From: Modestobacter caceresii
GTDB lineage: Bacteria > Actinomycetota > Actinomycetes > Mycobacteriales > Geodermatophilaceae
Assembly: GCF_000761485.1 (NCBI RefSeq)
Contig: NZ_JPMX01000028.1
Span: forward strand, 1 to 64,000
Length of the DNA stretch: 64,000 bases
Reading direction: 5' to 3'
The translations under genes were made by a program, and so were the position numbers. The notes under the pieces were generated by a model. It was given only the letters and a program-made list of their open reading frames with translations. It was not told where the DNA came from and did not search any database. Positions 1 through 64,000 of this stretch are shown here, in pieces (positions within the stretch are counted from its first letter, which is position 1; every line of letters starts with the position of its first letter).

Positions 1-693
1 GAGCCCACCGACGACGAGGACTGGCCGCAGCCGTCCCGCCCCGCCGCTCCGGAACCGCGGCCGGCCAGCACACCGGCCGCCGACGCCGCTCCCGCCTCCA
101 CGCCCGCGCCCGGGGCCGCAGCGGAGTCGGCGCCTGCGCCCCGCGGCGGCGAGCCGACGCCGCTGGTGTCGGCCACCCCGGAGGAGCCCGCCGGTGACGA
201 CGGTGCGCTGACCACGGCCGACGTCCGGCGGATCTGGCCGGAGCTGCTCAAGGTGGTGCGCGGGCACAAGCGCACCACCGAGGCGCTGCTCAAGAGCGCC
301 CAGGTGCACGACCTGACCAACGGGGCGCTCACCCTGGCGGCCACCTCGCCGGCGCTGGCCAAGATGCTGGGCGACGACCTGAACAAGGACGTCATCCGGC
401 AGTCGCTGGAGGAGCTGCTGGGCGTCCGCTGGAAGGTGCAGGCCGTCGTCGAGGGCGGCCCGGGTCAGCCCGGCGGCGCCGAAGGCCGTCCGGGTGGGGC
501 GCCGGTGTCACCCGAGGCCGCGCGGGCCGCCGTGCAGGCCGCGGAGACCGCCGAGGCCGACGAGCTGATGGCCGAACGGGCCGCCGACGCGGACTCCGGC
601 GGAACCGCGAACGACGCGCCGGCGCTGGACCCCGAGGCCGCCGCGCTGCAGCTGCTGCGCACCCAGCTCGGCGCGCGACCGATCGACAGCTGA
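1..693 (+). CDS. dnaX: DNA polymerase III subunit gamma/tau, C-terminal part (5' end outside window)
   Basis: This reading frame is open from the first base and ends at TGA 691-693, so only the tau-type C-terminal part (230 codons) is present. The first 60 residues or so are Pro/Ala/Glu-rich linker. A folded segment follows, beginning LTTADVRRIWPELLKVV, with a KRTTEALLKSAQVHDL stretch and ALAKMLGDDLNKDVIRQSL, which is typical of the C-terminal domain of actinobacterial DnaX. A second low-complexity stretch and a short LQLLRTQLGARPIDS tail close the protein. DnaX is the clamp-loader ATPase, and its C-terminal region contacts the polymerase. The ATPase domains lie upstream of the window. The ybaB and recR genes usually follow directly; here they lie 3 kb further on. 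Confidence 0.85.
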   Translation, partial: EPTDDEDWPQPSRPAAPEPRPASTPAADAAPASTPAPGAAAESAPAPRGGEPTPLVSATPEEPAGDDGALTTADVRRIWPELLKVVRGHKRTTEALLKSAQVHDLTNGALTLAATSPALAKMLGDDLNKDVIRQSLEELLGVRWKVQAVVEGGPGQPGGAEGRPGGAPVSPEAARAAVQAAETAEADELMAERAADADSGGTANDAPALDPEAAALQLLRTQLGARPIDS

Positions 694-708
694 CCCGCGG
701 CCCGGCGG

Positions 709-1911
709 CTACGCGGTGGTCGGGGCGCGTCCGCTCGGGCGCGGCGGCCCGGCTCGCCGGGCGAGCCGGCGCACCCACGGGTCGACCAGCCGTGGGGCCA
801 GCGGCCCCAGCACGGCCAGGATCAGCACGTAGGCGGCGACCGTCGAGCCGAAGGCCGCCGGGACGCTGCCGAGCACCAGCCCGGCGATGATGATCGAGAA
901 CTCACCGCGGGCCACCAGCGCGGCACCGGCGCGCACCCGTGCGGGTGGCCCGACCCCGGCCCGGCGCCCGGCGATCCAGCCGGTGCCGAACTTGGTGACG
1001 ATGCCGACGGCGGCGAGCGCTGCCGCGGGCAGCAGGGCGGCCGGCAGCTGGGTCGGGTCGGTCGAGAGCCCGAAGAAGACGAAGAAGACGGCGGCGAACA
1101 GGTCGCGCAGCGGCGAGAGCACGTCCCCGATCCGCTCCGCGACCTCACCGGAGAGGGCGATGCCGAGCAGGAACGCGCCGACCGCAGCCGACACGTGCAC
1201 CGCCTCGGCGGCGCCGGCGACGAGCAGCGCCAGCCCGAGCACCCGGAGCAGCAGGATCTCGTTGGACCGCGTCCCCACGAACCGGGTCACCGTGCTGCCG
1301 TGCCGCACCGCGACGGCCAGCACGACCGCGAGGGTGGCCAGCGCGACGGTCACCGACAGCACCGCGTCGCCGGTGCTGCTGGCCGCCACGACGCCGGTGA
1401 GCACCGGGAGGTACGCGGCCATCGCCAGGTCCTCGATGACCAGGACGCCGAGGACGGCCGGGGTCTCCCGGTTGCCGAGCCGCCCGAGGTCGGTGAGGAG
1501 CTTGGAGATGATCCCCGAGGAGCTGATCGCGGTGACGCCGAACAGGGCCAGGGCGGCGGTGGGGCCCCAGCCGAGGAACAGTGCCAGCGCAGCGCCGGGC
1601 AGCCCGTTGAGCAGCAGGTCGGCGACGCCGACCGGGGCCTGTCGGCGCAGGTTCTCGACCAGGTCGCCGGCGGTGTACTCCAGCCCGAGGACGAGCAGCA
1701 GCAGCACGACGCCGACCTCGGCGCCGGCGGAGAAGAAGCCCTCCGGCGCGTCCAGCGGCAGCAGCCCGCCGGTGCCGAACGCCAGCCCGGCCAGCAGGTA
1801 CAGCGGGATGGGGGACAGGCCGATCCGGCCGGCCAGCGAGCCGAGCAGCCCCAGCCCGAAGACGACGGCGCCGAGCTCCAGCAGCAGGACCGCGGTGTGC
1901 CCGACCTCCAT
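709..1911 (-). CDS. CPA2-type cation:proton antiporter, membrane subunit (KhtU/KefB-like)
   Basis: The 400-residue protein is almost entirely hydrophobic with about 12 membrane segments. It has the features of monovalent cation:proton antiporter-2 proteins: SPIPLYLLAGLAFG near the N-terminus, a GVTAISSSGIISKLL stretch (around 125-140) and VARGEFSIIIAGL near residue 335. It has no cytoplasmic RCK/TrkA-N domain of its own. The upstream gene encodes a separate TrkA-C protein, as in the Bacillus KhtTU K+/H+ antiporter. The start ATG shares its A with the TGA of that gene, so the two are translationally coupled. Likely role: K+ (or Na+) efflux in exchange for protons under alkaline or electrophile stress. 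The ion is inferred, not seen. Confidence 0.85.
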   Translation of the reverse strand: MEVGHTAVLLLELGAVVFGLGLLGSLAGRIGLSPIPLYLLAGLAFGTGGLLPLDAPEGFFSAGAEVGVVLLLLVLGLEYTAGDLVENLRRQAPVGVADLLLNGLPGAALALFLGWGPTAALALFGVTAISSSGIISKLLTDLGRLGNRETPAVLGVLVIEDLAMAAYLPVLTGVVAASSTGDAVLSVTVALATLAVVLAVAVRHGSTVTRFVGTRSNEILLLRVLGLALLVAGAAEAVHVSAAVGAFLLGIALSGEVAERIGDVLSPLRDLFAAVFFVFFGLSTDPTQLPAALLPAAALAAVGIVTKFGTGWIAGRRAGVGPPARVRAGAALVARGEFSIIIAGLVLGSVPAAFGSTVAAYVLILAVLGPLAPRLVDPWVRRLARRAGPPRPSGRAPTTA

Positions 1912-2393
1912 CAGCGGGGGTTGAGCAGGTCACCGACCGCTGCGACGCCGTCCGACGTCCCGACCACGACCAGCCGGTCATCGACCTGGAACCGGAAGTC
2001 CGGGGTGGGGGAGGCGATCATCTCCTCGCCTCGGACCACCGCGACCACGGAGGCGCCGGTGCGGGTCCGGATGGCCGCGTCGCCCAGGGTGGCGGCGACG
2101 TAGGGGGAGCCGGGCTCGATCGGCACGCCCTCGGTGGCCAGGCTCTCCACCTGCTCGCGCAGCCGGGACAGCCGCTCGGTGATCCGGGGCGCGCCCAGCA
2201 GCTCGGCGACGACCTCGCTCTCCTCGGCGGTCAGCTCGATCGTGGCCGCGGTGGCGTCGGGGTCCTGCTCGTCGTAGAGGACGACGTGGCGCGCCCCGTT
2301 GCGCTGGGAGATGACCCCCACCCGCCGTCCCTGCGCGGTCACCAGGTCGTGGCGGAGCCCGATCCCGGGCAGTCGTGTCTCCTCGACGTCCAT
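1911..2393 (-). CDS. TrkA-C domain regulatory subunit of the antiporter (KhtT-like)
   Basis: The 160-residue soluble protein begins [17 protein letters not shown], the usual opening of KhtT-like subunits. It has an N-terminal domain with [21 protein letters not shown], a central helix, and a C-terminal TrkA-C domain (about 85-155: [20 protein letters not shown] and [15 protein letters not shown]). TrkA-C domains bind nucleotides or small ligands and gate the partner channel or antiporter. It overlaps the antiporter gene by one base (TGATG), which argues for a two-subunit complex. An AGGAG motif lies about 11 nt upstream of the ATG. The pair is read toward dnaX on the opposite strand. Confidence 0.82.
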
Positions 2394-2469
2394 CGGCGTC
2401 CGTGCTCCTGTATCGTCCCGGGTGCAGGCGGTTCCCCGCCGTCGGCGCTCATCGTGCCGCGCCGGTTGT

Positions 2470-3720
2470 TCAGCCGACAGCGGTCCTTGGTCCCCGGTCC
2501 AGGGCTCGGAAGCGGGTCAGGGCGGCGACCGACAGCACCGGGCCGGCGGCGAGCAGCACCAGCGTCCACCGCCAGGAGACCGCCTCGGCCAGGTACGGCA
2601 GCGCGCTGATCGTCACGGTGGTGAGCAGGAAGCCCGTCGCGGTCTGCACGGTCAGGGCGGTGCCGACCCAGCGCCGGTCGGAGACCTCGCTGAGCAGGGT
2701 GGAGAACATGGCCGAGTCGGCGATGACGCTGGCTCCCCAGACGCAGACGAAGACGGCGAACACCCCCGTCGGCCACGACCAGGCCCACGGGGACAGCAGA
2801 CAGCACACGCCGCTGGTGGCCACCGCGACGGTGGCGACCGGCGCCCGGCCCCACCGGCCGGCGAGCCAGCCGGCCAGCACGCAGCCCGCGGCACCGCAGA
2901 TCCCGAACGCCGTCAGGGTCAGCAGGGCGATCCGGGCGGCCGGCAGGGCGGGGTCGTGCACGTCCCGCGAGGCGGTCATCCAGACCGCGGCCCAGGTCCA
3001 GAGGGCGTAGAGCTCCCACATGTGCCCGAGGTAGGCGAGGTTCACCAGCCGCGGGCGGGCCGACCGGAAGCCGTCGAAGGCCTGCGCGGCGCGGGGGCGG
3101 ACGCCGACCGCCAGGTGCGGCCCGGCGCGCAGCAGCCCGAGTGCCAGCAGGGCAGCGACCGCGCCGCTGGCCGCGGCGGCGACCAGCACGGTCCGCCACG
3201 AGTCGCCGAGGACGCCGACCAGCAGCTGCGGCAGCAGCGAGCCCAGGGTGAGCGCACCGATCAGCACGCCGAGCGCCAGCCCTCGGCCGCGGGCGCCGAA
3301 CCAGGAGGCCATCAGCTTCATGCCGATCGGGTAGACCAGCGCCAGGCCCGCCCCGGTGAGGAAGCGCAGCGCGATGCCGACCAGCGGTCCGTCGGCGAGG
3401 ACGGCGACGCCGAGGGTGCACGCGGCGGCGGCCCCGGCCCCGGTGGCGAGCAGCCGCTCGGGGCGGACCCGGTCGGCCAGCCCGGTCGTCGCCGAGGCCA
3501 GCGCGCCCACCACGAAGCCCAGCTGCACGGCGACGGTGAGGCCGACCCCACCGGCGGTGCCCAGCTCCCAGTCGCGGCGCAGCACGGGGAGCACGGCGGA
3601 GGCGGAGAACCACACCGCCAGGGCCAGCACCTGGGTCAGCGCGATGAGCGCCAGCTGCGACCACGGCCCGGTGCGTGCCCCGCCCGCGGGGCTGCCGACC
3701 GGTACGCCGTCGTTGGCCAC
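2470..3720 (-). CDS. MFS transporter
   Basis: The 416-residue protein has about 12 membrane helices in two halves. Signature stretches are [16 protein letters not shown] in helix 1, a loop 2-3 motif [15 protein letters not shown], and [15 protein letters not shown] in helix 5. Substrate cannot be predicted. The chosen start is GTG 3720-3718 ([11 protein letters not shown]), because the helix-1 hydrophobic stretch begins about 20 residues later and a CAGGGT box lies 6 nt before it, consistent with a leaderless message. The frame stays open much further upstream, but that part runs antisense through ybaB and recR and is not coding. The gene belongs to the minus-strand block inserted between dnaX and ybaB. 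Confidence 0.82.
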
Positions 3721-3816
3721 GGCACGACCCTGCCACCGACCCCGCCCGCACCTCACGTCGGCCCGGCGCGGGAGCGGGTGCGGCGGGCTGTCGGTGCCAG
3801 CACCTACGCTCGGACC

Positions 3817-4152
3817 ATGCGACCCGGTGGCCAGCCCGACATGCAGCAGATCATGAAGCAGGCACAGCAGATGCAGCAGCAGTTGGCTGCTGCGCAGGAG
3901 GAGCTGGCCCGCGCCGAGGTGACCGGTTCCGCCGGTGGCGAGCTGGTCACCGTGACCATGACCGGCAGCGGTGAGGTCACCGCCGTCACGATCGCCCCGG
4001 CCGCCGTCGACCCCGACGACGTCGAGACCCTGCAGGACCTGGTGGTCGCGGCCGTCCGCGACGCCCAGCGCGCCGTCGGCGAGCTCACCGCCTCCACGAT
4101 GGGCCCGCTGACCGGCGGTCTCGGTGGCGGGCTGGGTCTCCCCGGCCTCTGA
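3817..4152 (+). CDS. YbaB/EbfC family nucleoid-associated protein
   Basis: The 111-residue protein has the family layout: a Gln/Met-rich N-terminal helix ([19 protein letters not shown]), then the strand region [19 protein letters not shown], and a [20 protein letters not shown] helix. The tail is Gly-rich ([14 protein letters not shown]). Family members form dimers that bind DNA and are usually encoded between dnaX and recR, as here. A TACGCT box at 3805-3810 ends 6 nt before the ATG, so the gene probably has its own promoter and a leaderless mRNA. This would explain how it works although dnaX is now 3.1 kb away. The recR gene follows after 43 nt. Confidence 0.9.
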
Positions 4153-4195
4153 TCCACCCGGGTGCGCACACCGCCACCCGCACCGAAGGAGAACT

Positions 4196-4795
4196 GTGTA
4201 CGAGGGCGCTGTCCAGGACCTCATCGACGAGCTCGGGCGGCTGCCCGGCGTCGGTCCCAAGAGCGCGCAGCGCATCGCCTTCCACCTGCTGGCCGCCGAG
4301 TCGGCCGACGTCGGCCGGCTGGTCGCGGCCCTGCAGCGGGTGCAGGCCGAGGTCCGCTTCTGCGTGACCTGCCACAACGTCGCCGAGGCCGAGCAGTGCC
4401 GGATCTGCCGTGACCCGCGGCGCACGCTCGACGTCATCTGCGTCGTCGAGGAGCCCAAGGACGTCGTGGCGATCGAGCGGACCCGGGAGTTCAAGGGCCG
4501 CTACCACGTGCTCGGTGGGGCGATCAGCCCGATCGAGGGCATCGGCCCCGACGACCTGCGGGTCAAGGAGCTGATGACCCGGCTGATGGACGGCCAGGTC
4601 ACCGAGCTGATCATCGCCACCGACCCGAACCTGGAGGGCGAGGCGACCGCCGCCTACCTGGCCCGGCTGGTCGGCCCGCTGGGCCTGGCGGTGTCCCGGC
4701 TGGCCAGCGGGCTGCCGGTGGGCGGCGACCTGGAGTACGCCGACGAGGTCACCCTGGGCCGGGCGTTCGAGGGCCGCCGCCGCATCGACGCCTGA
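4196..4795 (+). CDS. recR: Recombination protein RecR
   Basis: The 199-residue protein matches RecR in length and domain order. It has a helix-hairpin-helix ([20 protein letters not shown], residues 11-30), a four-cysteine zinc finger (CVTCHN with CRIC about 10 residues on), a Toprim domain starting [14 protein letters not shown], and a C-terminal [15 protein letters not shown] stretch. RecR works with RecO and RecF to load RecA on gapped DNA. The GTG start at 4196 is favoured because a strong AAGGAG motif lies about 6 nt upstream and the N-terminus then reads [13 protein letters not shown], the normal RecR opening. It is probably co-transcribed with ybaB. Confidence 0.95.
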
Positions 4796-4882
4796 AGAAG
4801 GACCCAGGCCTCTGGTTGAGGGTTCGATCACAGCGACCCCTGGGAACTGGCGGGTGCAGGAGTCACCGGGCACTCTGGACGA

Positions 4883-4957
4883 GTGGTCGGGCCCGGTTCG
4901 TTGACGCGTCGTCGCGCCATCGACCTCATGCGCCTGGCCGGCACGCTCTGTCGGTGA
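4883..4957 (+). CDS. Sulphur-gene-type leader peptide upstream of metNIQ
   Basis: A 24-codon reading frame starts GTG at 4883 (an alternative is TTG 4901) and ends TGA 4955-4957. Its C-terminal part is LTRRRAIDLMRLAGTLCR. This closely fits the small leader peptides found before sulphate, cysteine and methionine genes in actinobacteria, whose pattern is roughly L-T-x-R-x-x-[VI]-D-L-x-R-x-x-[AS]-x-x-C. It lies in the otherwise non-coding 269-nt gap between recR and metN, 107 nt before metN. I infer a cis-acting role in which translation of the Cys-containing end controls metNIQ expression. The family resemblance is from memory and the mechanism is unproven. Confidence 0.65.
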   Translation: MVGPGSLTRRRAIDLMRLAGTLCR

Positions 4958-5064
4958 GCCGACACCCCTGACCGGAGGTCCGCGCCGCGCCCCTGGGCGC
5001 CGAGCCAGCTGGACCCCGGCAGTGGGAGCAGTGCCCGCCGTCCGCTCCACCTGCGAGGACTCCC

Positions 5065-6150
5065 GTGATCGAGCTGTCCGACGTCCGCAAGGTCTTCCCC
5101 GCCCGTCGCACCGCCGGCGAGGTGGTCGCCCTCGACGGCGTGAGCCTGTCCGTCGCCCGTGGTGAGTTCGCCGGCGTGGTGGGCCCCAGCGGCTCGGGCA
5201 AGAGCACGCTGGCCCGGCTGGTCAACCTGCTCGAGCGGCCGACCTCGGGCACGGTCACCGTCGACGGCCGGGTGCTCACCGACCTCGACGCCGCCGGGGT
5301 CCGGGAGGCCCGGCGCAGCATCGGCATGATCTTCCAGCACTTCAACCTGCTCGACTCCCGCACCGCGGCCGGCAACGTCGAGCACCCCCTGGAGCTGGCC
5401 GGGGTCGGCCGCACCGAGCGCCGCCGCCGGGTCGCTGACCTGCTGGACCTGGTGGGCCTGGCCGACCGGCACGCCTCCCGGCCGGCGCAGCTCTCCGGCG
5501 GGCAGAAGCAGCGGGTCGCGATCGCCCGCGCCCTGGCCGCCCGCCCCTCCGTGCTGCTCTGCGACGAGGCCACCTCGGCCCTCGATCCGGCCAGCACGAC
5601 CGGCGTCCTGGAGCTGCTCCGGCAGGTGCGCGCCGAGCTGGGGCTGACCGTGCTGCTCATCACCCACGAGATGTCGGTCGTCCGTGCGGTCTGCGACAGC
5701 GCGGTGCTGATGAGCGAGGGCCGGGTGGTCGACGGCGGTCCGCTGGCCGAGGTGCTCGCCCGGCCGGACTCCGCGCTGGCCGCCCAGCTGGTGCCCGCAC
5801 CGGCCGGCTCCGGGGTCGGTGGTGACCTGGTGCTGGTCACGGTCACCGACGCCACCCCGCACGGCGCGGTCCTGCAGACCCTGACCGCCGAGCTCGGCCT
5901 GTCGGTCGAGGTGGTCGGTGGCTCGGTGGAGACCGTCGCCGGCCGGCGCTTCGGCCGGCTGCTGCTGCGGGTCGAGGGGGACGACGGCCGGCTGGACCCG
6001 GCGCTCGCGCGGCTGCGGGCCGGCGGCGCGCTGGTGGAGCGGGCCGCCGCCGGTGACCCCCGCCCCCAGTCGGACGCCGACGACACACCCCGCCCGGACC
6101 GCGAGCCCGACGTGCAGCGGCTCGCCGACGCCCCGGACGTGCAGCGATGA
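5065..6150 (+). CDS. metN: Methionine ABC transporter ATP-binding protein MetN
   Basis: The 361-residue protein has an ABC ATPase domain with Walker A GPSGSGKST (about residues 40-48), signature LSGGQKQRVAIARAL, Walker B LLCDEATSALDP, and the H-loop LLITHEMSVV. A C-terminal NIL domain (about 255-325, starting LVLVTVTDATPHG) is the methionine-sensing domain that gives transinhibition in MetN proteins. The last 35 residues are an Asp/Arg-rich tail. The start is GTG 5065, with a GAGGA motif 7 nt upstream. The gene overlaps metI by 4 nt (ATGA). It is probably controlled by the leader peptide at 4883-4957. Confidence 0.93.
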   Translation: MIELSDVRKVFPARRTAGEVVALDGVSLSVARGEFAGVVGPSGSGKSTLARLVNLLERPTSGTVTVDGRVLTDLDAAGVREARRSIGMIFQHFNLLDSRTAAGNVEHPLELAGVGRTERRRRVADLLDLVGLADRHASRPAQLSGGQKQRVAIARALAARPSVLLCDEATSALDPASTTGVLELLRQVRAELGLTVLLITHEMSVVRAVCDSAVLMSEGRVVDGGPLAEVLARPDSALAAQLVPAPAGSGVGGDLVLVTVTDATPHGAVLQTLTAELGLSVEVVGGSVETVAGRRFGRLLLRVEGDDGRLDPALARLRAGGALVERAAAGDPRPQSDADDTPRPDREPDVQRLADAPDVQR

Positions 6151-6806
6151 ACGACTGGTCCCGGATCGCCCCGCAGCTGCTGGACGCCACCGGCGAGACG
6201 CTCTACATGGTCGGCGTCGCCACTGCGCTGACCGTGCTGCTCGGGGTGCCGCTGGGCGTGCTGCTCACCATCACCGCGCCGGGAGCGCTCGCCCCGCACC
6301 CGCTGGTGAACCGGGTGCTCGGCCTGGTCGTCAACCTCGGCCGCTCGCTGCCCTTCATCATCCTGCTGGTCCTCGTCGCCCCGGTCACCCGCGGCATCGT
6401 CGGCACGACCATCGGCTCGACGGCGACGATCGTGCCGCTGACCATCGGCGCCGTCCCGTTCCTGGCCCGACTGGTCGAGACCAGCCTGCGCGAGGTGGCG
6501 CACGGCAAGGTCGAGGCGACGCTGGCCATGGGCGCCCGGCGCCGCGACGTCGTCCGGACCGTGCTGCTGCCCGAGGCGCTGCCCTCGCTGGTCGCCGGGG
6601 TCACCGTCACCGTCGTGGCGCTGATCAGCTACTCGGCCATGGCCGGCGCGATCGGTGGCGGCGGGCTCGGCGACTTCGCCATCCGCTACGGCTACCAGCA
6701 GTTCCGCACCGACATCACGCTCGCGACCGTCGTCCTGCTGCTCGTGGTGGTGCAGCTCCTCCAGTGGGCCGGCGACCGCTGGGCCCGCCGGCTCGCCACC
6801 TCCTGA
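6147..6806 (+). CDS. metI: Methionine ABC transporter permease MetI
   Basis: The 219-residue permease has five predicted membrane helices, as usual for MetI. The BPD_transp_1 coupling loop reads EVAHGKVEATLAMGARRRDV (about 112-131), ahead of the cytoplasmic helix contacting MetN. The sequence SYSAMAGAIGGGGLGDFAIR, conserved in MetI proteins, follows near residue 155. It forms the membrane channel for D- and L-methionine with MetN and MetQ. The ATG overlaps the metN stop by 4 nt, implying coupled translation. The metQ gene follows after 35 nt with its own AGGAGAG ribosome-binding site. Confidence 0.93.
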   Translation: MNDWSRIAPQLLDATGETLYMVGVATALTVLLGVPLGVLLTITAPGALAPHPLVNRVLGLVVNLGRSLPFIILLVLVAPVTRGIVGTTIGSTATIVPLTIGAVPFLARLVETSLREVAHGKVEATLAMGARRRDVVRTVLLPEALPSLVAGVTVTVVALISYSAMAGAIGGGGLGDFAIRYGYQQFRTDITLATVVLLLVVVQLLQWAGDRWARRLATS

Positions 6807-6841
6807 CCGTCCGTCCCGTTCCACCGAGGAGAGAACCGATC

Positions 6842-7663
6842 ATGCGCACGAAGAACCCCCTGGCCGCTGCGGCCGCCGTCGCGACCGCCCTGGCGCTGAG
6901 CGCCTGCGGTGGGGGCACCGCCGAGCTGTCGGCCGAGGACGAGCCCTTGCAGGTCGGGGCGTCGCCGGTCCCGCACGCGGAGATCCTCCGTTTCGTCGAC
7001 GACGAGCTGGCCGACGAGGCCGGCCTGGACCTGGAGATCGTCGAGTTCACCGACTACGTCCAGCCCAACGTCGCCCTGGACGACGGCTCGATCGACGCGA
7101 ACTACTTCCAGACGATCCCCTACCTGGAGGAGCAGGAGGCCAACGCCGGCTACGACTTCACCGCACTGGAGCCGGTGCACATCGAGCCGCTGGGCATCTA
7201 CTCCGACTCGCTGACCGACCTCGCCGCGCTGCCCGATGGCGCGACGGTGGCGATCCCCAACGACCCGACCAACGCCGGCCGGGCGCTGCGGCTGCTGGCC
7301 GCCAACGACCTGATCACGCTGGCCGACACCGGTGACGCGGCGCCCACCGCGCTCGACGTGGAGGGCAACCCCAAGAACCTGCAGATCCAGGAGATCGAGG
7401 CGGCCCAGCTGCCCCGGTCGCTCGTGGACGTCGACGCCGCGGTGATCAACGGCAACTACGCGATCGACGCCGACCTCTCGCCGGCCGAGGACGCCCTCGC
7501 GCTGGAGGAGGCCGAGGGCAACCCCAACGCCAACCTGGTCGTCGTGCGCGCCGGCACCGAGGACGACGAGCGGATCGCCCAGCTCGAGGAGCTGCTGCAC
7601 TCCGACGAGGTGCGGACCTTCATCGAGGAGACCTACGAGGGCGCGGTCATCCCCGCCTTCTGA
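6842..7663 (+). CDS. metQ: Methionine-binding lipoprotein MetQ (NlpA family)
   Basis: The 273-residue protein has a lipoprotein signal peptide ending LALSACGG, with the lipidated Cys at about residue 22. The mature part contains conserved NlpA/MetQ features: LQVGASPVPHAEIL, EIVEFTDYVQPN, SIDANYFQTIPYLEEQ, ATVAIPNDPTNAGRAL and VDAAVINGNYAIDA. The protein captures methionine outside the membrane for MetNI. The start ATG 6842 has GAGGAGAG about 9 nt upstream. The stop codon lies at the foot of a long hairpin shared with the convergent Rieske gene. Confidence 0.93.
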   Translation: MRTKNPLAAAAAVATALALSACGGGTAELSAEDEPLQVGASPVPHAEILRFVDDELADEAGLDLEIVEFTDYVQPNVALDDGSIDANYFQTIPYLEEQEANAGYDFTALEPVHIEPLGIYSDSLTDLAALPDGATVAIPNDPTNAGRALRLLAANDLITLADTGDAAPTALDVEGNPKNLQIQEIEAAQLPRSLVDVDAAVINGNYAIDADLSPAEDALALEEAEGNPNANLVVVRAGTEDDERIAQLEELLHSDEVRTFIEETYEGAVIPAF

Positions 7664-7714
7664 CCCACCCTCCTCCCCACCACAATGGCCATTCTGGTGG
7701 GGAGGAGGAGGGTC
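7662..7714. terminator. Bidirectional hairpin terminator between metQ and the Rieske gene
   Basis: Two converging genes end on this inverted repeat, and both stop codons lie in its arms. The inner arm ACAATGGCCATTCT is almost self-complementary (one C:C mismatch). Outward pairing continues as CCTCCTCCCCACCA against TGGTGGGGAGGAGG. The AATGGCCATT core recurs at 32614-32637. Confidence 0.8.
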
Positions 7715-8066
7715 AGGGCTCGACGACGACGTCCGGGCCCCGCCGGACCGCCCGGCGCACCCGCAGCCGGAACAGCTGGCCGAACCGCTTGACCAGCCCG
7801 GAGTAGCCCGGCGTGGGCCCGTGCCAGCCGAGGAAGCCGCGCGGGCCGGAGACCATCTCGCCGGTGGACAGGTCGTAGCGGGCCTGGTGCCACGGGCAGA
7901 CCAGACAGCCCTCGGCATCGACGTGGCCGTCGGCGAGGTCGGCGAGCTGGTGCCGGCACCGGCGGGAGACCGCGGCGAGCCGGTCGCCGGTGTTGGCCAC
8001 CGCCCACTGTCCGGCGGAGCGCACGGCGCCCGGTGGGAGGTCGTCGGCGGGGACGCGGTCGGGCAC
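7713..8066 (-). CDS. Rieske (2Fe-2S) domain protein
   Basis: The 117-residue protein carries one Rieske domain. The cluster ligands are CRH (in SRRCRHQLADL) and CPWH (in CLVCPWHQARYD), the Cys-x-His and Cys-x2-His pairs. A short basic tail ends in VVVEP. Stand-alone Rieske proteins of this size resemble ferredoxin subunits of dioxygenases or assimilatory nitrite reductase-type proteins. No oxygenase or reductase gene lies nearby, so its partner is unknown. The start GTG 8066-8064 gives MPDRVPADDLPPG and has AGGAG 4-5 nt upstream. Longer upstream extension of the frame runs antisense through the VOC gene and is not real. Confidence 0.82.
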   Translation of the reverse strand: MPDRVPADDLPPGAVRSAGQWAVANTGDRLAAVSRRCRHQLADLADGHVDAEGCLVCPWHQARYDLSTGEMVSGPRGFLGWHGPTPGYSGLVKRFGQLFRLRVRRAVRRGPDVVVEP

Positions 8067-8207
8067 GGGGGCTCCTGGTCTGGCGGTCTGGTCTCGGGGT
8101 GTGGCCGTGCCCCTACCCCGCGCGGGGGCGGGCAGACGTGGCGCGGCGAGCTGGTCGAACTGTCGGTGCCCGGTGGGACGGTGGGCCTCCCGACCCGAGG
8201 AGCAGTC

Positions 8208-8966
8208 ATGCCCACTCGTACGACACCCTGGCCGTCCGGTACGCCGTGCTGGATCGACCTCGGCACCCCCGACTCGGACGCCGCCCGGTCCTTCTACGCA
8301 GCGGTCCTCGACTGGACCTACCGCGACACCGGTCCCGACTCCGGCGGCTACCTGTTCTGCCTGAAGGACGGGCACGAGGCGGCCGGGCTCGGCCCGCAGC
8401 AGGACCCTGCCGACCCACCCCGCTGGACGACGTACTTCGCCACCGACGACGCCGATGCGACGGCCGCCCGGGTGACGGAGGCCGGCGGCACGGTCCTGGC
8501 TCCGCCGATGGACGTCGGCCCGGCCGGCCGGATGGCGATCGTCGCCGACCCGCAGGGCAGCCCGTTCGGGCTCTGGCAGGCCGGCACCACCACCGGCGTG
8601 CAGGTCGTCAACGAACCCGGCGCGCTGGCCTGGAACGAGGCCGCCGTCGACGACCCGGCGGCGGCACAGGAGTTCTACACCGCCGTGTTCGGCTTCGCCT
8701 GGGAGGAGATCCCGGACGCCGGCGGCTACAGCACCTTCGCCACCGGTGACCGCCCACTGGGCGGGCTGGGGGGCGTGGTCGAGGGGCTGCCCCGCGGCTG
8801 GAGCAACGCGTTCTCGGTCGCCGACACCGACGAGGCGGTCCGGGCGGTCGAGACCGGCGGCGGCAAGGTGCTGATGCCGGCCGAGGACACCCCGTACGGC
8901 CGGGTTGCCGTCGTCACCGACCCGTGGGGCGCGGCGTTCACGGTCATGCAGGAGCCGGCCGGCTGA
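8208..8966 (+). CDS. VOC family protein with two glyoxalase-like domains
   Basis: The 252-residue protein contains two tandem vicinal-oxygen-chelate modules. Domain 1 (about 8-125) opens PCWIDLGTPDSDAARSFYAA and closes ADPQGSPFGLWQ. Domain 2 (about 135-250) opens AWNEAAVDDPAAAQEFYTAV and closes TDPWGAAFTVMQ. This architecture is common in actinobacterial proteins that are annotated as glyoxalase/bleomycin-resistance-like or linked to antibiotic export. No substrate can be assigned. ATG 8208 follows a GAGGAG motif by 7 nt. The gene diverges from the Rieske gene, with a 141-nt gap between the two starts that must hold both promoters. Confidence 0.85.
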   Translation: MPTRTTPWPSGTPCWIDLGTPDSDAARSFYAAVLDWTYRDTGPDSGGYLFCLKDGHEAAGLGPQQDPADPPRWTTYFATDDADATAARVTEAGGTVLAPPMDVGPAGRMAIVADPQGSPFGLWQAGTTTGVQVVNEPGALAWNEAAVDDPAAAQEFYTAVFGFAWEEIPDAGGYSTFATGDRPLGGLGGVVEGLPRGWSNAFSVADTDEAVRAVETGGGKVLMPAEDTPYGRVAVVTDPWGAAFTVMQEPAG

Positions 8967-9098
8967 GCCCGCGCAACTCCTGACATCTGGCACCTGTGCC
9001 CGGCGGCCGACCGGGGACAGGCTGCTCCTGCCCGGTCGACCCGACGACGTGGGCAGGACCGGGCCGGTTCACCGGCTCGCCGGAGGGGAGTGGTCGGC

Positions 9099-9548
9099 GT
9101 GCGTGACGTCGTCCTGCAGCTGCACGTCGTGACCGGTACCGGTGGTCTGCTGCTCGGCCCCACCTGATTGCTGGCCCGGCGGCGGGAGCGGTTCGATCGG
9201 CTCCTCGCGGTCGGCTACCAGGTGGCGGTCGGGGTGGTGGCGGTGTCGGCCGGCCTGCTGGCGGTCACCGACCCGAGCCTGGTGTGGCTGCTCCCGCTGG
9301 CCGTCGGCACCGAGGTGCTGGCGGTCACGGGGGCGCTGGCCCGGCGCCGCCGGTGGTCGGGGTGGCGCAGCTGGCAGTCGCACCTGTTGGGTGGCTCCTA
9401 CATCGCCCTGGTCACCGGCGTGCTGATCGCCGAGACGGGCAACCCGGTGTGCTGGCTGCTGCCCGCGCTGATCGGGCAGCTGCCGATCGCCGTCGCCAAG
9501 CGCCGGCTGGCGGTGGCGGGGCCCTCGATCACCCCCAGCACAGCGTGA
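9099..9548 (+). pseudogene. Small four-helix membrane protein gene split by an in-frame TGA
   Basis: A frame starts at GTG 9099 after a GGAGGGGAG ribosome-binding motif. It encodes LQLHVVTGTGGLLLGPT, which is a good first membrane helix, then meets TGA at 9165-9167. Exactly the same frame resumes with LLARRRERFDRLLAVGYQ and continues for 126 codons with three further helices (VAVGVVAVSAGLLAV, LVWLLPLAVGTEVLAVTG, and YIALVTGVLIAE/CWLLPALIGQLPIAVA) to TGA 9548. The downstream part lacks a ribosome-binding site and would have to start at TTG 9168. The simplest reading is one 149-codon gene broken by a nonsense change, or a sequencing error. The function is unknown. Confidence 0.6.
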
Positions 9549-9565
9549 TCGGCGACGATGGACCC

Positions 9566-11644
9566 ATGCGTCTCCTCTCCCGGCTGCTCCTCCCGCTGGC
9601 CGTCGGTGTGCCCGCCGTGCTCCTGGGGGCGGGTCCGGCCCTCGCCGTCGAGCCGTTCGCGCCGGACGAGCAGCTCGTCGACCAGGTCGACGTGCTCGAC
9701 GGCGGCGAGGAGGCGGAGGTCGAGGCGGCCCTGCAGGAGCTGCAGACCGAGGACGGCACCCAGCTGTACGTGGTCTACGTCGACGACTTCGCCGACCTGT
9801 CCGGTCCACAGTGGGCGGCGGAGGCCTTCCAGGAGGCGGGCCTGGGCACCAACGAGATCCTCTTCGCGGTCGCCACGGAGCAGGAGCGCCTCGGCTACTA
9901 CGTCGGGCAGAGCTCCCCGGTCACGCAGAGCGGGCTCGACTCCTTCATCAGCACCGACGTCGAGCCGTACCTGGCGGAGGGGGACTGGACCGGAGCCGCG
10001 GTCACCTTGGCGGAGGGGATCCAGTCCGGGGACGGGTCCGCGGCCGGCAGCAGTGCCGGCGGTGGGGACGGCGGCGGGGGAGCCCTTGCCGCGCTGGTCG
10101 GGATCGCCGTCGTCGGCGGTGGCGGGTACGCGCTGATGAAGAGCCGGCGGCGCAAGAAGCAGCAGGCCACCGCAGCCCGGGCAGCGGAGGAGCGCGCCGC
10201 CGCCGAGGCAGCCGCGCGCGACCCGCACCACGGCACCTCCACCCAGCAGTTGACCTTCCGGGCCAGCGAGGAGCTGCTCGCCCTCGACGAGGCGGTCAAG
10301 ACCTCCGAGCTCGACCTGGCGTACGCCCGCTCGCAGTACGGCGAGCAGTCGGTCGCGGGCTTCCAGGACGCGCTGAGCCGGTCCAAGGCAGAGCTGTCCC
10401 AGGCCTTCGCCCTGCGCCAGGAACTGGACGACGAGTTCCCCGAGGACGAGCCCACCCAGCGCCGCATGCTCACCCAGCTGCTGCAGCTCACCGCGGCGGC
10501 CGATGCCCGGCTGGCCGAGCAGGCCGAGGCCTACGCGAAGCTGCGCCACCTGCAGGAGTCCGCACCCGAGACCCTGGCCGCGCTGACCCCGGCGATCCAG
10601 GGTGTCCGGGACCGGATCCCGGCGGCCGAGGCGACCCTGGAGGACCTGCAGCAGCGCTACGCCCGCTCGGCCTGGGCGCCGGTCGCCGACAACGTGACCG
10701 AGGCACGCACCCGTACCGAGCTGGCCGAGCAGGCGGTCGCCTCTGGTCGGACGGAACTCGACGAGGGCCGGCCCGCCGGGGCGGTCCCGGCGATCCGGGC
10801 GGCCGAGGACGCGCTGGCGCAGAGCCGCACCCTGCTGGACGCGGTGGGCCGGCTCGCCGATGAGCTGGCCGCCAGCGGCGCACGGTACGACGAGGTGCGG
10901 GCGGAGACCGAGCGGGACATCGCCGAGGCCCAGGCGATGCTGTCCCGCGGCGTCGACACCCCGGGGCTGCGGGAGCAGCTGGCCCGGGCCGAGCGTGCGC
11001 TTGCCAGCAGCGCCGCGGAGCAGCAGCCGCGCGACGGGACCCTGCCCGACCCGCTGGCCGTCGTCCGGCGGCTGGACGAGGCGGACCTGGCCCTGGAGGC
11101 GGCCCTGGAGCCGGCGCGCGACGTCCGGCAGCAGCAGGAGCGGGCCGTGGCCCACCTGCAGCAGGCCATCCGTGCCGCCGACTCGTCGGTCGCCGTCGCC
11201 GGTGACTTCATCTCCACCCGGCGCGGCGCGGTCGGCAGCTCCGCGCGCACCCGGCTGGCCGAGGCCGAGCGGCACCTGGACGAGGCCTCCCGGTCCGCCA
11301 CGGCGGACCCCATCACCGCGCTCAGGGAGGCCCAGCGGGCCGACGGCCTGGCCCGGCAGGCGCTCACCGCCGCCCAGCAGGACGTCGAGGAGTACATGGC
11401 CGGCGGCTACGGCGGCGGTTACGGCGGGCGCCCCGGCTACGGCGGCCCCCGCCGCGGGTACGGCGGTGGCGGCTTCGCCGGTGGCGTGGCCGGCGGGGTC
11501 GCCGGCGGCATGCTCGGCAGCATCCTGCTGGGCGGGCTCGGCGGCGGCTACGGCGGCGGCTTCGGTGGCGGTGGTGGTGGCGGGGGCTTCGGCGGCGGCG
11601 GGGACTTCGGTGGGGGCGACTTCGGCGGTGGTGGGAGCTTCTGA
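9566..11644 (+). CDS. TPM-domain membrane protein with coiled coils and Gly-rich tail
   Basis: The 692-residue protein begins with a signal peptide (LLSRLLLPLAVGVPAVLLGAG to ALAVEP). A TPM domain follows (about 35-150: QVDVLDGGEEAEVEAALQEL, TQLYVVYVDDFADLSG, NEILFAVATEQERLGYYVG). A Gly/Ser linker and one membrane helix (ALAALVGIAVVGGGGYALM, about 172-190) precede a basic stop-transfer segment RRRKKQQ. The next 400 residues are Ala/Glu/Arg-rich helices predicted as coiled coil. The last 90 residues are a GGYGGG/GGFGGG repeat. TPM proteins (YgcG-like) are exported and linked to envelope or photosystem maintenance elsewhere; the role here is unknown. Confidence 0.8.
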   Translation: MRLLSRLLLPLAVGVPAVLLGAGPALAVEPFAPDEQLVDQVDVLDGGEEAEVEAALQELQTEDGTQLYVVYVDDFADLSGPQWAAEAFQEAGLGTNEILFAVATEQERLGYYVGQSSPVTQSGLDSFISTDVEPYLAEGDWTGAAVTLAEGIQSGDGSAAGSSAGGGDGGGGALAALVGIAVVGGGGYALMKSRRRKKQQATAARAAEERAAAEAAARDPHHGTSTQQLTFRASEELLALDEAVKTSELDLAYARSQYGEQSVAGFQDALSRSKAELSQAFALRQELDDEFPEDEPTQRRMLTQLLQLTAAADARLAEQAEAYAKLRHLQESAPETLAALTPAIQGVRDRIPAAEATLEDLQQRYARSAWAPVADNVTEARTRTELAEQAVASGRTELDEGRPAGAVPAIRAAEDALAQSRTLLDAVGRLADELAASGARYDEVRAETERDIAEAQAMLSRGVDTPGLREQLARAERALASSAAEQQPRDGTLPDPLAVVRRLDEADLALEAALEPARDVRQQQERAVAHLQQAIRAADSSVAVAGDFISTRRGAVGSSARTRLAEAERHLDEASRSATADPITALREAQRADGLARQALTAAQQDVEEYMAGGYGGGYGGRPGYGGPRRGYGGGGFAGGVAGGVAGGMLGSILLGGLGGGYGGGFGGGGGGGGFGGGGDFGGGDFGGGGSF

Positions 11645-11718
11645 CCGCCTGGTCACGCCCGAGCGCCACCGCAGCGTCGACGTCCGGTCACAACACGGTC
11701 ACGCCCCCGCCCCCGACG

Positions 11719-11733
11719 TCCCACGTCGTGGGA
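11719..11733. promoter_or_regulatory. Palindrome upstream of the peptide-importer operon
   Basis: The 15-nt perfect inverted repeat TCCCACGTCGTGGGA lies 15 nt before a short upstream reading frame and 96 nt before the binding-protein gene. It could be an operator or the base of a small hairpin. No known regulator is recognised. Confidence 0.35.
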
Positions 11734-11747
11734 AAGGTGTGTTAGTC

Positions 11748-11825
11748 ATGCATCTCCACAAGCCACCGGCGGCTGCGGTGGCGCCTCGTCGCGCCCGCGG
11801 GCCGCCGCCCATGAGAACGAGGTAG
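11748..11825 (+). CDS. Candidate leader reading frame (25 codons) before the peptide importer
   Basis: This short frame begins ATG 11748 and ends TAG 11823-11825, three nt before the ATG of the solute-binding protein. It encodes MHLHKPPAAAVAPRRARGPP followed by PMRTR, and so has a His/Pro-rich start and an Arg-rich end. An AAAGG motif lies 12 nt upstream, which is only a fair ribosome-binding site. The tight spacing to the binding-protein gene suggests translational coupling or an attenuating leader, since Pro-Pro and Arg clusters slow ribosomes. It does not match a leader family that I recognise, so chance occurrence is possible. Confidence 0.35.
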   Translation: MHLHKPPAAAVAPRRARGPPPMRTR

Positions 11826-11828
11826 CGG

Positions 11829-13466
11829 ATGAACTCCGTGTCCAGGAGTGGCCGGCGTGCGCTGGTCGCCACAGCGGGCATCACGGCGACGGCGCTGGCG
11901 CTGTCGGCGTGCGGCGGCGACGACGGTGACGGTGGCGGCTCCGGTGGCGGCGACTCGCTGATCATCGGCACCACCGACAAGATCACCACGATCGACCCGG
12001 CCGGTTCGTACGACAACGGCTCGTTCGCCGTGATGAACCAGGTCTACCCGTTCCTGATGAACACCCCGCTGGGCAGCCCCGACGTCGAGCCGGACATCGC
12101 CGAGTCGGCCGAGTTCACCTCGCCCACCGAGTACACGGTGACGCTGAAGGACGGGCTGACGTTCGCCAACGGCAACGAGCTCACCGCCTCGGACGTGAAG
12201 TTCTCCTTCGACCGCATGGTCGCGATCAACGACGAGAGCGGCCCGGCGTCGCTGCTCTACAACCTCGAGAGCACCGAGGTCGTCGACGACACCACCGTGG
12301 TGTTCAACCTGAAGTCGCCCGACGACCAGGTGTTCCCGCAGATCCTCTCCAGCCCGGCCGGTCCGATCGTGGACGAGGACGTCTTCGCCGCCGACGCGCT
12401 GACCACGGACCAGGAGATCGTCGACGGCAACGCCTTCGCCGGCCCGTACGCGATCACCAACTACGACCAGAACAACCTGGTCTCCTACGAGGCGTTCGAG
12501 GGCTACCAGGGCCTGCTCGGCGCGCCGGAGACCGAGACGGTCAACGTCCGGTACTACGCGGACGCGTCGAACCTGAAGCTCGACGTCCAGGAGGGCAACG
12601 TCGACGTCGCCTTCCGCAGCCTGACGGCGACCGACGTGGAGGACCTGCGCGGCGACGACTCGGTCAACGTCGTCGACGGCCCGGGCGGGGAGATCCGCTA
12701 CATCACGTTCAACTTCAACACCCAGCCCTACGGCGCGACCACCCCCGAGGCCGACCCGGCCAAGGCCCTGGCCGTCCGGCAGGCCGCGGCGCACCTGATC
12801 GACCGCGAGGAGCTGGCCGACCAGGTCTACAAGGGCACCTACACCCCGCTGTACTCCTACGTGCCCGAGGGCCTCACCGGCGCCGTCGAGCCGCTGCTGG
12901 AGAAGTACGGCGACGGCTCGGGCGCCCCGGACGCCGAGGCGGCCGCGCAGGTGCTGCAGGCGGCCGGCGTCCAGACGCCGGTGGAGCTCAACCTCCAGTA
13001 CTCCAACGACCACTACGGCCCGTCCTCGGGTGACGAGTACGCGCTGATCAAGGACCAGCTGGAGTCCAGCGGCCTGTTCACGGTGAACCTGCAGACCACC
13101 GAGTGGGTGCAGTACTCCGAGGACCGCACCGCCGACGTGTACCCGGCCTACCAGCTCGGCTGGTTCCCGGACTACTCCGACGCCGACAACTACCTGACGC
13201 CGTTCTTCCTCACGGAGAACTTCCTGGGCAACCACTACTCGGACCCGGAGGTGAACGACCTGATCCTGCAGCAGGCCACCACCACCGACCCGGCCGAGCG
13301 GGAGGCGCTGATCGAGCAGATCCAGGGCCAGGTCGCCGACGACCTGTCGACGCTGCCCTACCTGCAGGGTGCCCAGGTCGCCGTCACCGGGACCGACGTG
13401 CAGGGCGCCGAGGACACCCTCGACCCGTCCTTCAAGTTCCGTTACGGGGCCCTCAGCAAGGGCTGA
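11829..13466 (+). CDS. ABC transporter substrate-binding lipoprotein, family 5 (peptide/nickel type)
   Basis: The 545-residue protein has a lipoprotein signal ending ALSACGG (Cys at about 28) and then a SBP_bac_5 domain. Recognisable family features are ITTIDPAGSYDNGS, the EYTVTLKDGLTFANGNELTA block, DVKFSFDRM and VRQAAAHLIDREELADQVY. It binds a peptide-like or similar ligand outside the cell and delivers it to the permeases encoded just downstream. The real substrate (dipeptide, oligopeptide, nickel or other) cannot be read from sequence. The gene starts a four-gene operon with two permeases and a double ATPase. Confidence 0.9.
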   Translation: MNSVSRSGRRALVATAGITATALALSACGGDDGDGGGSGGGDSLIIGTTDKITTIDPAGSYDNGSFAVMNQVYPFLMNTPLGSPDVEPDIAESAEFTSPTEYTVTLKDGLTFANGNELTASDVKFSFDRMVAINDESGPASLLYNLESTEVVDDTTVVFNLKSPDDQVFPQILSSPAGPIVDEDVFAADALTTDQEIVDGNAFAGPYAITNYDQNNLVSYEAFEGYQGLLGAPETETVNVRYYADASNLKLDVQEGNVDVAFRSLTATDVEDLRGDDSVNVVDGPGGEIRYITFNFNTQPYGATTPEADPAKALAVRQAAAHLIDREELADQVYKGTYTPLYSYVPEGLTGAVEPLLEKYGDGSGAPDAEAAAQVLQAAGVQTPVELNLQYSNDHYGPSSGDEYALIKDQLESSGLFTVNLQTTEWVQYSEDRTADVYPAYQLGWFPDYSDADNYLTPFFLTENFLGNHYSDPEVNDLILQQATTTDPAEREALIEQIQGQVADDLSTLPYLQGAQVAVTGTDVQGAEDTLDPSFKFRYGALSKG

Positions 13467-13555
13467 TCGAGCCGGAGCAGACCGCCCCGGGTGACCCGCC
13501 GTCCGCGGGTCGCCCGGGGCACCGGCATGTCCGCCGCCACCTCAGGCTGGGAGAG

Positions 13556-14665
13556 ATGACCACCACCACGACCGAACCCACCGGGAGCACCGCCGACCCC
13601 GTCGGCGCCCCCGACCCCGCGCCCCGGCGCCGGCGCAAGGGCAGTGGGGGGCTGGGCAGTTACCTGCTGGTCCGGTTCCTGCTGATCTTCCCGACCATCT
13701 TCATCCTGGTCACGACCGTCTTCTTCCTGATGCGGGCCACCGGTGACCCGATCACCGCCGCACTCGGCGGGCGGCTGCCGGCCGACCAGCTGGCCGAGCG
13801 GGTCCGGGAGGCCGGGTACGACCGGCCGCTGATGACCCAGTACCTCGAGTACCTGGGCAACCTGGTGCAGGGCGACTTCGGCACCACGCTCAGCGACCGG
13901 CGTCCGGTCCTGGAGGTGCTGACCACCTTCGGCATCGCCACGCTCGAGCTGACCGTCTACGCGCTGATCGTGGCGTTCATCGTCGGCATCCCGCTGGGCA
14001 TGCTGGCCGCCTACTTCCGGGACCGCTTCCCCGACGCCGTGCTGCGGGTCTTCGCCATCCTCTGCTACGCGACGCCGGTCTTCTTCGCCGGCCTGCTGCT
14101 CAAGCTCGTCTTCGCCTCCGGGCTGGGCTGGCTGCCGGTGGCCGGCCGAGCCTCCACCGGCACGGAGATCGAGCTGCAGTTCCTGGAGAGCCCGACCGGC
14201 TTCTACCTGATCGACGCGCTCCAGACCGGCGACTGGGACGTCATCTCCGACGTCCTGGAGCACGCCGTCCTGCCCGCCATCGCGCTGGGCCTGCTGACCG
14301 CCGGCATCTTCCTGCGCCTGGTGCGCACCAACGTGATCGGCACGCTGGGCACCGGCTACGTGGAGGCCGCCCGCTCGCGGGGCGTCGCGGAGTCCCGGCT
14401 GCTGCGCAAGCACGCCTACCGCCCCGCGCTGATCCCGATCATCACCGTCATCGGCCTGCAGATCGCCATCCTGCTCGTCGGCGCCGTCCTCACCGAGACG
14501 ACGTTCGAGTGGAAGGGCCTGGGCTTCCAGCTCGCCGAGTACCTGCAGGCCCGCGACTTCGTGGCCGTGCAGGGCATCGTGGTGCTGCTGGCGGTCATCG
14601 TGGCCGTGACCAACTTCATCGTCGACATCATCGCCGCGCTCATCGACCCCCGGGTGAGGTACTGA
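13556..14665 (+). CDS. ABC transporter permease, DppB/OppB type
   Basis: The 369-residue permease has a 40-residue Thr/Pro/Arg-rich N-terminal extension before the first helix (SYLLVRFLLIFPTIFILVT). It then follows the DppB layout: DRPLMTQYLEYLGNLVQGDFG, LELTVYALIVAFIVGIPLGM, RLVRTNVIGTLGTGYVEAAR and the coupling motif ARSRGVAESRLLRKHAYRPA. About six membrane segments are predicted. The ATG at 13556 follows a GGGAGAG motif. The gene is 89 nt downstream of the binding protein and one base separates its stop from the next gene, so translation is coupled. Confidence 0.9.
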   Translation: MTTTTTEPTGSTADPVGAPDPAPRRRRKGSGGLGSYLLVRFLLIFPTIFILVTTVFFLMRATGDPITAALGGRLPADQLAERVREAGYDRPLMTQYLEYLGNLVQGDFGTTLSDRRPVLEVLTTFGIATLELTVYALIVAFIVGIPLGMLAAYFRDRFPDAVLRVFAILCYATPVFFAGLLLKLVFASGLGWLPVAGRASTGTEIELQFLESPTGFYLIDALQTGDWDVISDVLEHAVLPAIALGLLTAGIFLRLVRTNVIGTLGTGYVEAARSRGVAESRLLRKHAYRPALIPIITVIGLQIAILLVGAVLTETTFEWKGLGFQLAEYLQARDFVAVQGIVVLLAVIVAVTNFIVDIIAALIDPRVRY

Positions 14666-14666
14666 C

Positions 14667-15863
14667 ATGGCCACGGCGACCTCCGTGCCGACCGCGGCCG
14701 GACCGGCCGGCGAGCCCGGTACGACACCGGCCCGCCGGCGCCGGTCCTGGCGCTCGCTGCCGATCGTCCACCAGCTGCGGCAGAGCGTCGGCCTGCAGCG
14801 CGGCATGCTCGTGGCCGGGCTGGTGCTGATGGGCGTCTTCCTGCTCACCGCGCTGTTCGCGCCGCTGCTGGCGCCCTACGAGTACGGCCAGCTGCGCGAC
14901 GCCGAGGGGCTGTTCGGGGCCCAGCAGCCACCGTCCGGCGACCACCTGCTCGGCACGACCGTGGGCGGGTACGACGTGCTGTCCCGGGTGATCTGGGGCT
15001 CGCGGACGGCGCTCTACGTGATCGTCGTCGCCGTCCTGCTGTCGATCGTCGCCGGCGTGCTGCTGGGCCTGGTCTCCGGCTACTTCGGCGGCTGGCTGGA
15101 CCGGGTGCTCGTCGTCATCGCCGACGCGATCTACGCCTTCCCGGCGCTGCTGCTGGCCATCATCGTGGCGATCGTCATCAGCGGGGGGCAGTCCAGCCTG
15201 TGGGGTGGCATCATGGCCGCCGCCATCTCCATCACCGTGGTCTTCATCCCGCAGTACTTCCGGGTGATCCGGGCCGAGACGGTGCGGATCAAGGCCGAGG
15301 CCTTCGTCGAGTCCGCCCGGGTCATCGGGGCGAGCAACCGCCGGATCATGCTCCGGCACGTGCTGCGCAACGCCACCCGCACGCTGCCGCTGATCCTCAC
15401 GCTGAACGCGTCCGAGGCGATCCTCACCCTGGCCGGCCTGGGTTTCCTGGGCTTCGGCATCCAGCCGACCGCTGCCGCCGAGTGGGGCTACGACCTGCAG
15501 CAGTCGCTGTCCGACGTGACCAGCGGGATCTGGTGGACCTCGCTGTTCCCCGGCCTCGCGATCGTGCTGGTGGTGCTCGGGCTGACGCTGGTCGGCGAGA
15601 GCCTCAACGACCTCGCCGACCCCCGGCTGCGCACCCGACGCCGGGTGGCCGACCAGGAGCCGGCGGAGGAGGGCGAGGTCGCCGCCGTCCCCGGTGGCGC
15701 GCTGACCGCAGGACCGGCGGGCGTCGGTGGCCTGGAGGTCACCGCGGCCGGCGGACGGCCCGGGAACCCGGCCTCGGCCGGCGCCACCGGCGCCGAGCCT
15801 GCCGAGGGGCAGGTGGCCGGGCCGGACGTGACCGGCCAGGACGGAGGAGGGACCCGCTCATGA
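14667..15863 (+). CDS. ABC transporter permease, DppC/OppC type
   Basis: The 398-residue permease has an OppC_N segment (QRGMLVAGLVLMGVFLLTALFA, about 48-69) and a BPD_transp_1 domain with the coupling motif ESARVIGASNRRIMLRHVLR (about 213-232). The stretch ILTLAGLGFLGFGIQPTAAE-like region and LVGESLNDLADPRLR close the core, as in DppC proteins. The last 70 residues (after about 328) are an unusual Gly/Ala/Glu-rich hydrophilic tail, longer than in typical DppC. It pairs with the preceding permease to form the channel. The stop overlaps the ATPase gene by 4 nt (ATGA). Confidence 0.88.
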   Translation: MATATSVPTAAGPAGEPGTTPARRRRSWRSLPIVHQLRQSVGLQRGMLVAGLVLMGVFLLTALFAPLLAPYEYGQLRDAEGLFGAQQPPSGDHLLGTTVGGYDVLSRVIWGSRTALYVIVVAVLLSIVAGVLLGLVSGYFGGWLDRVLVVIADAIYAFPALLLAIIVAIVISGGQSSLWGGIMAAAISITVVFIPQYFRVIRAETVRIKAEAFVESARVIGASNRRIMLRHVLRNATRTLPLILTLNASEAILTLAGLGFLGFGIQPTAAAEWGYDLQQSLSDVTSGIWWTSLFPGLAIVLVVLGLTLVGESLNDLADPRLRTRRRVADQEPAEEGEVAAVPGGALTAGPAGVGGLEVTAAGGRPGNPASAGATGAEPAEGQVAGPDVTGQDGGGTRS

Positions 15864-17545
15864 GCGTCGTCGACATCAAGGACCTGCAGATCTCCTTCGC
15901 CACCGACGCCGGCGCCGTCACCGCGGTGCAGGACGTCACCCTCGCCGTCCAGGCCGGTGAGGTGCTGGCCATCGTGGGGGAGAGCGGCAGCGGCAAGACC
16001 GTCACCGCGCGCAGCATCCTGGGGCTGCTGCCGGAGACCGCGCGGGTGCGCGGTGCGGTGGTGCTGAGCAGCAAGGACGGCACCACTGAGCAGGACGTCG
16101 TCCCGCTGTCCGGCGCGCAGCTGCGCGAGGTGCGCGGGCAGGACGCCGCGATGGTGTTCCAGGAGCCCTCGACCTCGCTGAACCCGGTCTACCCGATCGG
16201 TTGGCAGATCGCCGAGGGGCTGCGGGCGCACGGGAAGTACAGCAAGAAGGAGGCCCGGGCCAAGGCGATCGACGTGCTGCGCCTGGTCGGCATCCCCGAC
16301 CCCGAGCACCGGGTCGACCACTACCCGCACCAGTTCTCCGGCGGGCAGAAGCAGCGGATCGTCATCGCCCAGGCCCTGGTGCTCGACCCCGGCGTGATCA
16401 TCGCCGACGAGCCGACGACGGCGCTCGACGTCACGGTGCAGGCCGAGATCCTGGAGCTGTTGCGCCGCTGCCGGGACGACTTCGGCGCCGCCATCGTGCT
16501 GATCACGCACAACATGGGCGTGGTCGCCGACCTGGCCGACCGGGTCGCCGTCATGTACCAGGGCCGGATCGTCGAGCAGGCCGACGTCCGGACGCTGTTC
16601 AGCGCACCGGAGGACCCGTACACCCAGCAGCTGCTGGCCGCCGTCCCGCGGCTCGGTCAGGGCGTCGAGCGCACCCGGGAGCGGGCCGTCCGGCGCGCGG
16701 CCGGCTGGGAGAGGACCGCGCCGGTCGTCGAGGCGAAGGACCTGCGGATCGTCTACCCCGGCCGGATGCGCCGGCCGGACTTCGTCGCCGTGGACAGCGT
16801 CAGCTTCAGCATCCGCCCGGGCGAGGTGCTCGGCCTGGTCGGGGAGTCCGGCAGCGGGAAGACCACCATCGGACGGGCGATCGCCGGCCTGACCAAGGTC
16901 AGCCACGGCTCGCTGACGGTGCTGGGCACCGAGATGAACGGGATGAAGGAGCGCGCGTTCCGGCCGGTGCGCGAGCGGATCGGGTTCGTGTTCCAGGACC
17001 CGGCGTCCAGCTTCAACCCGCTGCTCACCATCGCCGAGGCGGTGGCCGAGCCGCTCGTGGTGCACAAGCGCGCCAAGGACCCGCGTGCGGCCCGCCCGCG
17101 GGTCGACGAGCTGCTGGAGGCGGTGCAGCTGCCGAAGGCGTTCGGCGACCGGTACCCGCACGAGCTCTCCGGTGGGCAGCGGCAGCGGGCCAGCCTGGCC
17201 CGGAGCCTGGCGCTGCAGCCGGAGCTGCTCATCGCCGACGAGCCGACCTCCGCGCTGGACGTGTCGGTGCAGGCGCGGGTGCTGGAGCTCTTCGACGAGC
17301 TGCAGCGGGAGCTCGGGTTCGCCGCGCTGTTCATCAGCCACGACCTGGCCGTGGTCGACCTGCTCGCTGACCGGATCGCGGTGCTCTATCGCGGCCAGCT
17401 GGTGGAGGAGGGCACGGGGGCCGAGGTGCTGGGCGCGCCGAAGCACCCGTACACGCAGCGGCTGATCGCCTCGTTGCCGGTGCCCGACCCCGACGAGCAG
17501 GCCCGCCGCCGTACCCACTGGAACACCCTCCGCGCCTCCGACTGA
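15860..17545 (+). CDS. Fused double ABC ATPase of the peptide importer (DppD-DppF type)
   Basis: The 561-residue protein contains two complete ABC domains that are separate genes in many bacteria. Domain 1 has Walker A GESGSGKT, signature FSGGQKQRIVIAQAL, Walker B VIIADEPTTALDV and LLITHNMGVVADLADR. Domain 2 (from about 300) has Walker A GESGSGKTT, signature LSGGQRQRASLARSL, Walker B LLIADEPTSALDV and LFISHDLAVVDLLADR. Both halves carry the oligopeptide-type C-terminal extension (DPYTQQLLAAVPR; HPYTQRLIASLPVP). It powers import through the two permeases just upstream. It ends on a long hairpin. Confidence 0.92.
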   Translation: MSVVDIKDLQISFATDAGAVTAVQDVTLAVQAGEVLAIVGESGSGKTVTARSILGLLPETARVRGAVVLSSKDGTTEQDVVPLSGAQLREVRGQDAAMVFQEPSTSLNPVYPIGWQIAEGLRAHGKYSKKEARAKAIDVLRLVGIPDPEHRVDHYPHQFSGGQKQRIVIAQALVLDPGVIIADEPTTALDVTVQAEILELLRRCRDDFGAAIVLITHNMGVVADLADRVAVMYQGRIVEQADVRTLFSAPEDPYTQQLLAAVPRLGQGVERTRERAVRRAAGWERTAPVVEAKDLRIVYPGRMRRPDFVAVDSVSFSIRPGEVLGLVGESGSGKTTIGRAIAGLTKVSHGSLTVLGTEMNGMKERAFRPVRERIGFVFQDPASSFNPLLTIAEAVAEPLVVHKRAKDPRAARPRVDELLEAVQLPKAFGDRYPHELSGGQRQRASLARSLALQPELLIADEPTSALDVSVQARVLELFDELQRELGFAALFISHDLAVVDLLADRIAVLYRGQLVEEGTGAEVLGAPKHPYTQRLIASLPVPDPDEQARRRTHWNTLRASD

Positions 17546-17546
17546 T

Positions 17547-17589
17547 GACCCGAGAGGGGCCGAAGTCGCGACTTCTGCCCCTTCGGGTC
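17547..17589. terminator. Bidirectional terminator hairpin
   Basis: The inverted repeat lies in the 45-nt gap between two converging genes (peptide-importer ATPase and pirin). Its centre is the palindrome GAAGTCGCGACTTC. Outer arms are GACCCGAGAGGGGC and GCCCCTTCGGGTC, with one bulge. Confidence 0.75.
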
Positions 17590-17590
17590 G

Positions 17591-18556
17591 TCAGCGGACG
17601 CGGCCGCGGGGCTTGAGGGGGAGCGGGGGCAGGGCCGGGGCGCCGAGCCGGTGGCCGTCGAAGCCGGGGACGTCGGCGAACCGGTCGCCCTCGGCCCACT
17701 GCTCGGCGTACTCGGCGATCTCCTCGCCGGAGCGGCCGACGAAGTTCCACCACATGACGATCCGCTCCTCGAACGGCTCGCCGCCCAGCAGCAGCAGCTG
17801 GGCGGCGTCGTCCGCGCGCAGCCGCACGGTGCGCCGGCCCGAGCCCAGGTAGAGCATCGCGCCGGGGGTCAGCGGCACGCCCTCGACGTCGGCGGTGCCC
17901 GACGCGGTGAGTACCGCGTACTCGAAGTCCGGTTCCAGCGGCAGCTCCACGTCGGCGCCGGCGGACAGCTCCAGGTCCACGCCGACCAGCGGGGTGTGCG
18001 CCGTCCCCGGTGAGGTGGCGCCGGCCATCGCGCCCATCAGCACGGTCGCCCGCACCCCGTCGGAGTCGAAGCCGGGCAGCGCGGTGTGGTGCTCGAACGC
18101 CGGGGCGGCGTCCCGGACGCCGTCGGGCAGCGCCACCCACAGCTGCGCGCCGTGCAGGTACCGCGGGTGCACCGCCGGCGACTGCTCGGCGTGCGCGATC
18201 GCGTGCCCGGCGGTCATCAGCGCCAGCTCGCGCGGCCGGATCAGCACGTCGCTGCCGAGGGAGTCGCGGTGGTGCACCTCGCCGTCCAGCAGCCAGGAGA
18301 CCGTCTGCAGCCCGGTGTGCGGGTGAGGGAGGACCTGCATGCCCTCGGAGCCGAACACGTCGTCGGGGCCGTAGTGGTCGATGAAGGCCCAGGCGCCGAC
18401 CAGCCGCCGGCCGAGGGTGGGCAGCAGCCGGCGGACGTGCGTGGCCTCGCCGAGCAGCACCTCCTTGCCCGGCAGCAGGTCCAGCGCGGGACCGGCCGAC
18501 GCCTGAGCGCGCCCGCCCAGCTCGTGCGGCGCCGGCCGTGGCTCGAGGTTGCTCAT
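17591..18556 (-). CDS. Pirin family protein (downstream copy)
   Basis: The 321-residue protein shows the pirin bicupin fold signature. The metal-binding N-terminal cupin has LPHPHTGLQTVSWLLDGEVHH, with His residues at the usual sites, and AGHAIAHAEQSP; the C-terminal cupin spans about 185-270. Pirins bind Fe or other metals; some are quercetinases and others act as redox-sensing regulators, so the activity is open. It lies 10 nt downstream of a second pirin gene read the same way, so the two form an operon. The two proteins share the fold but differ clearly in sequence. Confidence 0.88.
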   Translation of the reverse strand: MSNLEPRPAPHELGGRAQASAGPALDLLPGKEVLLGEATHVRRLLPTLGRRLVGAWAFIDHYGPDDVFGSEGMQVLPHPHTGLQTVSWLLDGEVHHRDSLGSDVLIRPRELALMTAGHAIAHAEQSPAVHPRYLHGAQLWVALPDGVRDAAPAFEHHTALPGFDSDGVRATVLMGAMAGATSPGTAHTPLVGVDLELSAGADVELPLEPDFEYAVLTASGTADVEGVPLTPGAMLYLGSGRRTVRLRADDAAQLLLLGGEPFEERIVMWWNFVGRSGEEIAEYAEQWAEGDRFADVPGFDGHRLGAPALPPLPLKPRGRVR

Positions 18557-18566
18557 GGCGGCCTTC

Positions 18567-19565
18567 CTACTCGCTCAGACCGTGCACGTCACCGTGTGCG
18601 ACCCGGGCGGCCGGGATGGTGCCGAGCCGGCCGGCGGAGGCGTCGGTCATCGCGTCCAGCACCTCCTGCCGGGTGTTCATCACGAACGGCCCGTACATCG
18701 CGATCGGCTCCCGGATCGGCAGCCCACCGAGGACGACGACGTCCAGGTCCGGCGTGCGCGCCTCGGCGTGCCGGTCGCCGGGCCGGGTGCCGTGCACGGT
18801 CACCGTGTCGCCGGGGCCGAGGACGGCGAGCTGCCCGGTGTGCACCGGAGCGCCGTCGATGCCGACCGCGCCGGACCCGGAGAGCACGTAGACGAGCGCG
18901 TTGAAGTCCGGCCGCCAGGGCAGGTCCAGCGAGGCGCCGGGGGAGACGGTGGCGTGCACCATCGTCATGGGCGTGTACGTGCTGCCCGGGCCGCGGTGCC
19001 CGCCGACGTCGCCGGCGATCACCCGCAGCAGCGCGCCGCCGTCCGGGCTGGCCAGCAGCACCGACTGGCGCGCCCGCAGGTCCTGGTAGCGCGGCTCCAC
19101 CCACTTCTGCGCCCGGGGCAGGTTCACCCACAGCTGCAGGCCGTGGAAGAGCCCGCCGCTGAGCACCAGCGACTCCGGCGGCCGCTCGATGTGCAGGACG
19201 CCCCCGCCGGCCGTCATCCACTGGGTGTCGCCGTCGCTGATCGTGCCGCCGCCGCCGTGGCTGTCGGCGTGCTCGAAGGTGCCGTCGAGGAGGTAGGTGA
19301 CGGTCTCGAAGCCGCGGTGCGGGTGCCACGAGGTGCCCTTGGGCTCGCCGGGGGCGTACTCGACCTCGCCCATCTGGTCCATGTGCAGGAACGGGTCGAG
19401 GGCACGCAGGTCGACGCCGGCGAACGCGCGCCGGACCGGGAAGCCCTCGCCCTCGAAGCCGGACGGCGCAGTCGTAACCGACCGCACCCGGCGGCGGACC
19501 GTGCGGGGCGCGGGCAGGGGGACCCGGGCGAGGGTGGTGGTGTCCTCGACGGTCACGGCGGGCAT
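18567..19565 (-). CDS. Pirin family protein (upstream copy)
   Basis: The 332-residue protein carries the pirin core: DPFLHMDQMGEVEYAPGEPK, then SWHPHRGFETVTYLLDGTFE with metal-ligand histidines, and MTAGGGVLHIERPPES. The C-terminal cupin spans about 190-280 (PGASLDLPWRPDFNALVYVL). It is the first gene of a two-pirin operon. The ATG lies 16 nt from a TTGAATGCTCAA palindrome that probably is the operator for a MarR-type repressor. Function is not known beyond a metal-binding cupin; quercetin dioxygenase or redox regulation are the main options. Confidence 0.88.
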   Translation of the reverse strand: MPAVTVEDTTTLARVPLPAPRTVRRRVRSVTTAPSGFEGEGFPVRRAFAGVDLRALDPFLHMDQMGEVEYAPGEPKGTSWHPHRGFETVTYLLDGTFEHADSHGGGGTISDGDTQWMTAGGGVLHIERPPESLVLSGGLFHGLQLWVNLPRAQKWVEPRYQDLRARQSVLLASPDGGALLRVIAGDVGGHRGPGSTYTPMTMVHATVSPGASLDLPWRPDFNALVYVLSGSGAVGIDGAPVHTGQLAVLGPGDTVTVHGTRPGDRHAEARTPDLDVVVLGGLPIREPIAMYGPFVMNTRQEVLDAMTDASAGRLGTIPAARVAHGDVHGLSE

Positions 19566-19580
19566 GGCGGCCTCACTTCT

Positions 19581-19594
19581 GTTGAATGCTCAAC
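19581..19594. promoter_or_regulatory. MarR-type operator before the pirin operon
   Basis: The palindrome GTTGAATGCTCAAC sits 15 nt upstream of the first pirin start. TTGA...TCAA half-sites with a 4-nt centre are typical of MarR/OhrR-family operators. No MarR gene is in the window, so the regulator would act from elsewhere. Confidence 0.5.
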
Positions 19595-19697
19595 CAGAAC
19601 CACTGTAAGCCGTGTGGCCCGGTGTTCCTTCCCACCGTGCAGACGGGTCCGGATCCGGAACGTTCGGGTCTTGCCAGGAGCCTGTCGTCGGGAGAGG

Positions 19698-19715
19698 GTG
19701 TGACAGCTCCCACAC
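19698..19715. promoter_or_regulatory. Degenerate second operator candidate upstream of the cellulase
   Basis: The imperfect palindrome GTGTGACAGCTCCCACAC lies 29 nt before the clear CebR-like box. Its right half resembles GCTCCCA. It may be an auxiliary CebR site or an unrelated palindrome. Confidence 0.3.
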
Positions 19716-19743
19716 CTGTTCGGCGGTCCGGCCTGGCCCGCTG

Positions 19744-19757
19744 TGGGAGCGCTCTCA
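19744..19757. promoter_or_regulatory. CebR-like operator upstream of the GH6 cellulase
   Basis: TGGGAGCGCTCTCA differs at one position from the known Streptomyces CebR box TGGGAGCGCTCCCA. It lies 48 nt before the cellulase ATG, where it could block a promoter. The same core occurs twice in the regulator/binding-protein gap near 29.8 kb. Confidence 0.7.
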
Positions 19758-19804
19758 CGCGGAGCGCCGAGGCTCCGCGTGGCCCATCGACCGACAGGAC
19801 GACG

Positions 19805-21139
19805 ATGTTCTCGAGTTCCCTCCGCCGCGGACGCGCGGCACTGCTGACGGTGGCTGCGACCGCCACCGTGGGCCACCTGGCCCTCGCCCCGGCCGCGGCC
19901 GCCGCCCCGTCGGCGCCGGCGCCGGCGACCCAGGCCCAGCCGCTCGACCCGGGCACCCGCTTCACCACGCCGGTGCCGGATCCGGGTGCCGTCCGGCAGA
20001 CGATCGACCTGGCCCGGGCCGACCGCTTCGCCGACGCCGAGCTGATCGCCCGTGAGGCCGCCACCCCGCAGGCGATCTGGTTCACCGACGGGACGCCGAT
20101 GCAGGTGCGGCACGAGGTCCGCAAGGCCTCCGCGCTGGCCAGGGCGACCGGGTCGGTGCCGACCTTCGTGGTCTACAACGTCCCCGGCCGCGACTGCTCG
20201 CAGTACTCCGCCGGCGGGGCCGCCGACGACGCCGCCTACCGCGCCTGGGTCGACGGGTTCGCTGCCGGGTTGATGCGGAACCAGCAGGTCGTCGTGGTGA
20301 TCGAGCCGGACGGGCTGGCGCTCATGCCCGGCGACTGCCCGCCGGGCACCTACCCGGCGGGGACGGCGCCCACCGACGCCGGGCGGCTGGCCGACATCCG
20401 CTACGCCGGCGAGGCGATCGAGCGGGCGAACCCCGACGCCCTGGTCTACCTGGATGCCGGCCACACCGGCTGGCACAACGTCGGCAGCATCGCCGACCGG
20501 CTGCAGGACGCCGGCGTCGCGGAGTTCCAGGGCCTGGCGCTGAACACCTCGAACTACCAGTACACGCCCAACCTGGCGCAGTACGGCACCTGGATCTCCG
20601 AGTGCCTGGCCGTGCTCCCGGCCACCTACGTGCACGGCATCGACGCCGACCCGTGCCCGAACCAGTACTGGAACGGTGGCCCGGCCAACGGGTTCGTCGG
20701 CGGTGCGCTGGACCCCTTCCAGCAGTGGAGCGACACGGCGACGGACCCTGCGGCGAACACCCTGGGCATCAACCAGCGCTACGACGCCTTGCTCGGTGAC
20801 CTCGAGCCGACCGCGCACGTGGTGATCGACACGAGCCGCAACGGCCAGGGCCCCTGGGCGCCGGCCGAGGGCACTTACCCGGACCCGCAGACGTGGTGCA
20901 ACCCGCCCGGCCGGGGTCTCGGTCCGCGTCCCCAGGCGGCTCCGGACCCCGCCTTCCCGCTGGTCGACGCCTACCTCTGGGTCAAGACGCCGGGGCAGTC
21001 CGACGGCTCCTGCAACCGCGGCATCACCGGCAGCACGACCGACCCGGAGTGGGGCGGGATCACCGACCCGGCCGCCGGGGCGTGGTTCCCGGAGCAGGCG
21101 CTCCAGCTGGCTCAGCTCGCCGTCCCGGCGCTGCGCTGA
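19805..21139 (+). CDS. Secreted GH6 cellulase (endoglucanase or cellobiohydrolase)
   Basis: The 444-residue protein has a signal peptide (basic start, TVAATATVGHLALAPAAAAA). A GH6 domain follows: YNVPGRDCSQYSAGG with Asp-130, VIEPDGLALMPGDC with the probable catalytic acid Asp-169, YLDAGHTGWHN, DTSRNGQGPW, WVKTPGQSDGSCN with Asp-400, and PEWGGITDPAAGAWFPEQA. Asp-130 to Asp-169 spacing is as expected from characterised GH6 enzymes. One residue differs: the usual PGE in PGExDG is PGQ (Gln-398). No carbohydrate-binding module or linker is present. It would release cellobiose or cello-oligosaccharides outside the cell, feeding the importer at 26-30 kb. Confidence 0.9.
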   Translation: MFSSSLRRGRAALLTVAATATVGHLALAPAAAAAPSAPAPATQAQPLDPGTRFTTPVPDPGAVRQTIDLARADRFADAELIAREAATPQAIWFTDGTPMQVRHEVRKASALARATGSVPTFVVYNVPGRDCSQYSAGGAADDAAYRAWVDGFAAGLMRNQQVVVVIEPDGLALMPGDCPPGTYPAGTAPTDAGRLADIRYAGEAIERANPDALVYLDAGHTGWHNVGSIADRLQDAGVAEFQGLALNTSNYQYTPNLAQYGTWISECLAVLPATYVHGIDADPCPNQYWNGGPANGFVGGALDPFQQWSDTATDPAANTLGINQRYDALLGDLEPTAHVVIDTSRNGQGPWAPAEGTYPDPQTWCNPPGRGLGPRPQAAPDPAFPLVDAYLWVKTPGQSDGSCNRGITGSTTDPEWGGITDPAAGAWFPEQALQLAQLAVPALR

Positions 21140-21177
21140 CCCGCGCGGTCCGGACCGCCCGGGGCGTCCCGTCAGGC

Positions 21178-21195
21178 CACCGGGGCGCCCCGGTG
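21178..21195. terminator. Hairpin between the cellulase gene and a convergent gene
   Basis: CACCGGGGCGCCCCGGTG is a perfect 18-nt palindrome in the 123-nt gap between two converging genes. It is GC-only and has no T tract, so the terminator call rests on position and pairing. Confidence 0.45.
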
Positions 21196-21262
21196 CCCGG
21201 CCTCCCCGCGCCGGCGCCCGATGCGGCACCCCTCCGCCGGTGAGCAGCCGGGACGCCGCCGT

Positions 21263-21892
21263 TCAGCCGGCCAGCCGGACGACGCCGGTCCCGCTCAGGT
21301 CCCGCAGCACGGCGGGCCGGCCGAGCATTGCGAGCAGCAGGTCGTCGCCGTGGCCACGCACCTCCGGGTCACCCGGGGTGCCCCACGTCCAGTCGACGTC
21401 GGTGCCCACCCACCGCAGTCCGGCGGCCCGCTGCCGGCCACGGAAGGGGCGTCCGCGCCGCACGGCGACGTCCAGCGCCGTCCGGAGCCGGTCCGGCGGG
21501 GTGGCGGCGGGACGCCCGAGCGGGCGCCGGAGGTCCTGGGCATGGGCCACCGTCTCCACCAGGACCCCGCCGGGCGTGCCGTCCCGGGGCCGGCGGCCGG
21601 AGGTGACGACGTCGCGCCACTGCTGCAGCAGCTCTGCCGTCGGAGCCCGGCCGTGCTCCACCGCCCACTCGGCGAAGTACCGGTCGACGTCGAACCGTGC
21701 CCGCGCCAGCCCGACCGTGGCGGCGAGCGGGCCGGTCCGGGTGGGCATGGTCAGGTGGGCGACCAGCTCCCGGACCCGCCACCCGGCGCAGAGGGTGGGC
21801 GCGTCCCACTCCGCCGGGGTCAGCTCCTCCAGCAGGTCGAGCACCGCCCTGCGCTCGTCGGTGACCTGACCCCACACCCGTTCGCGGTCCAC
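21263..21892 (-). CDS. Mycothiol-dependent maleylpyruvate isomerase-like / DinB-fold protein (TIGR03083-like)
   Basis: The protein of about 209 residues shows the family pattern of DinB-like mycothiol enzymes. The N-terminal helix holds LLEELTPAEWDAPTLCAGWRVRELVAHL, with the metal-ligand His in VAHL. A second His lies in GVLVETVAHAQDLRRPLG. Such proteins are often annotated as maleylpyruvate isomerase family, but few have tested activities. The chosen start is GTG 21892 (VDRERVWGQV), which places the first helix at the usual distance; ATG 21940 is a longer alternative. It lies 73 nt downstream of the GH105-like gene on the same strand and may be the last gene of the sugar operon. Confidence 0.65.
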   Translation of the reverse strand: MDRERVWGQVTDERRAVLDLLEELTPAEWDAPTLCAGWRVRELVAHLTMPTRTGPLAATVGLARARFDVDRYFAEWAVEHGRAPTAELLQQWRDVVTSGRRPRDGTPGGVLVETVAHAQDLRRPLGRPAATPPDRLRTALDVAVRRGRPFRGRQRAAGLRWVGTDVDWTWGTPGDPEVRGHGDDLLLAMLGRPAVLRDLSGTGVVRLAG

Positions 21893-21965
21893 GGCGCGAC
21901 CGTCGTCGCCGCGCTGCCCCCGGGCAAGGGGCTGCCGCACGTGCCCCCGGAGCCGGAGCGCCGGT

Positions 21966-22916
21966 TCAGCGTCCGGCGCGCCAGCGCCGGCAGGCCGCGT
22001 CGGCCAGCAGCAGGAACGCCTGGGCCTCGGGGGAGTGACCGGGCCGGTCGAAGTGCGGCGCGGCGCTCGCGCCGGTGACCCGGCCGAGGCCGTCGACCCG
22101 CTCGACCACCGCGGCGACCAGCGACTCCCCGACGCCCCCGAACCGGTGCGGGAGCCAGCCCTCCGCCGCCCCGGTCAGCGCCGCGAAGCCGAGCATCGCG
22201 GCGACGTTGGTGTCCGCCGGGGTCGCCGGATCGTCGAGCACATCGCCGAACAACCCGTCGGGACGGCGCAGCGGCAGGACGGCGTCCAGCAGGGCGCGCG
22301 CCTCCGCGGCGACCGCGGTGCCGGCGGCTCCGGGCAGCCAGCACACCGCCCGGGCCGCGCCGGCGGCGACCCAGCCGTTGCCGGTGCCCCAGGCCCGCGG
22401 GTCGGCCAACGCTCCGGCGTCCTCGTCCCAGCGGGCGGCCCACAGCCCGCTGACCGGGTCGCGCAACCGGCTGCGGTGACCGGTCAGCTGGGCGACCGCA
22501 GCGGCGCCGTCGCCGCGGCAGGCCAGGAAGGGCACGACCATGTAGACGGTGTCGGCCCACACCTGGCGGCTGCCCAGCAGGTGGAACAGCGTCCCGTCCG
22601 CAGCCCGCGGCGCACCGGAGGACACCCAGCCGTGCTGGCGGGCGGCGGCCGCGGCCAGCGCCGGGTCGCCGAGCCGGTGCGCCAGGGAGTCGACGAACTC
22701 ACCGAGCGCCGCACCGTTCACCGCGCAGGCCGGGTCCAGCTCTGCCAGTCGGCCGTCGGGCAGCTGGCGGGCGACCGCGTCGTCGACCAGCGCCTGCAGC
22801 GCGGCGGCCGCGCCCGACTCCTCGAGCACGGCCGCCGTGAGCCCCTGGTCCCAGGAGTGGCGTTGGGAGACCAGCAGGCAGTCCAGCACCCGACGGCGGA
22901 CGTCGTCGTCCAGCAC
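21966..22916 (-). CDS. GH88/GH105-like glycoside hydrolase (unsaturated glycuronyl hydrolase type)
   Basis: The 316-residue protein has the alternating hydrophobic helices of an (alpha/alpha)6 barrel. Conserved stretches are HSWDQGLTAAVLEE, RQVWADTVYMVVPFLA, WGTGNGWVAAGAARAV and HFDRPGHSPEAQAFLLLA. These fit GH105-type unsaturated rhamnogalacturonyl hydrolases, including the W-x-x-GNGW motif; the QVWADT Asp is probably part of the active site. No signal peptide is seen, so it acts inside the cell. GTG 22916 has a strong GGAGGA motif 6 nt upstream. Placed after a beta-glucosidase and SDR gene, it suggests the operon handles plant wall fragments beyond cellobiose. Confidence 0.7.
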   Translation of the reverse strand: MLDDDVRRRVLDCLLVSQRHSWDQGLTAAVLEESGAAAALQALVDDAVARQLPDGRLAELDPACAVNGAALGEFVDSLAHRLGDPALAAAAARQHGWVSSGAPRAADGTLFHLLGSRQVWADTVYMVVPFLACRGDGAAAVAQLTGHRSRLRDPVSGLWAARWDEDAGALADPRAWGTGNGWVAAGAARAVCWLPGAAGTAVAAEARALLDAVLPLRRPDGLFGDVLDDPATPADTNVAAMLGFAALTGAAEGWLPHRFGGVGESLVAAVVERVDGLGRVTGASAAPHFDRPGHSPEAQAFLLLADAACRRWRAGR

Positions 22917-22937
22917 GGGTTCCTCCAGTCGACGAGC

Positions 22938-23660
22938 TCAGAAGGCGATCTCGGCGCCGTCCTTGAAGATCCGGCCGGTCACCGCCGGTGGCTCGCGCAG
23001 GAGCGCCAGGGCGCCCGCCGCGCTCTCCTCGGGGGTGCCCGGTGCCTCCTGACCGCCCAGGTCGGTGCGCACCCAGCCGGGGTCCAGGGCGTTGACCGCG
23101 ACCTCCCCGGCCAGCTGCGCGGCCTGCATGAGCACCAGCCCGTTCAGCGCCCACTTGCTCACCCGGTAGCTGCCGATCCCGGCGTCACCGATGAGCTCGG
23201 TGGTGCCCGCCCCGGAGCTGACGTGCACCACCCGGGGGTCGGTGCCCTTGCGCAGGGCGGGCAGCAGCGCGAGCACCAACCGGTGCGGGACGACGCAGTT
23301 GACCAGCAGGCTCTCCTCGAGCGTGCCGGCCGGCTCGTCCTCGAAGCGGGCCTCGCGGGCGAGCATCACCCCGGCGTTGTTCAGCAGCACGTCCAGCGCG
23401 CCCCACCGCTGCCCGACCGCCTCGGCCAGCCGGTGCGGCGTGGCCTCGTCGGTCAGGTCGGCGACCACGGCGGTGAAGGAGCCGGGGCCGTCGGCCAGGT
23501 CCCGGGTGAGCTCGTCCAGCCGCCGCTCGTCCCGGGCCGTGCCCAGCACGTCGGCACCGGCCGCGACCAGCCGCCGGGCGACGGCCGCGCCGACCCCGCG
23601 GGAGGCGCCGGTGAGCAGCACCCGGCGTCCCGCGAGGTCGGCGGTGGAGGCGTCGGTCAC
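22938..23660 (-). CDS. Short-chain dehydrogenase/reductase
   Basis: The 240-residue protein is a classical SDR. It has the cofactor motif TGASRGVGAAV (TGxxxGxG), the NNAGVML motif, a catalytic Ser in VSSGAGTTE and the YRVSK active-site motif (YxxxK). Residues ALDPGWVRTDLGG follow, as in many SDRs. An Arg in GTARDERRLDEL suggests preference for NADPH. The substrate is unknown. Its GTG overlaps the TGA of the beta-glucosidase gene (GTGA), so the two are translationally coupled. Confidence 0.88.
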   Translation of the reverse strand: MTDASTADLAGRRVLLTGASRGVGAAVARRLVAAGADVLGTARDERRLDELTRDLADGPGSFTAVVADLTDEATPHRLAEAVGQRWGALDVLLNNAGVMLAREARFEDEPAGTLEESLLVNCVVPHRLVLALLPALRKGTDPRVVHVSSGAGTTELIGDAGIGSYRVSKWALNGLVLMQAAQLAGEVAVNALDPGWVRTDLGGQEAPGTPEESAAGALALLREPPAVTGRIFKDGAEIAF

Positions 23661-25054
23661 ACGCCGTCCTTGGCGCTGCGGATGACGTCGGCGTAGGTGC
23701 CGGCGCTGTCCTTGGGCGTCCGGACCTGGGTGGCGTAGTCGACGTGCACCAGCCCGAAGCGCTGCGCGTAGCCGCGGGCCCACTCGTAGTTGTCCAGCAG
23801 CGACCAGGCGAAGTAGCCGCGGACGTCGGCACCGGCGTCGATCGCCTCGGTCATCGCCGCGAGGTGCCGCAGCAGGTAGTCGACCCGCTCGGGGTCGTGC
23901 ACCTGACCGTCCGCGGAGACCTCGTCCGGCCAGGCCGAGCCGTTCTCGGTGATGAACAGCGGCAGCCCGGGCGCGATCCCGGAGATCCGGGTGAGCAGCG
24001 CGGTGAACGCCTCCGGGGAGATGCCCCAGCCCATCGTGGTGGTCGGCCCCTCGGGCTCCAGGTCCTGCACGCGCTCGGCGCCGATGAAGGTCGGGTGCTT
24101 GCCGCTGGGCTCGCTGAGCCCGCGGACCGTCGACTCGAAGTAGTAGTTCACGCCCAGCCAGTCCAGCGGCGCGGAGATGACCTCCAGGTCGCCGTCCTCG
24201 ATCGGCAGCGGCGCACCGGCGTCCGCCAGGTCGGCCACGACGTCGGCCGGGTACTCCCCGGTGGCGATCGGCACCAGGAACATCCGGTTCTGCTGACCGT
24301 CGAGCCGACGGGCGGCGTCGACGTCGGCAGGGGAGTCGGTGGCCGGCGACATCGGCGTGAAGTTCAGCGTGATGCCCAGGTGGTCGGCGCCCTTGTCGCG
24401 CATCACCTGGGTGGCCAGGCCGTGCCCGAGCAGCAGGTGGTGCACCGCGCGGGAGGCCTCGACCGGGTCCTGGTGGCCGGGGGCGTGCTGGCCGGCCATG
24501 TAGCCCAGCAGCGAGCTGCACATCGGCTCGTTCAGCGTCGACCAGTGCGGCACCCGGTCGCCCAGGGCGTCGTAGACGACGCCGGCGTACTCGGCGAACC
24601 GGTACGCGGTGTCCCGGTCGGTCCAGCCGCCCTGGTCCTGCAGCGCCTGCGGGAGGTCCCAGTGGTAGAGGGTCAGCCAGGGGGCGATGCCGGCCCCGAG
24701 GAGCTCGTCGACCAGCCGACGGTAGAAGTCCAGGCCACGCTGCTCGATCGCGCCGGCGCCGGCCGGGAGCACCCGGGGCCAGGAGACGGAGAACCGGTAG
24801 GCGTCCAGGCCCAGGTCCTTCATCAGCGCGACGTCCTGGGGGTAGCGGACGTAGTGCTCGACGGCGACGTCGCCGGTGTCGCCCTGGAAGGTCTTGCCGG
24901 GGGTGTGGCTGAAGGTGTCCCAGATCGACGGCCCGCGGCCGTCGACGTCGACCGCGCCCTCGATCTGGTAGGCCGCGGTGGCGGCGCCGAAGACGAAGCC
25001 TGGCGGGAAGGTCAACCCGGCAGCGGTCTGCGGGCGCACGTCGGTGGAGGTCAT
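23657..25054 (-). CDS. GH1 beta-glucosidase, intracellular
   Basis: The 465-residue protein is a full-length GH1 enzyme. It opens FPPGFVFGAATAAYQIEGAV and has the acid/base motif TLNEP with Glu-176 and the nucleophile motif ITENG with Glu-370. WSLLDNYEWARGY, also typical of GH1, lies near the C-terminus. There is no signal peptide, so it cleaves imported cellobiose or other beta-glucosides in the cytoplasm, like Streptomyces BglC. ATG 25054 has AAGGAG 10 nt upstream. It follows the transporter ATPase gene by 132 nt, a gap that contains a GC-rich hairpin (CCCCTGCAGGGG). Confidence 0.93.
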   Translation of the reverse strand: MTSTDVRPQTAAGLTFPPGFVFGAATAAYQIEGAVDVDGRGPSIWDTFSHTPGKTFQGDTGDVAVEHYVRYPQDVALMKDLGLDAYRFSVSWPRVLPAGAGAIEQRGLDFYRRLVDELLGAGIAPWLTLYHWDLPQALQDQGGWTDRDTAYRFAEYAGVVYDALGDRVPHWSTLNEPMCSSLLGYMAGQHAPGHQDPVEASRAVHHLLLGHGLATQVMRDKGADHLGITLNFTPMSPATDSPADVDAARRLDGQQNRMFLVPIATGEYPADVVADLADAGAPLPIEDGDLEVISAPLDWLGVNYYFESTVRGLSEPSGKHPTFIGAERVQDLEPEGPTTTMGWGISPEAFTALLTRISGIAPGLPLFITENGSAWPDEVSADGQVHDPERVDYLLRHLAAMTEAIDAGADVRGYFAWSLLDNYEWARGYAQRFGLVHVDYATQVRTPKDSAGTYADVIRSAKDGV

Positions 25055-25186
25055 GACAGGAGTGCTCCTTGCGAGGGCGTGGGGGGATCGCGCGGCGAGG
25101 TCAGGCCGTGCGGAGGAGGAGGTGGCGGCCCCCCTGCAGGGGCCCGCCGCGAGCGTGCGAGTGGTGGGGGGCAGGGCGGTCCTTTG

Positions 25187-26284
25187 TCAGTCGACCCGCT
25201 GCTGGGTCTGGGCGTCGAACACGTGCAGGGCACCGCGGTCCGCGCCCAGCCAGAGCTGCTGCCCGGCGGCGACCGGGGTGCGGGGCTCGGTGCGCACCAC
25301 CAGGTCCGCGGAGTGCAGCACGTCGTCGGGGGCGTCGGCGAGGGAGGTGTAGAGGAAGGCGTCCGAGCCCAGCTGCTCCACCACGTTGACCCGGACCGGC
25401 AGGCCCTCACCGGGGCCGACCAGGCGCACTGTCTCGGGGCGGAACCCGACGGTCACCTTCCCGTTGCTCGCCGCGGCCCGGGTCAGATGGTCCCGGGGGA
25501 CCGGCAGCATCCCGCTGCCGACCTGCACGCCGCCGTCCACCGCGTCTCCGGTGACCAGGTTCATCGCCGGGGAGCCGATGAAGCCGGCGACGAAGACGTT
25601 GGCCGGCCGGTCGTAGAGGACGCCGGGGGTGTCGCACTGCTGCAGGACGCCGTCCTTGAGCACCGCGACCCGGTCGCCCATCGTCATCGCCTCGACCTGG
25701 TCGTGGGTGACGTAGACGGTCGTGGTGCCCAGCCGGCGCTGCAGGGCCGCGATCTGGGTGCGGGTCTGCACGCGGAGCTTGGCGTCCAGGTTGGACAGCG
25801 GCTCGTCCATCAGGAAGACCTGCGGGTTGCGCACGATCGCCCGGCCCATGGCCACGCGCTGGCGCTGGCCACCGGACAGCGCCTTCGGCCGGCGGGACAG
25901 GTACGGCTCCAGGTCCAGGATCTTCGCCGCCTCGCGGACCCGGGTGGCCCGCTCGTCCTTGGAGAGGCCCGCGAGCTTGAGCGCGAAGCCCATGTTCTCC
26001 TCGACCGTCATGTGCGGGTACAGGGCGTAGTTCTGGAACACCATCGCGATGTCCCGCTCCTTGGGCGGGGAGTCGGTGACGTCCCGGTCGCCGATCACGA
26101 TCGACCCGGTGTCGACCTCCTCCAGTCCGGCGAGCATCCGCAGGGACGTGGACTTGCCGCACCCAGAGGGCCCGACCAGGACGAGGAACTCGCCGTCGGC
26201 GATCTCCAGGTCCAGGGAGTCGACCGCAGGCCGCTCGGACTTGGGGTAGATCCGGCTGGCCTGCTGGAAGGACACGGTGGCCAT
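25187..26284 (-). CDS. Sugar ABC transporter ATP-binding protein (MsiK/UgpC/MalK type)
   Basis: The 365-residue protein has an N-terminal ABC ATPase domain: Walker A GPSGCGKST, signature LSGGQRQRVAMGRAI, Walker B VFLMDEPLSNLDA and the H-loop TVYVTHDQVEAMTMGDR. A C-terminal TOBE/OB-fold part follows from about 240 (GFRPETVRLVGPGEG). This matches the MsiK class, which in Streptomyces serves several sugar importers from an unlinked locus. Here it lies inside the cello-oligosaccharide operon, 53 nt after the second permease. GAGAGGT lies 8 nt before the ATG. Confidence 0.92.
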   Translation of the reverse strand: MATVSFQQASRIYPKSERPAVDSLDLEIADGEFLVLVGPSGCGKSTSLRMLAGLEEVDTGSIVIGDRDVTDSPPKERDIAMVFQNYALYPHMTVEENMGFALKLAGLSKDERATRVREAAKILDLEPYLSRRPKALSGGQRQRVAMGRAIVRNPQVFLMDEPLSNLDAKLRVQTRTQIAALQRRLGTTTVYVTHDQVEAMTMGDRVAVLKDGVLQQCDTPGVLYDRPANVFVAGFIGSPAMNLVTGDAVDGGVQVGSGMLPVPRDHLTRAAASNGKVTVGFRPETVRLVGPGEGLPVRVNVVEQLGSDAFLYTSLADAPDDVLHSADLVVRTEPRTPVAAGQQLWLGADRGALHVFDAQTQQRVD

Positions 26285-26336
26285 GGTCAGGTACCTCTCG
26301 GGAGGAGGGAGGGGGAGGACGGAGTCGCGCAGTGGG

Positions 26337-27248
26337 TCATCCCTTCACCGCGCCCTGCATGATGCCGCCGACGATCTGCTTGCCCAGGATCGTGAAGACG
26401 ATCAGGACGGGCAGCGTGCCCAGCAGGGTGCCGGCCATGATCACCGAGCGCTGGGGCACGTAGCCCGAGCCCAGTCCGGCCAGCGCCACCTGGACCGTCG
26501 GGTTGGCGGTGGTCAGCGCGATGAGCGGCCAGAAGAACTCGTTCCAGGCGGTGAGGAACGTGAGCATCGCCAGCACGGCCATCGCCGGCCGGGCGACCGG
26601 GACGACGATCGACCAGAAGATCCGGAACGTCGAGGCGCCGTCAACCCGGCCGGCCTCCAGCAGCTCGTTGGGCAGCGCGGAGATCAGGTACTGCCGCATG
26701 AAGAAGACGCCGAAGGCGCTGACCAGCGTGGGCAGGATGACCGCCTGCAGCTGGTTCACCCACTGGAGCTCGGCGATCATCATGAACAGCGGGATCACCG
26801 CCAGCTGGGTCGGCACCATCATCGTGCCGATCACCAGGCCCAGCAGCACGCCCTTGCCGCGGAACTGGAGCTTGGCGAAGGCGAACCCGGCCAGCGTGCA
26901 GAAGAGCACGGTGCCGACGGTGATGCTGCCGGCGACCAGCACCGAGTTGAGGATCGCCTTGCCGATCGGTGCCTGCTCCAGCGCCGCCTGGAAGTTGTCG
27001 AACAGGCTGGCGTTGGGCAGGAACGGCGGCGGGGTCGCGGCGATCTCGGCGTTGGTGTGCGAACCCGCGACGAGGGTCCAGTAGAGCGGGAAGATCGAGA
27101 CCAGCGCCACCAGGGTCAGCAGCGTGTAGGTCACCGGGCCGGGCTTGCCGGCCTTGCTGCCGCCACGGTGGCCGCGGCGGCGGGTCGTCGGGGCCGCGGG
27201 CGGGGTGTCCCGGCCGGTGTCGGTGACGGGAGGAGCGAGGGTCGCCAT
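26337..27248 (-). CDS. Sugar ABC transporter permease (CebG/MalG type)
   Basis: The 303-residue permease has about six membrane helices after a 35-residue Pro/Arg-rich N-terminus. The coupling motif EAGRVDGASTFRIFWSIVVP (about 200-220) is the EAA loop of carbohydrate permeases, and the protein ends VGGIMQGAVKG, as MalG-type proteins do (QGAxKG). It pairs with the permease encoded 9 nt upstream. TAGGAG lies 7 nt before the ATG. Confidence 0.9.
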   Translation of the reverse strand: MATLAPPVTDTGRDTPPAAPTTRRRGHRGGSKAGKPGPVTYTLLTLVALVSIFPLYWTLVAGSHTNAEIAATPPPFLPNASLFDNFQAALEQAPIGKAILNSVLVAGSITVGTVLFCTLAGFAFAKLQFRGKGVLLGLVIGTMMVPTQLAVIPLFMMIAELQWVNQLQAVILPTLVSAFGVFFMRQYLISALPNELLEAGRVDGASTFRIFWSIVVPVARPAMAVLAMLTFLTAWNEFFWPLIALTTANPTVQVALAGLGSGYVPQRSVIMAGTLLGTLPVLIVFTILGKQIVGGIMQGAVKG

Positions 27249-27257
27249 GCCGGTCTC

Positions 27258-28241
27258 CTACCGGTCGGCCCGGGCGCGGAGGCGGCCGATGACGGCGTTG
27301 ACCCCCACGATCACCAGGATGATCATGAACATGGCCCAGGCCGTGGTGGCTGCCTGGCCGATGTGGAAGTTGCTCCAGCCCTGCTGGTACATCAGCAGGC
27401 CGAGCGTCTGGTACTGCCCCGAGGAGCCGCCGGAGGTGGTGCCGTTGCCGGCGAACAGCAGCGGCTCGCCGAACAGCTGCACGGCGCCGATGGTGGAGAC
27501 GACGATGGTGAACAGGATCGTCGGGCGCAGCGACGGGATCGTCACGTGCAGGAACTGCTTCCACTTGCTCGCGCCGTCGATCTCCGCGGCCTCGTAGAGC
27601 TCACCGGGGATCGACTGCATCGCGGCCAGGTAGATCAGCGCGTTGTAGCCGGTCCAGCGCCAGGTGACGATCACCGCGATGGCGACCTGGCTGCTGACCG
27701 TCCCGGCCTCCCAGTCGATGGCCTGCAGGCCGACGGCTTCCAGCATGGTGTTGATCAGGCCGTAGTCGCGGCCGAAGAGCTGGGAGAAGACCAGCGTCGC
27801 CGCGGCGATGGACGTCGCGTAGGGCATCAGCATCACGGTGCGGAAGAAGGTGCGGCCGCGGAGCTTGTAGTTCAGCAGGTGGGCCAGCCCCAGGGCCATG
27901 CACAGCTGCGGCACCGTGGCCAGGATCCCGATGGTGAAGGTGTTGCGGGTGGCGTTCCAGAAGAACTCGCTCTGCAGCAGGTCGCGGTAGTTCTCCAGGC
28001 CCACCCAGGTGCCGCCGTTGATGTTCGACAGGCTGGTCTCGTGCAGCGAGACCCAGGCGGTGTACATGAACGGGTAGAGGCTGAACGCCGCGAACACCAG
28101 GAAGAACGGTGCGACGTAGGCGTAGCCCCAGCGGTTGCGGGTCAGCTGGCGGCGCTTGCGGGGACGGGCCGGGGGTGCGGCCGATCGGGGTGGTGGTGCG
28201 GCGATCGCCGCCTCGCGGACGGTGCCACTCGCGATGGTCAT
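27258..28241 (-). CDS. Sugar ABC transporter permease (CebF/MalF type)
   Basis: The 327-residue permease has a basic N-terminal tail then six helices, beginning YVAPFFLVFAAFSLYPFMYT. The coupling motif is YEAAEIDGASKWKQFLHVTI (about 238-257). YNALIYLAAMQSIPGELY just before it is typical of carbohydrate permeases. It forms a heterodimer with the next gene product. A strong hairpin lies upstream, between this gene and the binding-protein gene. GAGGA lies 6-8 nt before the ATG. Confidence 0.9.
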   Translation of the reverse strand: MTIASGTVREAAIAAPPPRSAAPPARPRKRRQLTRNRWGYAYVAPFFLVFAAFSLYPFMYTAWVSLHETSLSNINGGTWVGLENYRDLLQSEFFWNATRNTFTIGILATVPQLCMALGLAHLLNYKLRGRTFFRTVMLMPYATSIAAATLVFSQLFGRDYGLINTMLEAVGLQAIDWEAGTVSSQVAIAVIVTWRWTGYNALIYLAAMQSIPGELYEAAEIDGASKWKQFLHVTIPSLRPTILFTIVVSTIGAVQLFGEPLLFAGNGTTSGGSSGQYQTLGLLMYQQGWSNFHIGQAATTAWAMFMIILVIVGVNAVIGRLRARADR

Positions 28242-28328
28242 GCAGGGTCCTCGACGGTGTCGGTGGGCGCGGATCGGGCCGGGCGGGTCCCGGGGGCGCG
28301 AGCGGGCCGGGACGGCGGGACCGGTGCA

Positions 28329-28360
28329 GGTGCCCGGGAGCGGGGACGCTCCCGGGCACC
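28329..28360. terminator. Intra-operon hairpin between binding protein and permease genes
   Basis: A 14-bp perfect stem (GGTGCCCGGGAGCG with CGCTCCCGGGCACC) closes a GGGA loop. It starts about 35 nt after the binding-protein stop codon on the minus strand. Such hairpins commonly stabilise the binding-protein mRNA and reduce readthrough into permease genes. Confidence 0.7.
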
Positions 28361-28394
28361 GCGTCCGGTCGGCGGTGCGTTGAGCCGGGTGGGC

Positions 28395-29726
28395 TCAGCC
28401 GCCGGTTGCCTGCTGGGCGGCCTTGAGGGCGTTGTCCCAGCCCTCGTCGATCTCGGCACCACCTGCGGCGACGTCGGTCAGCGCCGTGGTGAACGCCTCC
28501 TGGATCTGCGTGTCGTACGGGCCGATCGGGGTCCGCTGGATGTTCGCCGCCGACTCACCGAAGATCTCGCCGGTCGGGGCGTTGCTGAAGTACTCGTTGG
28601 TCGCACCGACGACCTCGGGGTCCTCGGCCGCCTGCGGGCTGGAGGGGAAGTGCGCCGCGCGGGTGAACATCTTCACCTGCTGCTCCGGTGCGGTCAGCCA
28701 CTCGACGAGGTCCTTGGCCGCCTCGACGTTCGGGCCGTCGGCCGGGACGCCGAGGAAGGAGCCGCCCCAGTTGCTGGCGCTCTCGTCGGAGCCGGGCAGC
28801 GGGGCGATGTCCCAGAGGCCGGCCCCCGCCTCACCCATCTGGGAGCTGATGTAACCCAGCATCCAGGCCGGGCAGGCGATCGTGGCGAAGGCCCCGTTGG
28901 GGAAGGCCGCGACCCACTCGTCGCCGAACTGCGACAGATTGGCGGTCAGGCCCTCGTCGGCGGCCTGGCTGGCGTACTCCCAGGCCTGCTCGACCCCGTC
29001 GCTCTCCGCGGGGATCGGGTTGCCCTCCTCGTCGTTGTAGGCCAGGTCGCCCTGGTAGACCGAGGAGGAGAAGATGCTCGCCGGGCTGTCGAGGAAGAAG
29101 CTGTTGGCGGGCTTGGTCGGGGAGGCCATGTACTGCTCGGCGACCTCGAGGTACTCGTCCCAGGTGGGCCACAGCGCCGCGACCTCGGCCGGGTCGGTGG
29201 GCAGGCCGGCCTGCTCGAACATGTCCTTGCGGTAGCACATGGCCTGCGGGCCGGTGTCGGTGCCGAGGGCGATCGTGGCACCGTCGGAGGTGGAGGCCTG
29301 GCCCCACTTCCAGTCGTAGAAGTTGCCCTCCAGCTCGTCGGCGTTCTCCTCCTGGCTCCAGTCGACGAACTCGTCGGCGTGGTTGCGCACGACGTCGGCG
29401 ATGAAGCCGATCTCCATGGCCTGGACGTCGTCGAGGCCGGAGTTGGCGGCCATCCGGGTCTGCAGCGACTTGTAGTAGGCCGCGGACTGGGCGACGTTGT
29501 TCTGCTTGATCGTGACGTTCGGGTGGAGCTCCATGTACTCGTCGTAGAGCCCCGCGTTGTCCAGGTCCATGGTGCCGAACGTGCCGACGGTCAGGGTGAC
29601 CGGAGCGTCCGGGTCGTAGTCGGCGGCGTCGGCGCTCGCGTCGTCGGAACCGCCACAGCCGGCGGTCAGCAGGACCGCGGCCAGTGCCGCTCCCCACGCC
29701 GCCCTGCTCTTCGAGGAATGGAACAT
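28395..29726 (-). CDS. Cello-oligosaccharide-type ABC substrate-binding lipoprotein (CebE-like)
   Basis: The 443-residue protein has a lipoprotein signal ending LLTAGCGG (Cys at about 24) and a SBP_bac_1 domain. Features include VTLTVGTFGTMDLDNAGLYD, the helix YMELHPNVTIKQ and the C-terminal block AFTTALTDVAAGGAEIDEGW, common in sugar-binding proteins. ATG 29726 is chosen because a perfect AGGAGGT lies 6 nt upstream; the frame extends further but only as noise. Cello-oligosaccharide specificity is inferred from the CebR-like operators and the adjacent GH1 gene, not from the protein itself. Confidence 0.88.
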   Translation of the reverse strand: MFHSSKSRAAWGAALAAVLLTAGCGGSDDASADAADYDPDAPVTLTVGTFGTMDLDNAGLYDEYMELHPNVTIKQNNVAQSAAYYKSLQTRMAANSGLDDVQAMEIGFIADVVRNHADEFVDWSQEENADELEGNFYDWKWGQASTSDGATIALGTDTGPQAMCYRKDMFEQAGLPTDPAEVAALWPTWDEYLEVAEQYMASPTKPANSFFLDSPASIFSSSVYQGDLAYNDEEGNPIPAESDGVEQAWEYASQAADEGLTANLSQFGDEWVAAFPNGAFATIACPAWMLGYISSQMGEAGAGLWDIAPLPGSDESASNWGGSFLGVPADGPNVEAAKDLVEWLTAPEQQVKMFTRAAHFPSSPQAAEDPEVVGATNEYFSNAPTGEIFGESAANIQRTPIGPYDTQIQEAFTTALTDVAAGGAEIDEGWDNALKAAQQATGG

Positions 29727-29782
29727 CTGACCTCCTGGGTCGTCCCGGGACGCGTGCTCCACTGCATCGTCCACCGGGGGCG

Positions 29783-29796
29783 TGAGAACGCTCTCA
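29783..29796. promoter_or_regulatory. CebR-like operator, binding-protein side
   Basis: TGAGAACGCTCTCA, part of the 18-nt near-palindrome CGTGAGAACGCTCTCACG (29781-29798), lies 57 nt upstream of the binding-protein start. It is a LacI-type operator with the same CGCTC core as the cellulase site. Confidence 0.68.
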
Positions 29797-29870
29797 CGGC
29801 CGTGGCGCACAGAGTGGTCTGGGCCACAACCGGCTGTCAAGTAACAGCTGGATAACGCCGCAGGACTGTT

Positions 29871-29884
29871 GGAGAGCGCTCTCA
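29871..29884. promoter_or_regulatory. CebR-like operator, regulator side
   Basis: GGAGAGCGCTCTCA, containing the perfect 12-nt palindrome GAGAGCGCTCTC, lies 41 nt upstream of the LacI-type gene start. It suggests autoregulation and shared control of the divergent operon. Confidence 0.7.
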
Positions 29885-29924
29885 CAGTGCACCATGAGCA
29901 CACTGGCCCGAGCACTGGAGACAC

Positions 29925-30953
29925 ATGACCGACACGATGCCGCGCGCCGCGGTGCCGACGCTGGACGAGGTCGCCCTGCTCGCCGGTGTGTCCCGCGCCA
30001 CGGTGTCGCGGGTCGTCAACGACTCACCGCGGGTGAGCCCGGAGGCCCGGGCGGCGGTGCGGTCGGCGATCGCCGAGCTGCGCTACGTGCCCAACCGGAT
30101 GGCCCGCAGCCTGGTCACCCGGCGCACCGACACCATCGCGCTGGTGCTCAACGAGCCCAACACCCAGGTCTTCTCCGACCCCTTCTTCGCCAGCATCGTG
30201 CGGGGCGTGTCCGCGACCCTGGCCGACACCGACCTGAACCTGGTGCTGCTGACCGCCCAGGACGAACGCGAGCAGGAGAAGATCGGCCGGTACGCCCGCA
30301 TGGGCCACGTCGACGGCGTCATCCTGATGTCGGTGCACAGCGACGACCCGCTGCCCGACATCCTCGCCGAGGCCGGCATGCCCCTGGTGATGTGCGGGCG
30401 GCCCTTCGACGACCGGGCGGTGTCCTACGTCGACGCCGACAACCGCGGCGGTGCCGAGGTCGCCACGGCGCACCTGATCGCCACCGGACGCCGCCGGATC
30501 GCCACGATCACCGGGCCGCTGGACATGATCGCCGGGGTCGACCGGCTCGCCGGCCACCGGGCGGCGCTGGCCGCAGCCGGCCTGCAGTCGTTCCCGCAGC
30601 TGGAGGCGGAGGGCGACTTCACCGAGGCCGGCGGCGCCCGGGCGATGGAGTCGCTGCTGGGTCGCGACCCCGAGCTGGACGCGGTCTTCGTGGCCTCGGA
30701 CCCGATGGCGGTGGGGGCGCTGAGTGCCCTGCGCGTCGCCGGCCGGCGGGTGCCCGAGGACGTCGCCGTGGTCGGCTTCGACGACGCCGCCGTCGCCACC
30801 CGGTGCGACCCGCCGCTGACCACGATCGCCCAGCCGCTGGCCGACATGACCCCGCTGCTCACCGAACTGCTGCTGCGCCAGATCGAGGGCGCGGGGGAGG
30901 CGGTGGAGTCCCGGGTGTGCCGCACCTCGCTCGTCCGGCGCGCCTCGGCGTAG
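29925..30953 (+). CDS. LacI-family transcriptional regulator (CebR-like)
   Basis: The 342-residue protein has the LacI N-terminal helix-turn-helix (TLDEVALLAGVSRATVSRVV, about 10-30, then NDSPRVSPEARAAV) and hinge helix YVPNRMARSLVTRRT. A periplasmic-binding-protein-like effector domain follows (IALVLNEPNTQVFSDPFF to TTIAQPLADM). It is divergent from the sugar importer. Streptomyces CebR is a LacI repressor released by cellobiose. Three matching operators in this window support the same role. GGAG lies 5 nt before the ATG. Confidence 0.88.
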   Translation: MTDTMPRAAVPTLDEVALLAGVSRATVSRVVNDSPRVSPEARAAVRSAIAELRYVPNRMARSLVTRRTDTIALVLNEPNTQVFSDPFFASIVRGVSATLADTDLNLVLLTAQDEREQEKIGRYARMGHVDGVILMSVHSDDPLPDILAEAGMPLVMCGRPFDDRAVSYVDADNRGGAEVATAHLIATGRRRIATITGPLDMIAGVDRLAGHRAALAAAGLQSFPQLEAEGDFTEAGGARAMESLLGRDPELDAVFVASDPMAVGALSALRVAGRRVPEDVAVVGFDDAAVATRCDPPLTTIAQPLADMTPLLTELLLRQIEGAGEAVESRVCRTSLVRRASA

Positions 30954-31022
30954 CAGCGGGCGCCGCCCACCGGCCGGGTCGAGGGCGGGCGCTGTCGAAA
31001 CGCGCGGGACACAGGCCCTGTC

Positions 31023-31028
31023 TAGGTT
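31023..31028 (+). promoter_or_regulatory. -10 box of the ATP-grasp operon, leaderless type
   Basis: TAGGTT ends 6 nt before ATG 31035, and no ribosome-binding motif lies between. This spacing places the transcription start at or next to the start codon. Confidence 0.5.
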
Positions 31029-31034
31029 CGTCGC

Positions 31035-32675
31035 ATGGCGGACCTCTTCGACGGCTACCCGCTCGGGCAGCAGTGGGACGAGATGTTCGCGGCCCCCGGC
31101 CAGCCCCGCGCCCCCTACACCGGCCTGTTCAGCTCGCTGCAGCCGATGTCGGGGGAGGAGCTGGCCGCCCGGGCCGACGTCCTCTCGCAGACCTACCGCG
31201 ACGCCGGGGTGACCTTCGCGCACGCCGGTGAGGAACAGCCCTTCCCGCTGGACATCGTGCCCCGGGTCATCGGCCACCAGGAGTGGTCGGTGATCGAGCG
31301 TGGGGTGGCCCAGCGGGTGTGGGCGCTGGAGGCGTTCCTGGCCGACGTCTACGGCGCCGGTGAGGTCTTCGCCGACCGGATCGTGCCGCGCTCCGTGGTG
31401 ACCACCAGTGCGCACTTCCACCGGGCCGCGCACGGGCTGGTGCCGCCCAACGGCGTCCGGGTGCACGTCAGCGGCATCGACCTGGTGCGCGACGAGGCCG
31501 GCGACTTCCGGGTGCTGGAGGACAACCTCCGCTCGCCGTCGGGCGTCAGCTACGTGATCACCAACCGGGCGGCGATGACCTCGGTGCTGCCGGAGCTGTT
31601 CGGTGACCACCGGGTGCAGCCGGTCGCGGAGTACCCGGGCCGGCTGCTCGCCGCGTTGAAGGCCTCGGCACCGGCCGGCGTCAGCGACCCCACGGTCGTG
31701 CTGCTCACCCCCGGCGTCTACAACTCCGCCTACTTCGAGCACGCGCTGCTGGCCCGGCAGATGGGCGTGGAGCTGGTCGAGGGCCGGGACCTGGTGTGCT
31801 CCGGCGGCCAGGTCAGCATGCGGACGACGGACGGCCAGCAGCGGGTCGACGTCATCTACCGCCGGATCGACGACGAGTTCCTCGACCCGGTCCACTTCCG
31901 CTCCGACTCGGTGATCGGCTGCGCCGGCGTGCTCAACGCCGCCCGCGCCGGCCGGGTGACCATCGCCAACGCGGTGGGCAACGGCGTCGCCGACGACAAG
32001 CTGCTCTACACCTGGGTGCCCGACCTCATCCGGTACTACCTGGGCGAGGAGCCGGTGCTCGCCAACGCCGAGACCCACCGGCTCGATGAGCCCGACACCG
32101 TCGAGTGGGTGCTCGCCTCGCTCGACCAGCTGGTGCTCAAGCCGGTCGACGGCTCGGGAGGCAAGGGCATCGTGATCGGGCCGCGGGCGGACGAGCGGAC
32201 GCTGGAGGAGCTGGCGGTCAAGGTGCGCAGCAGCCCGCGGGACTGGATCGCGCAGGCGCCGATCGGCCTCTCGACGTCCCCGACGCTGATCAACGGCCGG
32301 ATCGCCCCGCGGCACGTCGACCTGCGGCCGTTCGCGGTCAACGACGGCACCGACGTCTGGGTGCTGCCCGGCGGGCTGACCCGGGTGGCGCTGCCCGAGG
32401 GCGAGCTGGTGGTCAACTCCAGCCAGGGCGGCGGCTCGAAGGACACCTGGGTGATCAGCGCGCCGCGCCCCGCGGTCGAGCCGGCACCCGAGCACGACGT
32501 CACCCGGATCGAGTTCACCACCGAGGACCTGCCGGTCGAGCCGCCGGCCCAGGACCCGGGCCCGCCCAACGACAACGCCCTCGCCCAGTCCCAGCAACAG
32601 CAGCAAGCCACCACCACCAAAATGGCCATTTTGGTGGAACGGGACGGCGGGGGACGGGGGAGTGCGCCGTGCTGA
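31035..32675 (+). CDS. Circularly permuted type 2 ATP-grasp protein
   Basis: The 546-residue protein matches the circularly permuted ATP-grasp family (old DUF404/DUF407). Landmarks are IGHQEWSVIERGVAQRVWAL, the DEAGDFRVLEDNLRSPSGVS block, LKPVDGSGGKGIVIGPRADE with the Gly-rich nucleotide loop, SSPRDWIAQAPIGLST and VDLRPFAVNDG. It is a predicted ATP-dependent carboxylate-amine ligase. With alpha-E and transglutaminase proteins it forms a widespread but poorly understood operon thought to make or modify a peptide. The last 35 residues (QSQQQQQATTTK onward) are low-complexity. That segment is encoded across a perfect 24-nt palindrome. Confidence 0.88.
   Translation: MADLFDGYPLGQQWDEMFAAPGQPRAPYTGLFSSLQPMSGEELAARADVLSQTYRDAGVTFAHAGEEQPFPLDIVPRVIGHQEWSVIERGVAQRVWALEAFLADVYGAGEVFADRIVPRSVVTTSAHFHRAAHGLVPPNGVRVHVSGIDLVRDEAGDFRVLEDNLRSPSGVSYVITNRAAMTSVLPELFGDHRVQPVAEYPGRLLAALKASAPAGVSDPTVVLLTPGVYNSAYFEHALLARQMGVELVEGRDLVCSGGQVSMRTTDGQQRVDVIYRRIDDEFLDPVHFRSDSVIGCAGVLNAARAGRVTIANAVGNGVADDKLLYTWVPDLIRYYLGEEPVLANAETHRLDEPDTVEWVLASLDQLVLKPVDGSGGKGIVIGPRADERTLEELAVKVRSSPRDWIAQAPIGLSTSPTLINGRIAPRHVDLRPFAVNDGTDVWVLPGGLTRVALPEGELVVNSSQGGGSKDTWVISAPRPAVEPAPEHDVTRIEFTTEDLPVEPPAQDPGPPNDNALAQSQQQQQATTTKMAILVERDGGGRGSAPC
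32614..32637. repeat. Perfect 24-nt palindrome with AATGGCCATT core inside a reading frame
   Basis: The palindrome reads CCACCAAAATGG and its exact complement. It lies near the 3' end of the ATP-grasp gene, 32 nt before the alpha-E start. The same core forms the terminator at 7662-7714. It may act as a partial terminator or mRNA-stability hairpin inside the operon. Confidence 0.7.
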
Positions 32676-33619
32676 GTCGGATCGCGGAGTCGCTGTTCTG
32701 GATCGGGCGCTACGTCGAGCGCGCCGACGACACCGCCCGGATCCTCGACGTGCACACCCAGCGGCTGGTCGAGGACCCGTGGATCGACGAGCAGCGGGCC
32801 TGCGCCAACCTGCTGGCGCTGATGGGTGCGCCCTGCCCGCCCGAGGAGGCCGACACCGAGCGGGTGCTGGCCACCCTGGCCTTCGACCGGGCCAGCCCGA
32901 GCTCCATCACCGGAGCGCTGTCGGCCGCCCGGGAGAACGCCCGCGGCGCGCGTGAGGTGCTGTCGGCGGAGATCTGGGAGTCGCTCAACGTCACCCACAA
33001 CGCGCTGCCGCAGCAGCGCACGATGGCCCGCCGGTACGGCCCGCACTCGCTGTTCCGGTTCGTCCGGGAGCGGTCGGCGATGGTCTTCGGCCTCGCCGAC
33101 GCCACGATGAGCCGCGACGAGGGCTGGCTGTTCCTGATCCTGGGGCGGTCGCTGGAGCGGGTCGACATGACCGCCCGGATGCTCTCGACCCGGGTGCTGG
33201 CCGGTGACGCCGCGCCGTCCTGGACCCTCGTGCTGCGCTCGACCGGCGCCTACGAGCCCTACCTGCGCACCTACCGCGGCGCGGTCAACTCCAGCCGGGC
33301 CGCGGAGTTCCTGCTGCTGGACCGGCTCTTCCCGCGCTCGGTGTTCGCCTCGCTGGAGCGGGCGGAGGGGTGCCTGGCCGAGCTGGAGCGGGCCAACGTG
33401 CGCGAGGGTCACCGGATCGGCGTCGCCGGTGAGGCGCACCGGATCGTCGGCCGGGCCCGGACGATGCTGGAGTTCATGCAGACCGACGAGATCCTGGCGC
33501 GGCTGCCGGCCCGGCTGGACGAGCTGCAGCGCACCTGCTCAGCCGCCAGCGAGGCGGTCACCAACCGGTTCTTCACCGAGCAGGCGCCCCAGGTCTGGGT
33601 GCCGGAAGGCGCAGGGTGA
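32669..33619 (+). CDS. Alpha-E domain-containing protein
   Basis: The 316-residue, mostly helical protein opens MLSRIAESLFWIGRYVERAD, the hallmark of the alpha-E (DUF403) family. Further conserved parts are ARENARGAREVLSAEIWESL and FLILGRSLERVDMTARML. It contains no known catalytic motif. Alpha-E proteins accompany circularly permuted ATP-grasp enzymes and are thought to be scaffolds or substrate-binding partners. GTG 32669 overlaps the previous gene by 7 nt, and its own stop overlaps the next gene by 4 nt (GTGA). Confidence 0.9.
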   Translation: MLSRIAESLFWIGRYVERADDTARILDVHTQRLVEDPWIDEQRACANLLALMGAPCPPEEADTERVLATLAFDRASPSSITGALSAARENARGAREVLSAEIWESLNVTHNALPQQRTMARRYGPHSLFRFVRERSAMVFGLADATMSRDEGWLFLILGRSLERVDMTARMLSTRVLAGDAAPSWTLVLRSTGAYEPYLRTYRGAVNSSRAAEFLLLDRLFPRSVFASLERAEGCLAELERANVREGHRIGVAGEAHRIVGRARTMLEFMQTDEILARLPARLDELQRTCSAASEAVTNRFFTEQAPQVWVPEGAG

Positions 33620-34530
33620 GCGCGGTGCCGCAGTCCCAGTCGCAGTCGCAGTCGCAGGTCCAGTCCGGCCCGGCGCGGGTGCCCAGCGACCGCTGGCGGC
33701 TGCAGGTCGTGCACCGCAGTTCCTTCCGCTACGGCGGGCCGGTCCGCTCCTCCTACAACGAGGCCCGGATGACCCCGGAGAACAGCAGCCGGCAGACCAC
33801 GCTGCGCTCCCGGGTGGAGATCGAGCCGACCGCCACGGTGCACGCCTACCGCGACTACTGGGGGTCGACGGTCACCGCCTTCGACACCCACGGTCCGCAC
33901 ACCGAGCTCGTCGTGCAGGCCACCTCGGAGGTGGAGGCCGGCCCGGAGCCGCACGTCCCGGACCCGGTGGACTGGGCCGACCTGGCCGTCCCCGACCTGC
34001 AGGACCGGTTCGGGGAGATGCTCCGGCCGACACCGCTGACCGCGATGGACGACCCGGTGGTCGCCGAGGTGCGGGCCGTCCTCCGGGACGCCGACCCGCG
34101 GGAGGCCGGGCACCTGGTCTGCGGCTTCGTGCACGAGCACATGGCGTACCTGACCGGTTCGACCAACGTGAAGACCAACGCGATGCAGGCGTGGACGCAC
34201 CGCAAGGGCGTCTGCCAGGACATCTCGCACGTCTCCGTCGGGCTGCTCCGCGCCCTGGGGCTGCCCGCCCGGTACGTCTCCGGGTACCTGCACCCGGAGC
34301 CCGCGGCGGCGATCGGGCAGACGGTCACCGGCGAGAGCCACGCCTGGGTGGAGTGGTGGGACGGCGGGTGGTCCGGCTTCGACCCGACGAACTCCGTGGA
34401 GGTCGGGCCCCGGCACGTGACCCTGGCTCGAGGTCGCGACTACTCCGACGTCCCGCCGCTCAAGGGCATCTTCTCCGGCCCCCGGAGCGAGGGCTCGAGC
34501 GTGACCGTGGAGGTCACCCGCCTCGCCTGA
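33616..34530 (+). CDS. Transglutaminase-like protease family protein
   Basis: The 304-residue protein has a Bact_transglu_N domain (VVHRSSFRYGGPVRSSYNEA, about 32-110) and a transglutaminase-like core. The catalytic triad is visible: Cys in HRKGVCQDISH, His in GESHAWVEWW, and Asp in GFDPTNSVEV. There is no signal peptide. The first 20 residues are a Ser-Gln repeat (QSQSQSQSQVQ) encoded by repeated CAGTCG codons, a likely slippage-prone stretch. In this operon family it is predicted to cut or cross-link a peptide made by the ATP-grasp enzyme. Confidence 0.9.
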   Translation: MSAVPQSQSQSQSQVQSGPARVPSDRWRLQVVHRSSFRYGGPVRSSYNEARMTPENSSRQTTLRSRVEIEPTATVHAYRDYWGSTVTAFDTHGPHTELVVQATSEVEAGPEPHVPDPVDWADLAVPDLQDRFGEMLRPTPLTAMDDPVVAEVRAVLRDADPREAGHLVCGFVHEHMAYLTGSTNVKTNAMQAWTHRKGVCQDISHVSVGLLRALGLPARYVSGYLHPEPAAAIGQTVTGESHAWVEWWDGGWSGFDPTNSVEVGPRHVTLARGRDYSDVPPLKGIFSGPRSEGSSVTVEVTRLA

Positions 34531-34599
34531 GCGGGCGGCGATGAGTTCTGCGGTCGGGGGCGGTCCCTCCTGACAGCGACCACGTCAGAGGAGGCTCCC

Positions 34600-35244
34600 G
34601 TGCAACAGCTGCTCAGGGTCCACAACGTCATGCTCTCCAGCGACGGTTTCGGTGCGGGGGAGGGTCAGAGCCTGGAGCGGCCGTTCGGCCACGCCGACCC
34701 GGCGGTGCTGGGCGCCTGGGCGTTCGCCACCGCGAGCTGGCCCAACCGCACCGAGCCCGGCGGCACCCGCGGCCTGGACGACCACTTCATGCGTGAGTTC
34801 GGGCGCAACATCGGCGCCGAGATCATGGGCCGGAACAAGTTCGGGCCCCAGCGCGGACCGTGGCGCGACCACGAGTGGCAGGGCTGGTGGGGGGACGAGC
34901 CCCCGTTCCACACGCCGGTGTTCGTGCTGACCCACCACGAGCGGCCCTCGTTCTCGCTGTCGGACACGACGTTCCACTTCGTCAGCGGTGCACCGGCCAC
35001 GGTCCTCGAGCAGGCGAAGGAGGCGGCCGACGGTCGCGACGTCCGGCTCGGCGGGGGAGCCGCCACCATCCGGCAGTTCCTGGACGCCGACCTGGTCGAC
35101 ACCGTGCACGTGGCAGTGGCACCGGTCGAGCTCGGCGCCGGGTCGCGGCTGTGGACGTCGCCCGATGAGCTGCTCGACCGGTTCCACCACGAGGTCGTCC
35201 CCAGCCCGAGCGGGGTGACCCACCACCTGTTCTGGCGGCGCTGA
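34600..35244 (+). CDS. Dihydrofolate reductase family protein (RibD C-terminal-like)
   Basis: The 214-residue protein has the DHFR-like fold of the RibD_C family: VHNVMLSSDGFGAG at the N-terminus, IGAEIMGRNKFG, PVFVLTHHERPSF, VRLGGGAATIRQFLDADLVD and a closing LGAGSRLW. These proteins bind NADPH; some are pyrimidine reductases but most actinobacterial single-domain members are untested. GTG 34600 follows AGAGGAGG by 5 nt. It has its own ribosome-binding site 69 nt after the transglutaminase gene and probably is not part of that pathway. Confidence 0.85.
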   Translation: MQQLLRVHNVMLSSDGFGAGEGQSLERPFGHADPAVLGAWAFATASWPNRTEPGGTRGLDDHFMREFGRNIGAEIMGRNKFGPQRGPWRDHEWQGWWGDEPPFHTPVFVLTHHERPSFSLSDTTFHFVSGAPATVLEQAKEAADGRDVRLGGGAATIRQFLDADLVDTVHVAVAPVELGAGSRLWTSPDELLDRFHHEVVPSPSGVTHHLFWRR

Positions 35245-35304
35245 GGACCCGACGAGCGCGGGCTGGCGGGAGCGGGCCCGACGGACCTGGGATGCTGGGC
35301 GGTG

Positions 35305-37122
<1,818 letters not shown>

Positions 37123-37127
37123 GCAGT

Positions 37128-37202
37128 GATCGGCGCGCTGCTCGAGTCGCCGGGTCCGGCTGCGCCCAGGAGGATGGGGCGCAACGTTCGAACGCGCCGA
37201 TC
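37128..37202 (+). promoter_or_regulatory. Structured leader candidate before the Mrp operon
   Basis: A 75-nt segment is closed by a perfect 10-bp stem (GATCGGCGCG with CGCGCCGATC). Inside are a short hairpin (GCCG-GGTC-CGGC) and a 7-bp hairpin (TGCGCCC with GGGCGCA), which gives a multi-branch shape. It begins 5 nt after the ABC-F stop codon and ends 51 nt before mrpA. It could be a terminator for the upstream gene, a regulatory leader for mrp, or both. Confidence 0.45.
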
Positions 37203-37253
37203 GGGGGTGCGTGTCTCCGCCCGCCCGCCCGATGACCACCGAAAGGGACCCTT

Positions 37254-40142
37254 TTGGGCCTGCTGCTCCTGCTCCACCTCGTCGCCGCGCTGGCAGCTCC
37301 GCTGCTCGTGCGGTGGTGGGGCCGGCAGGCGTTCCTGGCGCTCGCCCTGGTGCCGGGTGCCGCCTTCGGCTGGGTGCTCACCCGGCTGGGCACCGTCGTC
37401 GGTGGGGGAGAGGTCCGCGAGACGCTCTCCTGGATCCCGGCGCTGGACCTGCAGATCGCCCTGCGGCTGGACGCGCTGGCGCTGACCTTCGCTGCGCTGG
37501 TCACCGGCGTCGGTGCGCTGGTGCTGGTCTACTGCGCGCGCTACTTCGAGCCCGACGACGAGGGGGTCGGCCGGTTCGCAGGCGTCATGACCGCCTTCGC
37601 CGGGTCGATGCTCGGCCTGGTGCTGGCCGACGACGTGCTGGTGCTCTACGTCTTCTGGGAGCTCACCACCGTCTTCTCGTTCCTGCTGATCGGCGGCTCG
37701 GGGGCCAAGCTCGCCGGGCGGCGGGCAGCCAGCCAGGCGCTGCTGCTCACCACCGCCGGCGGGCTGGCGATGCTGGTCGGGCTGCTGATGATCTCCGCGG
37801 CCAGCGGCAGCCGGCTGCTGTCGGAGATCGTCGCCGACCCGGGCAGCGGCCCGGTGATGGTGGCCGGCACGATGCTCGTCCTGGCCGGCGCGGTCACCAA
37901 GTCGGCGATGGTGCCCTTCCACTTCTGGCTGCCGGCGGCGATGGAGGCCCCGACCCCGGTCAGCGCCTACCTGCACGCCGCGGCGATGGTGAAGGCCGGC
38001 ATCTACCTGGTCGCCCGGCTGGCCCCCGGCCTGGCCGACGTCCCCGGCTGGCGACCGGTCGTGCTGGGGCTCGGCGTGGCCACCATGCTGATCGGCGGCT
38101 GGCGCTCGCTGCGGCAGAACGACCTGAAGCTGCTGCTGGCCTTCAGCACCGTCAGCCAGCTGGGCTTCCTGATCACCATGGTCGGCGCCGGCAGCCAGGA
38201 GCTGGCCGCGGCCGGCCTGGCGATGACAATCGCGCACGCGCTGAGCAAGTCGACGCTGTTCCTCTCCGTCGGCGTGATCGACCACGCGACCGGGGTCCGC
38301 GACCTGCGCCTGCTCTCCGGCCTCGGACGGCGGATGCCCGCCCTCGCCGTCATCTCCACGCTGGCCGCCGCCAGCCTCGTCGGGCTGCCGCCGTTCCTGG
38401 GCTTCGTGGGCAAGGAGGCGGCGTTCACCGCGCTGTGGGACGGCGGCCTGCCCGACCGGGTCAGCGCCGTCGTCGTCCTGGTGGGCCTGGTGCTGGGGTC
38501 GGTGTTCACCGCCGCGTACTGCGCCCGGTACCTGTGGGGGGCGTTCGCGCGGAAGCCGGATCTGCCGGACTCCGCCCCGGAGGAGCTGGAGCACCACCCC
38601 GGCCCGCTGTTCCTCGCGGCGCCGGCCGTCCTCGCGCTCGCCGGCCTCGCCGCCGGCCCGGCCAGCCCGTTGCTGGACCACCTGGTGGTCGTGTACGCCG
38701 AGACCCTGCCGTTGATCGCCCCGGAGGCCGAGCACCTGGCGCTCTGGCACGGCCTGCAGCCGGCCCTCGCGCTGTCGGCGGTCACCCTGCTCGGTGGCGC
38801 CGCGCTGTTCGCCCTCCGGTCACCGTTCCACCGGCTGCAGCGCCGGCTCGCCGTGGGAGCCTCCGCCGACGAGGGCTACTGGAACGTCCTGCAGGGCCTG
38901 GACCGGATCGCCGTCCTGGTGACCGGGACGACGCAGCGCGGGTCGCTGCCGGCCTACCTGGGCACCATCCTCGTCGTCGTCCTGGCGCTGCCGGGCTCGA
39001 TCCTGCTCTTCCGGGCGCCCTGGCCGCAGGAGTGGCGCGCCTGGGACACGCCCCTGCAGGCGCTGGTCGGTGCGGTGGTGGTGATCGCCGCAGTCGTCGC
39101 GGTGCCGATCCGGCAGCGGCTGTCCGCGGTGCTGGTGGTGGGCGTGACCGGCTACGGCCTGGCCCTGCTCTTCGTCCTGCACGGTGCCCCGGACCTGGCA
39201 CTGACCCAGTTCCTGGTCGAGACGCTGAGCCTGGTGGTCTTCGTGCTCGTGCTCCGCCGGCTCCCCGAGGACATCAGCGAGCGACACCGCCCCGCCGAGC
39301 GCACCGGCCGGGCCCTGCTGGCGGTCTGTGTCGGTGTGCTGATGGCCGGTGTCGGCGCCGCGGCGCTGAGCGCGCGCACGGCCACCCCGGTCTCCACCGA
39401 CATCCCGGAGCTCGCACTGGAGGAGGGGCACGGGGAGAACGTCGTCAACGTCATCCTGGTCGACATCCGCGCCTGGGACACCCTCGGCGAGCTCTCGGTG
39501 CTGGTCGTGGCGGCCACCGGCGTGGCCAGCCTGGTCTTCCTCCGCAGCCGGACCGGCGCGGTCGACCGGCCGGGGGACGAGCACACGACCGGCGACGACC
39601 CGACCGCGGCCCGGCGGGCGCCGAAGAGCCGCTGGCTCTCGGCGTCCTCCACCCTCGCGCCCCAGCGACGTTCGGTGGTGCTCGAGGTGGCCACCCGCTT
39701 CCTGTTCCACCCGATCGTGGTGTTCTCGCTCTTCCTGCTGTTCTCCGGGCACAACCAGCCCGGCGGCGGGTTCGCCGGGGGACTGGTGGCCGGGCTGGCC
39801 CTGGTGCTCCGCTACCTGGCCGGTGGGCGCTACGAGCTCGGCGAGGCGGCCCGCGTGTCGCCGGGCCTGCTGCTCGGCGGCGGTCTGCTGGTGGCCGGCG
39901 GCACCGGGCTGGCCGGCCTGCTGCTGGGTGACGCGGTGCTGGAGTCCGCCTACCTGGAGACCGACGTGGCGGTGCTCGGCCACGTGAGCCTGCCCACCGC
40001 GCTGTTCTTCGACATCGGCGTCTACCTCATCGTCGTCGGCCTGGTCCTGGACGTGCTGCGCAGCCTGGGCGCCGAGCAGGACCGGCAGGAGGACGAGCAG
40101 GACCCGAGCGAGACCGCTCCTGAGGAGGTGATCGCCCGATGA
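37254..40142 (+). CDS. mrpA: Mrp/Mnh Na+/H+ antiporter subunit A fused to subunit B
   Basis: The 962-residue membrane protein contains a MrpA part homologous to NuoL (about 1-780): YFEPDDEGVGRFAGVMTAFA, LVLYVFWELTTVFSFLLIG, the antiporter-type GAVTKSAMVPFHFWLP and TVSQLGFLITMVGA, plus the MrpA-specific GAPDLALTQFLVETLSLVVF. From about 800 it carries a complete MrpB domain (FLFHPIVVFSLFLLFSGHNQ, PGGGFAGGLVAGLAL, FDIGVYLIVVGLVLD). The complex exchanges Na+ for protons. The start is TTG 37254, after an AAAGGGA motif that is part of a small palindrome (AAAGGGACCCTTT). It overlaps mrpC by 4 nt. Confidence 0.92.
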   Translation: MGLLLLLHLVAALAAPLLVRWWGRQAFLALALVPGAAFGWVLTRLGTVVGGGEVRETLSWIPALDLQIALRLDALALTFAALVTGVGALVLVYCARYFEPDDEGVGRFAGVMTAFAGSMLGLVLADDVLVLYVFWELTTVFSFLLIGGSGAKLAGRRAASQALLLTTAGGLAMLVGLLMISAASGSRLLSEIVADPGSGPVMVAGTMLVLAGAVTKSAMVPFHFWLPAAMEAPTPVSAYLHAAAMVKAGIYLVARLAPGLADVPGWRPVVLGLGVATMLIGGWRSLRQNDLKLLLAFSTVSQLGFLITMVGAGSQELAAAGLAMTIAHALSKSTLFLSVGVIDHATGVRDLRLLSGLGRRMPALAVISTLAAASLVGLPPFLGFVGKEAAFTALWDGGLPDRVSAVVVLVGLVLGSVFTAAYCARYLWGAFARKPDLPDSAPEELEHHPGPLFLAAPAVLALAGLAAGPASPLLDHLVVVYAETLPLIAPEAEHLALWHGLQPALALSAVTLLGGAALFALRSPFHRLQRRLAVGASADEGYWNVLQGLDRIAVLVTGTTQRGSLPAYLGTILVVVLALPGSILLFRAPWPQEWRAWDTPLQALVGAVVVIAAVVAVPIRQRLSAVLVVGVTGYGLALLFVLHGAPDLALTQFLVETLSLVVFVLVLRRLPEDISERHRPAERTGRALLAVCVGVLMAGVGAAALSARTATPVSTDIPELALEEGHGENVVNVILVDIRAWDTLGELSVLVVAATGVASLVFLRSRTGAVDRPGDEHTTGDDPTAARRAPKSRWLSASSTLAPQRRSVVLEVATRFLFHPIVVFSLFLLFSGHNQPGGGFAGGLVAGLALVLRYLAGGRYELGEAARVSPGLLLGGGLLVAGGTGLAGLLLGDAVLESAYLETDVAVLGHVSLPTALFFDIGVYLIVVGLVLDVLRSLGAEQDRQEDEQDPSETAPEEVIAR

Positions 40143-40681
40143 CGCCCACCATCGTGCTCCCGGTCGTGATCGGTGGCCTCTACGCGGCAGGCGTCTACCT
40201 GCTGCTGGACCGCAGCCTGACCCGGGTGATCCTGGGCTTCATCCTGCTCGGCAACGCGACGAACCTGCTGCTGCTGTCCGCCAGCGGCCCGGCCGGGCTG
40301 TCCCCGATCTTCGGGTACGCCGAGGCCGAGGAGATGAGCGACCCGCTGCCGCAGGCCCTGGTGCTCACCGCGATCGTGATCACCTTCGGGGTCACCGCGT
40401 TCCTGCTGGCGATGGTGCACCGGTCCTGGCGACTGGTCCGGCAGGAGGTCATCGAGATCGACGAGGAGGACCGGCGGGTCGCTGCCCGGAAGGGCACGGA
40501 CGCCGACGACATGGACCCCGACGACATCGAGCCCGGCCGGCTCGCGCCGCAGGACCGTCCGGCCGGGAAGGGGAACACCCTGCACTCCGACGTCGACGTC
40601 GAGGAGCAGCTGGCGCACCGGTACGGCGAGTTCGCCTCCGACGACGTCACGCTCCCACCGACCCGGCGGGGCGAGCAGTGA
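40139..40681 (+). CDS. mrpC: Mrp/Mnh antiporter subunit C
   Basis: The 180-residue protein is NuoK-like with three membrane helices: VIGGLYAAGVYLLLDRSLTR, VILGFILLGNATNLLLLSAS and ALVLTAIVITFGVTAFLLAM. The DPLPQALVLTAIVI motif, containing the conserved Pro-Gln, is diagnostic of MrpC/MnhC. A hydrophilic, acid-rich tail of about 70 residues (from RQEVIEIDEEDRR) extends beyond the normal length. Both ends overlap neighbours by 4 nt (ATGA, GTGA). Confidence 0.92.
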   Translation: MTPTIVLPVVIGGLYAAGVYLLLDRSLTRVILGFILLGNATNLLLLSASGPAGLSPIFGYAEAEEMSDPLPQALVLTAIVITFGVTAFLLAMVHRSWRLVRQEVIEIDEEDRRVAARKGTDADDMDPDDIEPGRLAPQDRPAGKGNTLHSDVDVEEQLAHRYGEFASDDVTLPPTRRGEQ

Positions 40682-42432
40682 TCGGCGCTCTCGCACCCTT
40701 GCCGGTGCTGCTGCCGTTGCTCGGGGCGGCCGCAGCACTGCTGGTCGGTCGTCACCCGCGGGTGCAGCGGGCGGTCAGCATCGCGGTGCTGGCGGGGGTG
40801 GTCGGGGTGTCGGTCGCCCTGCTGCTCATCGCCGACGCCGAGGGTGCGGCTGCGGTCGCCGTGGGTGACTGGCCGGTCCCGGTGGCGATCATGCTCGTGG
40901 TCGACCGGCTCTCCGCGCTGATGCTGGTGGTGGCCAGCACGGTCGGGCTGGGCGTCCTCGTGTTCGCCGTGGGCCAGGGCACGGCCGACGGCGACGAGGA
41001 GACGCCGCTGTCGATCTTCCACCCGACGTTCCTGGTCCTGATGGCCGGTGTGAGCTACGCCTTCCTGGCCGGGGACCTGTTCAACCTCTACGTCGGTTTC
41101 GAGGTCCTGCTGACCTCCAGCTACGTGCTCCTCACCCTGGGCGGCTCGGCGCCGCGGATCCGGGCCGGCATCACCTACGTCGTGGTGAGCCTGCTCAGTT
41201 CGTTGCTCTTCCTCGCCTCGATCGCCCTGATCTACGCGGCGACCGGCACGGTCAACCTGGCCCAGCTGGCCATCCGGCTCCCGGAGCTGCCCGACGGGAC
41301 CCAGCTGATGCTGCAGGCGATGCTGCTGATCGCCTTCGGCATCAAGGCGGCGGTGTTCCCGCTGTCGGCGTGGTTGCCCGACAGCTACCCGACCGCCCCG
41401 GCCCCGGTGACCGCCGTGTTCGCCGGCCTGCTCACGAAGGTCGGCGTCTACGCGATCATCCGCACCCAGACGCTGCTGTTCCCCGGCGGTGCGCTCGACG
41501 ACGTGCTCATGTGGGCCGCCCTGGCCACCATGCTGGTCGGCATCCTCGGCGCGGTCGCGCAGAGCGACGTCCGGCGCATCCTGTCCTTCACCCTGGTCAG
41601 CCACATCGGCTACATGGTCTTCGGGATCGCGCTGGCGACCACGGCCGGCCTGGCCGGCGCGATCTTCTACGTCGTCCACCACATCGCCATCCAGACGACC
41701 CTCTTCCTGGTCGCCGGGCTCATCGAGCGGCGGGGCGGCACGACGTCGACGGCGCGCCTCGGCGGGCTCGCCACCGCGTCCCCCGTGCTGGCGGTGCTCT
41801 TCTTCGTGCCGGCGATGAACCTGGCCGGCATCCCCCCGTTCTCCGGCTTCATCGGCAAGGTCGGCCTGCTGGACGCGGGGATCGCCGTCGGTGGCTGGCA
41901 GGTGTACGTGCTGGTGGGGGGTGCGGTGGTGACCAGCCTGCTCACCCTGCTGGCCATGTCGCGGGTCTGGACCCGGGCGTTCTGGCGGCCGCCGACCCAG
42001 GCTGCGTCCGCCGACACGGCAGCCGCCGCGGCGCGCGACGCCGGACCGGACGACGGCGCCGAGGACGACCCGGCGGGGGGCGAGGAGCCGGCCGAGGAGC
42101 CCCTGCCCGAGGGGCTGGCCGGCGGGGCGACCTCGACCACCACCGCCCGCCGGACCGGACGCCGGGGAGCCTGGCAGCGGCACGTCGCGGTGGCGACGGC
42201 GGCGCCCGCCGGCGGCGAGGGACAGCCGACTGGCGGGGCGAACGGCTCCCGGCCGTCGACGCGCCCGTTGCCGGCGGTGATGATGGCGGCGACCACCACG
42301 ATGGTGCTGCTGACCGTCGGCCTCACGGTGATCGCCGGGCCGTTGTACGGGATGACCACGCGGTCCGCCGGTGACCTGCGGGAGCGGACGCCCTACATCG
42401 AGGCCGTCTACGGCGCGGAGGTGGGCGGGTGA
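40678..42432 (+). CDS. mrpD: Mrp/Mnh antiporter subunit D
   Basis: The 584-residue protein is NuoN/NuoM-like with about 14 helices. Landmarks are DLFNLYVGFEVLLTSSYVLL, the channel motif GIKAAVFPLSAWLPDSYP with its conserved Lys, TAPAPVTAVFAGLLTKVGVY, and LSFTLVSHIGYMVFGIAL. A long hydrophilic insertion (about 440-530, Ala/Asp/Glu/Gly-rich) interrupts the last helices, which is unusual for the subunit. It probably carries the main ion/proton path with MrpA. The start is GTG 40678, overlapping mrpC by 4 nt. Confidence 0.92.
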   Translation: MIGALAPLPVLLPLLGAAAALLVGRHPRVQRAVSIAVLAGVVGVSVALLLIADAEGAAAVAVGDWPVPVAIMLVVDRLSALMLVVASTVGLGVLVFAVGQGTADGDEETPLSIFHPTFLVLMAGVSYAFLAGDLFNLYVGFEVLLTSSYVLLTLGGSAPRIRAGITYVVVSLLSSLLFLASIALIYAATGTVNLAQLAIRLPELPDGTQLMLQAMLLIAFGIKAAVFPLSAWLPDSYPTAPAPVTAVFAGLLTKVGVYAIIRTQTLLFPGGALDDVLMWAALATMLVGILGAVAQSDVRRILSFTLVSHIGYMVFGIALATTAGLAGAIFYVVHHIAIQTTLFLVAGLIERRGGTTSTARLGGLATASPVLAVLFFVPAMNLAGIPPFSGFIGKVGLLDAGIAVGGWQVYVLVGGAVVTSLLTLLAMSRVWTRAFWRPPTQAASADTAAAAARDAGPDDGAEDDPAGGEEPAEEPLPEGLAGGATSTTTARRTGRRGAWQRHVAVATAAPAGGEGQPTGGANGSRPSTRPLPAVMMAATTTMVLLTVGLTVIAGPLYGMTTRSAGDLRERTPYIEAVYGAEVGG

Positions 42433-43022
42433 CCGTCATCGACTCGCCCGTCCGCCGGTTGCGGCTCCGGCTGCCGCTGATCGTCTGGCTGGTGCTGATC
42501 TGGAACCTGCTGTGGGGCACCTGGTCCTGGGCGAACCTCATCACCGGGCTGCTGGTCGCCCTGACGGTGACCGTGGTCCTTCCGCTGCCCGCGGTCACCG
42601 GTGGCGGCCGGCTCCACCCGGTGGCGGCGCTGTACTTCCTCGGGCACTTCCTGGTGAACCTCATCGTCTCCAGTGCGCAGGTCGCCTGGCAGACGCTGCG
42701 GCCCAGCGGGATCCGGCAGAGCGCCGTGCTCCTGGTGCAGCTGCGCACCGACTCGGACCTGCTGCTCAGCGTCATCGCCCAGACCCTCACGCTGGTACCC
42801 GGCTCGATGGTGATGGACCTGGACCGGCGGCGGATGACCTTGGGGGTGCACGTGCTGGACGTCGGTGACGAGGCCGACGTCGAACGCCAGCGCGCGGACG
42901 TGCTGGCGACCGAGCGGCGGGTGGTGCGCGCCTTCGGGTCCGCGGCGGACATCGCCCGGCTGGACCAGGAACCACCCCGTGGGCACGCCGCTGCCCCTGC
43001 CACCACGGAGCCCACCCGATGA
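42429..43022 (+). CDS. mrpE: Mrp/Mnh antiporter subunit E
   Basis: The 197-residue protein has two or three N-terminal helices (LIVWLVLIWNLLWGTWSWAN; NLITGLLVALTVTVVLPLPA) and the MrpE signature FLVNLIVSSAQVAWQTL followed by LSVIAQTLTLVPGSMVMDLD. The C-terminal cytoplasmic tail (about 140-197) is long and polar. MrpE is needed for assembly or full activity of the complex. GTG 42429 overlaps mrpD by 4 nt and the stop overlaps mrpF by 4 nt. Confidence 0.92.
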   Translation: MTVIDSPVRRLRLRLPLIVWLVLIWNLLWGTWSWANLITGLLVALTVTVVLPLPAVTGGGRLHPVAALYFLGHFLVNLIVSSAQVAWQTLRPSGIRQSAVLLVQLRTDSDLLLSVIAQTLTLVPGSMVMDLDRRRMTLGVHVLDVGDEADVERQRADVLATERRVVRAFGSAADIARLDQEPPRGHAAAPATTEPTR

Positions 43023-43360
43023 CCCCGGTGGTGGCACTGATCTTCGGGATGCTCGGGCTGGGCGCGGTCCTGGCGATGATCCGACTGGCGCTGGGGCCCT
43101 CCCTGCTGGACCGGGTGGTGGCCACGGACACCATCCTGGTCATCGTCACGGCCGGCCTCGCCGTGCACGCGGCCGTGAACCGGGACCCCACCGTCGTCCC
43201 GGTGCTGGTGGTCGTCGCCCTGCTGGTCTTCGTCGGTGCCATCTCCGTCGCCCGTTACGTCGGCGGCATGCTGCTGCGCACCGGCGCGGACGTCGAGGAG
43301 CTGGGGGTCTCACCGGCGGCCGAGCAGGTCCAGGGTCACGAGGGGACGGAGAGACCGTGA
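43019..43360 (+). CDS. mrpF: Mrp/Mnh antiporter subunit F
   Basis: The 113-residue protein has three helices. The motif LGPSLLDRVVATDTILVIVT (about 23-42) is the MrpF signature, with the conserved Asp of DRVVA-D in the membrane. LVVVALLVFVGAISVARYV forms the last helix. A short charged tail follows. The subunit is part of the Mrp complex. It overlaps mrpE by 4 nt (ATGA) and mrpG by 4 nt (GTGA). Confidence 0.92.
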   Translation: MTPVVALIFGMLGLGAVLAMIRLALGPSLLDRVVATDTILVIVTAGLAVHAAVNRDPTVVPVLVVVALLVFVGAISVARYVGGMLLRTGADVEELGVSPAAEQVQGHEGTERP

Positions 43361-43848
43361 ACGACGTCGAGTCGCTGGCCGACTGGATCGCCCTGGCCTG
43401 CCTGCTGACGGGGGCGTTCCTCTGCCTCACCGCCGGTGTCGGGCTGCTGCGCTTCCCCGACGTCCTGTCCCGGATGCACGCCGGCACCAAGCCCCAGGTC
43501 ATGGGGGTGCTGCTGATCATGGTCGGTGGGGCGATCCGGCTCTCCGGCTGGTCGGCCACCTGGATGCTGCTGCTGGTCGCGGTGTTCCAGCTGATCACCG
43601 CGCCGGTCAACGCGCACATGGTCAGCCGGATCGCCTACCGGCGTGGGCACGTCGGACGGGACAGCCTGTTCGTCGACGAGCTGGGGGTGGCCCCCCGCGG
43701 CGCGGAGGTGACCGCGGGCGAGGAGGGGCGACGCGGCGACCAGCCGGCGGATGCACCGATCGGCGACGAGACGGAACCGCAGGTCGACGAGGACGACGGA
43801 GCCGGCGATCAGGCTGTGGACGAGCCGGCCCGAGAACCGCGCGGCTGA
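43357..43848 (+). CDS. mrpG: Mrp/Mnh antiporter subunit G
   Basis: The 163-residue protein has three helices and the MrpG signature GLLRFPDVLSRMHAGTKPQV (about 29-48), followed by GVLLIMVGGAIRL and LITAPVNAHMVSRIAYR. The C-terminal 60 residues are hydrophilic and very acidic (ending DEDDGAGDQAVDEPAREPRG), longer than usual. Acidic tails occur on mrpC, mrpD and mrpG in this operon. It is the last gene, and an 11-bp hairpin terminator follows directly. Confidence 0.92.
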   Translation: MNDVESLADWIALACLLTGAFLCLTAGVGLLRFPDVLSRMHAGTKPQVMGVLLIMVGGAIRLSGWSATWMLLLVAVFQLITAPVNAHMVSRIAYRRGHVGRDSLFVDELGVAPRGAEVTAGEEGRRGDQPADAPIGDETEPQVDEDDGAGDQAVDEPAREPRG

Positions 43849-43849
43849 G

Positions 43850-43884
43850 CCGTCCGGGTGCGGCGTCCTGCCACACCCGGACGG
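43850..43884. terminator. Bidirectional terminator between mrpG and leuA
   Basis: A perfect 11-bp stem (CCGTCCGGGTG with CACCCGGACGG) encloses a 13-nt loop. It starts 2 nt after the mrpG stop and ends 9 nt before the convergent leuA stop. Confidence 0.8.
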
Positions 43885-43892
43885 CGGCGGTC

Positions 43893-45668
<1,776 letters not shown>

Positions 45669-45696
45669 TCAGCTGGCGCCCGGGGACGCGCGATCA

Positions 45697-45737
45697 CCGC
45701 GGCGAGGGAGCCGACCTAGGAGAGGGCCTCGCCGCGG
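45697..45737 (-). promoter_or_regulatory. Leucine attenuator hairpin
   Basis: An 11-bp perfect stem pairs the end of the leader peptide frame (CCGCGGCGAGG on the minus strand, 45737-45727) with CCTCGCCGCGG at 45707-45697. One arm lies within the Arg-Gly-Glu codons just after the leucine run. Ribosome position in the leader would therefore decide whether this stem forms, as in attenuation. Confidence 0.6.
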
Positions 45738-45763
45738 CTGATAAGCAGGAGGCTGCCGCGCAC
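45716..45763 (-). CDS. leuA leader peptide
   Basis: A 15-codon frame reads MRGSLLLISRGEALS, starting GTG 45763 and ending TAG 45716. Three leucines and an isoleucine in a row are what a leucine-responsive leader needs, and leader peptides of this kind are known before leuA in actinobacteria. It lies 89 nt before the leuA start. A TACGGT box ends 9 nt before the GTG, so the transcript may start close to the leader. A stem-loop overlaps its end. Confidence 0.7.
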   Translation of the reverse strand: MRGSLLLISRGEALS

Positions 45764-45783
45764 GGGGCAACCGTAGCAGCGGG

Positions 45784-46515
45784 TCAGGCGACGTCGCAGC
45801 CGCAGGCGCAGGCCGGTGCGTGCCCGAGGTCCTCGTTGGAGCCCTCGGCGTACTCGCAGCCGGGCGGGCAGGTGCAGCCGGTGCCCCAGTCGGGGCCACC
45901 GAGGTCGCCGGCCGCGCGCCTCGCGCGCCACGCGGCCTCCCGCCGCTCCCGCTGGCGGCGGAGGGCTGCCCACTTCCGCGCGGCGGCGCGTTCGGCCAGG
46001 GAGTCGCCGGGGCGGTGCACGTGGTGGTCGTCGGCCGTGCCGCGCTCACTGCGCCGGGAGTCCCGGTCGCGGCGGTCCCGGTCGAAGGTGAAGTCCGGCG
46101 GGCTGCGGGTGTAGCGGTGTGGGCCGGACCACCAGCCCTCGTCCCCGTGTCGGGTGTCCAGGTGTGCGGGGAAGCGGCGTCCGCCGCGGTCCCGGACGGT
46201 GGCCGGGGACATCGGTGCCACCTCGTGCCCCTGCGCGTCCAGGAGGACCAGCCGGAGCCGGGCCAGCGAGACGATGCGGCTGAACTCGCCGACGCGCAGG
46301 TCGCCACGGCCGGCCTCCGCCCGCCCCAGCCGGTCCCGGGACACGCCGGCCACCCCGGCCAGCTCCCGTTGCGACATGTCGGCCAGCCGCCGCACCCGAC
46401 GCAGCAGCCCCGCCACGTCGGCGTTCGTGCTGCCCGGCGCAGCCGCCGCGGGTTCTCGACGGCACTCCGGTCCCGGCTCGGTTCCCGATCCCGGCTCTGG
46501 CTCTGGCTCTGACAC
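45784..46515 (-). CDS. XRE-type helix-turn-helix protein with Cys-rich C-terminus
   Basis: The protein of about 243 residues has an acidic/Pro-rich start, then a Cro/C1-type HTH (VRRLADMSQRELAGVAGVSR, followed by DRLGRAEAGRGDLRV). A middle domain contains RLVLLDAQGHEVAPM, and a His/Arg/Asp-rich region (WWSGPHRYTRSPPDFTFDRD) follows. The tail holds about seven Cys in 30 residues (CTCPPGCEYAEGSN; ACACGCDVA), which may bind metal. I do not recognise a family for the whole protein. GTG 46515 is one possible start; ATG 46680 would add 55 residues and span the hairpin at 46612-46652. It lies just upstream of the leuA leader on the same strand. Confidence 0.62.
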   Translation of the reverse strand: MSEPEPEPGSGTEPGPECRREPAAAAPGSTNADVAGLLRRVRRLADMSQRELAGVAGVSRDRLGRAEAGRGDLRVGEFSRIVSLARLRLVLLDAQGHEVAPMSPATVRDRGGRRFPAHLDTRHGDEGWWSGPHRYTRSPPDFTFDRDRRDRDSRRSERGTADDHHVHRPGDSLAERAAARKWAALRRQRERREAAWRARRAAGDLGGPDWGTGCTCPPGCEYAEGSNEDLGHAPACACGCDVA

Positions 46516-46971
46516 GGAGCGAGCGTGTCGACCCAGCCGCCGGCTGGCACCACTCACCCGAGAACTGTGGACAGAGCCCTCCGGAGCGAGGGGTGCCGAG
46601 CAGGTCGCGAGCAGTAGTGCTCTGGCTGCACTGGTGCGCCAGAGCACTACTGGCTCCGACACTGCTCTTGGTGCCAGCACGGGCCGCGGGCCTCACAGAA
46701 CTGCCGCGGGCCCCGCAGCCCTGCTACCTGTGGGCCTGGCGCGAGTCACCGGCCTGCGGCGATCGGAGGCCTGCCGAGGAGCCACGGGCGCGCGACGGCC
46801 CCAGGACTGCTGAGAGCCGTGGCGCCTGTCGCGGCGGAGGACCTGCGGCTCCTGTGCTCGGAGGGGCCCTCCCGTCCGGCGGGCGAGCGCAACGGGCGCA
46901 CAGCTTGCAGGCGTGGTGGGCGACCGCCGCATGGCCTGCCGTGCGGGCGTGGGGCAGTCGCGTCGCGCCGG
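46516..46971. other. Non-coding region between the HTH gene and lysC
   Basis: This stretch of about 460 nt has no convincing gene in either direction if the HTH gene starts at 46515. It contains the 15-bp inverted repeat at 46612-46652 and the lysC promoter at its right end. The rest shows GC-rich short inverted repeats only (for example CTGCCGCGG with CCCGCAG). Confidence 0.5.
46612..46652. repeat. Perfect 15-bp inverted repeat
   Basis: The arms are CAGTAGTGCTCTGGC and GCCAGAGCACTACTG with an 11-nt spacer. It could be a hairpin, a terminator, or the operator of the neighbouring HTH protein. The sequence is less GC-rich than its surroundings. Confidence 0.7.
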
Positions 46972-46977
46972 TAGCCT
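46972..46977 (+). promoter_or_regulatory. lysC -10 box, leaderless type
   Basis: TAGCCT ends 6 nt before the lysC GTG. No ribosome-binding motif is present, so the transcript probably starts at the start codon. Confidence 0.5.
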
Positions 46978-46979
46978 GA

Positions 46980-49298
<2,319 letters not shown>

Positions 49299-49307
49299 GG
49301 TGCACCC

Positions 49308-49469
49308 TGTCACCCTCCGGGTCACACCGCGGCCAGGAGCCGTGCCCGGGCTGCGCTGAGCCGTTGGGTCGCCGCTCGTCGGGCAGCCTCCGGCCGCCGC
49401 GACGGGCGACGACTGCGGCACGCGGTGGTCGCCCGTCGGGAGCCTTCGGCCCCGCGCCGGGCGACCACC
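49308..49469. repeat. Hairpin-linker-hairpin intergenic repeat, copy A
   Basis: Starting 10 nt after the asd stop, this copy has a first hairpin (CACCC-TCC-GGGTC, one mismatch), the conserved linker (CGCGGCCAGGAGCCG, 49328-49342; GGCTGCGCTGAGCCGTTG, 49349-49366), and two second-type hairpins. A1 (49368-49410) has arms GTCGCC and GGCGAC. A2 (49424-49469) has the 12-bp arms GGTGGTCGCCCG and CGGGCGACCACC around GGGAGCCTTCGGCCCC. More small hairpins fill the space to the next gene, which is convergent. Confidence 0.7.
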
Positions 49470-49545
49470 AGCAGCTTCGCTGCGGTGTCGCGGTCCGTAC
49501 TCGGACCCGCGCTGGCGACCCGGCCCTGCACTGAGCGCCCTGTTC

Positions 49546-51351
49546 CTATGGCTTCACGTGGCGGAGTGCGAAGCTGAGGGCGACCTCTACCTGGCGGATG
49601 GTCTCCTCGATCACCAGGGAGCCGTGGCCGGCGTCGAAGCGGTAGACCTCGTGGTCCTTGCCGCGTTCGGTCAGCGCGGCCAGGTAGTTGTCGATCTGGC
49701 GGATGGGGCAGCGCGGGTCGTTGGCGCCCGCGACCACGAGCACCGGGGCGGCCACCGCGTCGACGTAGGTGATCGGCGAGGAGCGCACGTACACGTCGCG
49801 CACCTCCTCCGGTGAGCCGCCGAACAGCGCACGGTCGTAGGCGCGCAGCCCCTCCATCTCGTCCTCGTAGGCAGCCAGGTAGTCAGCGACCGGCACCTCG
49901 GCGATCCCGGCCGACCAGCGCTCGGGCTGGGTGCCCAGGCCCAGCAGGGTGAGGAAGCCGCCCCACGAGCCGCCCGAGAGGATCGTCCGGGTCGGGTCGA
50001 CCACGCCCTCGGCGACCAGGGCGTCGTAGACGGCGCCGACGTCCTCCAGCTCGGTCAGCCCCGGTCGCCCGGTGAGCGCGTCGCGCCACTCGCTGCCGTA
50101 GCCGGTCGAGCCCCGGTAGTTGACGTGCACGACCGCGTACCCGGCATCGACGTAGGCCGCCCGGCGCGCGCGGTAGGAGTCGTCGTCCTGCGACTCCGGG
50201 CCACCGTGGACGAGGAACGCGGTGGCGAACGGTCCCTCGCCGGCCGGCCGGACCAGGAGCGCGTGCACGTCGCCGCCCGGACCGGGCACCCAGCGGTCCT
50301 CCACGGGGTAGGCGGCCGGCGGTGCCTCACCCGGCGCGGCGAGCACGACCGGGCCGTCGGCCCGGCGGATCACCGGCGGCAGCTCGGACGACGACCAGGC
50401 CAGCTCCACGGTGCCGTCCGGACGCGCGGTCGCGCCACGGACCACGCCACGGGGGGTGTCGAGCTGCTCCAGCGACCCGGAGCCCAGGTCGTAGCGGTAC
50501 AGCTCGCTGCGGGCGGCGTGGTCGTGCCCGACCAGCAGCGCCGAGCCGTCCGGGTACCAGCCGGCGGTGACGTCGCCGGGCAGGTCGAGCACCAGCTCGG
50601 TCTCGGTGCCGGCAGCGACGTCCCAGATCAGCAGCTCCTCGCGGCCACGGCGCTCGTGGCCCACCAGCAGCCGTTGGTCGCCGGGGGAGGGGGAGAAGCT
50701 CAGCGCGTGCAGGCCGCGGCCCTCGCCGTCCCACTTGTCGGCGACCAGGGAGAGGTCGGCGGTGCGCAGCACGCGCAGCGCCGGGTAACGCGGGTCGCCG
50801 TGCTCGGAGTGCGAGAAGACCAGCAGCGAGTCGTCGCGGGACAGCGCGTCGACCCCTGCGGTGTCCGGCGAGGCGTAGAACACCGACGGCGTGCCGCCGG
50901 CCGGGGCGATCCACAGCTCACTGCCGTCGTCGGTGGAGCGACCCACCGCGGTGACCGTGTGCCCGAGCTCCAGGCCGGCGGGGTAGGCCGGACCCACCTC
51001 GGGCAGGGCGACGACGTCCGGTCCGCCGGCGAAGGGCTGGGTCATCCAGATGCCGAACTCGTCGCCGTCGGTGTCGGCGAACCACCAGATCGTCTCGCCG
51101 TCGGGGGTCAGCGTCGCGGCCAGGGTGCCGTTGGCGCGGTCGGTGACCTGGCGGTGGGTGTCCGTCTCGCGGTCCCAGGCGTACTGCTCGACGACCCCAC
51201 TGACGTCGGAGGCGTACAGGCTGCGCTGCGGGGCGTCCTCGGCCCAGTCGGGCAGGCTGACCCGAGGGGCGCGGAACCGGGCCTGCCAGCGCGCGGTGAC
51301 CTCCTCGGGGAGGGCGGGTGCGGGCGGGTTCGGCGATGGCTCGGCGGTCAC
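49546..51351 (-). CDS. S9 family peptidase (prolyl oligopeptidase / acylaminoacyl-peptidase type)
   Basis: The protein of 601 residues has an N-terminal beta-propeller-like half (repeats such as GETIWWFADTDGDEFGIW and LLVFSHSEHGDPRYPALRVL) and a C-terminal alpha/beta hydrolase. The nucleophile motif is GGSWGGFLTLLG (GxSxG). The Asp lies in VVAGANDPRCPI and the His in FDAGHGSLV. It lacks a signal peptide, so it probably trims peptides in the cytoplasm. GTG 51351 is preferred (VTAEPSPNPPAPALPEE) with a GGGGGAAG motif upstream; a longer frame upstream is Arg/Pro noise that runs antisense to the tRNA region. Confidence 0.9.
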   Translation of the reverse strand: MTAEPSPNPPAPALPEEVTARWQARFRAPRVSLPDWAEDAPQRSLYASDVSGVVEQYAWDRETDTHRQVTDRANGTLAATLTPDGETIWWFADTDGDEFGIWMTQPFAGGPDVVALPEVGPAYPAGLELGHTVTAVGRSTDDGSELWIAPAGGTPSVFYASPDTAGVDALSRDDSLLVFSHSEHGDPRYPALRVLRTADLSLVADKWDGEGRGLHALSFSPSPGDQRLLVGHERRGREELLIWDVAAGTETELVLDLPGDVTAGWYPDGSALLVGHDHAARSELYRYDLGSGSLEQLDTPRGVVRGATARPDGTVELAWSSSELPPVIRRADGPVVLAAPGEAPPAAYPVEDRWVPGPGGDVHALLVRPAGEGPFATAFLVHGGPESQDDDSYRARRAAYVDAGYAVVHVNYRGSTGYGSEWRDALTGRPGLTELEDVGAVYDALVAEGVVDPTRTILSGGSWGGFLTLLGLGTQPERWSAGIAEVPVADYLAAYEDEMEGLRAYDRALFGGSPEEVRDVYVRSSPITYVDAVAAPVLVVAGANDPRCPIRQIDNYLAALTERGKDHEVYRFDAGHGSLVIEETIRQVEVALSFALRHVKP

Positions 51352-51509
51352 CGGGTCATCTTCCCCCTGTGCCGACGGCCGCCTCCGCAGCGGGCGCCCT
51401 GCCGGCGGCCGGCCGCTCGACGCCGGCATCGCGGACGGAGTGCTCCGACGCGTCCTCCCGGGCCAGCAGGCGCGCACCCGCGCCGGCAGAGGGGCCGGGC
51501 CCCGGAACG

Positions 51510-51544
51510 CACTCAGGGACCGCCGGATCGGCGGTCCCTGAGTG
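51510..51544 (-). terminator. Terminator of tRNA-Pro
   Basis: A perfect 16-bp stem (CACTCAGGGACCGCCG with CGGCGGTCCCTGAGTG) has a GAT loop. It begins 3 nt after the tRNA CCA end on the minus strand. Confidence 0.85.
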
Positions 51545-51546
51545 AC

Positions 51547-51623
51547 TGGTCGGGGTGACAGGATTTGAACCTGCGGCCTCGTCGTCCCGAACGACGCGCG
51601 CTACCAAGCTGCGCCACACCCCG
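51547..51623 (-). tRNA. tRNA-Pro (anticodon CGG)
   Basis: Read on the minus strand the 77-nt sequence folds into a full cloverleaf. The acceptor stem is CGGGGTG with CACCCCG. The D-arm holds GCGC-AGCTTGGTA-GCGC. The anticodon stem-loop is CGTCG-TTCGGGA-CGACG with anticodon CGG, and the T-arm GCAGG-TTCAAAT-CCTGT. The discriminator A and the CCA end are encoded. It is followed by a strong terminator. Confidence 0.96.
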
Positions 51624-51711
51624 CGGTGCGTCGACAACTGTAACCGACGCCCTCGTCGGCGCTGCGACCCCCCGGGGCTCCCCTGCAGAGCAGGGGCAGG
51701 CGCGGGTCCTC

Positions 51712-52617
51712 CTACCGTGCGGTGAGGGTCAGCAGCGTCGCCTCCGGGGGGCAGGCGAACCGCACGGGCGCGTACGGACTGGTGCCCAGCCCGGCCGAGA
51801 CGTGCAGCCAGGTGCCGTTCGGGGCGGCACCGGAGGGCTCTGCCCACCGGTGCAGCCAGCGCACGTGCTCGCGGTCGATGCCGCAGTTGGTGACCAGGGC
51901 GCCGTAGAAGGGCACCCGCAGCTGCCCGCCGTGCGTGTGCCCGCACAGCAGCAGGTCGTACCCGTCGGCGGTGAACCGGTCGAGCACCCGCGGTTCCGGG
52001 GAGTGCACCAGCCCGATCCGCACGTCGGCCGTGGGGTCGGCCGGGCCGGCGACGTCGTCGTAGCGGTCCAGCTTGAGGTGCGGGTCGTCGACGCCGGCCA
52101 GGGCGATCCGGACGCCGCGCACGGTCAGCGTGCCGGTGTGGTTGGTGAGGTCCAGCCAGCCCCGCGCGGTCATCCCGTCGCGGAGCTCGCGCCACGGGAG
52201 CTCGTCACCGTGCACCCGCTTGTGCTCGGTCTTGAAGTACTTGAGCGGGTTCTTCGGCCGGGGTGCGTAGTAGTCGTTGCTCGCCAGCACGAAGGCGCCG
52301 GGGAGCTCCATCAGCGGCTCCAGGGCCCGCAGCGTCGCCGGGACGGCGTCCATCCCGGCCAGGTTGTCGCCGGTGGTGATGACGACGTCCGGGTGCAGGG
52401 CGGCGAGCCCGGCGACCCAGGCCTGCTTGCTGTGCTGGCCGGCGGTCATGTGCAGGTCCGACAGCTGCAGGACGGTGAGCGGCCGGGAGCCCGGCGGCAG
52501 CACCGGGACGTCGAAGCGCCGCAGGGTCCAGTGGGTGCGCTCGACGAGGCCGGCGTAGGCGACGGTGGCGGCGCCGGTGGCCAGCAGGGCAGCAGGGACG
52601 GCGGTGGTCGCGCGCAT
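51712..52617 (-). CDS. Metallophosphoesterase
   Basis: The 301-residue protein has an N-terminal membrane anchor (VPAALLATGAATVAYAGLVE) and a calcineurin-like phosphoesterase domain. Metal-binding motifs are LQLSDLHMTAGQH (DxH), VVITTGDNLAG (GDN), ASNDYYAPRP (GNHE-like, here SND), LVHSPE and LLCGHTHGGQLRVP (GHTH). Members act on phosphodiesters such as UDP-diacylglucosamine or nucleotides; the substrate is open. A homologue (Rv3683, from memory) lies next to ponA2 in Mycobacterium, as here. Confidence 0.9.
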   Translation of the reverse strand: MRATTAVPAALLATGAATVAYAGLVERTHWTLRRFDVPVLPPGSRPLTVLQLSDLHMTAGQHSKQAWVAGLAALHPDVVITTGDNLAGMDAVPATLRALEPLMELPGAFVLASNDYYAPRPKNPLKYFKTEHKRVHGDELPWRELRDGMTARGWLDLTNHTGTLTVRGVRIALAGVDDPHLKLDRYDDVAGPADPTADVRIGLVHSPEPRVLDRFTADGYDLLLCGHTHGGQLRVPFYGALVTNCGIDREHVRWLHRWAEPSGAAPNGTWLHVSAGLGTSPYAPVRFACPPEATLLTLTAR

Positions 52618-52683
52618 GCGTTGAGCCTAGGGGGAGGGGAACTGCGTCGTCCCGGTCCGGGCGGAGGTGGCAGGCTCTGCACC

Positions 52684-53136
52684 GTGCCTGAGCTGAAGGA
52701 CCGACTGCGTGCCGACCTGACCACCGCCATGAAGGGCCGCGACGAGCTGCGCACCGCGACGCTGCGCATGGTGCTCTCCGCCGTGACCGCCGAGGAGGTC
52801 TCCGGCAAGGAGGCCCGGGAGCTGAGCGACGAGGAGGTGCAGGCGGTGCTGCGCCGGGAGGCGAAGAAGCGCCGTGAGGCGGCCGACGCCTTCGCCGGTG
52901 CCGGCCGCGCCGACCAGGCCGAGCGGGAGAAGGCCGAGGAGGGCGTGCTGGCGACCTACCTGCCCGCCCAGCTCGAGGACGCCGATCTGACCGCGCTCGT
53001 CGCGGACGTGATCACCACGACCGGTGCCGCCGGGATGAAGGACATGGGCAAGGTCATGGGCGCCGTGCAAGGCCGGGTGGCAGGTCGGGCCGACGGCGGC
53101 CGGGTGGCCGCAGAGGTGCGCCGCCAGCTCGGCTGA
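52684..53136 (+). CDS. GatB/YqeY domain-containing protein
   Basis: The 150-residue helical protein matches the YqeY family: LKDRLRADLTTAMKGRDELR, TLRMVLSAVTAEEVSG, the helix LREAKKRREAADAFAGAGR-like segment, EEGVLATYLPAQLEDADL, and MGKVMGAVQGRVAGRADGGR near the end. The domain is related to the tail of the GatB amidotransferase subunit and may bind tRNA, but its role as a stand-alone protein is unclear. The start is GTG 52684 with a CAGGCT box 7 nt upstream, so a leaderless mRNA is likely. It is divergent from the phosphoesterase. Confidence 0.88.
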   Translation: MPELKDRLRADLTTAMKGRDELRTATLRMVLSAVTAEEVSGKEARELSDEEVQAVLRREAKKRREAADAFAGAGRADQAEREKAEEGVLATYLPAQLEDADLTALVADVITTTGAAGMKDMGKVMGAVQGRVAGRADGGRVAAEVRRQLG

Positions 53137-53161
53137 GCGGGGGCGCGCTCAGCGTCCTCAG

Positions 53162-53205
53162 AACGGTAGAGGGGCCGGGCCCGTAGGCCCGGCCCCTCTG
53201 CCGTT
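53162..53205. terminator. Bidirectional terminator, 20-bp stem
   Basis: AACGGTAGAGGGGCCGGGCC pairs along its full length with GGCCCGGCCCCTCTGCCGTT (one T:G pair) around a CGTA loop. It lies in the gap between the converging YqeY and penicillin-binding protein genes. Confidence 0.9.
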
Positions 53206-53208
53206 CGG

Positions 53209-55467
53209 TCAGCCGGGCTGACCGTCCCCGTTCAGGTCGGGCTGCGGAGCGGCGGGGTCGGCCGGGGGAGCCGCTTCGGTGGACGGCGCTGCGGCGGTCG
53301 ACGGTGCCGGCTCGGTGGCCGTGCTGCTGTCCCGGCTCGACGTCCGGTTCCAGCGCTGCGATCCGCGGTCGTCGTCGTTCGAGGACGAGGACGACGGCCG
53401 GGCGCTCGTGGGCGGCGCGTCGACCCCGCGCCCGGCGAACCTCGGGTCGGCCGCCGGGAACTCCGCGGCGGGCTGCCCGGAGAGGATCGGCAGCATCGCG
53501 TCGTGCCAGATGGTGGCCGGCCGGCCACCGCCGTAGCCACCGACGCTGTCGGTCCCGGTCGGGCGGAACACCATGACGCTGGCGGTGTACTCCGGGGTGG
53601 ACCCGACGAAGGTCACCGAGTCGTTGTTGTTCACCGTGCCGGTCTTGCCGGCGATCTGGTGGCCGGGGATGTAGGCGCGCGCGCCGGTCTGCATCCGGTT
53701 CCCCGGCTCGACGTCCTTGCGCAGCATCTGGCTCAGGGTGTTCGCGAGGCCGGGCTCGACCACCTGCTCGCACTGGTCGCCGGGGACGAGCGGCTGGCCG
53801 TCGTCATCGGTGACCGGCTCGCCGTTGCGGTCGACGATCTGCAGCACCGGCTTCGGGGTGCACTTCACGCCGCTGGCCGCGATCGTCGCGTAGGCGTTGG
53901 CCAGGTCGAGCGGGCTGACCCCGTCGGTGCCGTAGGCGAACGAGGGCCGGTTCTCGTCGATGATCTGCTGGGCCGGGGTCTGGGTCACTGAGTAGTCGAA
54001 GGTCATGCCCAGCCGCTCGGCCATCCGGACCGCCGGCTCGATGCGGCCCAACGCGTCCTCCAGCGCCAGGAAGTAGGTGTTGGAGGACATGTAGAGCGCC
54101 TGGGTCATGGTCAGCGTGTTCGGGTAGTTGTTGCCCACGTTGCCGACCGAGTAGGGCTCGTACTCCGCGGTGTCGGTGTTGAAGCCCCGGTAGACCCGGC
54201 TGGTGTAGGGCTCGCTGGTGGTGATCGTGTGGCTGGCCGGCAGCCCCTGCTCCAGCGCGGCCGCGGCGACGAAGGTCTTGAACGTCGAGCCGGAGCCCTT
54301 GGTGGGGATGGTGGCGAAGTTGACCGACTCGCAGCCCGCTGCCGGGTCACCGCAGCCGAACCGCCGGTTCACGCTCATCGCCAGCACGTGCCCGGTGCCG
54401 GGCTCGATCGCGTCGTAGACCCCGACGATCGGGTCGCCCATGCCCTGGGTGGCCAGCACGGCCGCGTCACCGGCGAGCTGCATGTCCGGGCGGAGGGTGG
54501 TCTGGATCGTCCAGCCGTTGTTCTTGATGTCGTCCGGGCTCACCCCCAGCGTGCCGGTCAGGTAGCTCATGACGTAGTCGCAGAAGAAGCCGCCGATCGC
54601 GGCGTCGATGCAGCCGTTCGGCGCGTTGCCGCCGGGGGCCAGCGGGATCGGCGCGGCGGAGACGTCGGCGAGCTCCTGGTCGGTGATGTGCTCGAGCTGG
54701 TGCATCCGGTTCAGCACCTGATCACGCCGGGTCGTCGCCTCGGCCGGGTAGGCGATCGGGTCGAACTTGGGGCTCTGCACCAGCCCGGCGAGCACCGATG
54801 CCTGCGGCAGCGTCAGGTCGGCGGCGTTCACGCTGAAGTACTTCTGCGCGGCCGACTGGATGCCGTAGGCGCCCTGGCCGAAGTAGGCGATGTTCAGGTA
54901 GCGGGTGAGGATCTCGTCCTTGGAGTACTCCTCCTCCAGCGCGAGGGCGAGGCGGGCCTCCTTGAGCTTGCGGCCGACCGACTCCTCCTCGGCAGCGGCC
55001 CGCTCCTCCGCGTTGTCCGCGGTCTGCAGCAGGGTCTGCTTGACCAGCTGCTGGGTCAGCGTCGACCCGCCCTCGAGCACCTCCCCGGCGGCGAGGTTCT
55101 TCGCCAGCGCCCGCGTCGTGCCCTCGACGTCCAGCCCGTTGTGCTGGTAGAAGCGCGAGTCCTCGATGTCGACGATCGCCTGCTTCATCACGTCGGAGAT
55201 CTGGTCGTGCGTCACCGGCGTGCGGTTGTTGTCGTAGAACTGCGTGATCGGCGTCCCGTCGGCGGCCACCATGGTGGCGTTGCCGTTCGGCGTCTCGTCG
55301 GTGAGCTCGACCGGGAGGGCGTCGAGCAGGCTGGCGGAGTTCCGGGCGACGAGCCCGGTCCCCCCGACCAAGGGCAGCAACATGGCAGCGACCAGGGCGC
55401 CGGCCACGACGATCGTGACGGCCAGCTTGACCAGGGCACCGAGCGGGGAACGCGCAGAGTCGGACAT
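53209..55467 (-). CDS. Class A penicillin-binding protein (PonA2-like)
   Basis: The 752-residue protein has one N-terminal membrane helix (LVKLAVTIVVAGALVAAMLL). The GT51 transglycosylase follows: VDIEDSRFYQHNGLDVEGTT with catalytic Glu, and EGGSTLTQQLVKQTLLQ. The transpeptidase has SxxK in GSGSTFKTFVA, SxN in SSNTYF and KTG in GKTGTVNNND. It polymerises and cross-links peptidoglycan outside the membrane. The tail after about 680 is Ser/Asp/Pro/Ala-rich and no PASTA domain is visible. It ends DLNGDGQPG, resembling a Ca-binding dockerin-like loop. Confidence 0.93.
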   Translation of the reverse strand: MSDSARSPLGALVKLAVTIVVAGALVAAMLLPLVGGTGLVARNSASLLDALPVELTDETPNGNATMVAADGTPITQFYDNNRTPVTHDQISDVMKQAIVDIEDSRFYQHNGLDVEGTTRALAKNLAAGEVLEGGSTLTQQLVKQTLLQTADNAEERAAAEEESVGRKLKEARLALALEEEYSKDEILTRYLNIAYFGQGAYGIQSAAQKYFSVNAADLTLPQASVLAGLVQSPKFDPIAYPAEATTRRDQVLNRMHQLEHITDQELADVSAAPIPLAPGGNAPNGCIDAAIGGFFCDYVMSYLTGTLGVSPDDIKNNGWTIQTTLRPDMQLAGDAAVLATQGMGDPIVGVYDAIEPGTGHVLAMSVNRRFGCGDPAAGCESVNFATIPTKGSGSTFKTFVAAAALEQGLPASHTITTSEPYTSRVYRGFNTDTAEYEPYSVGNVGNNYPNTLTMTQALYMSSNTYFLALEDALGRIEPAVRMAERLGMTFDYSVTQTPAQQIIDENRPSFAYGTDGVSPLDLANAYATIAASGVKCTPKPVLQIVDRNGEPVTDDDGQPLVPGDQCEQVVEPGLANTLSQMLRKDVEPGNRMQTGARAYIPGHQIAGKTGTVNNNDSVTFVGSTPEYTASVMVFRPTGTDSVGGYGGGRPATIWHDAMLPILSGQPAAEFPAADPRFAGRGVDAPPTSARPSSSSSNDDDRGSQRWNRTSSRDSSTATEPAPSTAAAPSTEAAPPADPAAPQPDLNGDGQPG

Positions 55468-55567
55468 CGCAGGCCAAGGTACCTGCCCGGGGGGTCTGTG
55501 TGGGGTGCCTCTGACGCAACGCGCGGAGCGGCCGCCGAGGACGTCGGCAGGCCGCCCCGCACGGCGG

Positions 55568-56692
55568 TCAGGACATCTGGTAGCGGTTCGCCCGCTTGAA
55601 CGTGCCCATGTCGTTGAATCGCACCCCGTTGGCGGCCAGCACCGGGTGGATGTCCCGCTCCATCAGCTGCCGCACGTAGAACGGGTCGGCCACGTAGAAG
55701 TGGTGGATCGGGTGGGTGCTGCCGAAGTTCAGGCAGAAGACCTGGAAGGGCACCAGGTACCAGCGGTTGAACACCTGGGTCTGCTGCAGCACGTTGCCCT
55801 GCTCGACGTCCCCCTGATAGTGCATGTTGCTGCTGATGAAGTGCAGGCAGAAGCCCCGCCACACGTTCGGGCCGACCCAGACGACGGTCAGCACGGTGAG
55901 CACCTGGAGCCAGGACGTCGGCACGGCGGCGCCCAGCCAGCTCGCCACGTGCAGGCCCAGGAACGCGTACCAGATGGTGATCGCCACCGGGGTCAGCCCG
56001 ATGCTCGCCTTGAGGATGGTGCGCCGCCAGAGCGCGTCCTCGGCGTCCTTCGGCCGGGTGGTGACGATCCGGATCAGGGCGGGCACGTACGGGTCGAGCA
56101 GGCTGTAGAGCCGGACGGCGCCCCACGGCTTGCCGTTGGTGATCGACACCTCCTCGATGTCGTCGGGCAGCCCCGAGTACGCGTGGTGCCGCAGGTGCAG
56201 CCGGATCCGGTAGACCGGGTTGATCGTGTACGGCCGGATCGCCCAGACGCCGAAGAGCAGCGCGTACCGCACGGCCTTGCGGCGGCGGAAGTAGAGGGCG
56301 TGGATCAGGTCGTGCTCCACCTCGTGCCCGATCGCGGCGAAGGCCGCCGACAGCAGCAGGGTCACGTACCAGGGCAGCACGCCGGTCAGGTACAGCGCGC
56401 CGCTGCCGACGAAGCCGAGGACGGCGACGGAGAAGGCGGTCAGCCCGAGGGCGTCCTGGTGCCGCAGCACCGGGTGGTCGCGCCGCAGCTCCTGCGACCG
56501 ACGGCGGATCGCGCTGGTGATGACCTTGGTGCGGGCCTTGTCGTCGGGGGAGAGCCCGACGGTGTCGACCGGGATCTCGACGGGGAGGTCGGCGGCGGCG
56601 GGGACGGCGATGCCGGTGCCGGTGACGAAGAGGCCGGCCGGCTCCGGCGACGTCGTCGCGGTGGTGCGGTCGAGCTCGGGTGCGGTGCTCAT
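55568..56692 (-). CDS. Fatty acid desaturase family protein
   Basis: The 374-residue membrane protein has all three di-iron histidine boxes of the desaturase superfamily: HEVEHDLIH, HLRHHAY and HPIHHFY. Membrane segments lie around LGLTAFSVAVLGFVGSGALY and LPWYVTLLLSAAFAAIG, and at about 240-290. The first 60 residues are polar. The substrate could be an acyl chain, carotenoid or alkane. It lies between the penicillin-binding protein and the ArsA pair, where whiB4 stands in mycobacteria, and so looks like an insertion or replacement. Confidence 0.88.
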   Translation of the reverse strand: MSTAPELDRTTATTSPEPAGLFVTGTGIAVPAAADLPVEIPVDTVGLSPDDKARTKVITSAIRRRSQELRRDHPVLRHQDALGLTAFSVAVLGFVGSGALYLTGVLPWYVTLLLSAAFAAIGHEVEHDLIHALYFRRRKAVRYALLFGVWAIRPYTINPVYRIRLHLRHHAYSGLPDDIEEVSITNGKPWGAVRLYSLLDPYVPALIRIVTTRPKDAEDALWRRTILKASIGLTPVAITIWYAFLGLHVASWLGAAVPTSWLQVLTVLTVVWVGPNVWRGFCLHFISSNMHYQGDVEQGNVLQQTQVFNRWYLVPFQVFCLNFGSTHPIHHFYVADPFYVRQLMERDIHPVLAANGVRFNDMGTFKRANRYQMS

Positions 56693-56817
56693 GCCTGGTG
56701 TGTCATCCCTCCGACGGAACGGTCGGGCGGACGCTAACGGAGCGTCACGACCGCGACCAGGTCCCGGGATGACGTGGGCACGAACGGGTGACCGGCCTGC
56801 CCCTCCTGCCCCTCGAG

Positions 56818-56835
56818 CCCCACGGAGGGGTGGGG
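56818..56835 (-). terminator. Small hairpin after the ArsA pair
   Basis: CCCCAC and GTGGGG form a 6-bp stem directly after the stop codon of the second ArsA-like gene. It is short, so the terminator call is tentative. Confidence 0.35.
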
Positions 56836-58059
56836 TCAGCCGGCCTGGGAGCGCAGCGGCAGCACCCGACTGCGCGGCGTGCCCGTCCCGGTGCCGTCCT
56901 CCGCGGCGAGCAGCGCCTCACCCATCACCCGCAGCCCGTCCAGGTCGTGCACGTCCCCGGCCGCGGCCGGCACCGTCCGCACCGGCACCTCCGGGTGGGC
57001 GCTGGTGAACCGGTCGGCCAGCCGCTGCTCGCGGGTCGCGACGGTCATCCGCTCGGCGTGCACCCGCAGCGCTCCCGCGGCCAGCTTCGAGCCCGGGCCC
57101 CCTGCCTCGGCCACGGCTTCGGCGGCACCCTCGGCGCGGGTGGCGGACAGGGCCGTGGTGGCCGGCGGGTGGGTGCGGTTGAGCACCAGCCCGACCAGCG
57201 GCATGCCCTCGGTGGAGAGCCGGTCGACGAAGTACGAGGCCTCGCGCAGTGCATCCGGCTCCGGGGCGGCGACGACGACGAACGACGTCCCCGGCTGGCG
57301 GAGCATCTCGTACGTCGCGTCGGCGCGCTCCCGGAAGCCGCCGAACATGGTGTCCAGCGCGGAGACGAACGCCGAGATGTCGTTGAGCAGCTGGCCGCCC
57401 AGGATCTTGCTGATGATCCGGCTGAACAGCAGGAAGCCGGCCCCGACGAACCGGACCCCGGCCCGGCCGCCGGCCCGCGCGGGGGCGGTGAGCAGCCGGA
57501 TCATCGTGCCGTCGAGGAAGCGGCTCATCCGGTTCGGGGCGTCCAGGAAGTCCAGCGCCGACCGGGACGGCGGGGTGTCGACGATCACCAGGTCCCAGCG
57601 GTCGCTGGCCCGCAGCTGCCCGAGCTTCTCCATCGCCATGTACTCCTGCGTGCCGGCGAAGGAGGAGGAGAGCGCCTGGTAGAAGGGGTTCTCGAAGATC
57701 ACCTGCGCCCGCTCGGGCGTCGAGTGCGCGGCGACGACGTCGTCGAACGTCCGCTTCATGTCCAGCATCATCGCGTGCAGCTCACCCGGGGAACCGGGCG
57801 TCTCGACCAGCCGCGGCTCGTTGTCCAGCTCGACCAGGCCCAGCGACTGGGCCAGCCGGCGGGCCGGGTCGATGGTCAGCACGACGACCTCCCGTCCGGC
57901 CTCGGCCGCGGCCAGCGCGAGCGCCGCCGAGGTGGTCGTCTTGCCCACGCCGCCAGAACCGCAGCACACGATGATCCGCGTGCTCCGGTCGCTGACCAGC
58001 GCGGCCAGGTCCAGCGGCGGTGCCGGGGCGGGCCGCCGCGGCGGCTGGGCGGCGGTCAC
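56836..58059 (-). CDS. ArsA-like anion-transporting ATPase, second of a pair
   Basis: The 407-residue protein has a P-loop RIIVCCGSGGVGKTTTSAAL and a switch region DPARRLAQSLG. VIVDTPPSRSALDFLDAPNR gives the nucleotide and Mg site. The Walker A reads GSGGVGKT, so the signature Lys of deviant Walker A ATPases (KGGxGK) is Ser here. The start GTG 58059 overlaps the TGA of the partner gene (GTGA). Such pairs (Rv3679-Rv3680 in M. tuberculosis, from memory) occur across actinobacteria and probably form a hetero-oligomer. The function is not settled; redox, nitrite or glycerol stress have been suggested. Confidence 0.85.
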   Translation of the reverse strand: MTAAQPPRRPAPAPPLDLAALVSDRSTRIIVCCGSGGVGKTTTSAALALAAAEAGREVVVLTIDPARRLAQSLGLVELDNEPRLVETPGSPGELHAMMLDMKRTFDDVVAAHSTPERAQVIFENPFYQALSSSFAGTQEYMAMEKLGQLRASDRWDLVIVDTPPSRSALDFLDAPNRMSRFLDGTMIRLLTAPARAGGRAGVRFVGAGFLLFSRIISKILGGQLLNDISAFVSALDTMFGGFRERADATYEMLRQPGTSFVVVAAPEPDALREASYFVDRLSTEGMPLVGLVLNRTHPPATTALSATRAEGAAEAVAEAGGPGSKLAAGALRVHAERMTVATREQRLADRFTSAHPEVPVRTVPAAAGDVHDLDGLRVMGEALLAAEDGTGTGTPRSRVLPLRSQAG

Positions 58060-59084
58060 GCCGCGACCTCGTCGCGCAGGTGCCCGTCGAGCCGGTCGGC
58101 CAGCTCGAACAGGCAACCCAGGTCGATCGGGGACGACGACAGCGGCAGCTCCACCAGTGGGCGGCCCAGCGCCTCGACGTCCCCGCGCAGTGCGTCCTGG
58201 GCGATCCAGCGGCGGGCGTGCTCGACCGCCTCGGCGACCAGCCCGTCCGCCAGCCCGTCGATCCCGGTCAACTGCGCCGCGGTCAGCGCGGGCACCAGGT
58301 CGGCGCCGGTGAGCCGGCCCTCGGCGGTGCGGGCCAGGCTGGCGGCCGGGAGGAGCGGTTCGGTCGCCATGTTGACGATCACCGACCCGACCGGCAGCCC
58401 GGCCGCGGTCAGCTCGGTGATCGCGTCAGCGGTCTCCTGCACCGGCATGTCCTCCAGCAGGGTCACCACGTGCACCGCCGTCTGCGGCGAGCGGAACACC
58501 GCCATCACCCCGTCGCTCTGCGCCCTGATCGGGCCGGACCGGGCCAGCCCGGCCACCTCGTTGGTCACGTTGAGGAACCGGGTGATCCGGCCGGTCGGTG
58601 GCGCGTCGACGACGACGGCGTCGTAGACCAGTCGGCCCTTCTCCCGCCGGGTCACCGCCTCCTTGATCTTCCCGGTGAGCAGCACGTCGCGGAGCCCGGG
58701 CGCGATCGCGGTGGCGAAGTCGATCGCGCCCATCTTGCGCAGCGCCCGGCCGGCCCGCTTCAGGTTGTAGAACATGTCGAGGTACTCGAGGAAGGCCGCC
58801 TCCACGTCGATCGCCAGCGCCTTCACCTCACCGCCCCCGCGGGCCACCGCGACGCGCCGCTCCTCGTAGGGGAGGGGCGGGGTGTCGAAGAGCTGGGCGA
58901 TGCCCTGCCGCCCCTCGGTCTCCACCAGCAGCACGTGGCCGCCGTCGGCGGCCAGCGACAGGGCCAGGGCAGCGGCGACCGTCGTCTTCCCGGTGCCGCC
59001 CTTCCCGGTGACGACGTGGCACCGCACGGGCACCGTTCCTGCGCGCGACGGTTCCCGGTGCACCGGCTCTGAGCTCACCCGCAC
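58056..59084 (-). CDS. ArsA-like anion-transporting ATPase, first of a pair
   Basis: The 342-residue protein has a canonical deviant Walker A, VTGKGGTGKTTVAAALALSL (about 25-44), with the signature Lys. VETEGRQGIAQLFD follows, and then DAVVVDAPPTGRITRFLNV, the switch II/Mg site. It keeps the Lys that its partner lacks, suggesting unequal roles in ATP hydrolysis. It is read divergently from the DUF4177-like gene, with 55 nt between starts. The start ATG 59084 (MRVSSEPVH) may be early; a later start near VPVRCHVVTGKGG is possible. Confidence 0.87.
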   Translation of the reverse strand: MRVSSEPVHREPSRAGTVPVRCHVVTGKGGTGKTTVAAALALSLAADGGHVLLVETEGRQGIAQLFDTPPLPYEERRVAVARGGGEVKALAIDVEAAFLEYLDMFYNLKRAGRALRKMGAIDFATAIAPGLRDVLLTGKIKEAVTRREKGRLVYDAVVVDAPPTGRITRFLNVTNEVAGLARSGPIRAQSDGVMAVFRSPQTAVHVVTLLEDMPVQETADAITELTAAGLPVGSVIVNMATEPLLPAASLARTAEGRLTGADLVPALTAAQLTGIDGLADGLVAEAVEHARRWIAQDALRGDVEALGRPLVELPLSSSPIDLGCLFELADRLDGHLRDEVAA

Positions 59085-59127
59085 CAGCCTACGAGCGGTG
59101 ACCGACTCCGGCGCGTCCCGGCTGCGC

Positions 59128-59133
59128 TAGCGT
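59128..59133 (+). promoter_or_regulatory. -10 box of the DUF4177-like gene, leaderless type
   Basis: TAGCGT ends 6 nt before ATG 59140 with no ribosome-binding motif between them. Confidence 0.5.
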
Positions 59134-59139
59134 CGCGGC

Positions 59140-59313
59140 ATGAGTGATCCCGCCCGCCGTACCTGGGAGTACGCGACCATCCCGCTGCTCACCCACAACA
59201 CCAAGGCGATCCTGGACTCCTGGGGCGTCGACGGCTGGGAGCTGGTGGCCGTCGTCCCCGGCCCCGGCGGCGGCGACCAGCTGGTGGCCTACCTCAAGCG
59301 CCCGACCAGCTGA
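59140..59313 (+). CDS. Small DUF4177-like protein (57 aa)
   Basis: A 57-codon frame encodes MSDPARRTWEYATIPLLTHN, then TKAILDSWGVDGWELVAVVP and a Gly-rich end before LVAYLKRPTS. The pattern W-E-Y...L-N-x-x-G-x-x-G-W-E-L-V is that of DUF4177 proteins, small beta-sheet proteins of unknown role. It is followed after 7 nt by the RidA gene. A small gene at the same place (Rv3678A) is annotated in M. tuberculosis, as I recall. A TAGCGT box supports transcription from the start codon. Confidence 0.8.
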   Translation: MSDPARRTWEYATIPLLTHNTKAILDSWGVDGWELVAVVPGPGGGDQLVAYLKRPTS

Positions 59314-59320
59314 GGCCACG

Positions 59321-59788
59321 ATGACCACCCCCGTCTCCTGGCACGCCCGGCTCGCCGAGCTCGGTGTCCGGCTGCCCCCGGTGGCCGCCCCGGTCGCCGC
59401 CTACGTGCCGGCCGTCCGCACCGGCCAGCTGGTCTTCACCTCCGGTCAGCTGCCGTTCGTCGACGGCGGGCTGCGCCGCACCGGCAAGGTCGGCGGTGCC
59501 GTCGACATCGAGGACGCCGCAGCCGACGCGAAGGTCTGTGCGCTCAACGCGCTGGCCGCGATCGACGACCTGGTCGGTCTGGACTCCGTGGCCCGGATCG
59601 TGCGGGTCGTCGGCTACGTGGCCAGCGCCGAGGGCTTCTCCGCCCAGCCGCGGGTCGTCAACGGCGCCAGCGAGTTCCTCGGCCGCGTCTTCGGCGAGGC
59701 CGGGCAGCACGCCCGCAGCGCCGTCGGCGTCGCCGAGCTCCCGATGAACGCCCCCGTCGAGGTCGAGCTCACCGTCGAGCTGCGATGA
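59321..59788 (+). CDS. RidA family protein (YjgF/YER057c/UK114)
   Basis: The 155-residue protein is of the longer RidA subtype. Landmarks are YVPAVRTGQLVFTSGQLPFV, DAAADAKVCALNALAAIDDL, VARIVRVVGYVAS, QPRVVNGASEFLGRVFGEAG and ARSAVGVAELPMNAPVEVEL. The arginine used by classical RidA enzymes for imine hydrolysis (ARSAVG here) is present. It would deaminate reactive enamines/imines, though the long subtype is less studied. It matches Rv3678c by position. Confidence 0.9.
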   Translation: MTTPVSWHARLAELGVRLPPVAAPVAAYVPAVRTGQLVFTSGQLPFVDGGLRRTGKVGGAVDIEDAAADAKVCALNALAAIDDLVGLDSVARIVRVVGYVASAEGFSAQPRVVNGASEFLGRVFGEAGQHARSAVGVAELPMNAPVEVELTVELR

Positions 59789-59792
59789 CACC

Positions 59793-59894
59793 GCGACCCT
59801 CCGGGTCGCAACGCGGCCAGGAGCCGGTGACGGCTGCGCTGAGCCGTTCCCCGTGGCGTCGGCAGGGAGCCCCCGGCCCCCGTGCCGACGCCAC
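59793..59894 (+). repeat. Hairpin-linker-hairpin intergenic repeat, copy B
   Basis: It starts 5 nt after the RidA stop. The first hairpin is GCGACCC-TCC-GGGTCGC (59793-59809). The linker has CGCGGCCAGGAGCCG (59812-59826) and GGCTGCGCTGAGCCGTT (59832-59848). The second hairpin has the perfect 12-bp arms GTGGCGTCGGCA (59853-59864) and TGCCGACGCCAC (59883-59894) around GGGAGCCCCCGGCCCC. The repeat ends 33 nt before the Nudix start. Confidence 0.75.
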
Positions 59895-59927
59895 CGCCTC
59901 CTTCGTCGGCGTCCGTCGGAGCTCGTC

Positions 59928-60743
59928 GTGAGTTCGACGGATCGTGCTCCCGTGCCGATCCGGCAGGCGGCGACGGTGTTGTTGCTGCGGGACGGCACCG
60001 ACGGCCTGGAGGTCTACCTGCTCCGGCGCACGCGGGGCATGCCGTTCGCCGGTGGGATGACCGCCTACCCCGGCGGCGGGGTCGACGACCGGGACGGCGA
60101 CACCGAGCTGGCCTGGGTGGGGCCGCCCCCGGCCCACTGGGCGAGCGCCTTCGGCTGCGACGAGCGACTCGCCCGTGAGCTGGTGTGCGCCGCCGTCCGG
60201 GAGACGTTCGAGGAGGCCGGCGTCCTGCTGGCCGGTCCGGCGGACGGCTCCGGGGCCGTCGTGCCCGACGTGTCCGGCGACGACTGGGAGGCGCAGCGGC
60301 AGGCGCTGATGGCCCGCGAGCTCTCCCTCGCCGAGCTGCTGGCCGGTCGCGGGCTCGCCCTGCGGGCCGACCTGCTGCAGCCCTTCGCGCACTGGATCAC
60401 CCCGCCCCCGGAACGGCGGCGCTACGACACCAAGTTCTTCGCCGCGCTGCTGCCCGTCGGGCAGGAGGCGCGGGACGTCTCCGGCGAAGCGGACGAGGCG
60501 GTATGGACGACGCCGGCCGCCGCGCTCGCCGAACACGCCGCGGGCACCCGGCCGATGCTGCCGCCCACGATCCACACGCTCGGCCAGCTGGTGCCCTTCG
60601 CCGACGCCGCGGCGACCCTGGCCGGCTCGCCACCGGCGCCGCTCGAGCCGATCAGTCCCACCTTCGAACAGGGGCCGGACGGCAACTACGCGGTGCTGCC
60701 CGACGGCACCCGGATCCGGATGGTCGCGGCTCTGCCTTCGTGA
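59928..60743 (+). CDS. Nudix hydrolase family protein
   Basis: The 271-residue protein has a Nudix fold with AATVLLLRDGTDGLEVYLLR at the start, RGMPFAGGMTAYPGGGVDDRD, and a Nudix box ending ELVCAAVRETFEEAGVLLAG (REx2EExG). A helical insertion (about 80-180, including ELSLAELLAGRGLALRADLL) and RRYDTKFFAALLP follow. This longer Nudix type is common next to ridA in actinobacteria; its substrate is unknown. The start is probably GTG 59928 (VSSTDRAPVPIRQA). Its stop codon lies in the first arm of repeat copy C. Confidence 0.87.
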   Translation: MSSTDRAPVPIRQAATVLLLRDGTDGLEVYLLRRTRGMPFAGGMTAYPGGGVDDRDGDTELAWVGPPPAHWASAFGCDERLARELVCAAVRETFEEAGVLLAGPADGSGAVVPDVSGDDWEAQRQALMARELSLAELLAGRGLALRADLLQPFAHWITPPPERRRYDTKFFAALLPVGQEARDVSGEADEAVWTTPAAALAEHAAGTRPMLPPTIHTLGQLVPFADAAATLAGSPPAPLEPISPTFEQGPDGNYAVLPDGTRIRMVAALPS

Positions 60744-60843
60744 TCCTGGCGGATCACACCGCGGCCAGGTGCCGGGGCCGGCTGCGTCGAGCCGTTGGCC
60801 GTGTCCCGGGGAGGGACCCTGCGGGCCCCGTCCCCGGTCCACC
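60740..60843 (+). repeat. Hairpin-linker-hairpin intergenic repeat, copy C
   Basis: The first hairpin is GTGATCC-TGGC-GGATCAC (60740-60757) and overlaps the Nudix stop codon. The linker has CGCGGCCAGGTGCCG and GGCTGCGTCGAGCCGTTGG. The second hairpin has arms CCGGGGA (60806-60812) and TCCCCGG (60831-60837) around GGGACCCTGCGGGCCCC. The last 54 nt match copy D with two differences. Confidence 0.75.
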
Positions 60844-60852
60844 GTGCACATG

Positions 60853-60956
60853 GCGACCCTGACGGGCCGCAGCGCGGCCAGGTGCCGGGGCCGGGGGCGT
60901 TGAGCCGTTGGCCGTGTCCCGGTGAGGGACCCTTCGGGCCCCGTCCCCGGTCCACC
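60853..60956 (+). repeat. Hairpin-linker-hairpin intergenic repeat, copy D
   Basis: The first hairpin is weaker (GCGACCC with GGGCCGC, one mismatch). The linker has CGCGGCCAGGTGCCG and GGCGTTGAGCCGTTGG. The second hairpin has GGGACCCTTCGGGCCCC between CCGGTGA and TCCCCGG (one mismatch). It lies 113 nt downstream of copy C. Confidence 0.7.
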
Positions 60957-61005
60957 CCTCGCTTCGCTCGGGTCCGCACCACTGGGGCACCTGACTGCAG
61001 CGAAT

Positions 61006-61045
61006 TGACGAGGGCCCTCCCGGTGAACCGGGAGGGCCCTCGTCA
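61006..61045. terminator. Bidirectional terminator, 19-bp stem
   Basis: TGACGAGGGCCCTCCCGGT pairs perfectly with ACCGGGAGGGCCCTCGTCA around GA. It ends 11 nt before the crp stop and serves converging transcripts. Confidence 0.88.
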
Positions 61046-61056
61046 GTGCTGGGGGA

Positions 61057-61731
61057 TCAGCGGGCGCGGCGGCGGAGGCGTTCCTCGTCGAGCACGACCA
61101 CCGACTTGCCCTGCAGCTGGATCCAGCCACGGTGCACGAAGTCGGCCAGCGCCTTGTTCACCGTCTCGCGGGAGGCACCCACCAGCTGGGCCAGCTCCTC
61201 CTGGGTCAGGTCGTGCTTGACGCGGAGGCCGTCGGTCTCCCGGCTGCCGAAGCGGTCGGCCATCTGCAGCAGCGCCTTGGCCACCCGGCCGGGGACGTCG
61301 GTGAAGATGAGGTCGGCGACCGAGTCGTTGGTGCGCCGCAACCGCCGGGCCAGCACCCGCAGCAACTGCTCGCCGATCTCCGGGTGCGCGGTGATCCACG
61401 GCCGGAGCATGGTGTTCGGCATCTTGGCCAGACGCACGTCGGTGACGGCGGTGGCGGTCGCGGTGCGCGGCCCCGGGTCGAACACCGAGAGCTCGCCGAA
61501 CTGGTCGGACGGCCCCATCACGGCGAGGACGTTCTCCCGGCCGTCAGGCGCGCGGCGGGAGATCTTCACCTTGCCGGACAGGACGACGTAGAGGCTGTCG
61601 CCCGACTCGCCCTCGTTGAAGACGACCCGGCCGCGGGGCAGCACCACCGTCTCCAGTGCGCTGGCCACCGGCTCGGCAGCATCCTCCGACAGCCCCTGGA
61701 AGAGACCGGACTGGGCAAGGACCTCGTCCAC
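61057..61731 (-). CDS. crp: Crp/Fnr-family cAMP receptor protein
   Basis: The protein of 224 residues has a cyclic-nucleotide domain with [20 protein letters not shown] and the phosphate-binding cassette [18 protein letters not shown]-terminal winged helix with [20 protein letters not shown] follows. It is the Crp/GlxR global regulator of actinobacteria. GTG 61731 ([13 protein letters not shown]) is chosen over the earlier ATG 61755. It has GAGAGGT at a good distance and gives 224 residues, the size I recall for M. tuberculosis Crp (Rv3676). A TAGACT box lies about 55 nt upstream. Confidence 0.92.
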
Positions 61732-61896
61732 GTGCACCTCTCGCAACGTCCTCACGGGTGCGATGGCGACCCGCGTTACTCGGAGAGTCTAGGGCCTGTG
61801 GCCCGCCTCACCAGTGCACTCCGTCACGAACCTGCCCACTCTGAGTGGTAGCGGGGTCGCGACGGCTTCCTGACGTGCAGGTCCTGTGCCTGGAGG

Positions 61897-62169
61897 TCAG
61901 TCCTCGTCGGCCGGCCCGTGGGCCGACTCGGTCAGCACCGGACGGGGGGCGCTGCGGGCCCGGCCGCGGCGGCGGGCCCGCCAGCGGCTCATCGCCCGGC
62001 GGATGCCCGAGCTGGCCAGCGTGCCCACCTCGCCCGGGGTGGCGGAGCCGAGGAAGTCCTCGACCTCCCGCTGCGAGGTCGGGCGGCGCAACGGCTCCTC
62101 CACCCGCTCCATGACCAGCAGGAACGCGATCAACAGCGGAGGGAACAGGATGACGATGAGGGCGACCAC
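61897..62169 (-). CDS. Small membrane protein (about 90 aa)
   Basis: The protein has one N-terminal helix (VALIVILFPPLLIAFLLVME) followed by a short acidic/basic region (VEEPLRRPTSQREVEDFLGS), an Arg-rich segment (RRAMSRWRARRRGRARS) and an acidic end. The function is unknown. A membrane protein of similar size (Rv3675) lies between crp and nth in M. tuberculosis, from memory, so the position is conserved. The start is probably GTG 62169, since AGGAGG then lies 5 nt upstream; GTG 62175 would overlap that motif. It diverges from nth. Confidence 0.72.
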   Translation of the reverse strand: MVALIVILFPPLLIAFLLVMERVEEPLRRPTSQREVEDFLGSATPGEVGTLASSGIRRAMSRWRARRRGRARSAPRPVLTESAHGPADED

Positions 62170-62311
62170 GAGCACCTCCTCGGGAGGACGACCCCCGGCG
62201 GGGAGGCCGGGTGGGGACCAGGTCGTCGAGCGGTCGGGGCACGCGCCCGGTCACCGGGCGGGTGTGCACCGCCACCGAGTATGACGGGCGGTGACTGTCA
62301 GCGGGGACGCC

Positions 62312-62317
62312 TACCCT
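62312..62317 (+). promoter_or_regulatory. -10 box of nth, leaderless type
   Basis: TACCCT ends 7 nt before the nth GTG with no ribosome-binding motif between. Confidence 0.45.
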
Positions 62318-62324
62318 CACACGC

Positions 62325-63137
62325 GTGTCCCGGCCTGCCACCTCACCTGACGCCCCGCCGGCCTACACCCGGCCGGCGCGCGCTCGCCGCCCCGCACGCG
62401 CCGCCCGGCTGGGCGTGTCCCCGTTCGACCCCGAGGAGAGCCCGCTGGCCCGCACCCGCCGGGCCCGGCGGATGGCCCGGGAGCTGGCGGTCATCCACCC
62501 CGACGCGCACTGCGAGCTGGACTTCACCACGCCGCTGGAGCTGCTGGTCGCCACCGTCCTGTCCGCGCAGACCACCGACAAGACGGTCAACAAGGTCACC
62601 CCGGTGCTGTTCGCCCGGTACCCCGATGCCGCGGCCTACGCGGGGGCCGGCCGGGCCGAGCTCGAGGAGGTGCTGAAGCCCACCGGCTTCTTCCGGGCCA
62701 AGGCCAACTCGGTGATCGGTCTGGGTCAGGCGCTGGTCGAGCGCTTCGACGGCGAGGTGCCCGGCCGGCTGGCCGACCTGGTGACCCTGCCCGGGGTCGG
62801 CCGGAAGACCGCCAACGTGGTCCTCGGCAACGCCTTCGGCGTGCCGGGCCTCACCGTCGACACCCACTTCGGCCGCCTGGTCCGCCGGTTCGGCTGGACC
62901 GCGGAGGAGGACCCGGTCAAGGTCGAGGCCGAGATCGCGGAGGTCATCCCGAAGAAGGAGTGGACGATGTTCTCCCACCGGGTGATCTTCCACGGCCGGC
63001 GGGTCTGTCACGCCAAGAAGCCGGCCTGTGGCGCCTGTGGTCTGGCGGCCTGGTGCCCGTCCTACGGCGTCGGCCCGCTCGACCCCGAGGCCGCGGCCAA
63101 GCTGGTCAAGACCCCGGCCGCCTCGGACACCGAGTGA
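62325..63137 (+). CDS. nth: Endonuclease III
   Basis: The 270-residue protein has a basic N-terminal extension of about 40 residues and then the Nth fold: [20 protein letters not shown] with the conserved AQ-T-D, the helix-hairpin-helix [20 protein letters not shown] (catalytic Lys in GRKTA), and [13 protein letters not shown] (catalytic Asp). The 4Fe-4S cluster ligands are in [17 protein letters not shown] (C-x6-C-x2-C-x5-C). It removes oxidised pyrimidines and cuts the abasic site. Its stop overlaps the next gene by 4 nt. Confidence 0.95.
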
Positions 63138-63730
63138 GCCGGGCGCTGCGCTCCCTCGTCGCACTCGGCCTGCTGGTTGGCGTGCTCACCGGCTGCTCGT
63201 CCGACGATGTGGCGCCCGAGGAGACCGTCGCGTCGCCGGCGGGCAGCGACGTGGGCTCGGTGGACACCGACCTCGAGCCGTGCTCGGAGCAGGCCGACGT
63301 CCCGGCCGCCGACAGCGACCTGCCGGCCACCGTCTTCGACTGCTTCGGCGGCGGCACCCTCGACCTCAGCCGCGCCCCCGGCGTGCCCACGGTGCTCAAC
63401 CTGTGGGCCAGCTGGTGCGGTCCGTGCCGAGAGGAGCTGCCGCTGGTGCAGCAGCTCGCCGACGCCGCCGGTGAGCAGGTCCAGGTGCTGGGCGTGGTCT
63501 CCGTGGACCGCGTGCCCGCGGCGGCGTCCTTCGCCGAGGACGCCGGGGTCACCTTCCCCAGTGCGTTCGACGCCGACGGTGAGGTGATGGCCGGCATGGG
63601 GGTCAACAACCTCCCGTACACCCTCTTCCTGGCCGCCGACGGGTCGGTCGCGTACGTCCAGGTCGGTCCGGTGCACTCGCTGGAGGAGTTCGAGGGGCTC
63701 GTCGCCGAGCACCTCGGGGTGCAGCTGTGA
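63134..63730 (+). CDS. TlpA/ResA-like thioredoxin-fold lipoprotein
   Basis: The 198-residue protein has a lipoprotein signal ending GVLTGCSS (Cys at about 21) and a thioredoxin fold from about 70: [20 protein letters not shown] with active-site Cys-95 and Cys-98, then [18 protein letters not shown] and the cis-Pro loop [12 protein letters not shown]. It should act outside the membrane as a thiol reductant, for example in cytochrome c maturation. An extra Cys pair (EPCSEQ; VFDCFGG) lies before the domain. GTG 63134 overlaps nth and its stop overlaps the Nudix gene, both by 4 nt. Confidence 0.9.
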
Positions 63731-64000
63731 CCGTCTCCGCCGCGGAGCTGGAGGAGCTCCCCGAGCACCTGCAGCGGCTGGTGGCCAACGCCGGGCAGCT
63801 GCCGCTGTGGCACCGGCACGGCCAGCCCTCCGACAGCGCGCGACGCTCGGCGGTGCTCATCCTCTTCGGTGAGGGCCCGGCCGGGCCCGACGTGCTGCTG
63901 ATCGAGAAGTCGGCGCACCTGCGCAGCCACGCCGGTCAGCCGGCCTTCCCGGGGGGCGGCGCCGACCCGGGCGACGACTACCCGGTGGGGACGGCGCTGC
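63727..64000 (+). CDS. CoA pyrophosphatase-type Nudix hydrolase (3' end outside window)
   Basis: The first 91 codons are present. The frame begins [18 protein letters not shown] and contains RRSAVLILFGEGPAGPDVLL and HLRSHAGQPAFPGGGADPGD, which is the CoA-specific upstream motif of this Nudix subfamily. The Nudix box itself lies beyond the window. It follows the TlpA-like gene with a 4-nt overlap (GTGA), completing the nth-tlpA-nudix operon seen in other actinobacteria. Confidence 0.85.
   Translation, partial: MTVSAAELEELPEHLQRLVANAGQLPLWHRHGQPSDSARRSAVLILFGEGPAGPDVLLIEKSAHLRSHAGQPAFPGGGADPGDDYPVGTAL

Follow-up and report, generated by a model that had tools for sequence, protein, structure and literature searches.

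A survey from 2005 describes, in the part of its text available, actinobacterial Cys leader peptides without obvious terminators, and suggests Rho (PMC1262725). Leaders with Cys codons in Mycobacterium smegmatis provide a precedent for such a mechanism (PMC9031893, PMC13236596, both available in part). The peptides Ms5788A and Ms4527A (NF042933 and NF042936; Canestrari et al. 2020, known to us through citing papers) are leaderless and located upstream of sulphur operons, according to the accessible text of those citing papers. In Streptomyces lividans, the leaderless leader peptide metL precedes metNIQ, and no clear terminator is described there in the available part of the paper (PMC8079986). 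As far as these sources reach, both the leader family NF042934 and a leaderless leader ahead of metNIQ in S. lividans are already known. Among the matches listed in our literature search, which covered titles, the beginnings of abstracts and few subscription papers, and for which PMC4633059 (available in part) was a further source, none dealt with an NF042934-type leader ahead of metN or with switching between Cys and stop. We analysed such a leader in a window of 64,000 nt, the whole stretch of DNA studied, from Modestobacter caceresii (GCF_000761485.1, NZ_JPMX01000028.1, positions 1–64,000 of the forward strand); all features below lie on this strand.

The leader frame and its conservation ahead of metN

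The leader peptide frame (MVGPGSLTRRRAIDLMRLAGTLCR, followed by a stop) occupies positions 4883–4957 and reads 24 codons from a GTG start to a TGA end. The original prediction had pointed out a 24-codon frame with the C-terminus LTRRRAIDLMRLAGTLCR, and both are present in the sequence. The frame is flanked by recR on one side (TIGR00615, above its cut-off) and by metN-metI-metQ on the other. Codons 7–22 form the conserved core of the peptide, LTRRRAIDLMRxAxxL; codon 23 is TGT (Cys, 4949–4951) and is followed by CGG and TGA. In hmmscan, the 24-residue peptide matched the NCBIfam family NF042934, "putative leader peptide", with 29 bits against a curated cut-off of 27 (E 5.7e-7), and its proposed identity as a sulphur-type leader peptide was therefore right at the level of the family. 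In the whole-genome search with the same model, this place scored 26.8 bits (E 3.8e-5), slightly below the cut-off. Against the mycobacterial model NF042933 (Ms5788A), where the cut-off is 45, the peptide reached only 30.8 bits. The NF042934 match and the in-frame conservation described below confirm the observation that the frame is more than a chance one.

The predicted position ahead of metNIQ was also borne out by profile and Pfam matches. The gene metN (5065–6150) encodes the ATPase of a methionine ABC transporter with a NIL domain (TIGR02314, 311.8 bits, below the cut-off of 499.7; Pfam NIL, 42.7 bits, above 24). It is followed by metI (6147–6806) for the permease (NF008049, 201.1 bits, below 212; Pfam BPD_transp_1, 62.4 bits, above 26.4) and by metQ (6842–7663) for the substrate-binding lipoprotein (Pfam Lipoprotein_9, 302.4 bits, above 27; PRK11063 MetQ, 202.3 bits, below 374). 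All three proteins thus fall below the strict NCBIfam cut-offs and exceed those of Pfam.

The genome contains four NF042934 places at E < 0.001, the leader at 4883–4957 among them. The other three precede genes for an NIR_SIR protein (nitrite/sulphite reductase type), a TauE/SafE exporter and a two-domain rhodanese. Therefore, the motif, which the original prediction had suggested searching for upstream of sulphur genes, precedes such genes in four of four cases. With the genome itself counted, NF042934 was found in 38 of 39 genomes of the set of relatives (E 0.01) and in 190 of 295 genomes of the class (E 0.001), with a match above the cut-off in 168 of these 295. None of 14 control genomes had a match at E 0.01 or at E 0.001; at E values up to 10, weak matches appeared in 10 of the 14, none of them above the cut-off. 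The frame is a member of a widespread actinobacterial family of sulphur leaders, NF042934. A scan for leaders by a DNA pattern was useless (290 forward and 260 reverse matches versus 182 and 191 in the control) and was discarded. As a separate observation, the gene next to the leaders of the type LTQRRAVDLMRVASQLC (L262, L265 and L269) resembles a winged-helix regulator by eye, and at L265 it is followed by a gene for a sulphate-binding protein.

Of the 112 genomes studied from the bacterial family, 41, the present one included, contain a relative of MetN at E 1e-120 or better. L182 is not readable because its upstream sequence spans just 115 nt, which leaves 40 loci, and a leader stands ahead of metN in 39 of them. 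The original prediction had staked its claim on conservation of the peptide in the metN leaders of close relatives, and it came through this comparison. The core LTRRRAIDLMR occurs with few changes in 21 of the 39 leaders, that of the window included. The other 18 belong to two further types, nearly all of which end in LCR or MCR; L218 ends in LCP plus extra residues. The metN locus L217 (G056:C2:67000-68060) lacks the RRHVDL core and apparently keeps the N-terminal part of the leader, a natural variant for comparison. Outside the bacterial family, a search by regular expression found no leader with this core at the four MetN loci examined in other families of the order (L134–L137; L134 has a frame ending in ACR), nor at 14 named actinobacterial loci.

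Over the 21 closest metN leaders, whose sequences are related and hence not independent counts, pN/pS was 0.46 for codons 7–22 in frame, 0.79 and 1.37 for about the same span in the other two frames, and 1.33 for codons 2–6. Nine residues (L7, T8, R10, R11, D14, L15, R17, A19 and L22) are invariant in 11 distinct aligned peptides. Judged by these substitution patterns, the frame is conserved as a protein, with its core under purifying selection. Two of six fourfold sites in codons 8–19 are invariant, with a mean entropy of 0.47 bits, versus 17 of 128 and 0.72 bits in metN, again counted over related sequences. The synonymous sites of the core are thus somewhat less variable than those of metN; therefore, a minor constraint at the RNA level is possible.

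The cysteine or stop codon at position 23

The codon after Leu22, compared by eye over the 39 metN leaders, encodes Cys in 24 and is a stop in 15; no other sense codon occurs. All of the stops are found among the 21 leaders of the LTRRRAIDLMR type (TGA in 3 and TAG in 12), and the core is intact in them. Eleven of the 15 contain no Cys at all, while the other four (L171, L172, L173 and L178) have one each in the variable N-terminal part. Two leaders of the stop type, L167 and L169, lack internal Met as well as Cys. Therefore, the sensing by a Cys codon that the original prediction implied is not supported as stated: in these alignments, the Cys codon is not part of the conserved core in close relatives.

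A search model that ends ahead of codon 23 matched in 114 of 394 genomes of the class and in 60 of 112 genomes of the family. Among the 127 class matches listed, 89 were read; 87 had Cys at this position and one had Arg (L280), while L342 is probably not a leader. Among the 67 family matches listed, 50 were read, with Cys in 34 and a stop in 16, namely the 15 metN leaders and L362. The last of these (G097:C16:34517-35258; WGLTRRRVVDLCRVTAGG, then a stop) has its stop at the Cys position ahead of a gene for a symporter of the sodium:dicarboxylate family, and a further Cys lies closer to its N-terminus.

The history of the codon was examined on a MetN tree of 29 proteins, from which 11 loci (86–90 residues each), L182 and L134–L137 were left out. 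Six loci of the Cys type are nested within the stop type, and L133, L132 and L131, all with TGA, branch off successively (fork supports 99/99, 99/93 and 99/99; 83/81 for the Cys fork). Within the genus, the stop state is found on three branches in succession, and it occurs in two other genera as well. With outgroup leaders coded as Cys, two changes are enough to explain the distribution, while retention of Cys throughout would need at least four separate losses, counted by eye on the tree. Therefore, the tree suggests that the Cys of the window was probably regained from a stop. An AU test with all the stop rows constrained to one clade gave p 0.053, not quite a rejection; the history with a regained Cys is therefore favoured but not proven.

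Three other interpretations of this codon or its surroundings were dropped. Selenocysteine at TGA does not agree with the 12 of 15 stops that are TAG, and no conserved second stop was seen nearby by eye. Decay of the leader in the stop lineages does not fit cores that stay nearly invariant. A role of the DLMR motif in sensing methionine through its Met codon was dropped since Leu replaces the Met in L167 and L169 and some DLMR leaders precede genes for the use of sulphate or organosulphur compounds. Those of other families stand ahead of genes for TauD-like (L258), SsuA-like (L270) and luciferase-like monooxygenase (L276) proteins, and a sulphate-binding protein is encoded further downstream of L265, the downstream genes having been identified for a minority of these loci only. 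Two loci count against this rejection: the candidate gene at L264 has no match, and that at L260 resembles, by eye, one for a peptide-type binding protein.

The nascent chain itself may stall the ribosome at codon 22/23 in the manner of TnaC and sense a sulphur metabolite, Cys and stop being interchangeable as slow codons in the A site. This reading would account for the nine invariant core residues, for an equivalent of codon 23 that is Cys or stop in 39 of 39 leaders, and for the persistence of the stop state over three successive genus branches and two other genera. However, the synonymous sites of the core are also somewhat conserved (0.47 versus 0.72 bits in metN, over related sequences), so that an RNA-level constraint is possible, and we regard arrest of this kind as a possible explanation to be entertained tentatively. 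A plain Cys-codon attenuator as in mycobacteria, where the Cys codon alone would matter and the peptide would otherwise be passive, draws on published mycobacterial precedent (available parts of PMC13236596, PMC9094748 and PMC9031893) and on the Cys found in 87 of the 89 class matches read and 24 of the 39 metN leaders. However, the core is conserved in the 15 leaders that carry a stop, 11 of which lack Cys altogether, conservation of TRRRAIDLMR would be unnecessary in a passive peptide, and the leader of the window has one Cys codon only. For the metN leaders, we consider this explanation rather doubtful.

Putative promoter, upstream dyad and the gap to metN

A −35-like element, CTGGCG (4847–4852), and a −10-like element, CACTCT (xAnnnT, 4871–4876), are separated by an 18-nt spacer, and the latter ends 6 nt from the GTG of the leader. 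In the 21 closest metN leaders, TGG of the −35-like element is aligned in 21 and TGGC in 20, near −36/−37, and A at −11 and T at −7 are found in all 21. The start codon is at one place in the 21 leaders (GTG in 16 and ATG in 5), and a string resembling a Shine–Dalgarno sequence occurs upstream of it in only 7. A consensus promoter scanner (TTGACA/TATAAT) reported no promoter; therefore, the case for a leaderless start is built on conservation, which suggests that the transcript begins at or beside the start codon of the leader. The −10-like element is similar to the TAnnnT described in the available part of a promoter survey of S. lividans (PMC8079986), but its first T is replaced by C or G. 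At additional loci, those of other leaders, the pattern could be read in 62 cases, 8 of which combined an in-frame start with A at −11 plus T at −7; a leaderless start is therefore not claimed for the whole family.

An imperfect dyad, TGGTTGAGGGTTCGATCACA / TTGAGNGNTCNNTCACA (4813–4832), lies upstream of the putative leader promoter. It aligns across the 21 regions ahead of metN, where TTGAG and TCACA are mostly retained. At up to three mismatches, its consensus occurs at two places in the genome (4813–4832 with one mismatch and another place with three), while the reversed control gave none. The dyad is thus a possible candidate for the binding site of a transcription factor. Its alignment in 21 regions and its near uniqueness in the genome would suit a DNA-binding regulator as the main control, with the leader secondary or a relic. 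However, purifying selection on the leader core, as the substitution patterns suggest, and the retention of a similar peptide by family members elsewhere make this unlikely, and the two layers can coexist.

The 107-nt gap between the leader stop and metN (4958–5064) includes the putative ribosome-binding site of metN, GAGGA (5055–5059). No SAM riboswitch had been visible to the first analysis in this gap, and Rfam agreed: at gathering scores, the whole window contained only one tRNA, and in a lax scan of 4780–5110, the sole match was a microRNA far below its gathering score. A scan found no intrinsic terminator-like site between the leader and metN, in agreement with the 2005 survey as far as its text is available (PMC1262725). 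A trp-type ribosome-mediated transcription attenuator would lack its terminator here, and its alternative hairpin was not seen as a conserved structure over the 21 loci. Conserved RNA structure was found neither over these 21 loci (z +0.81) nor over eight short TAG loci (z +1.37); six near-identical Cys loci gave z −2.9, and the window's own strand and transcript gave z −0.85. Since comparison with column-shuffled controls revealed no structure common to the 21, a covariance model was not constructed. Pairing between the leader core and the metN ribosome-binding site did not exceed that of shuffled sequences (z −0.95 to +1.64 over 21). In six loci of the Cys type, folding predicts the two to be paired, with a pairing strength no better than in shuffled controls. 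Occupation of the leader changed the predicted accessibility of the site little in most of the 21. Downstream of codon 23, the C/G ratio is 1.20–1.97 in all 21, and these values, taken from the 21 loci alone, would be compatible with the action of Rho.

Codon 23 and metN are 83–134 nt apart across the 21 closest metN loci, and gaps of this size, or of about 107 nt as in the window, are long for reinitiation. A leaderless uORF ahead of a leadered gene could load ribosomes, as proposed in general terms in the available part of PMC4833913, but that the leader merely delivers ribosomes to metN and senses nothing is very improbable in view of these distances and of a class-wide peptide core that reinitiation does not require.

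Proposed mechanism and comparison with known leaders

From the comparisons above, it is fairly probable that the frame is translated into a leader peptide of the NF042934 family which acts in cis, probably from a leaderless transcript, to tune the expression of metNIQ. Our preferred model is a leaderless leader on which the ribosome pauses at codon 23. The transcript would start at the GTG of position 4883, as the conservation of the −10 and −35 elements suggests, and the ribosome, once Leu22 occupies the P site, would pause at codon 23. Here this is the only Cys codon, with Arg and the stop after it, so a shortage of cysteinyl-tRNA would prolong the pause; in relatives of the stop type, it would arise through slow release, probably aided by the nascent chain. 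The paused ribosome would alter the 107-nt gap, either freeing the ribosome-binding site of metN or blocking an early stop of the Rho type, and more methionine would be imported when sulphur amino acids are short. One Cys codon alone makes a weak sensor, and the place where the ribosome pauses is perhaps as important as cysteine. More speculatively, the sensor in the metN branch might be the nascent chain (LTRRRAIDLMRxAxxL), which would arrest the ribosome while codon 23 occupies the A site. This codon would have been switched between Cys and stop, so that the supply of aminoacyl-tRNA or the speed of release would be read, and the Cys of the window would have been regained by one base change.

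The conserved core of an actinobacteria-wide family is left unexplained if the Cys codons alone are read. Natural orthologues that differ by one base at the supposed sensor codon (TGT versus TGA) offer a direct test of codon reading against arrest by the nascent chain. The leader is a probable means of controlling methionine uptake without a known riboswitch.

In arrest peptides of the TnaC type, conserved residues precede the stall site, where a stop or special codon stands. The present leader shares this layout, its own stall being a predicted one. With Ms5788A and Ms4527A, as described in the available text of citing papers, it has in common its shortness and Cys near the stop; it differs in its NF042933 score (30.8 bits, below 45), in having one Cys codon rather than a run, and in its downstream gene. 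The metL leader of S. lividans also has metNIQ downstream, is leaderless, as the present leader probably is, and lacks a clear terminator in the available part of its description (PMC8079986), but its peptide is unrelated and contains several Met and Cys codons (MSTTSDRTPATEATTTPGARCMCRRMCAF). Two peptides of the metL type matched no NCBIfam family, NF042934 included. Frames resembling metL stand ahead of metN in all five Streptomyces loci examined (L046, L048, L049, L050 and L057). Since these loci carry the Met- and Cys-rich type, the leaders of metNIQ in actinobacteria are of at least two kinds. With the other members of NF042934 (cis_reg_atten), the leader shares a score above the cut-off, a short ORF upstream of a sulphur gene and a Cys near the end followed by a stop; it differs by the methionine importer downstream and by the stop that replaces Cys in close relatives. 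To what was known of these systems, the present analysis adds a metN leader in 39 of 40 loci, a leaderless signature, conservation at the protein level and the alternation of Cys and stop at codon 23. Judged by its sequence, the leader belongs to an established family of leader peptides but is unusual in the codon presumed to act as its sensor, and we infer that it has a role in regulation.
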